From IMG/VR virus record IMGVR_UViG_3300003702_000015, positions 1 to 25,396 of that record: DNA of 25,396 nt; one strand, written 5' to 3'. The notes beneath the pieces were generated by a model, which was given only the letters and a program-made list of their open reading frames with translations, did no database searches and was not told the DNA's origin. Within the stretch, counting starts at the first letter, position 1. Each line of letters starts with the position of its first letter. A program made the translations under genes and the position numbers. Shown in pieces: positions 1 through 25,396 of the stretch. This DNA comes from a virus.

Positions 1-44
1 CTGAGACCCGCTCTCTGCTTGAGAAGCATGCCGATTCGTTCCTC

Positions 45-283
45 CTGTACCGGCTGTACCAGCTAAATCGCTCTCAACTTAGAGATCGACCGTGGACCAT
101 AATTATAGATTTAAAGTACAAGTTCATTTTTGGCTGGTACAGTTGGTACAGATTCACCTCTAAGCCTTACGCAGCAAGCCTTTCAGCCTGTACCACCACT
201 TTTTTGTGCTGGTACAGTTTTTCATAAATTGCTTATAATTCAATAGTTTAGCCTGTACCACCAAAAACCGGCTGCTGGTACAG
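45..283. repeat. Array of eight CTGTACC/GGTACAG repeats (iteron- or operator-like)
   Basis: Eight copies of the 7-mer CTGTACC or its complement lie in 240 bases: plus orientation at 45-51, 54-60, 188-194 and 253-259; minus orientation at 136-142, 145-151, 211-217 and 277-283. Two pairs are direct repeats 9 bases apart. Two pairs are inverted: 188-199 with 206-217 is a 12-bp stem with one mismatch around six T, and 252-260 with 276-284 is a 9-bp stem. No credible gene lies in 1-370, so this is the main content of the stretch. Such arrays bind replication initiators or repressors; which applies here cannot be told from sequence. Confidence 0.85.
211..239 (+). promoter_or_regulatory. Putative promoter with TATAAT box; repeat copy over the -35 position
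   Basis: A perfect TATAAT lies at 234-239. The hexamer 17 bases upstream (211-216) is GGTACA, part of a GGTACAG repeat, and matches TTGACA poorly. The layout suggests a promoter whose -35 contact is replaced or controlled by the repeat-binding protein. Further repeats at 253-283 lie at or just downstream of the expected start of transcription. It would drive the gene starting at 382. Confidence 0.45.
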
Positions 284-381
284 GAACTCCTCCTCCGTCG
301 TCGTTAATACCTTGTTTTTATGGTTCTTGGGCTTTGGTCCATAGAGCTACATCTCTTAATCAATGCTAATTGGAGGCGATT

Positions 382-1134
382 ATGGCTAATACAGCCGATG
401 ACCTATTTGACCCTGCAGACCTGGAAACGCAGGAACCGTTACCTCCGGAACATACCGATGAATCGGCTCATGTTCCTGATACAAATGGTGACCCTGAAGG
501 GGCAGAGACTCGAGCAACAAAGCTCGAGATTGTTCTTCCTGATTTCTTCTACAAACGCTATCACCTCGATGACTATGGCAATCCGACGTACAATCCGTCC
601 GTTGTCAAAGACATCATGATGGTGTTTGATTTGAAGGCGAAGACTCCTTTGACCTTCAACGGAGATAACCAGGACGCGGACGAAGAATACTATGACAACC
701 AGGTCATAGACGTTATCGATGGTATTCGGGTGCTCTTGGAGGTAGACCCTCAATCTACAGGTATCAACATCCTGTCGTTAAACACCCGTACCTGGGCAGA
801 GTTCGTCAGTATTGCATATGAATACAACGACTCGCTCACCAGCATCAGCGCCAGTGCCGAATTACCAGAGTGGCTCATTACTCGTGAAGAGAAGATGATG
901 CAGCTCGGACGGAAAGCTCGGATACTGCGGGATGCAATCACCAATATAGACGACAAGTTCGGTTTGAGAAGCACTTCACTAGACCGTGATCGTGTCCAGA
1001 CTGAAGTTGAGCGACGACTTCAACGGTTGTCTGAATGGAACTTCAACCAGCACGCTGACAAGTCGGGCAAAACAGCAAGCGCAATGAATAAGGCTTCAAT
1101 CCAGCATTGTGAGACAGTGTTTGCTACAGCCTAA
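382..1134 (+). CDS. Hypothetical phage protein, acidic N-terminus
   Basis: A 250-residue protein I do not recognise. The ATG at 382 is chosen over a TTG at 370 because a GGAGG box (372-376) lies at proper distance before it. The first 45 residues are rich in Asp, Glu and Pro and look disordered. The middle (about 45-170) looks folded, and the C-terminal 90 residues are charged and helical, with an Arg-rich stretch (DRDRVQTEVERRLQRL). It is soluble, with no signal peptide or membrane segment. It is the first gene after the repeat-bearing control region and is closed by its own terminator, so it is likely a separate, perhaps early transcript. A role in replication initiation or host takeover would be guesswork; it shows no recognised DNA-binding motif. 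Confidence 0.85.
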   Translation: MANTADDLFDPADLETQEPLPPEHTDESAHVPDTNGDPEGAETRATKLEIVLPDFFYKRYHLDDYGNPTYNPSVVKDIMMVFDLKAKTPLTFNGDNQDADEEYYDNQVIDVIDGIRVLLEVDPQSTGINILSLNTRTWAEFVSIAYEYNDSLTSISASAELPEWLITREEKMMQLGRKARILRDAITNIDDKFGLRSTSLDRDRVQTEVERRLQRLSEWNFNQHADKSGKTASAMNKASIQHCETVFATA

Positions 1135-1150
1135 TCGCGTTCGTCTTTTC

Positions 1151-1187
1151 GGCCCCTATCAGTTTAACCACTGGTAGGGGCCTTTTT
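1151..1187 (+). terminator. Rho-independent terminator
   Basis: A 12-bp stem, GGCCCCTATCAG (1151-1162) with CTGGTAGGGGCC (1171-1182), contains one G:T-type pair, has an 8-base loop, and is followed by five T. It closes the gene ending at 1134. Its sequence is nearly the same as the terminator at 1748-1782. Confidence 0.9.
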
Positions 1188-1193
1188 CCTTTA

Positions 1194-1211
1194 ATGGAGG
1201 TAAATGGAATG
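1194..1211 (+). repeat. Duplicated translation-initiation leader, copy 1
   Basis: The 18-mer ATGGAGGTAAATGGAATG occurs here and again, identical, at 1539-1556. In both copies GGAGG is the ribosome binding site and the final ATG the start codon. Each copy also carries two ATGGA (A-N-GGA) motifs, the core of CsrA/RsmA RNA sites; a CsrA-like gene lies at 10660. A regulatory role is inference. Confidence 0.7.
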
Positions 1212-1532
1212 AAAGAACTCAAATTACCACTGTCAGCCTCAAAAGGCTTCAAGGCAATCATGGAAAAGGTGTATCCCTCCTCCAAGCCTGAACAGGCACT
1301 CATCCTTGATGAGCCTGCTTCGAATATCGCTCCCACGAGTTTCCACGACGGCACTGACTACACCTTGGCAGCTGAACATTCGTTCTGCTGGATTACCGTC
1401 GATTCACTTTCAGTGAAGATACAGCGTCTCGACGAAGGTGTTGGTGTGGAGGTCTACCGTTGCAATGAGGACATTGCGTTAGGGAATCCAGTTAATTTGA
1501 TGAGACACAGTTTCCCTCAAAAAACAGATTAA
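1209..1532 (+). CDS. Hypothetical phage protein, 107 residues
   Basis: Unrecognised small soluble protein. I start it at the ATG at 1209 rather than the in-frame ATG at 1194, since the latter overlaps the GGAGG ribosome binding site (1196-1200). It begins MKELKLPLSASKG and has mixed alpha/beta character, with no membrane segment, metal-binding cluster or repeat. It follows a terminator by 22 bases, so it needs its own promoter or read-through; none is obvious in the short gap. It shares an identical 18-base start region with the next gene at 1554, which suggests matched translation or duplication of the leader without duplication of the coding sequence. Confidence 0.75.
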   Translation: MKELKLPLSASKGFKAIMEKVYPSSKPEQALILDEPASNIAPTSFHDGTDYTLAAEHSFCWITVDSLSVKIQRLDEGVGVEVYRCNEDIALGNPVNLMRHSFPQKTD

Positions 1533-1538
1533 AATTCA

Positions 1539-1556
1539 ATGGAGGTAAATGGAATG
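1539..1556 (+). repeat. Duplicated translation-initiation leader, copy 2
   Basis: Exact second copy of ATGGAGGTAAATGGAATG (first copy 1194-1211). GGAGG is at 1541-1545 and the used start codon at 1554-1556. The flanking sequence also shares an A before the repeat, and identity stops after the start codon. Confidence 0.7.
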
Positions 1557-1727
1557 GCAGAGAAAAGAGGACAGGTTGGCGTCATTAAAGAGTACTTCAA
1601 CATGACGACTGGCGATATGCGAGCGGAATATAAAGAGCTTTCTGATGACCAGAAGCTGGAGCTCGCTAAAGGAGCAGCAAAGGAGTTGGGTTTGCAGGCT
1701 GAGGAGGTGTCCTTCCCGCTCGACTAA
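1554..1727 (+). CDS. Small hypothetical protein, 57 residues
   Basis: A short charged soluble protein beginning MAEKRGQVGVIKEYF, with Lys/Glu-rich helices in the second half. The ATG at 1554 follows GGAGG at 1541-1545. A run resembling ELSDDQKLELAKGAAKELG occupies residues 28-46 and looks like two amphipathic helices, as in many small phage regulators. No family is recognised. It is closed by the terminator at 1748-1782 and so shares a transcription unit with the gene at 1209. Confidence 0.75.
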   Translation: MAEKRGQVGVIKEYFNMTTGDMRAEYKELSDDQKLELAKGAAKELGLQAEEVSFPLD

Positions 1728-1747
1728 AATCTCACTCTCTTAATTAA

Positions 1748-1782
1748 CCCCTATCGGCTTAATTGCTGGTAGGGGTTTTTTT
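1748..1782 (+). terminator. Rho-independent terminator
   Basis: The stem pairs CCCCTATCGGC (1748-1758) with GCTGGTAGGGG (1765-1775), with two imperfect pairs and a 6-base loop, followed by seven T. It is a near copy of the terminator at 1151-1187, both sharing CCCCTATC and GGTAGGGG arms and a TTAA-bearing loop. Confidence 0.9.
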
Positions 1783-2032
1783 ATGTTGGGAGTTGCTCGG
1801 CTATCACGCACCCCCACCTCCGTCATCCTGTCGCGTACACGGATGCGTCCCATCCTGTGTCCGCTCAGCCTTCGGCTGACAGGCTGACTGGGGTGCCGGG
1901 TTAGCGTGACTACGCCTCGCATGTACCGTATGTAACATTGTGCATTTTGTTAGTCAAACACTTCTATTAGGTAAAATGCTTGTAAGCAAGCAGGAGTGAC
2001 ATTTTGTCACAGAGTTCGCAAAGGAGTCACAC
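1783..2032 (+). promoter_or_regulatory. GC-rich spacer with palindrome and possible promoter
   Basis: No credible gene is present. The left part (about 1795-1915) is noticeably more GC-rich than its surroundings and contains a short TCAGCC-TTC-GGCTGA hairpin and two CATCCTGT copies. The right part is AT-rich, with TTGTTA (1947-1952) and TAAAAT (1972-1977) 19 bases apart, a weak promoter candidate. A perfect palindrome GTGACA-TTT-TGTCAC (1996-2010) follows and could be an operator. AAGGAG at 2021-2026 is the ribosome binding site for the next gene. Confidence 0.4.
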
Positions 2033-2506
2033 ATGGATAGATGGGAAACAGTATTTGATTTTTCCAGTGGGGGTACCGCTACTGCTGCTGAAATCATAGA
2101 TGAGTTTGTTGGTTCTAAGTGGGAAATAAAATTCTTTTTAAAAGAAGTACCCCGGAATAGTTTCAGAAGCATGATACAGAAATCCGTCGAGGATAAGCTG
2201 CTCATGGAGGGGTATGTATTTAACGATAGCGAGGTAGACCTGCTATGGGGACTTTACCAAGAATATCCCGAACGAAAACACTCGATTAAAACTGAGAAAG
2301 CGTTTCAGCAGATTAGGCAATATATGTTGAACCAAGCAGCACAGTATGTAGTTAACCGCATGATTATGGAATCTGGTCCAGAAATCAGTACAGAGTTTGA
2401 CTTTCTAAAGCGTATGTTAGATACGCATCTAGCAGACGCAATCGATCACGCATCTGGGCCAGTGACCGGAAATCCCGTTCGAGTTCGCAGAGCCGTTCCT
2501 CGATAA
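2033..2506 (+). CDS. Hypothetical phage protein, 157 residues
   Basis: Soluble, mostly helical protein that I do not recognise. ATG 2033 is preceded by AAGGAG (2021-2026). Residues 25-60 contain a Trp/Phe/Lys-rich segment and residues 80-140 look like long helices; the tail is Arg-rich (VRVRRAVPR), suggesting nucleic acid or membrane-surface contact. It is the first gene after the palindrome at 1996-2010 and begins a run of closely spaced small genes up to 3142. No conserved motif is visible. Confidence 0.8.
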   Translation: MDRWETVFDFSSGGTATAAEIIDEFVGSKWEIKFFLKEVPRNSFRSMIQKSVEDKLLMEGYVFNDSEVDLLWGLYQEYPERKHSIKTEKAFQQIRQYMLNQAAQYVVNRMIMESGPEISTEFDFLKRMLDTHLADAIDHASGPVTGNPVRVRRAVPR

Positions 2507-2521
2507 TCTGGAGGTAGTTGT

Positions 2522-2734
2522 ATGTCTTATGAAATAAGAGTTCGAAATTGGTATATAGAAAATCCAAAGTGGCAGAATGGCCTTGAGCCATGTGCCACTC
2601 CATGGGAGAAAGCCCATCTATTGGCAAAATGTAACACTGAAGAAGAAGCCCTAGCGATATGCGAGAAATACAACACTACTCATAAGCCTGGAAGATTGTC
2701 CCGTAAAGCAGAGTTTACTGAGATTCGCTTCTAA
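2522..2734 (+). CDS. Small hypothetical protein, 70 residues
   Basis: A 70-residue soluble protein with an aromatic-rich N-terminus (YEIRVRNWYIENPKW), an EEEALAICEKYN helix at about 40-51 and a basic C-terminal part. Two Cys in the N-terminal half (residues 24 and 37) and one in the helix do not form a usual metal site. The ATG follows GGAGG at 2511-2515. The pattern of beta strand, helix and strand with a charged helix in the middle is common in small phage accessory proteins, but no family is recognised. It lies 15 bases after the previous stop, so the two are probably co-transcribed. Confidence 0.75.
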   Translation: MSYEIRVRNWYIENPKWQNGLEPCATPWEKAHLLAKCNTEEEALAICEKYNTTHKPGRLSRKAEFTEIRF

Positions 2735-2772
2735 AACGTAAGCTTGTGTGTGCCTGATTAAAGGAGGTAGTA

Positions 2773-2958
2773 GTGAAAAAGAAATTGGTTGAAGTGAAAA
2801 CGTGGCTCGGGAGTGTTTATAAGGAAGTGGAATTGACGCAGCGATGCTCCATGTGCGGAACTCGTATTCTTAAAAGGTATATATCAAGAAGTGGTCTTGT
2901 TCCTTCGTTGGAATGTTTTGATTGTGATACTACGGAGATGCGATATGTCAGAAGGTAA
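2773..2958 (+). CDS. Small zinc-ribbon protein (GTG start)
   Basis: A 61-residue basic protein with two CxxC knuckles, C25-x2-C28 and C48-x2-C51, typical of a zinc ribbon. It starts with GTG at 2773, supported by a near-perfect ribosome binding site AAGGAGGT (2761-2768). The N-terminus (MKKKLVEVKTW) is basic. Such phage zinc ribbons bind nucleic acid or host proteins, but nothing here shows the target. The end overlaps the next gene by 14 bases, which implies translational coupling. Confidence 0.75.
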   Translation: MKKKLVEVKTWLGSVYKEVELTQRCSMCGTRILKRYISRSGLVPSLECFDCDTTEMRYVRR

Positions 2959-3142
2959 AAGATATTTTAGAGCTACTTTTCAAGATGCAGCTTGTCCTGA
3001 CATGCAAATAACTATTGAATTTGAAGCTCCATATCCTATAGATGAGCAAATCAACTATAGCGACCTGGCTTCGCATGCTTTCCAAGAGAAAGTAGCAATA
3101 GGCCACGTGAAAATACGTGAAATTGAACTAATTGAAATATGA
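2945..3142 (+). CDS. Small hypothetical protein, 65 residues
   Basis: The ATG at 2945, preceded by ACGGAG (2932-2937), is preferred over an upstream in-frame ATG at 2891 that would bury the start deep inside the zinc-ribbon gene. The protein, starting MSEGKRYFRATFQD, is acidic, with alternating strands (RATFQ, QITIEFEA, IREIELIEI) around one helix, like a small ferredoxin-like or beta-alpha-beta fold. No family is recognised. It sits between the zinc-ribbon gene and the MoxR ATPase, 22 bases before the latter. Confidence 0.7.
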   Translation: MSEGKRYFRATFQDAACPDMQITIEFEAPYPIDEQINYSDLASHAFQEKVAIGHVKIREIELIEI

Positions 3143-3164
3143 ATGATGGACTAGAGGAGTTGTT

Positions 3165-4181
3165 ATGCATTCAATCAAACCAAGTTTACTCAAACAGGAA
3201 ATACAAGCTAACAGACAAGTTGGAATAAATACCATGATCTGGGGAGGCCCAGGTATTGGTAAGTCAGAAATTCCTTTTCAAATAGCAGAAACAAGTGGTA
3301 TTAAGTTACTTGATTTCAGAGCTAATCTGTTTGATCCCGTAGATGTTAGAGGAATTCCTTATCTTGCTAAGATGAAGGAGTCGTTAAAGCATTTTACCCG
3401 TTGGGCTGTGCCTGATGTGTTTCCTATCGTAGAAAGAGATGGAGAAGAAGGCATTTTTCTTATAGATGAATTGCCTACAGCTCCACCTGCTACGCAAAAT
3501 GCGTTTTTACAGTTATTAATCACCCGGGTAGTTGGTGATTATAAAATCCCTGATGGATGGTCAATTATTGCAGCAGGCAATCGTCTTACCGATGCAGCTG
3601 CTGTATATCAAATGCCATCACCTGTTAGGAACAGGTTAGCGCACTATGAGCTTGAAGCAGATCTGGGAGATTGGGTAGAATGGGCTGTGTCCAATGGAGT
3701 TGATACATCCCTGGTATCTTTTATTAGATATCGTCCTAATCTTCTCTTTAACTTTAACCCAGAAGACTATGCTTTTCCGACTCCTCGGAGCTGGTCCTAT
3801 GTAGATAAACGGTTGAAGTTACCCAAAGTCGATGAAGAATCTCTATTTTATGGAGTTTCAGCATTAGTTGGCGATGGTGCTGCAGGAGAGTACATAGCAT
3901 TTAGGCAAATCTATACAGAATTACCTGATATAGATCACCTAATCGATAACCCGCATACATACAAGGTAGATGACAATCCTGCCGTTATGTATGCCCTTTC
4001 GGGTGCTCTGGCAGCTCGTGCTTGTGACGAGAAGATGGAAAATATTATGAAGGTAATTAAGAAATTACCTACTGAGTTCCAGGTTATCACAGTCAAACAA
4101 TCTCTTATCAAAGACAGATCCATTATTCAACATGATGCAATTGATCAATGGGTATCTCATAACTCAACAGTAATTTTGTAG
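3165..4181 (+). CDS. MoxR-family AAA+ ATPase
   Basis: A 338-residue AAA+ ATPase. The Walker A is GGPGIGKSE (residues 27-35), the Walker B FLIDE (98-102), and a sensor-1-like stretch ending AAGNR lies near 135-140. DVRGIPY (60-66) and the QNAFLQLL helix after Walker B fit the MoxR/RavA-type helix-2-insert clade, as does the arrangement of one ATPase domain plus a C-terminal helical lid. MoxR ATPases act as chaperone-like motors that usually work on or with a VWA-domain partner. Here a metallopeptidase/VWA protein is encoded two genes downstream (4906), with one unknown protein between, in a tightly spaced operon (8-base gap, then 1-base overlap). The ATG follows AGAGGAG at 3153-3159. The ATPase assignment is firm; the substrate is unknown. 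Confidence 0.9.
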   Translation: MHSIKPSLLKQEIQANRQVGINTMIWGGPGIGKSEIPFQIAETSGIKLLDFRANLFDPVDVRGIPYLAKMKESLKHFTRWAVPDVFPIVERDGEEGIFLIDELPTAPPATQNAFLQLLITRVVGDYKIPDGWSIIAAGNRLTDAAAVYQMPSPVRNRLAHYELEADLGDWVEWAVSNGVDTSLVSFIRYRPNLLFNFNPEDYAFPTPRSWSYVDKRLKLPKVDEESLFYGVSALVGDGAAGEYIAFRQIYTELPDIDHLIDNPHTYKVDDNPAVMYALSGALAARACDEKMENIMKVIKKLPTEFQVITVKQSLIKDRSIIQHDAIDQWVSHNSTVIL

Positions 4182-4189
4182 GAGGTATT

Positions 4190-4906
4190 ATGAGTACTGT
4201 ACGAATGTCTGATTATCTCAGACAAGACATCCTAGGAGCTTTTGAAAGTTCTTATGATAAAGCTCATCCACCATTTGAAGTGGAAACAAAATATGGAGAT
4301 AAAATCTATAACATATATATAGGACCTCATGTTGAATCTCTTTTAACAGCTGCAGAAAGTGCATTCGGTAACTTGTTTGATACTAAAAAAATGTTCAAGA
4401 AATCAAGTCAACTCCAAGCTGTTGCTCCTGTTACTACATCTACAATGGTACGTGACACGTTCAATAAAACTGTTATTGAAACAACTTTAGAAGAGAACTT
4501 TAATTTTCAGATTAATTTATCTACAGAACGTCTTATTCCTATGGGTATAACCGACAATAGTCGGTATACCGAAAATATTCGGTTTCACTTTGATCGATAT
4601 AAGGATAAAAACGTTAATTATGTTTGTGAAGCTATTGAATATAACAGCAAATTAAAAGCAAAAAAGAAGCTTACTTCTAGAGAAGTAGATGACTTACTTC
4701 GAAAATTCACTACTTTAAATCAAGCAGTAAAAGCCTGGCCTGCTTTATCTAAATTAGTAACATCAGAGAAGCTTGCTAAAATTCATGAGAAACAACAACG
4801 TAAACGTAACCAAGACCTACAAAAAGAAATGGCTACTGAAATAGTTGTCGATAATGAATTGAATAAAACCATTCTTACAGGTGCTTTATTAGAGGATGAT
4901 AAATAA
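4190..4906 (+). CDS. Unknown protein between MoxR ATPase and VWA partner
   Basis: A 238-residue soluble protein starting MSTVRMSDYLRQDILGAF, after AGGAGG at 4180-4185. The middle (about 75-130) looks beta-rich; the C-terminal third is helical and Lys-rich, including the segment LLRKFTTLNQAVKAWPALSKL at about 165-185. A similar helix with a Trp-Pro pair occurs, from memory, in phage proteins of the putative nucleotide-modification-associated Nmad5 group, but this resemblance is weak and untested. The overlap of its TAA with the ATG of the next gene (TAATG) and its place inside the MoxR-VWA pair argue that it is part of the same complex or pathway, perhaps as its target or adaptor. Confidence 0.8.
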   Translation: MSTVRMSDYLRQDILGAFESSYDKAHPPFEVETKYGDKIYNIYIGPHVESLLTAAESAFGNLFDTKKMFKKSSQLQAVAPVTTSTMVRDTFNKTVIETTLEENFNFQINLSTERLIPMGITDNSRYTENIRFHFDRYKDKNVNYVCEAIEYNSKLKAKKKLTSREVDDLLRKFTTLNQAVKAWPALSKLVTSEKLAKIHEKQQRKRNQDLQKEMATEIVVDNELNKTILTGALLEDDK

Positions 4907-6033
4907 TGGATGGATTAGCTGAATTCACAAAAGCAAGGTCGCAGTTAATTCTAGTTAGTCCATTCTTTGGCACTCTAGCATTGCGATTAAAACCTATTGC
5001 AGATGAATCTATAGGCACTGCAGCAACTGATGGGGAACGTATTATATATAACCCCAAATGGTTTCTTAAATTACGTGAACATGAACGTATAGGTCTTATT
5101 GCCCATGAAGTTATGCATGTTGCTCTTATGCATATGCTTCGGAGAAATGAAAGAGATCCAATCAAATGGAACATAGCTGGAGACTATGTAATCAATGGGG
5201 CTCTAATAAAAAGTAAGTTTATATTGCCACATACAGAGCTTCTTGATTCTAAGTACGATGATATGTCAACTGACAATGTTTATGCGCTCTTACCTGATGA
5301 CATTAAAGATGGCACTGGTCCTGGAGACATTCTATTGTTGGAAGGCGATGATCCTGGAGGATGTGGTGCTGTAATTGACCATCCGTCTTTGAGTGATGGC
5401 TCTGCAAGAGGAAAATTCGAAGCGGAAATAGAAGTTGCAGTGCAACAAGCTACAGAAGCTGCTAAAGCAATGGGTAAATTACCCGGGCATTTACAGACAC
5501 TCATTGAGAAAGCGTTAGCCCCCAAAATAGATTGGAAAATGACATTAGCTCGTTTCTTACGAGCCAATAATAAGTCAGATTTTACATGGATTAAACCTAA
5601 TCGTAGATTTATATCCAGAGGACTTTATCTTCCATCTCTACACACACCATGTCTCGAGGAGATTGCTGTTGCAGTTGATACCTCAGGTTCAATTAGTGAA
5701 AAAGAATTAAAACAATTTACTGGGGAAATTACTTCTATTCTGCATGATACTAATCCAGAACGAATTCACTTCTTGCAGTGTGATACAGAGGTACGCAGAG
5801 ACAAAGAATATACTCGAGAGAATTTACCTTTAAAAGTAACGTATGAAGGTAGAGGTGGTACTAAATTTAGTCCTGTTATAAAACATATTAGTAAACACCA
5901 TCCACAAGTTTCGGCTCTTATATATCTTACTGATTTAGAGTCAAACGATTTCGGAGATAAACCACACTATCCAGTTTTATGGATAACTACATCAAGTACT
6001 GAGGCACCTTATGGTGAAGTCATACAAATTTAG
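4906..6033 (+). CDS. VWA-like metallopeptidase (DUF2201 type)
   Basis: A 375-residue protein of two parts. The N-terminal part has a zinc-peptidase motif HEVMH (67-71) followed by WNIAGDYVIN (88-97), whose Asp93 is the likely third metal ligand; this is the pattern of the putative metallopeptidase domain linked to DUF2201. The C-terminal part is a VWA-like domain with a MIDAS motif DTSGS (258-262) and a later GRGGTKF segment. Proteins of this type pair with MoxR ATPases, and one lies at 3165. No signal peptide is seen, so it should act in the cytoplasm. The last 23 bases overlap the next gene. The domain assignment is strong; whether the peptidase site is active is unknown. Confidence 0.88.
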   Translation: MDGLAEFTKARSQLILVSPFFGTLALRLKPIADESIGTAATDGERIIYNPKWFLKLREHERIGLIAHEVMHVALMHMLRRNERDPIKWNIAGDYVINGALIKSKFILPHTELLDSKYDDMSTDNVYALLPDDIKDGTGPGDILLLEGDDPGGCGAVIDHPSLSDGSARGKFEAEIEVAVQQATEAAKAMGKLPGHLQTLIEKALAPKIDWKMTLARFLRANNKSDFTWIKPNRRFISRGLYLPSLHTPCLEEIAVAVDTSGSISEKELKQFTGEITSILHDTNPERIHFLQCDTEVRRDKEYTRENLPLKVTYEGRGGTKFSPVIKHISKHHPQVSALIYLTDLESNDFGDKPHYPVLWITTSSTEAPYGEVIQI

Positions 6034-6193
6034 AGAACTCTTGAATGAATACAAAAACTCAATTTTAATTGGGTCTAGTATTATTTTAGGATTGGTTGCA
6101 CTTGCATCAACTATGCACTATGTCATTACTTTAATTACTGTGCTGTTTCTTGTAGGTGTATGTATATATTACTTTGGGAGTAAAACTACGTGA
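6011..6193 (+). CDS. Small membrane protein, two membrane segments
   Basis: A 60-residue protein with a basic N-terminus (MVKSYKFRELLNEYKNS) and two hydrophobic stretches at about 18-34 and 36-54, separated by a short turn (STMHY). It overlaps the VWA gene by 23 bases; GAGG at 6001-6004 is its ribosome binding site. It is the first of three nested small membrane genes (6011, 6190, 6293). Size and topology would suit a holin or a pore-like accessory protein, but no family is recognised and its place beside MoxR-VWA rather than lysis genes is unusual. Confidence 0.65.
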   Translation: MVKSYKFRELLNEYKNSILIGSSIILGLVALASTMHYVITLITVLFLVGVCIYYFGSKTT

Positions 6194-6345
6194 GTCCTAC
6201 TGTTATATCTGGCGTTACAACTGTTTTGTGGATATTAATCGAAGCCATACAGTTTGCTTACATGGCTTATTTAATGTGGAGGGATAGAACTAATGTTACT
6301 AATCGGAATTTTCAGCGCATTAGGGCTACTTTTGCTAGCGCTTAA
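6190..6345 (+). CDS. Tiny membrane protein with GTG start
   Basis: A 51-residue reading frame beginning GTG at 6190, where GTGA overlaps the preceding TGA stop (6191-6193); GGGAG at 6176-6180 is at good distance. It encodes one hydrophobic segment (about residues 4-29, SGVTTVLWILIEAIQFAYMAY without charged residues but one Glu) followed by a basic tail with several Arg. It overlaps the next gene by 53 bases in another frame. The stop-start overlap and ribosome binding site support it as real; it is too short for confident family assignment. Confidence 0.55.
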   Translation: MSPTVISGVTTVLWILIEAIQFAYMAYLMWRDRTNVTNRNFQRIRATFASA

Positions 6346-6610
6346 AATTGGCGGACGTAAGACAATTGGTCATGACGTTTTTATTGATGTCATGATCACT
6401 GTCACCCTGATGGTCTGCTTTTATGGAACTTTCAGTGGTATGGCGGCAGCTATGGTAGGCGGCCTATGTGCCTCTGTTGTTTTATTCATTATGAAGAAAA
6501 CAATGCACCATGAGAAATTAACTCTAGACAAGAAAAAATATAAATTTTTTATGGCCGATGTTTCAGGACCCACGATTACGTGGAAAGAATATGAACCAGA
6601 TTGGAGGTAA
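6293..6610 (+). CDS. Small membrane protein, 105 residues
   Basis: It begins MLLIGIFSALGLLLLALK and has a first membrane segment at about 2-17 and two more within about 31-66 (VFIDVMITVTLMVCFYG, then a Gly/Ala-rich segment). The C-terminal 40 residues are soluble and charged, with several Lys and Trp. GTGGAGGGAT (6275-6284) supplies the ribosome binding site. The start lies inside the preceding tiny gene. The three overlapping membrane genes could form a single complex. No family is recognised; a holin-like role is possible. Confidence 0.7.
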   Translation: MLLIGIFSALGLLLLALKIGGRKTIGHDVFIDVMITVTLMVCFYGTFSGMAAAMVGGLCASVVLFIMKKTMHHEKLTLDKKKYKFFMADVSGPTITWKEYEPDWR

Positions 6611-6615
6611 AAATT

Positions 6616-7140
6616 ATGGGGTTTGATTTGTATGGCAAACAGCCACAATTGATTAGTGAAAAACCTGAAATTAACTGGGATTTAGCACTCTCTGAAGAGA
6701 AAACTAAATATCATAAGGCGTTAGAAAAATTCGAAGACGATAACCCAGGTTATTACTTTCGTAATAACGTGTGGCATTGGAGAGCTCTTTGGGGTTATGT
6801 CTGTGATCAGGTTGCACCAAAAATCTTAACTGAAGAAGATAAAGACCAAGGTGACTATAACAATTCTTATATTATTCCTGCAATTAAAGCTATACATATT
6901 GCTAATAAAATAGATGAGCTCGATAAATCAGGTGAACTTGATGCTTTTGAAGAAGAATATAGAAAAACTCAAGATGCTTTACCTGATCAAAAATGTGAAT
7001 TTTGCGGAGGTAGCGGCAAATGTAATTCTTGCACTAATGGAATGCGTGAACATTGGGGTAAAAGTTATCCTTTTGATGCTGAAAATGTTCGTGAATTTGC
7101 TAAATTCGCCCGTGCTTCGGGAGGATTTGAAATAGGTTAA
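6616..7140 (+). CDS. Phage protein with DnaJ-like zinc knuckle
   Basis: A 174-residue protein with ATG at 6616 preceded by GGAGG (6603-6607). It starts MGFDLYGKQP, an opening I know from a widespread set of phage hypothetical proteins. Residues 127-139 are C-x2-C-x5-C-x2-C with the CxxCxGxG-like sequence CEFCGGSGKCNSC, a DnaJ-type zinc knuckle. Aromatic residues are abundant around 45-60. It is soluble. The zinc site suggests protein or nucleic acid binding; function is unknown. It is the last gene before a 257-base gene-free stretch. Confidence 0.8.
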   Translation: MGFDLYGKQPQLISEKPEINWDLALSEEKTKYHKALEKFEDDNPGYYFRNNVWHWRALWGYVCDQVAPKILTEEDKDQGDYNNSYIIPAIKAIHIANKIDELDKSGELDAFEEEYRKTQDALPDQKCEFCGGSGKCNSCTNGMREHWGKSYPFDAENVREFAKFARASGGFEIG

Positions 7141-7397
7141 AGCTCAATATTAAAGTTAGCTGCTTGAGGGTGCGACGGCATTGTTAATATTTTTAATTAA
7201 TATTAACTAAAGAGGCGTGGTGGCCATTGTGGTATGTATCATAAACAGCGTTGGTTAATAACCTCCTGCTATACATATATGTACCGGCTTGGGAACGCAC
7301 GATATATACACGTAAGGTTGGTTATGGATGATGAATCCGCGGATAACGTCAGACATAGGTAAGGCAGCTATCTTTAGTATAAATTAAGGTTAAAACA
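7141..7397 (+). other. Gene-free stretch with AT-rich hairpin
   Basis: No credible coding sequence. A perfect 9-bp inverted repeat, GTTAATATT (7183-7191) with AATATTAAC (7199-7207), surrounds 7 bases; it lacks a clear T-run and is a weak terminator candidate. Further right, GTTAT and ATAAC arms enclose a GGAT-ATCC hairpin at about 7321-7347. I looked for a tRNA (GGTTCRA arm, acceptor pairing) and saw none. A structured small RNA or leader of the gene at 7398 is possible. Confidence 0.4.
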
Positions 7398-7628
7398 ATG
7401 TTTCAGTGGCAACCTCCTCATCCGCCAGGACGTAAATGGAAAACCGAGGATTTTCTGGGGCACAAAATTCCAAACAGTATTATTAAGCGAAATCGCGTCA
7501 GGATAGATATTGTTTGTAGATATTGCGGAAAAGCATTCAAGGATAACCATCGTAAAAATCAGAAATATTGCTCTCGAGAGTGTGTTAGTGCCAGTTATCA
7601 ATATGGAGACAATCAAGATGGAGACTAA
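7398..7628 (+). CDS. Small zinc-finger protein
   Basis: A 76-residue basic protein with a C40-x2-C43 ... C58-x3-C62 cluster (CRYCGKAF ... YCSREC), a treble-clef-like zinc finger common in small phage proteins and in HNH-associated domains. The N-terminus is Pro/Trp-rich (MFQWQPPHPPGRKW). The ribosome binding site is weak (AAGG about 10 bases before the ATG). No HNH catalytic residues are present, so it is more likely a DNA- or RNA-binding accessory protein. It overlaps the next gene by 11 bases. Confidence 0.75.
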   Translation: MFQWQPPHPPGRKWKTEDFLGHKIPNSIIKRNRVRIDIVCRYCGKAFKDNHRKNQKYCSRECVSASYQYGDNQDGD

Positions 7629-7863
7629 AAAACTTGAAGCTACAGATGTACGCGATGCATGGGATAGTCATATCGCTATAGAAGATGATTCTGATGCTTG
7701 GCGAGCTCAACGTAAACTAGAAAACCAAGTGGAATCAAATTTTGAAAGGATTACTGAATTACAAAATTCTAATTCTCAAATTGTTAGTAGTTTAGAGGAG
7801 ATTGTTTTTCTTCTCGAAGATATCCGACGAATTCTACAGGAAGAAACTTCACATCATGAATAA
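7618..7863 (+). CDS. Small coiled-coil protein, 81 residues
   Basis: An acidic, almost wholly helical protein. The ATG at 7618 follows GGAG at 7605-7608; upstream in-frame starts at 7510 and 7603 would lie deeper in the zinc-finger gene. Residues 30-75 carry heptad-like spacing of Leu, Ile and Val typical of a coiled coil, with ELQNSNSQIVSSLEEIVFLL as its core. It is soluble. It overlaps both neighbours slightly, so the three small genes 7398-8053 are one translation-coupled unit. No family is recognised. Confidence 0.7.
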   Translation: METKKLEATDVRDAWDSHIAIEDDSDAWRAQRKLENQVESNFERITELQNSNSQIVSSLEEIVFLLEDIRRILQEETSHHE

Positions 7864-8053
7864 TTTCCCCAGACATGGATCTGCAGAAGACAGAGGCAGC
7901 GCGGATTATTATTATTCGAGATCTTTTGACCCACATTACTACATAGGAAATTCTTATAGTTCGCGTCGTATAGAGCTAAAACCTATAGACCCTGAATATA
8001 AGTTGTATAAAAAAGGTTGGGAAGAACAAACAGATAGAAAAGACTGGGACTAA
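7856..8053 (+). CDS. Small Tyr/Arg-rich protein, 65 residues
   Basis: The ATG at 7856 overlaps the end of the preceding gene by 8 bases and follows AGGAAG at about 7838; an in-frame ATG at 7802 is rejected because it would overlap far more. The product is soluble, unusually rich in Tyr and Ser/Arg in its first half (ADYYYSRSFDPHYY) and charged at its end. It is probably poorly ordered. No family is recognised. It is the last plus-strand gene before the lone minus-strand gene and its terminator. Confidence 0.6.
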   Translation: MNNFPRHGSAEDRGSADYYYSRSFDPHYYIGNSYSSRRIELKPIDPEYKLYKKGWEEQTDRKDWD

Positions 8054-8085
8054 AAAAAGGGACTACTGTCGAAATCAGTAGCCCC
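8052..8085 (-). terminator. Rho-independent terminator for the minus-strand gene
   Basis: GGGACTACTG (8059-8068) pairs with CAGTAGCCCC (8076-8085), one mismatch, 7-base loop. Read on the minus strand the stem is followed by seven T (complement of 8052-8058), so it ends the transcript of the gene at 8542-8132. On the plus strand the T-run is poor, though the hairpin may also slow plus-strand transcription. Confidence 0.75.
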
Positions 8086-8131
8086 TAAATATTTCCTTCA
8101 TAGAGGAGATCAAAGAAGGAAAATAGTCTAT

Positions 8132-8542
8132 CTACGATACTGTAGCCCAAAGTTCTAATGTACCTGTAGCTACATCAGTAGCTGGGTCTACTGTACAAAG
8201 AATGTCGATGGTATTATCAGCTGTGTACGTATAAGGTGCCCTAGCAGCATCCAGCTCATCGGCTATCCCAGTTTGCCCACACGTTGAACCATCAATATAA
8301 CGATCAACATCGCCATCATCACCAACATCAAACACTAAATCAGTGCCACCATCTAGATCACTAGATAGAATTCTGATGTTATGTACCGTTTCACCGGAAA
8401 AAACATCGACCATTTGATATACGTCGCTTGTATTTACCGCTGCGGTAAGAGTAATTTTAGCGTATCTAACGCCAAGATTTCCGTCTGGAAACGGCTTAAA
8501 AGACTGATTCCCTGCTACGGGACCTGATGTAAATGTAGCCAT
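8132..8542 (-). CDS. Probable virion (decoration-like) or moron protein
   Basis: A 136-residue acidic, beta-rich protein, starting MATFTSGPVAGNQSFKPFP. It has many Thr, Ser, Asp and Gly, alternating strand patterns and no signal peptide, and ends in strands (GTLELWATVS) like small capsid decoration or fibre-tip proteins. I recall similar stand-alone proteins in tailed phages but cannot name a family. It is the only minus-strand gene between 1 and 18840 and has its own terminator (8052-8085) and a promoter candidate (8589-8616), the layout of an inserted, independently expressed unit. The start is supported by GAGG about 13 bases upstream (weak). Confidence 0.75.
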   Translation of the reverse strand: MATFTSGPVAGNQSFKPFPDGNLGVRYAKITLTAAVNTSDVYQMVDVFSGETVHNIRILSSDLDGGTDLVFDVGDDGDVDRYIDGSTCGQTGIADELDAARAPYTYTADNTIDILCTVDPATDVATGTLELWATVS

Positions 8543-8588
8543 AGTTCTATTTACCTCGTATATGAATTATTTATAATATTCTCTTTCG

Positions 8589-8616
8589 ACCATAAGGGGT
8601 TCTGTAAAGAAGTCAA
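8589..8616 (-). promoter_or_regulatory. Putative sigma-70 promoter for the 8542-8132 gene
   Basis: On the minus strand TTGACT (complement of 8611-8616) and TATGGT (complement of 8589-8594) are 16 bases apart and about 50 bases before the start codon. A plus-strand TATAAT at 8572-8577 in the same gap may serve the rightward replication genes, but no good -35 goes with it. Confidence 0.45.
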
Positions 8617-8650
8617 GCCCCCTCTGTAGGTCAATAAATAAGGAGTATTT

Positions 8651-8848
8651 ATGGCTACTTACGTCTACGTCAAAAGGAATAGGAAACATACCTATTTCTA
8701 TCCAGACGAAGATGCTCCTCATATTCAATTCAAATTAGTATCTTTAGGTACGGCTTTTAATATGGTTCACAGCAAGCAAATTGGTTGGGAACGAGCTAAA
8801 AAGGGGGATTACGAACATTGGTTAACCTTAACTAAGGAGAAAAAATGA
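8651..8848 (+). CDS. Small basic hypothetical protein, 65 residues
   Basis: It begins MATYVYVKRNRKHTYFYPDED, is rich in Lys, Tyr and His, and has a probable strand-strand-helix arrangement. The ATG follows AAGGAG at 8639-8644. It overlaps the DNA polymerase start by 4 bases (ATGA), so the two are translated together, which suggests an accessory role in replication, but no motif confirms this. Soluble. Confidence 0.75.
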   Translation: MATYVYVKRNRKHTYFYPDEDAPHIQFKLVSLGTAFNMVHSKQIGWERAKKGDYEHWLTLTKEKK

Positions 8849-10659
8849 CGTTGGATAAACTATACCTAGACTTTGAGACATTCTATGACGTTGGTTATTC
8901 CCTTACGAAAATGACCACGGCAGAGTATGTACACTCCCCAGAGTTCAAAGTATGGGGAGTAGGTGTCAAATGGAACGATGATATTGAGAGTGAATGGTAT
9001 AACTTCGAAGAAATTCCAGACTTGTTTGCACAATACAACTGGATTGAGCTGGCTGTTGTATGTCACAACACTCTTTTCGATGCCTATATTCTTACACAGA
9101 TATACCAGGTTTATCCTGAGTATTACTACGATACCGCGGCTATGAGCCGTGGGTTATATCCCAACGAATCTGCTTCATTAAAAAATGTATGTGAACGACT
9201 GTTCCCTACCGATCGGACTTTGCGTAAGGGCGAAGAACTTATCAATGCCAAAGGCATACGTGACTTGGATCCAGAGCTCGAAGTAAGTATTGCAGGTTAT
9301 TGTAGGCAAGACGTAGATTTAACTTATGCCATATTTCAAAAGATGGCAGAAGGTTATCCACAAAGCGAGTTGGATTTGATTGATATGACGGTACGGATGT
9401 TCGTTGAACCGCAATTGATCTTGGACCGTGAACTTTTAATCCAGCATAAAGAGCAAATAATTACTGAAACTGCACAAAAAATAAAAGACAGCGGTACAAC
9501 ACGTGAGATTTTAGCTTCTCAACCTAAGTTTGCGGCTCATATTGAATCCTTGGGAGTCGTTATACCAACTAAAAAGAGTCTACGCACAGGGAAGATAATT
9601 CCAGCTTTTAGTAAAAACGACTCTGCATATATACAAATGATGAGAGCTTATCCTGAACATAAACATATTTGGGAAGGACGAGAAGCTGTTAAATCACGTA
9701 TTGAAGAAACTCGAGCTGAACGATTTCTTTCTGCAGTAAATCCAGATGGTACGTTCTCTGTGCCATTACGATATTACGCAGCACATACCGGCCGTTTTGG
9801 TGGATCTGAAAAGATTAACCTACAAAACTTGCCGCGGGGATCTAAACTCCGTAGTGCATTACAGGCTAAACAAGACTATTACTTATATATAGCAGATTTA
9901 TCTAACATCGAAGCTCGAATGTTAGCTTGGTTAGCTAATGAAGAATCTTTATTAATGTCTTTTGCAGCAGGAGAGGATGTCTATAGTAAATTTGCATCTA
10001 ATATTTATAATCGTCACATAACAAAAGAGGACAAATTAGAGAGATATGTAGGAAAGACTGCCATTTTAGGTCTTGGATATGGTATGGGTAAAGACCGATA
10101 TCAAGAAACACTTAAAAATGGATCGCCTTCTATTGATGTCACCGAATCCACAGCACTTGCGATCGTTAGTCAATATCGTGCTATGTATCCAAATATACCT
10201 ATACTTTGGAATGCATGTAAACGCATGTTATATGCCATGCTTCATGTAAATCAGCACATACCCAGGTATGGGCCCTTAGAAATTGTACATACTGCTATTA
10301 AGTTACCTAATGGTATGTTTTTAAAATACCCACATCTTACATTTGTGTCCGGGGAATTTTTGTACCAATCTAGTACCAACAAAGGTCCTATACGTACTCA
10401 TGGACCAAGGCTCTGTGAAAACATTATTCAGGCTTTAGCTCGTATAGTTATCACGAATCAAATGCTTATAATAAAAAAGGAACTTCCTACGTTTAATGTT
10501 GTTTTAACTGTACACGATGAAATCATATGTTCGGGTCCCCAAAAGGACGCTGAAGTAAACTTGAATCAGATTATGGCTATAATGAAAGAGCCACCGGAAT
10601 GGTGTAAAACATTACCGTTAGATGCCGAAGGAAGCTATAGCAAAGTCTATGATAAGTAG
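8845..10659 (+). CDS. polA: Family A DNA polymerase with 3'-5' exonuclease
   Basis: A 604-residue replicative polymerase. The exonuclease domain shows DFET (residues 9-12, motif ExoI), CHNTLFDA (73-80, ExoII) and YCRQDVD (152-158, ExoIII). The polymerase domain shows motif A DLSNIEAR (351-358), motif B R400-x3-K404-x3-L408-x3-Y412 (sequence around KTAILGLGYG), and motif C VHDE (556-559). There is no 5'-3' exonuclease domain, as in T7-type phage enzymes, and it is shorter than T7 polymerase (704). The residue equivalent to E. coli Phe762 is Leu408. It begins within the stop of the gene at 8651 and is followed directly by a CsrA-like gene. It copies the phage genome together with the primase-helicase at 10877. 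Assignment is firm. Confidence 0.97.
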   Translation: MTLDKLYLDFETFYDVGYSLTKMTTAEYVHSPEFKVWGVGVKWNDDIESEWYNFEEIPDLFAQYNWIELAVVCHNTLFDAYILTQIYQVYPEYYYDTAAMSRGLYPNESASLKNVCERLFPTDRTLRKGEELINAKGIRDLDPELEVSIAGYCRQDVDLTYAIFQKMAEGYPQSELDLIDMTVRMFVEPQLILDRELLIQHKEQIITETAQKIKDSGTTREILASQPKFAAHIESLGVVIPTKKSLRTGKIIPAFSKNDSAYIQMMRAYPEHKHIWEGREAVKSRIEETRAERFLSAVNPDGTFSVPLRYYAAHTGRFGGSEKINLQNLPRGSKLRSALQAKQDYYLYIADLSNIEARMLAWLANEESLLMSFAAGEDVYSKFASNIYNRHITKEDKLERYVGKTAILGLGYGMGKDRYQETLKNGSPSIDVTESTALAIVSQYRAMYPNIPILWNACKRMLYAMLHVNQHIPRYGPLEIVHTAIKLPNGMFLKYPHLTFVSGEFLYQSSTNKGPIRTHGPRLCENIIQALARIVITNQMLIIKKELPTFNVVLTVHDEIICSGPQKDAEVNLNQIMAIMKEPPEWCKTLPLDAEGSYSKVYDK

Positions 10660-10905
10660 ATGAGTAATCTAATATTAACAAGAAAAAAACAAGAATCGGT
10701 TGTCATTCATAAGGAGATATATGAAGCCGGTTCTTTAAAATCTGAAATCTTGTGTGAAATTCTAGTAACGTCTCTTGGAACTAAACAAGTAAAATTAGCC
10801 TTCGAAGCGAAAGCTAATATAAGAATAGATCGCAGAGAAGTATATGAGAGAGACGAACGGAATAAGAGGAGTATAAATGATGGAAGTAGTTTTTCTAAAG
10901 GCTAA
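10660..10905 (+). CDS. csrA: CsrA/RsmA-family RNA-binding regulator
   Basis: An 81-residue protein whose ends match CsrA: LILTRKKQESVVI at the start (the conserved LTR and G/S-E pattern) and IRIDRREVYERDE near residues 54-66, where Arg57 or Arg58 corresponds to the essential Arg44 of E. coli CsrA (VHREEIYQR). The middle strand region is about ten residues longer than usual. CsrA dimers bind GGA-bearing mRNA leaders and alter translation; in bacteria they control biofilm, motility and curli-related genes. The gene starts directly after the polymerase stop (no own gap) and overlaps the primase-helicase by 29 bases, so it is co-expressed with replication genes. It may control phage mRNAs or titrate host regulation. 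Family call is strong; targets are unknown. Confidence 0.85.
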   Translation: MSNLILTRKKQESVVIHKEIYEAGSLKSEILCEILVTSLGTKQVKLAFEAKANIRIDRREVYERDERNKRSINDGSSFSKG

Positions 10906-13357
10906 ACAACGATTAATAAAAGAAATTTCAGTAGAAGGAAAAAAGCCTTACCCACTCGCTAAAAACTTTACGTCATCTCATCACAAATTCAATAAAACCC
11001 CAGAAGGTTTTGCCGAATTTTTCGAATTACTTAAGAGATACTCTATACAAGGTGCAGCTCTATATAAAGGGTTACTTAAAAAGAAATTAAAAAACGAGTC
11101 TCGAGCCATGATGACGGACCGAGCAGCTCAAACAGAGCTATTGGTCCTTGATTTAGATGGTATTGAATTTCCAATTTCTTCTTCCAAATCAACTCTCAGC
11201 GAGTTTGATATACAAACTATTGCTGAACAATTCGTTACTTATTTGCCTCCCGAATTTCAGGATGTAAATTATATTGCACAAGCATCTGCTTCCCTGGGAC
11301 TTAAAGGTAATAAAGTCTCAATGCATTTATTTTTCCTCCTTAAATATCCAGTATATCCAAAGGTATTAAAGGAATGGTTTAGAACTTTAAACTATGAGAT
11401 AGATTTTTTAGCAAATCAATTAACACTTTCAGCTAATGGTCAAAGCATAGCGTATCCCTTAGATGTAAGCTTAGCTGATAATTCAAAGCTAATTTATTTA
11501 GCGCCACCTAAATTTGTTGGTATACAAGATCCAATCACGGGCGAACGGTTTGTATATATCACTCGTGGTCAACCAACCGTGGACATAGTTCCATTGTTGA
11601 AGGATGTAAATCCAGAGAAAGTGCATAATTTAGGTGTACATATTAAAGATGGTTTACGAAAAAAAGCAGGACTAACTAAGAAAGCCGAGCGTATCACTAC
11701 TGTTAATGTGGGAGGTGAGGCTCAAGAAGTCTTGCAGAATCCCGACAGAATGACAATTGAGGTCTGTAGGGTAAGTGAACCTTACGTCAACTGTAATATT
11801 AACGGAGGTGACAGCGGTGCCTACTATTTTATTCTTACCAACCCTCATTATATGTACAATTTTAAAGGTGAGCCTGTATTTGAAATACAAAAAGCAGATC
11901 CAGAATTCTATAAAAGTATCTTTGATACCTTTGCAGACCAAATGGACGGAGGAAAAGAAGTCCGACCAATAATCCTTAGAGATTATTACACTGATATTTT
12001 TTATAACGGGATTTTCGATAAGGCTAAGGAACAATTTACCGATACTTTTCCTTTGACTCCTACACAAAAAGGGTCATTGGAAGGTTTTATGCGAACACAT
12101 AATCGACCTATGCCCGATTATGTTCCAGATGCTCAAGTAGTATTTGATCCTTCCTCAGGTAAAGGAATGCAAATGGAAAGAGCTCCGTATTATGTAAATC
12201 TATTTCGAAAAAGTCCTTACATGATTGCCGCGGAGCAAGATTTACCAGAAATAAAATACGGAGAATCTCAAAATTTTATAAAATATATGCCTCTTATATA
12301 TAAGCTTATTCAACAAATTCTTGGAGGAGGTGTACTAGAAACAGAACATTTTATTAATTGGCTTGCGTACATATATCAGAAAAAACAGAAAACAATGACT
12401 GCTTGGATCCTTACAGGAGTACCGGGCACTGGGAAAGGTTTGTTTGTTCATAAAGTGCTCAAGCCTCTTTTTGGAGAACAACAAGTTCCCATGCGTGCGT
12501 TAGAAAATATAGAGGAACACTTTAATCTCTATATGCGTATGGCCTTATTTCTTGTAGTTGATGAATTCCGAATGGGAGATTCTGGAAATATTGGCCGTAT
12601 GGCAGATAAATTGAAACATCAAATTACCGAGCCCTCACTTACTGTACGTGCAATGCGGGCCAACCAGGTGGAATTGCCTTCGTATTGTAATTTCTTATTT
12701 CTTACTAATAGGGCCGATGCCGTCAAAATAGAAGATGGAGACAGGCGCTACAATGTAGCTCCTCGACAGGAATATCGATTAGAAGATACATTTCCTGCCT
12801 TGCTTACACGACTGGAAGAGCTGGATAAGGAGTTGTACGTATTTTCAGGTCTGTTACAAAAATTCCAGATAGATCATCGCATGGCCCATACCGCATTAGA
12901 TAATGAAGCAAAACGAAATATGAAATTGGTTAGCATGTCAGTTCTGGAAGAATTTGCTAATGCTATTAAATCTAGCAATCTCGAGTATTTTGTTGAGATA
13001 TTGGATATCCCATTAACTAACACATTCGATGCAGGCGGTATAAGTACTGCACAACGTTACATAAAAAGCTGGATTGCTAATGTAAATGAAGAAATAATAA
13101 TACCTATGCAGCACTTTAAAGTGATGTATGATGTTTTGACAGATAGCAGAAAAGTATTATCTATTAGAGATTTTACTAAAGCTATGAACAGATTAAGTGT
13201 TGTAACTGTTCGTAAAAGAATGGGAGAAGGTGAATATCAATCAGCCCCTAGAGGGGTATTAGTAACTTGGCTTCTAGATAAAGGAGTCAAAGAATCTCTA
13301 TTAAAAATTCATTTTGACTCTAAAGACATGAGCTTAATCCAAACAATTTCTAGCTAA
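10877..13357 (+). CDS. Primase-helicase (AEP-like primase plus SF3/D5-like helicase)
   Basis: An 826-residue two-domain replication protein. The N-terminal part has LDLDG (91-95) and SMH (148-150), and PLDVS (194-198), matching the DxD, SxH and third-acidic pattern of archaeo-eukaryotic primases. The C-terminal part has Walker A GVPGTGKG (514-521), Walker B VVDE (560-563) and a following FLTNRADA sensor-like strand, as in phage D5/SF3-type helicases (DUF5906-like). It should prime and unwind DNA at the phage fork. Start: ATGATG at 10877, after GAGGAG (10866-10871); the second ATG at 10880 is equally possible. It follows the CsrA-like gene and precedes a recombination nuclease. The helicase domain is firm, the primase domain probable. 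Confidence 0.88.
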   Translation: MMEVVFLKAKQRLIKEISVEGKKPYPLAKNFTSSHHKFNKTPEGFAEFFELLKRYSIQGAALYKGLLKKKLKNESRAMMTDRAAQTELLVLDLDGIEFPISSSKSTLSEFDIQTIAEQFVTYLPPEFQDVNYIAQASASLGLKGNKVSMHLFFLLKYPVYPKVLKEWFRTLNYEIDFLANQLTLSANGQSIAYPLDVSLADNSKLIYLAPPKFVGIQDPITGERFVYITRGQPTVDIVPLLKDVNPEKVHNLGVHIKDGLRKKAGLTKKAERITTVNVGGEAQEVLQNPDRMTIEVCRVSEPYVNCNINGGDSGAYYFILTNPHYMYNFKGEPVFEIQKADPEFYKSIFDTFADQMDGGKEVRPIILRDYYTDIFYNGIFDKAKEQFTDTFPLTPTQKGSLEGFMRTHNRPMPDYVPDAQVVFDPSSGKGMQMERAPYYVNLFRKSPYMIAAEQDLPEIKYGESQNFIKYMPLIYKLIQQILGGGVLETEHFINWLAYIYQKKQKTMTAWILTGVPGTGKGLFVHKVLKPLFGEQQVPMRALENIEEHFNLYMRMALFLVVDEFRMGDSGNIGRMADKLKHQITEPSLTVRAMRANQVELPSYCNFLFLTNRADAVKIEDGDRRYNVAPRQEYRLEDTFPALLTRLEELDKELYVFSGLLQKFQIDHRMAHTALDNEAKRNMKLVSMSVLEEFANAIKSSNLEYFVEILDIPLTNTFDAGGISTAQRYIKSWIANVNEEIIIPMQHFKVMYDVLTDSRKVLSIRDFTKAMNRLSVVTVRKRMGEGEYQSAPRGVLVTWLLDKGVKESLLKIHFDSKDMSLIQTISS

Positions 13358-13364
13358 AAATTCT

Positions 13365-14120
13365 ATGGTAAAGCTTGTACAAGACAAGCGTCCGGATATT
13401 GAAAATGTAATTGTAACGGACGCTCCAAAAGAGTTAGGTCTTATACCAGCTTGGTCTCATTCGACTTTAAAAACCTTCGAGGCCTGTGCGTATCGTTCAT
13501 ATATAGCTAAGGTCAAACGTATACAAGAAGATTTCGGACCTGCAGCTAAACGTGGAAGTACTATACATAAAAAAGCTGAGCTCTATGTTAGCGGCCAATT
13601 ATCTGAATTCCCTTCTGATTTAAAAAAATTCAAATCTCAGTATAAAAAACTGCGTGAGTTATTTATTAATTCCAAAGTAGAAGTTGAAGGAGATTGGGGG
13701 TTCACTATTGACTGGGAACCCTGTGAATGGATGGCTTCAAATGTTTGGGCTCGAATTAAACTAGATGCAATCGTACATGAGACAGAAACTTCAGCTCGTG
13801 TAATTGATTACAAAACAGGAAAACTGTTTGGGAATGAGATAAGTCATTCTCAGCAGGCTTTAACTTATGCAATCGGAAGTTTCTTTCGATACCCAGAGCT
13901 TCAACATGTTCAAACCGAGCTATGGTATTTAGATCACGGCGAAACAACTATACAAGCTTATACTCGAGATGAAGCAATGGTCTTTATGCCAAAGCTCCAT
14001 GAACGAGCTATAGCTATGACTACTGCTACAATATTTCCACCCAATCCATCTATATATAATTGTAAATGGTGTTCTTATAAACAAGGTGAAGATCCTTATT
14101 GTCAACATGGGATGGAATAA
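13365..14120 (+). CDS. PD-(D/E)XK nuclease, Cas4/RecB-like
   Basis: A 251-residue nuclease of the PDDEXK_1 (Cas4/RecB/AddB) class. RGSTIHKKAE (63-72) holds the motif His68; Asp134 (KLDAIV), Asp148 and Lys150 (VIDYKTGK) form the metal-binding core; QQALTYA (164-170) is the usual Q-x3-Y motif. Cys41 near the start and Cys233, Cys236 and Cys246 near the end form the four-cysteine pattern of an iron-sulfur cluster, as in Cas4 and AddB. It probably trims DNA ends in replication, recombination or host DNA breakdown. It lies 7 bases after the primase-helicase. No cas1 or cas2 gene or CRISPR array is in the window, so a CRISPR role is not supported. Confidence 0.9.
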   Translation: MVKLVQDKRPDIENVIVTDAPKELGLIPAWSHSTLKTFEACAYRSYIAKVKRIQEDFGPAAKRGSTIHKKAELYVSGQLSEFPSDLKKFKSQYKKLRELFINSKVEVEGDWGFTIDWEPCEWMASNVWARIKLDAIVHETETSARVIDYKTGKLFGNEISHSQQALTYAIGSFFRYPELQHVQTELWYLDHGETTIQAYTRDEAMVFMPKLHERAIAMTTATIFPPNPSIYNCKWCSYKQGEDPYCQHGME

Positions 14121-14185
14121 TAGTGTAAAATACCTTAAGCATTAAATATTAAATACAATATCAAACATGAAACACAGGACTAAAT

Positions 14186-15550
14186 ATGAGATTAAATCCT
14201 CTCCCTGCGTACGCGCATCAAACTGAAACTACTTCTTTTATCCTCAACCATGCTCGTTGTCTGATTACCTCTGACCCAGGTACGGGTAAAACTCGTTCTG
14301 TGTTAGATGCTCATAATCGTCGTGAAGCAATCACATTAGTTATTGCTCCTCTTTCTATTCTTGAAGCAGCATGGGCAGATGATATTAAAAAGTTTCAACC
14401 TACCATTAATTATGGAGTTGCTTATGCAAAGAATCGTGCAGAGGTTTTTGCAGATACAAAATTAGATATGGTCATTACTAATTTTGAAGCTGTTAATTTT
14501 CTATATAAAAATCCTCAAATTCTTAAGCGATTTAATACATTAGTAGTTGATGAATTCACAGCTTTTAAAAACAAAAATTCTAAACGATCAAAAAATCTTA
14601 AACATATTGTTTCATGTTTTGATAATAGAATTTTTATGTCTGGTACTCCTAATACCAATACAATTTTAGACGTCTGGCATCCAGTTCTGTGTGTAGATGA
14701 TGGAAAACGTCTAGGAAACAGATTTTATTCTTTCAGAAATCAAGTTTGTACTCCTCGTTTTAACGGTTTTGCTAATGAATGGGTAGACAAACCAGGAATT
14801 GAACAAACTGTAGCTCAATTATTGAGCGACATTAATATTCGTCATGCTTTGGAAGACTGCATTGACCTTCCAGATAATATTACTCGTATCATGCATACGA
14901 CCCTTACTCGAGACGTGAAACGTATGTATGACACCTTGGCTGAAGAATCGGTGTTATATACGAAGCAAGGTACTATTAATGCTGTAAATGCAGGGGCTCG
15001 AGTTAAGAAATTACTTCAACTTGTAAGTGGTGCAGTCTATGACGAACTAGGAGATATTAAATATATCCACCAACATAGATACGACATGATCATAGATTTA
15101 ATCGAAGTACGTAAGCACTCTCTTGTTGCATTTAATTGGAAACATGAACGAAATGCTTTAACTCAATTAGCAAAGAAAAAAGGATTTAGCTATGAAGTTA
15201 TTGATGGAGATACTCCTCCACATAAGCGAGTAGATATTGTTGAACGTTTTCAAGCTGGTCAAATTAAGGTGTTATTTGCACATCCTCAGTCTGCAAGTCA
15301 TGGATTAACACTTACTAAAGCCACAACATGCATATGGTGTAGTCCTACATATAACGCTGAACATTTTCAGCAGTTTAATCGACGCATATATAGAGCGGGA
15401 CAAAATAAGAAAACAGAAACAATTCTTATAGCTGCTCGAAATACTTGGGAAGAAAAAGTATACGAGAAGCTAAATAGTAAGTTAGGCAAAATGGAGAATT
15501 TACTCCATGTATTAACTAAATTACATAACCAGGAGGGTTGTAATGGATAA
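14186..15550 (+). CDS. SNF2-family DNA helicase/translocase
   Basis: A 454-residue superfamily 2 ATPase. Walker A is DPGTGKT (30-36), motif II is VVDEFTAFKN with DEFT at 122-125, motif III is SGTP (152-155), and the C-terminal lobe has the motif VI sequence QFNRRIYRAGQ typical of SNF2 proteins. It lacks extra targeting domains, as do other phage SNF2 proteins that act in replication, repair or branch migration. It is preceded by a 65-base AT-rich gap with CACAGGA before the ATG. It overlaps the next gene by 8 bases. Confidence 0.93.
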   Translation: MRLNPLPAYAHQTETTSFILNHARCLITSDPGTGKTRSVLDAHNRREAITLVIAPLSILEAAWADDIKKFQPTINYGVAYAKNRAEVFADTKLDMVITNFEAVNFLYKNPQILKRFNTLVVDEFTAFKNKNSKRSKNLKHIVSCFDNRIFMSGTPNTNTILDVWHPVLCVDDGKRLGNRFYSFRNQVCTPRFNGFANEWVDKPGIEQTVAQLLSDINIRHALEDCIDLPDNITRIMHTTLTRDVKRMYDTLAEESVLYTKQGTINAVNAGARVKKLLQLVSGAVYDELGDIKYIHQHRYDMIIDLIEVRKHSLVAFNWKHERNALTQLAKKKGFSYEVIDGDTPPHKRVDIVERFQAGQIKVLFAHPQSASHGLTLTKATTCIWCSPTYNAEHFQQFNRRIYRAGQNKKTETILIAARNTWEEKVYEKLNSKLGKMENLLHVLTKLHNQEGCNG

Positions 15551-15920
15551 AGAACCTAGTTTGAATACCCTTATGGATAAACTTACAATTACACGTAAGA
15601 CAATGCAGTCTTTACAAGAGCGAGAAAAAGTATTAAGACTCCGTCGAAATGATCTCGAAAGTGCAATTATAGGAAAAATGGAAGAGCAAGGTCTTGACCA
15701 AATTGCTAATGATGTATGTACGATCTCTAAGAAATTAGAAATTGTACCTACTGTAGAAGATTGGGACATCCTGCATAAACATATACTAAATACAAAACAG
15801 TTTGAGCTGCTGCAGAAACGTATGTCTGCTACTGCTTATAGAGAGCTTTTACAAATGAACATGCCTGTTCCAGGCGTGAAAGCAACTGAACTTACTAAGA
15901 TTAATTATCGAAGTAAATAA
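15543..15920 (+). CDS. Conserved phage replication-module protein with coiled coil
   Basis: A 125-residue soluble protein. The N-terminal half (residues 10-50) is a charged coiled coil (LTITRKTMQSLQEREKVL), and the second half contains VPTVEDWDILHKHI and a late PGVKATELTKI segment. I recall this order (short strand, vPtv-DW, LLQ-R, PGv) in uncharacterised phage proteins near replication genes, but cannot name a family. AGGAGG at 15531-15536 is a strong ribosome binding site. Overlap with the SNF2 helicase and closeness to the gene at 15952 suggest a DNA-transaction role. Confidence 0.75.
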   Translation: MDKEPSLNTLMDKLTITRKTMQSLQEREKVLRLRRNDLESAIIGKMEEQGLDQIANDVCTISKKLEIVPTVEDWDILHKHILNTKQFELLQKRMSATAYRELLQMNMPVPGVKATELTKINYRSK

Positions 15921-15951
15921 TTTATTAACCATGAAAAAATAGAGGTGAAAG

Positions 15952-16632
15952 ATGGCTGAAGGTTCAAAAACTATCTCACTAGTTTCCAAAACTGTGCCTG
16001 CACATGTTACAGAAGCTAAAGGACTTGGGAATGAGAATGTTGGTAGTGAACACCTACAAACTCCTCGAGTGAAACTCTTGCAACAGATGAATAGCGAAGT
16101 TGATGAAAATAACGATGCTTATATTGAAGGAGCCAAACCAGGAGATTTGTTAAATACGGTAAGTAATGAAATTTATGGAAAAGAAATTTACGTAATTAAT
16201 ATACATTTCACTGAAGATTTTGTTGTTTGGCGTAAACGTGAAAAAGGTGGTGGTCTTGTATCTAGCTTTAGTTTACGGGCAGAAGCAGATGAAACAGTTA
16301 ATAATCAAGAGGGTTCTCCCGACGATTATGAAATCATTCAAACTCAATCTCATTTGTTACTACGAAAAGATGCAAAAACAGGGGAGTTAGATACTACTCC
16401 ATTTTTAATAGATTTTGCTGCTTCCAAATTGAGAGTATCCCGGGAATGGAATACACAAATAGCTCAACTTGGTGGAGATAGATTCTCAGCTCTTTGGAAA
16501 CTTGCTTCTGTAAAAACACAAAATCGAGCTGGACAAAGTTTTCAGAACCTAAATGTAATGAGGCAAGGCTGGGTTACTGAAGAAGATTATATTCGTGCTA
16601 AGCAAATCTATGAAGGAATTTCAAAAAAATAA
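15952..16632 (+). CDS. Conserved phage protein, possible ssDNA-binding role
   Basis: A 226-residue acidic protein beginning MAEGSKTISLVSKTVPAHV. A PRVKLLQ motif (near 38-44), a GAKPGDLLNTV stretch (near 60-70) and strand-rich central part match, from memory, a family of phage proteins often near replication and single-strand binding genes, but I see no diagnostic OB-fold motif. The C-terminus (about 200-226) is helical and basic. GAGGTG before the ATG (15942-15947) is the ribosome binding site. Its order after polymerase, primase-helicase, nuclease and SNF2 helicase makes an accessory DNA-binding role a reasonable guess, and no other SSB is seen in the window. Confidence 0.7.
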   Translation: MAEGSKTISLVSKTVPAHVTEAKGLGNENVGSEHLQTPRVKLLQQMNSEVDENNDAYIEGAKPGDLLNTVSNEIYGKEIYVINIHFTEDFVVWRKREKGGGLVSSFSLRAEADETVNNQEGSPDDYEIIQTQSHLLLRKDAKTGELDTTPFLIDFAASKLRVSREWNTQIAQLGGDRFSALWKLASVKTQNRAGQSFQNLNVMRQGWVTEEDYIRAKQIYEGISKK

Positions 16633-16806
16633 ATGAGTAAGCCCTATTTTGATTTACATTCGAAACGTTGGTATACGACTTATAAACCTGATAGAAAAGG
16701 CGACTGGGACGGTGAGCATCCGCTCGCATACCGGGAATATATAGATGGTGAACCCCAACCGGAGGAAATTGGTCAATTTGATCACGCGAGGTTTGCAACT
16801 CGGTGA
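16633..16806 (+). CDS. Small hypothetical protein, 57 residues
   Basis: A short frame that begins ATG directly after the preceding TAA (16630-16632) and runs 57 codons to TGA. It starts MSKPYFDLHSKRWYTTYKP and is rich in aromatic and charged residues (Tyr, Trp, Asp, Glu, Arg), typical of real small phage genes. There is no own Shine-Dalgarno box, so it would rely on re-initiation after the upstream gene. It is the last gene before the strong terminator at 16858. No family is recognised. Confidence 0.6.
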   Translation: MSKPYFDLHSKRWYTTYKPDRKGDWDGEHPLAYREYIDGEPQPEEIGQFDHARFATR

Positions 16807-16857
16807 ATTTTATGCGTACATTTTAGCTGCAGCTTAACATGTAGATGTACACACTTT

Positions 16858-16881
16858 ACCGCCCTTCGGGGCGGTTTTTTA
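16858..16881 (+). terminator. Strong Rho-independent terminator with UUCG loop
   Basis: ACCGCCC (16858-16864) and GGGCGGT (16869-16875) form a perfect 7-bp stem around a TTCG tetraloop, followed by a T-run. It ends the replication transcript. Downstream, TTTGACC at about 16896-16902 may be part of a new promoter, but no good -10 is visible. Confidence 0.95.
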
Positions 16882-16937
16882 TATTTTTAGAGAAATTTGA
16901 CCTTCATAGAAGCGTTCTAAGCCACGATCTCAGGTCA

Positions 16938-16957
16938 GGTAAGGGTAAGGGTAGGGG
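16938..16957 (+). promoter_or_regulatory. G-run array before a start codon (possible G-quadruplex)
   Basis: Four G-runs at 16938-16939, 16943-16945, 16949-16951 and 16954-16957 are separated by TAA, TAA and TA: near-perfect repeats of GGTAAG. The array ends 9 bases before the ATG at 16967 and takes the place of a normal Shine-Dalgarno box. It could fold as a two-layer G-quadruplex in RNA and control translation, or simply be a purine-rich binding site. Confidence 0.45.
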
Positions 16958-16966
16958 TAAGAAACT

Positions 16967-17218
16967 ATGAAAAAACAAATTGAACTAACTATAGAAGAGA
17001 ACATTCCTGTTCCTCCTCCAGGAGGAGAGTTTCGTGGCAGTAAGTATGTAGATGTTCTTTCGAAAATGAAGGTGGGGAATTCTGTTGTCCTCTTTAATCA
17101 AAAGGATGTAAATAATCTTAAAGCTTTGATTCGTTCCAGGGGATTACGTCCTGTACAGAGAAAATTAAAAGATGGAACAATCAGAGTATGGATGATGGAT
17201 TTGAAGGCGGAAGACTGA
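16967..17218 (+). CDS. Small hypothetical protein, 83 residues
   Basis: A soluble basic protein starting MKKQIELTIEENIPVPPPGG. The YVDVLSKMKVGNSVVLFNQKD segment (residues 27-47) resembles small phage domains with a K/D-x-MKVGDS-type turn, and the C-terminal half (LIRSRGLRPVQRKLKDGTIRVW) is basic, with a probable helix then strands. This could be a small nucleic-acid-binding protein related to phage DUF7303-like proteins, but the call is from memory and tentative. It is preceded by the G-run array, not a usual ribosome binding site, and begins a new unit after the terminator. Confidence 0.75.
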   Translation: MKKQIELTIEENIPVPPPGGEFRGSKYVDVLSKMKVGNSVVLFNQKDVNNLKALIRSRGLRPVQRKLKDGTIRVWMMDLKAED

Positions 17219-17243
17219 ACAAATCTATGCTATTCTGCTATCA

Positions 17244-17663
17244 ATGAGCATAAGTCTACTTTTTGGAGTTCTCCTTTTAGCCACTGCCGGTGGTTCTTAC
17301 TCCTATATTAATATGCAGAAGGCTCAAATATCCCAACTTAAAATAGAGATACAAACTGCTATTAGTAATCAAGTGGTATTAGAAAACACAATCAAACAGC
17401 AAAATGTTCAAATGCAGGAACAACTTGAAAATCAAAGACAGAATCAAATTCATATAGCAGATCTTTCGGAAGCTCATAACGAAGCTAGACAAGAGATAAC
17501 TAAGTTAAGGAACACTTTTGCTAGACACGATCTCAATAGTCTTGCTATTGCTAAGCCAGGACTTATTGAAAAGATAGTTAATCGAGGTACAAAGCGAGTG
17601 AATGAAGCCTTAACTGTATTAACTGATCCAGGTCAATTTGATGAAGTGGTTTCTGCTGATTAG
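17244..17663 (+). CDS. Rz-like inner-membrane spanin (i-spanin) candidate
   Basis: A 139-residue protein with a short N-terminal membrane segment (about residues 2-21, SISLLFGVLLLATAGGSYSY) followed by a long Gln/Glu-rich coiled coil (25-90) and a basic C-terminal part (RHDLNSLAIAKPGLIEKIV at about 95-113). This is the single-pass inner-membrane, periplasmic coiled-coil design of Rz spanins, and the RHDL-x-xLA-KPG tail matches Rz-like phage lysis proteins I know. It overlaps by 23 bases a gene for a lipoprotein (17641), the usual i-spanin/o-spanin arrangement. No endolysin or clear holin is adjacent. The role would be fusing the two membranes at lysis. Confidence 0.75.
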   Translation: MSISLLFGVLLLATAGGSYSYINMQKAQISQLKIEIQTAISNQVVLENTIKQQNVQMQEQLENQRQNQIHIADLSEAHNEARQEITKLRNTFARHDLNSLAIAKPGLIEKIVNRGTKRVNEALTVLTDPGQFDEVVSAD

Positions 17664-18042
17664 CCTTATAGGGTTACAGGGGTGCTCTACAATAGGCGGT
17701 TTATTCGGGCGAGGTACTGTGCCCGAAGTAAAACCAATTGAAGTAATTACAATTGTTAAGCCTGCACCCATGTATCATCCACCATTGCCTGAAGCTGTAA
17801 TTGCAGCGATAGTGGAATGGACAGTCCTAAATCCTAGTGTAATGCGGCAATATATTGAAAATTATGATGCGGGTAACGCACCTGCGATGGCTTATTACGG
17901 ATTAAGCGCACAGGGATATGAGAATCTTTCGAATAATTTTGCAGATATAAAACGTTATATACGCCAAGTCCTTAATATTATTAAGTATTATCGGGACAAT
18001 GACTCTACCCAAAACGATAAGCCAGAATCAGAAAGTGAATGA
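17641..18042 (+). CDS. Lipoprotein, o-spanin (Rz1-like) candidate
   Basis: A 133-residue protein starting MKWFLLISLIGLQGC; the signal peptide ends in a lipobox-like LQGC with Cys15 as the probable lipidated residue. A Pro-rich segment follows (VPEVKPIEV, KPAPMYHPPLPEA), as in Rz1-type outer-membrane spanins, then a helical C-terminal domain longer than usual for Rz1. ATG 17641 is preferred over TTG 17638. It overlaps the candidate i-spanin and the nuclease gene at 17999. Two-gene spanins connect inner membrane and outer membrane; the extra C-terminal domain is unusual and leaves the call probable rather than certain. Confidence 0.7.
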   Translation: MKWFLLISLIGLQGCSTIGGLFGRGTVPEVKPIEVITIVKPAPMYHPPLPEAVIAAIVEWTVLNPSVMRQYIENYDAGNAPAMAYYGLSAQGYENLSNNFADIKRYIRQVLNIIKYYRDNDSTQNDKPESESE

Positions 18043-18499
18043 ATCTGGATTTATCAATAAGGTTAATAAGAAATTATCTTCTAAGATTTATAAATGGAAG
18101 ATTAATGATTCTTATCACAATGGTGTACCTGATACATACTATGCCGGACCTGGTGCATTCTGTTTTGTAGAATATAAATACAAAGCTAAACTTCCAGTTC
18201 GTGGTACATCAAAAATTAATTTTGGTCTTTCAATCCAACAAGAACTTTGGTTAAACATACAAAAAGAATTTAATATTCCAGTATTTGTAATAGCAGGATG
18301 CGAAAACAAATTAGTGTGCTTACAAACTGACTTTAAGAAGTGCAATATTTTTACTCGAGATACTTTCTTGAAAGAAGCTATTGACTTCCAAGATCTCATA
18401 AATCTATTAAATATACATTGTTTAGGGGGGACACAAGGTTTAGGAGAAACACATGTCAGTAAAGAAAGTGGGATACTACAGAAATTACTACGGCAATAA
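17999..18499 (+). CDS. VRR-NUC-like / PD-(D/E)XK endonuclease
   Basis: A 166-residue protein with the motif GVPDTYYAG (about 42-50) and FVEYKYK (about 56-62), which fits the D ... E-x-K core of VRR-NUC and related Holliday-junction-resolvase-like nucleases; a basic N-terminal part (KVNKKLSSKIYKWK) precedes it. A conserved Gln/Trp-rich helix (SIQQELWLNIQ) follows, as in this class. Likely a structure-specific or restriction-like nuclease in phage DNA processing. ATG 17999 is used; the ribosome binding site is poor, so coupling to the upstream gene is likely (44-base overlap). It overlaps the DUF3310 gene by 47 bases. Confidence 0.78.
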   Translation: MTLPKTISQNQKVNESGFINKVNKKLSSKIYKWKINDSYHNGVPDTYYAGPGAFCFVEYKYKAKLPVRGTSKINFGLSIQQELWLNIQKEFNIPVFVIAGCENKLVCLQTDFKKCNIFTRDTFLKEAIDFQDLINLLNIHCLGGTQGLGETHVSKESGILQKLLRQ

Positions 18500-18845
18500 A
18501 GACCAAAAAGGTTTGGATGCGGAAATTTGGTCAGAGTTTCTTAAACAACAAGGGAAAAAAAAGAAAGAATTTTCGAGTGATGAAATGATAGAGATGGATA
18601 TGGTAAATAATCCTCCACACTATAGTGCTGGAGATGTGGAATGTATTGATGCTATACAAGCATCTATGTCTGTAGAAGCCTTTCAGGGTTACTTAAAAGG
18701 AAACGTATTAAAGTATATTTGGCGCTACGAAAACAAAGGTGGAGTAGAGGATCTCAAAAAAGCAGAATGGTATCTTACAAAACTTACGGAAGTCTTGAAT
18801 TTTGAAGCAACTAATACCCCGGGAGTATTTAATCCTTCCTTATGA
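18453..18845 (+). CDS. DUF3310 (SaV-like) protein
   Basis: A 130-residue protein whose C-terminal half (from about residue 50) matches the DUF3310 family found in many phages: the NPPHYSAGDVECIDAI opening, a LKGNVLKYIWRYENKGG segment and a final helix with KKAEWYLTKL. The first 50 residues are charged and basic. AGGAG before the ATG (18441-18445) is the ribosome binding site. The function of DUF3310 is unproven; it is sometimes linked to nucleotide metabolism. Its stop overlaps, tail to tail, the stop of the minus-strand HNH gene by 6 bases, so plus and minus transcripts meet here. Confidence 0.9.
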   Translation: MSVKKVGYYRNYYGNKDQKGLDAEIWSEFLKQQGKKKKEFSSDEMIEMDMVNNPPHYSAGDVECIDAIQASMSVEAFQGYLKGNVLKYIWRYENKGGVEDLKKAEWYLTKLTEVLNFEATNTPGVFNPSL

Positions 18846-19088
18846 TTTTTTCCTAGCTGTACTTGTACGCGCAAAAGATCGGTTATGACTTTTGTTTCGT
18901 ACAGCAAGATTTTTTGAATTATTGTTTGTAGGATTACCATCTTTGTGATGTATATCGTTATTGTCACCTTTAGACACAGCGCCGCTACGTAACGCAGCTC
19001 TCCTAGCATTGTTACGTGCGGCTCGTCTTTTCTTTTGAGCGGCACCTCCTTGGTAGTTATCGTACTCTTTTCGATAATTACGAGCCAT
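18840..19088 (-). CDS. Small HNH endonuclease-like protein
   Basis: An 82-residue very basic protein. The segment DIHHKDGNPTNNNSKNLAVR (about 45-64) followed by a His carries the His-His ... Asn ... His pattern of HNH nucleases, with many Arg and Lys in the N-terminal 35 residues. It lacks the extra CxxC zinc knuckles of longer HNH proteins. Small HNH proteins in phages act in DNA packaging or as free-standing nickases. It is the last gene of the minus-strand run, its ATG overlapping the preceding stop (TAATG). Confidence 0.8.
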   Translation of the reverse strand: MARNYRKEYDNYQGGAAQKKRRAARNNARRAALRSGAVSKGDNNDIHHKDGNPTNNNSKNLAVRNKSHNRSFARTSTARKKS

Positions 19089-19249
19089 TATTTATCCTTG
19101 GCTTTACCGATGTTCAAAGCCAAAAAATCTATAGCCATATAAAGTTTGGCTAGAAATTTATCTCCTTGTGGAGTTGGAGTTACAGCTGCTACTAAAGAAG
19201 CAATAGCAATAATAGCTGTTACCCACATAAATATATTTAAATACATCAT
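19088..19249 (-). CDS. Small single-pass membrane protein, 53 residues
   Basis: The frame begins ATGATG at 19249, with AGAAGG about 9 bases before it, and ends TAA overlapping the HNH start by one base. It starts MMYLNIFMWVTAIIAIAS; residues 5-24 are a membrane segment, and the tail (TPTPQGDKFLAKLYMAIDFL) is amphipathic with a charged end. I recall similar short proteins from marine phages, but no family name. Its position in the same run as CsgG and the cyclase suggests a role at the envelope, though a holin or accessory role cannot be told. Confidence 0.7.
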   Translation of the reverse strand: MMYLNIFMWVTAIIAIASLVAAVTPTPQGDKFLAKLYMAIDFLALNIGKAKDK

Positions 19250-19279
19250 ATGATTTTACCTTCTATTTTCAATAGCGAA

Positions 19280-21046
19280 TTATCCTGCAACTGAATATAC
19301 GCTCAAAGATTCAGATTTCCCTTTAACCATAATATCTTTAATATAGGCTACTGCTATTTTTGATGCTTTTGCTGTACTTTCTCCGATCAAAATATCTACT
19401 CCCACTTCTTTAGTAGCACTTTCGTAACGTGCTGCTTCATTAACGGAATTACCAATAGCACTGAAATCGAAGCGTGTAGCTGAACCCATGTTACCAATAA
19501 CTGCAGGCCCTGTGTTCAATCCTACACCAATTGCCACATCAACTGGCAATGTATTGTTTAACTGTTTTATCTCTTTTTGTATCTCAATTGCACATTCGAC
19601 AGCTCTAGTTTCATGGTCCTCTAAGTCAAGGGGGGCATTGAAAATTGCCATACAAGCATCTCCAATAAACTTATCCACCATCCCCCCATACTTTTGAACC
19701 GCGGTCACCTGAACTGACAATGTAGCATTCATTATTTCTGTTACTTCTTGAGGACTGAGCTTCTCAGACATCGAGGTAAAGCCACGTAAATCCGTAAATA
19801 AATACGTACACGTACGTGTTTCACCCCCCAGGTGAAGTAAGGTAGGGTCTTCTTGCAATCGTTTTACTTGCTTAGGATCCAAATAATGTTCAAATTGTTC
19901 TTTAATTTGCTGGCGTAGAAGCGATTGTTCTCTAAAATTGAGCCAGAACTGCTCCCCCATCACTATTAATAAGGCAATTGAACTGTATGTGGTATCAATC
20001 AGAAGGGATTGTTTTACTACAAAGTACCACTCTAGCCCTCCTACCAGTACACACAACCCTGCAGAGCTCGCTGCCATGTACGCATACGTACATTTCCGCC
20101 CGAGCACGAGACCCAATGTACAGACAAGGAGCAGAATAAGCAGCTCATAGGTTAATCGATCAGCAGGAATCTGAGGACTGTCAGACAGGAGCAAGCTTTC
20201 TGCCAGAGCTGCCTGAATATGATGAGGGTTTAATAGACCGTGAGGCGTGGCTATTTGAGGCATAACCCCAGCTGCTGTAACTCCCACAAAGACAAACTTA
20301 CCTGCTACCTGGGGGTTCTCCAATGTAGTTATAGGAGTATCAATCCAAGAAACCCACTTACGACCGTACGTATCTGTAGCTATGGGCCCTAAAGCTGGAA
20401 TACGTATTGCCTGGATCCCACTTTTGTAAGTCTTTATTTGATATGTTCCTTCTCCAGTAAGCGCCTTCAATACCTGCATAGCAAAAGAAGCTACCCAACC
20501 TTCAGGTGTTTTCATGACCAAAGGAATCCGTCTGACTAAGTTATCCACATCGGGACGAACTGAGACCATACCTTGTAAAGCCGCTTGTTCAAGTTGGCTT
20601 ACATTTGCCAAGGAGCCCGTTAGTGTAATTGTATGTATAGGGTTATCCCCGAGGACTACGGTTCCATCTGTTGAAGGATAAATCCTATTCTCATATTCAG
20701 GTATTGCCAGTACATTAGTGCCCTGGGCAAGACTTGTAGCAAACAAATCATCTCCCCCAAAACGATCGGCCTGAGGAAACATGATGACCCAACCCACGCC
20801 CAACGCTCCACGGTCGATTAAGTTGTTCTGGATAGAAGCTAACGTGTGCCTAGGAAAAGGCCATCCACCTTCTCGTTCTATATCTTCTTCAGTAATATCA
20901 AGAATGACAAAAGGACCACTCGGGGTCTGTTCAGGTATAAGAGCATCAAAAGTCTTTAATCTAAGTACTTCTAAAGCACTCCACTCGAGAACCAGGGGAA
21001 TAGTTAGAAGAAAAATAGTTACTATACCAATAAGCCATTTATTCAT
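19280..21046 (-). CDS. CHASE2-domain adenylate/guanylate cyclase (membrane)
   Basis: A 588-residue class III nucleotide cyclase. An N-terminal membrane segment (about 4-21) leads to a periplasmic CHASE2 domain (about 30-290, with FVILDITEEDI and GGWPFPR), then three membrane segments (about 300-365), a linker helix (372-400) and the catalytic domain. Metal residues Asp419 (FTDLRGF) and Asp463 (FIGDA), substrate Lys459, Ser529 at the base-selecting position, Asn536 and Arg540 (VNEAAR) are present, so it should be active. The Ser fits adenylate rather than guanylate cyclases, but this is not proof. Its CHASE2 domain would sense an extracytoplasmic signal, and it overlaps the curlin-repeat gene upstream by four bases (ATGA). 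CHASE2 cyclases often neighbour FecR proteins in bacterial genomes, as here. A phage cyclase is uncommon. Confidence 0.93.
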   Translation of the reverse strand: MNKWLIGIVTIFLLTIPLVLEWSALEVLRLKTFDALIPEQTPSGPFVILDITEEDIEREGGWPFPRHTLASIQNNLIDRGALGVGWVIMFPQADRFGGDDLFATSLAQGTNVLAIPEYENRIYPSTDGTVVLGDNPIHTITLTGSLANVSQLEQAALQGMVSVRPDVDNLVRRIPLVMKTPEGWVASFAMQVLKALTGEGTYQIKTYKSGIQAIRIPALGPIATDTYGRKWVSWIDTPITTLENPQVAGKFVFVGVTAAGVMPQIATPHGLLNPHHIQAALAESLLLSDSPQIPADRLTYELLILLLVCTLGLVLGRKCTYAYMAASSAGLCVLVGGLEWYFVVKQSLLIDTTYSSIALLIVMGEQFWLNFREQSLLRQQIKEQFEHYLDPKQVKRLQEDPTLLHLGGETRTCTYLFTDLRGFTSMSEKLSPQEVTEIMNATLSVQVTAVQKYGGMVDKFIGDACMAIFNAPLDLEDHETRAVECAIEIQKEIKQLNNTLPVDVAIGVGLNTGPAVIGNMGSATRFDFSAIGNSVNEAARYESATKEVGVDILIGESTAKASKIAVAYIKDIMVKGKSESLSVYSVAG

Positions 21047-21837
21047 TGCTGTGTAATAGAAATTATTTTATTGCAGTTGCTTACGCAATTAAAAATAGCA
21101 CTGTATGATTTATTGGATGCGCCTTTTTGTACTACCGTCACATCATAGTCATCAGTATAGAACTTCATATTCGAAGTATGAGCTCCATTACCTTGTTGCG
21201 TTAAAGTAAGATCACCATCATCCGCATACCAAAAAATATCTGCATCCTTATTGCCAGAACCTTTTTGAATTAACCGAGTGAAATTGTTATCTGCTCCTCC
21301 AGAGTTATAGACATACGCATTATGATTTCCACTCCCCTCTTGTGTAATCCAAATATCTGAATTATCAGCAAAAGAGAGTATTTTTGCATACATATCACTT
21401 CCCGTTTGTTCTATCTTGTACTCATTATTATCTCCTGAACCAAGTATCCAGGCGTCATTATCATTTCCTATCTGTTCAATAATAGATTCATTATCGTCCT
21501 CATCCATATCAATAACGGCATAGTTATCATTTCCCTCAATATTGATAACCCAGCTTTGTCCATCATGATTTGACCAGACAGATTGAGAATAAGCGGCATT
21601 GGATATCCCATCAATTGTTGTAGAAATTGTGGCACCATCACAGGTATGTGTACCAGCTAGTGAATTATCAAAACTACCTAAACCACAATACACACCTGTA
21701 ATATTTCCACTTCCTACTTGTTGAACAGTAATACTAGTTCCAGTACCTTGAGTCTGTATGGTAATGGTATTGTTATCACCATAAACATAAAAACTAAGGA
21801 GACTGGTAAATAGCAATAGTATTATCACCTGCACCAT
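21043..21837 (-). CDS. Curlin-repeat secreted fibre protein (CsgA/CsgB-like)
   Basis: A 264-residue secreted protein with a signal peptide (about 1-20, MVQVIILLLFTSLLSFYVYG, then DNN). The rest is built of curlin-like units: at least eight Q-x-G steps such as VQQVGSGN, IEQIGNDN, ITQEGSGN, LIQKGSGN and LTQQGNGA, each followed by an Asn and alternating strands. It is Asn, Asp and Ser rich. This is the amyloid subunit design of CsgA/CsgB, though longer than E. coli CsgA. A Cys pair near the end (NCVSNCNK) could form a disulfide. It starts inside the FecR gene; GGAGGT lies about 10 bases before its ATG. It should leave the cell through CsgG and form or nucleate fibres. Confidence 0.82.
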   Translation of the reverse strand: MVQVIILLLFTSLLSFYVYGDNNTITIQTQGTGTSITVQQVGSGNITGVYCGLGSFDNSLAGTHTCDGATISTTIDGISNAAYSQSVWSNHDGQSWVINIEGNDNYAVIDMDEDDNESIIEQIGNDNDAWILGSGDNNEYKIEQTGSDMYAKILSFADNSDIWITQEGSGNHNAYVYNSGGADNNFTRLIQKGSGNKDADIFWYADDGDLTLTQQGNGAHTSNMKFYTDDYDVTVVQKGASNKSYSAIFNCVSNCNKIISITQQ

Positions 21838-22879
21838 TGACCTCGACCTCCATAATCATTCCACCTGAATTAATACTTACATAAGTAGAAGCATCTCGTT
21901 CTAATCCAATATCAAAAGTATTAATCCCCTGGTGGACTAAGAAAACGTGTGCCCCGTCTACAAAAGAATACGTTTGGTAAACAGGATCATAGCCCGGTAT
22001 AAGTCCTCGTAATTCTACTCCTTGTAAGTTACCTCCAGAAGTTTCTTTCTTCTGAGCACCTATTTCTACAATAGCTAAAAGATCAACAAGGAAATCAAAG
22101 TTTAATAAATCAATATCTAACCGATTAATTTCCTCCTCTTCTTCTAGAAAATCCTTATCCAGGTCAGGAGCATCTTCAAAAAAATCTCTATCTAAATCTG
22201 TAGAGGTACTTCCTTCTTGTTCTGCTAGAGCTTCTTGAATTTCAGGGGGTCTATTTACAATTAACATGTTGTCAATTAACCCTAAAGTTAAGTTAAGAAC
22301 AACTCCTCGAGTAGGTTTCGATTCGAAAGTAGAAACCATAGTGGCTTGGAAGGGTTGATTTAGTACTTCTGTACCAGCCCATGTCGTTACTGTGATCTCT
22401 CCAGACGCATTTCCACTTGCATCGGGGAGCAGGATCACCAGTGAACGACCAAGCTCATCGACAGTGGTAGTAAAATCTGTACCGCGGATTGCGATCGTAG
22501 CACTGGGCGTACGTATTGATATGTTTTCTTTATTGATTTTACCTAGAGCACCTGTAATGAATCGAGCTGTACCACTCACCATATTTAAGGCTAACTGAGA
22601 TTTATTAGGGTCAGGATCAAAGATGTAGTTATCAATAACTACTTTAGAATGCTCTGTAAGTTTCAGAATAGAAGAATCCAAAAACTCAATAGCCATACGT
22701 CCGTTGCCAGTACGGACGTCGTCATAAGAAAGTATATCTAAGGAAAGCTCTGCAAGGATTTTATCCTTGTTACTTTCCCTTATAACTTCTCCATTTCCAC
22801 GAAACTCGGATATCGTTCCAATTTCAGCTGCATTAATACTGATCCAAGTCCATGAAAGAATCAGCAACCAGAAGCGCAT
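21794..22879 (-). CDS. FecR-domain protein with curlin-like C-terminus
   Basis: A 361-residue exported protein: signal peptide (about 1-17), then a FecR domain with ALNMVSGTARFITGAL (97-112) and RTPSATIAIRGTDFTT (123-138), the core of PF04773. A long acidic linker follows (about 220-260, with ribs of Asp/Glu). The C-terminal 65 residues contain curlin-like steps, HQGINTFDIGLE and VNGAGDNTIAIYQS. In TonB-linked FecR proteins the domain is a periplasmic sensor/anchor; in many bacteria FecR proteins lie beside CHASE2 cyclases, as here. The curlin-like end suggests that the protein joins or seeds the fibre. It overlaps the neighbouring curlin-repeat genes (44 and 19 bases), hence shared translation. 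Domain call strong; role inferred. Confidence 0.85.
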   Translation of the reverse strand: MRFWLLILSWTWISINAAEIGTISEFRGNGEVIRESNKDKILAELSLDILSYDDVRTGNGRMAIEFLDSSILKLTEHSKVVIDNYIFDPDPNKSQLALNMVSGTARFITGALGKINKENISIRTPSATIAIRGTDFTTTVDELGRSLVILLPDASGNASGEITVTTWAGTEVLNQPFQATMVSTFESKPTRGVVLNLTLGLIDNMLIVNRPPEIQEALAEQEGSTSTDLDRDFFEDAPDLDKDFLEEEEEINRLDIDLLNFDFLVDLLAIVEIGAQKKETSGGNLQGVELRGLIPGYDPVYQTYSFVDGAHVFLVHQGINTFDIGLERDASTYVSINSGGMIMEVEVNGAGDNTIAIYQSP

Positions 22880-23547
22880 TGGTCGATATCTATAGTTCCA
22901 TTGGATGTAGCAGCAGTAAGATTAAATACATTAGTACTGGCTGTATCTGTTTGATCTACATCCACGTTATTACTGTTGCCTGTTAATGAAACAATAATCT
23001 CGTGGTCATTGGCTCCAGACTGTACAGTATCTATGTCATTTGAGTTTCCAGAAATGGCCCACTCATTCTTACACCCAATAACATTACACTTGGCATTGAT
23101 GTTATTAGACGTTCCAGTTACAACCAGATCCTGATTCCCTGCTGTGCCAGTGGCTGAATCACCCTGGGTAAAAATAAGGACATTAGAATCACCAGTTGCT
23201 TGGAAATCAAAATCCGAACCTGCTACATCTCCAGTTGCTCCAACTGCCAATGTAGCCACGTTGCTATCTCCAGTTGCTTTGTACGTCCAACTGGTGGAAT
23301 TACCTTGGCTAATACTAGCGGCTAATACGTTTGTATCACCTAGCTGATCAATATCGACAGTCATCCCAGTTCCGCTTAACGAAACCCTTGCTTGAGAAGT
23401 ACCAACTACGTTAGATGCTCCTATCTGATCTATTGTTAATGTGAGACCAGTACCTGTTTGGGTAATATAAATATCATTATCCGCACCAAACACGCTGATT
23501 GAAAAAATACATCCAAAGACACTACTGAGTACCTTTATCAGTTTCAT
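22861..23547 (-). CDS. Curlin-like repeat secreted protein
   Basis: A 228-residue exported protein with a signal peptide (about 1-21, ending SVFG before ADN). It carries degenerate curlin units: ITQTGTGL, IDQIGASN, IDQLGDTN, then TGDSN steps twice, TGTSN, SGNSN and TGNSN, alternating with short strands. It is Asp, Ser, Thr and Asn rich, with few aromatics, as in beta-solenoid or amyloid subunits. Cys pairs (CNVIGC, CASGC at the very end) may form disulfides. It lies between csgG and the FecR gene, overlapping both (26 and 19 bases). It is likely a major or minor subunit of the same fibre as the protein at 21043. Confidence 0.8.
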   Translation of the reverse strand: MKLIKVLSSVFGCIFSISVFGADNDIYITQTGTGLTLTIDQIGASNVVGTSQARVSLSGTGMTVDIDQLGDTNVLAASISQGNSTSWTYKATGDSNVATLAVGATGDVAGSDFDFQATGDSNVLIFTQGDSATGTAGNQDLVVTGTSNNINAKCNVIGCKNEWAISGNSNDIDTVQSGANDHEIIVSLTGNSNNVDVDQTDTASTNVFNLTAATSNGTIDIDQCASGC

Positions 23548-24376
23548 TTTTGTCCTCCACTGGGGCTAATGTAGTATAGTCAAAATCCCAAACTCGAGCT
23601 TCTAACCCTTCCATAACTAGCCCATATACCGCTGCCTCTATTGCAGCCCTTACTGCATAGCCTACAGGCTCATTTTGTGTCTTTCCAGATTCTATTTCCA
23701 CGAGCTCAGTTCCCATCTCAAAAAATCGAAATAAATCTGAACCTAGACCTGTAGATAGAATAGTTTTTGTAGTTGTTACATTAAGTAACACTTCCCCTGT
23801 TTGCACGAGTACTGCACGTAAGGTGACAGTCACTATATCTTCTCGATATTGGTTCTTGAGACCAATTCCAAAATATCTGGCTCCAGATCCCCCCGTTCGA
23901 ATATTGCTATCGTACGCTACAATTCCGCCTTCCAATACCAGGCCCGCGTAGAGTAACGGCTTTAAGGTATTTTCTTTCTCTCCATCATAGGTCTTGCGTG
24001 TATTTACAATGAGCTGACGTTCTCTACTTAGATGATCCAAGCCCGATCGTTCTACAACAACAAACCAACTTCCACGGCCCGCATCTCGTAAGGCTTCAAT
24101 TAATATCTCAAGTCCGCCTTGGGTAACTGCTGTGCTAAAGCTGGCGATATTCTCTTTAGGTTTTCGTTGTCCCGTAAGATCAGGAAACTCGTAAACTGCA
24201 ACAACAGCTTTTTTGTTAGGAAGAGGGAGATTTAGAAGTTGATGAGCAGAACTAGGAACAATCCTGGGACCTTCTGGGCAAATAAAAATACTTATACAGT
24301 TTTTTTGATTCTGGAAAGCAAGCTTAGCGCAGCCCCCCATAAAAAGGATGAGCAATCCTAATATTAAAAATCGCAT
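23522..24376 (-). CDS. csgG: CsgG, curli outer-membrane secretion channel
   Basis: A 284-residue lipoprotein closely matching CsgG: signal peptide with lipobox MGGC (Cys16), VYEFPDLTGQRKP (61-73), FSTAVTQGG (80-88), the ER-x-GL core and the GGSGARYFGIG segment (about 162-172) at the start of the beta-barrel hairpins, then KTILS and a C-terminal helix. CsgG forms a nine-fold pore in the outer membrane that exports unfolded curlin subunits. Against E. coli CsgG (Y51, N55, F56 at the pore constriction) the loop here has one extra residue, with Phe80 kept but Tyr51 and Asn55 replaced. Its ATG overlaps the csgF stop (TAATG). Assignment is firm. Confidence 0.95.
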   Translation of the reverse strand: MRFLILGLLILFMGGCAKLAFQNQKNCISIFICPEGPRIVPSSAHQLLNLPLPNKKAVVAVYEFPDLTGQRKPKENIASFSTAVTQGGLEILIEALRDAGRGSWFVVVERSGLDHLSRERQLIVNTRKTYDGEKENTLKPLLYAGLVLEGGIVAYDSNIRTGGSGARYFGIGLKNQYREDIVTVTLRAVLVQTGEVLLNVTTTKTILSTGLGSDLFRFFEMGTELVEIESGKTQNEPVGYAVRAAIEAAVYGLVMEGLEARVWDFDYTTLAPVEDKNETDKGTQ

Positions 24377-24891
24377 TATCCACTCTCGCTACCACAATCT
24401 ACCCAACAACCCCCAAAACTACCAATAGGTATACTAATCTCTGTAGTTGAAACAATAACCCCATCAAACTGTTCTTCAATAATAAGCGTAATAGTAGTCC
24501 CATCATTTATCCACTTTAGTATATTTCCCTCTAGGTTTATTTCTCCAGCTATAGGGTTTCCTGAGGTAGGAATACCAGAATAATTAAATAACGACTCACT
24601 AATATCTTTGGCAAGGGTAGAATAAATACGCGATTCCAAATTTCGAATAAATTTAGCAAGAACAGTATTTTTTGCTTCACGTTCTACTTCGTCTAAAGTC
24701 TCCTGGATACTTTCTGCCCTCTTATCTGAACGCGTACGCTCTTGTTCGTCGATTGTTAAGTAGTGTGCGGATTGATTAATTCCACTAAAACTAGGATTAC
24801 CAAATCTGTGTACGAGCTCATCAGCAAAAACGTTCTGTGCTAGAGCAAGAACAAGGACTCCGACCCCTGTCTTAATCCTTTCTTTGGTCAT
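24376..24891 (-). CDS. csgF: CsgF, curli assembly factor
   Basis: A 171-residue exported protein: signal peptide (about 1-23, ending VFA before DEL) and the CsgF signature FGNPSFSG (residues 30-37) at the mature N-terminus. In E. coli CsgF this region (FRNPNFGG) plugs into the CsgG pore and forms a second constriction. The middle is helical and charged, the C-terminus strand-rich and ends in two Cys (CWVDCGSESG). In bacteria CsgF links CsgG to the nucleator CsgB at the cell surface. Immediate placement before csgG with a one-base overlap supports the call. A CsgE gene, which usually accompanies these, is not found in the window. Confidence 0.88.
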   Translation of the reverse strand: MTKERIKTGVGVLVLALAQNVFADELVHRFGNPSFSGINQSAHYLTIDEQERTRSDKRAESIQETLDEVEREAKNTVLAKFIRNLESRIYSTLAKDISESLFNYSGIPTSGNPIAGEINLEGNILKWINDGTTITLIIEEQFDGVIVSTTEISIPIGSFGGCWVDCGSESG

Positions 24892-25222
24892 CTCTATCCG
24901 CTTTGGCTACTTTATCAGTATCAATTAAACCTGCGACCCCCAGTAATGTTTTAAGAAGGATGTCTTGTCGAATACTTTGATTGTCTATGGCTCGGATTCG
25001 ATCTATAAGACTAACAAGAATGCCGTATTGACTATCGAGTTTAGTACCAAGTCGCTCTTCCATAGCTTCAAGGCTAGCGATAACTTTATCATCTAAAGTA
25101 TCCACTTTAATTTCTAGACCATCGATAATGCGATTTATGAGCTTCCAGATGAAGAAGCCCAGTCCCAATGCGGCTGCAATAGGAAATCCAACTTCATTGA
25201 TGAAAGTTACGGCGCTTTCCAT
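24872..25222 (-). CDS. Membrane-anchored coiled-coil phage protein (holin-like?)
   Basis: A 116-residue protein with one N-terminal membrane segment (about 10-32, VGFPIAAALGLGFFIWKLIN) and then two helices with heptad spacing (about 40-95), ending in a charged tail. The size and topology (short N-terminal loop, membrane segment, coiled coil) match holin-associated or haemolysin-XhlA-like phage proteins; the family is not certain. It lies at the head of the csgF-csgG overlap chain (20-base overlap with csgF), so its expression is tied to the curli genes. It is not CsgE: it has no signal peptide cleavage site and no conserved CsgE pattern. Confidence 0.75.
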   Translation of the reverse strand: MESAVTFINEVGFPIAAALGLGFFIWKLINRIIDGLEIKVDTLDDKVIASLEAMEERLGTKLDSQYGILVSLIDRIRAIDNQSIRQDILLKTLLGVAGLIDTDKVAKADRDDQRKD

Positions 25223-25243
25223 CGCCCCACATCTCCCATCAAC

Positions 25244-25393
25244 CTACGCGTTTATAGGCTTTGCTCTTTTTTTAGCCTGTCTAAGAGTATCGCCCATAAG
25301 AATACGACGTTTAATAAAAGCTTGTTTATCTTGAGGTAATCGTGCAATAGCCTGTGCCTGCCGTTTAGACACACTATGTTTCTTAAGTTTCAT
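25244..25393 (-). CDS. Small basic protein, 49 residues
   Basis: A complete frame from ATG at 25393 to TAG at 25244 encoding a 49-residue, very basic peptide (MKLKKHSVSKRQAQAIARLP ...; no Asp/Glu-rich part, about a third Lys/Arg/Gln). The upstream ribosome binding site lies outside the window, so the start is uncertain. It is separated by 21 bases from the next gene and runs the same way. Basic peptides of this kind occur next to phage structural or terminase genes. Function unknown. Confidence 0.5.
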   Translation of the reverse strand: MKLKKHSVSKRQAQAIARLPQDKQAFIKRRILMGDTLRQAKKRAKPINA

Positions 25394-25396
25394 GCC

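Follow-up and report, generated by a model that had tools for sequence, protein, structure and literature searches.

The open reading frame at 10660–10905 (+) lies between two replication genes of an uncultured phage and resembles csrA, which raises the question of whether its product is a CsrA protein and, if so, whether it controls the mRNAs of the host or those of the phage itself. The window, the whole stretch of DNA that was analysed (25,396 nt), is one linear IMG/VR record. A phage CsrA as such is known and not new; phage-encoded CsrA/RsmA has already been reported, and the roles proposed so far for the genes on record concern host defences or physiology (PMC7366521; PMC8450108). The literature searched contained no phage-encoded CsrA that is shown or predicted to control the mRNAs of its own virus.

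The product of 10660–10905 was confirmed as a CsrA homologue. The reading frame runs from ATG to TAA and specifies 81 aa, with MSNLILTR at the N-terminus and IRIDRREVYER inside. The protein matched the Pfam CsrA family PF02599 with 40 bits (E 3.8e-10) in two stretches with an insertion between them, which places it above the gathering cut-off of 27 bits and thus within CsrA/RsmA by profile. It also matched PHROG 9500 ('CsrA-like regulator', 8.9e-9), and a profile built from 44 relatives reached PDB CsrA chains at 1.4e-9. The match is far above chance: wherever the locus is intact in the lineage, a relative occupies the corresponding position. An AlphaFold monomer model had a mean pLDDT of 89.6, and all 13 of its 13 best PDB matches in Foldseek were CsrA, RsmA or RsmE chains, with a TM-score to the target of up to 0.89 and an rmsd of 1.8 Å. 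The model has the CsrA fold of five strands and a C-terminal helix, strands 1 and 5 being unassigned by DSSP in the monomer. When 44 phage proteins were aligned, L6, R8, R58 and E60 were invariant and T7 nearly so; the RNA-contact residues of strands 1 and 5 are thus present, and L4 is also invariant or near-invariant across the family. Arg58 of the window protein is the equivalent of Arg44 in E. coli. The earlier note had recognized CsrA from the LILTR start and from IRIDRREVYER with its essential Arg, and profile, fold and Arg58 all agree with it; the extra residues that it had seen in the middle of the protein are real and were placed in the β2–β3 turn.

The protein shares the common fold, the LILTR strand, the Arg44 equivalent and its phage encoding with other members of the CsrA/RsmA family (PF02599), of which Vibrio phage 219E41.1, Pseudomonas phages and Vibrio phage J26 carry examples, but differs from them in several respects. 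The β2–β3 turn is longer, by about 4–6 residues in the whole phage family and by about 5–8 more in the window and one relative (L003), while the β3–β4 turn is two residues shorter. The 67 distinct phage proteins have two extra N-terminal residues and a KQVKLAFEA-type strand. These features were compared against the CsrA proteins of E. coli, B. subtilis and P. aeruginosa, which lack them. All aligned phage proteins have an invariant Asp (D57, in the motif IDR; window 10825–10839, codons 56–60) at the position of His43 in E. coli, the neighbour of the RNA-binding Arg44, and this substitution may shift specificity. The gene is also distinguished by the fixed place that it has in this uncultured lineage, with polA on one side and primase on the other, and by hairpins on the SDs of the phage itself. 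A C-terminal tail of 15 aa, the part that overlaps the primase gene, is not shared, most relatives ending before the primase start. RsmF/RsmN of Pseudomonas aeruginosa (4k59, 4kji), a CsrA relative, gave a longer match to the family profile than standard CsrA did, but a distant one (E 0.004). RsmN has a rearranged fold with an inserted helix, and this arrangement was absent from the model of the phage protein. Decoy sRNAs of the Csr/Rsm type (CsrB/RsmZ) were sought in the window and none was found at E<=1, nor did Rfam return anything convincing there.

The gene for the family A DNA polymerase (polA, 8845–10659, +) ends at the nucleotide before the csrA start, so that there is no gap, and csrA overlaps by 29 nt the primase-helicase gene (10877–13357, +; phrog_24712; DUF5906), which starts within csrA and has its own SD, AAGAGGAG. 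The run is opened by the gene for a conserved 65-aa protein (8651–8848, +), the end of which overlaps the polA start by 4 nt. The coordinates thus bear out both the zero gap and the overlap described in the earlier note, and its view that CsrA is embedded among replication genes holds across the lineage, in which the operon position is conserved. The csrA start lies <=4 nt from the polA stop in 47 of 68 distinct contexts, most commonly in the form TAATG, and csrA is usually without an SD of its own, a GGA being found in the SD region of only 28% of csrA leaders. This junction has the anatomy of termination-reinitiation, and ribosomes probably reinitiate at csrA, because its start is fused to or abuts the polA stop and has no SD. 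In the window there is likewise a 4-nt overlap of the 8651 gene with polA, and the overlaps suggest that translation of 8651, polA and csrA is coupled, beginning at the ribosome binding site of the 8651 gene.

Carriers of the polA-csrA-primase arrangement form a group of uncultured, mostly marine phages in IMG/VR. Direct searching found 46 csrA relatives and the family alignment added 55 further contigs; wherever the region was intact in the lineage, csrA followed polA and immediately preceded the primase gene (67 distinct proteins). Among 179 primase loci surveyed, some contigs being counted more than once, those without csrA were five cut at a contig edge and eight distant relatives at about 28–33% identity, which include KPP25, whose gene tables for the region list no CsrA, and Aeromonas phage phiA008. 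No near relative of the lineage was present among 50,697 sequenced phages; the csrA search of these yielded weak matches to two fecal contigs only, and the best primase match was about 31% or less over most of its length. In two distant prophages, of Vreelandella (L173, 4394–4642) and P. fluorescens (L174, 4814–5038), a related primase follows csrA at a distance of about 5 kb, and a polymerase gene stands between them. A 60.8-kb contig (L172, PBPT01000002.1) with the phage gene order, csrA and CsgG is binned in a Neomarinimicrobiota MAG, which may be a binning error or a hint of the host.

To ask whether the sequences on either side of an SD-region GGA pair with each other better than flanks exchanged between leaders, a flank-swap test was applied to leaders less than 80% alike within each gene family; base composition and flank conservation are preserved by this procedure. 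In the csrA-positive lineage 9 of 24 leader families gave p<0.05 and five gave p<0.005, namely those of the 8651 gene (z 5.7), the 370 gene (z 4.0), primase (z 3.8), the 15543 gene (z 2.8) and the 18453 family (z 2.8). The test is calibrated on internal coding GGAs: at 76 such sites the mean z was −0.03 (sd 0.95, maximum 2.0), with one site at p<0.05 and none at p<0.005. None of the 12 families of SIO1-like marine phages, which are without csrA, passed; HTVC010P-like sequences were too uniform and gave only two families, and the Vibrio LP.1 scan covered four relatives only. The flank swap was preferred to plain shuffling because the AAA and p4190 families, GGA-loop enriched by shuffling, vanished under it. 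The double GGA at the primase start (AGGAG...AUGGA) was set aside as main evidence for an operator, being mostly the SD plus a conserved Glu2 (exceptions L093, L103, L166 and L172). The earlier note had proposed a scan of phage leaders for ANGGA hairpins; a plain scan of the window alone gave nothing above chance, and an excess exists at the level of the lineage, where SD sites were compared.

The same excess was apparent when sites were pooled and hairpins counted that present GGA in a loop of 4–6 nt on a strong stem, start sites being called mechanically. The lineage had 72 SD-GGA hairpins at 636 sites, dereplicated yet not fully independent, against 19.6 expected by flank swap (ratio 3.7, binomial p 8e-21), and six near-complete relatives had 40 against 11. 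There was no significant excess in the same genomes at upstream GGAs (12 against 16.2), coding GGAs (9 against 8.1) or GGA-less SD regions (17 against 13.6). Controls without csrA gave 7 against 11.1 (SIO1-like), 3 against 2.9 (HTVC010P-like) and 13 against 10.3 (a mixed group of 13 phage and prophage loci including KPP25, phiA008, T4 and LP.1-like), those on CsrA-positive hosts being few and contained within the 240 sites of the mixed group. Other csrA-positive phages had no hairpins at 66 sites against 1.7 expected, and T4 scanned with annotated starts had no SD-GGA hairpins. What appears to be new here is this lineage-specific excess: on sequence evidence the phage's own genes are far richer in CsrA-type hairpins than chance or other phages, in a design that sets one csrA-positive lineage against others, so that another trait of the lineage, host CsrA included, could be the cause.

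The excess was strongest at loops of 4 and 5 nt (19 and 34 observed, 5.3 expected for each), with 16 against 8.0 at 6 nt and 15 against 9.0 at 7 nt; larger loops showed none except for a small surplus at 9 nt. CsrA ligands obtained by SELEX have mostly 6-nt loops on short stems (PMC7652899), and by this comparison the loop sizes of the lineage appear close to those reported. The primary SELEX consensus ACARGGA was not enriched at lineage SDs; an A at −2 was present in only 48 of the 114 hairpin sites, a share no higher than across all sites. Near-identical copies of CACAC-(A)AGGAG-GTGTG precede several genes with unlike products in four genomes (G016 26662–28655, G024 38344, G026 37610–38311 and G029 26689–27936).

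The clearest of the predicted CsrA-type operators lies at 8634–8652 (+) and covers the start of the 8651 gene, the first of the run with polA, csrA and primase. In the sequence AUAAAUA-AGGAG-UAUUUAU the GGA of the SD is placed in a 5-nt loop and the stem extends into the start codon of the 8651 gene. The leaders of relatives form hairpins at the same place from different letters (GUU-AGGAG-AAC, AAUUA-AGGAG-UAAUU, AGUC-UAGGAG-GACU and AAAAUUA-UGGA-UGAUUUU), and some retain the GGA in a weakened SD (AGGAC, UGGAU). Across 30 distinct leaders the stem covaries with a score of 0.315, against 0.140 (sd 0.028) when shuffled, a value reached in none of 500 shuffles; a control with slid partners gave at most 0.148. 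A second predicted operator, AUAACC-AGGAG-GGUUGU, is found at 15525–15541 (+) over the SD of the 15543 gene (15543–15920, +; phrog_13900, labelled minor head protein), which has SD-GGA hairpins above swap expectation across the lineage. Both hairpins, at 8651 and at 15543, are modest in the window itself, where the folded regions do not exceed shuffles in stability.

The intergenic region upstream of the first operator is divergent (8132–8651), with a minus-strand virion-protein-like gene at 8132–8542 opposed to the 8651 gene. Some relatives have a further hairpin in the 8651 leader, GCATTY-AGGAW-RAATGT, with AGGAU or AGGAA in the loop about 20–24 nt before the SD GGA, and CsrA might have a second site here. 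The upstream palindrome has no GGA in its loop in most clades, however, and it overlaps a promoter-like sequence of the minus strand; four relatives (L060, L072, L039 and L048) keep it over a TTGACA promoter-like site on that strand.

Protein production of the phage itself is thus the probable object of control, instead of, or in addition to, that of the host, and it is likely that the phage CsrA is the phage's own translational regulator, a RegA-like repressor with autoregulation. CsrA would be made together with the DNA polymerase through reinitiation at the polA stop, would bind the GGA that small hairpins present in their loops at the SDs of several phage genes, and would, once bound, block the ribosome and repress translation. 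The 8651 gene would be among the targets; it opens the polA-csrA-primase run, and therefore repression there should reach the polymerase and csrA by translational coupling, which would constitute autoregulation. We infer RNA binding, repression, coupling and timing from the sequences, and for binding to GGA loops the hairpin excess gives indirect support. The wider proposal, that CsrA here is a genome-wide translational regulator of the phage, which would have evolved GGA-loop hairpins over its own ribosome binding sites, the autoregulatory one included, and that a host-type regulator has taken the role of RegA, is favoured with a little more reserve.

RegA represses about 30 T4 mRNAs from a gene that lies between genes 62 and 43, and all T4-like phages keep this gene in their replication cluster (PMC3014915). 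The likeness, one of function and not of homology, lies in a small regulator gene that every member has at a set place among its replication genes and in operators, here predicted, on several phage mRNAs, many phage ribosome binding sites being expected as targets. The folds are unrelated, and RegA recognizes unstructured, A+U-rich sites located at the AUG, whereas the sites predicted here present GGA in hairpin loops at the SD. E. coli glgC and the autoregulation of E. coli csrA offer a similar case, with translational inhibition through a GGA site that lies over the SD in a hairpin (PMC7652899), but the phage case is drawn from comparative genomics only, and repression would extend to csrA because it is coupled to the genes before it. 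If true, this would be a second, independent solution to the problem that T4 solves with RegA, with operators readable from sequence, and would supply a concrete list of RNA sites for the long-open question of the purpose of CsrA in phages.

It is unlikely that the phage CsrA mainly manipulates the host, by adding to or mimicking host CsrA and repressing host mRNAs (CRISPR-cas, biofilm, storage). Such a role has been proposed from the repression of cas mRNAs by RsmA and from the co-occurrence of phage and host CsrA (PMC8450108; PMC7366521), and E. coli-like csrA genes were found in 85 of 50,697 phage records, the few such phages that were tested being without hairpins of their own. In the present lineage, however, the gene belongs invariably to the replication cluster and is not optional cargo, the protein is divergent and matching hairpins stand on the phage's own SDs. 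A second, host-directed role may exist alongside regulation of the phage's own genes and would be compatible with the evidence.

The SD hairpins might instead be operators for another protein, host CsrA or the phage polymerase, the phage CsrA having a different target, which is considered quite improbable. The T4 polymerase gp43 controls its own synthesis by binding an RNA hairpin close to its ribosome binding site (PMC3014915), the best operator here is just upstream of a gene fused to polA, and the phage's host may carry CsrA, which could be the ligand of the hairpins. Like hairpins at many unlinked genes, however, fit a protein with a short, general recognition site, and the loop sizes suit CsrA. 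That the hairpins have no protein ligand and reflect a structural habit of an AT-rich lineage keeping its SD exposed in a loop is highly improbable: many stems are A+T only and there is a mild general hairpin excess 30 nt upstream (51 against 34.6), but GGA-less SD regions and other GGAs are without significant excess, the AT-rich HTVC010P-like phages and T4 show none, and the swap controls preserve base composition.

Regulation by phage CsrA of the curli-like genes, a link that the earlier note had thought possible, was not borne out and was rejected on CsgG co-occurrence and on the curli-side leaders. csrA was present in all 40 records tested and CsgG in 12 of them; four contigs of 56.6–58.9 kb have csrA and are without CsgG, and no SD-GGA hairpin was found on the curli-side genes of the window. 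These genes form a minus-strand arm (19280–24891, −) that encodes CsgF, CsgG, two curlin-repeat proteins, one of which falls narrowly short of the Pfam cut-off, together with a FecR-domain protein and a CHASE2-guanylate cyclase. The curlin-repeat proteins look unusual on a phage, because published phage csgGF loci (pelagimyophages, Melnitz) are without csgA/csgB (PMC9004378).

Two other features of the window were recorded. The early region at 3165–6033 contains a conserved AAA ATPase gene and a DUF2201 metallopeptidase/VWA gene. At 16857–16960 a terminator-like hairpin (ACCGCCCTTCGGGGCGGTTTTTT) is followed by the G-rich repeat GGTAAGGGTAAGGGTAGGGGTAAG, which could form a G-quadruplex, before the gene at 16967.
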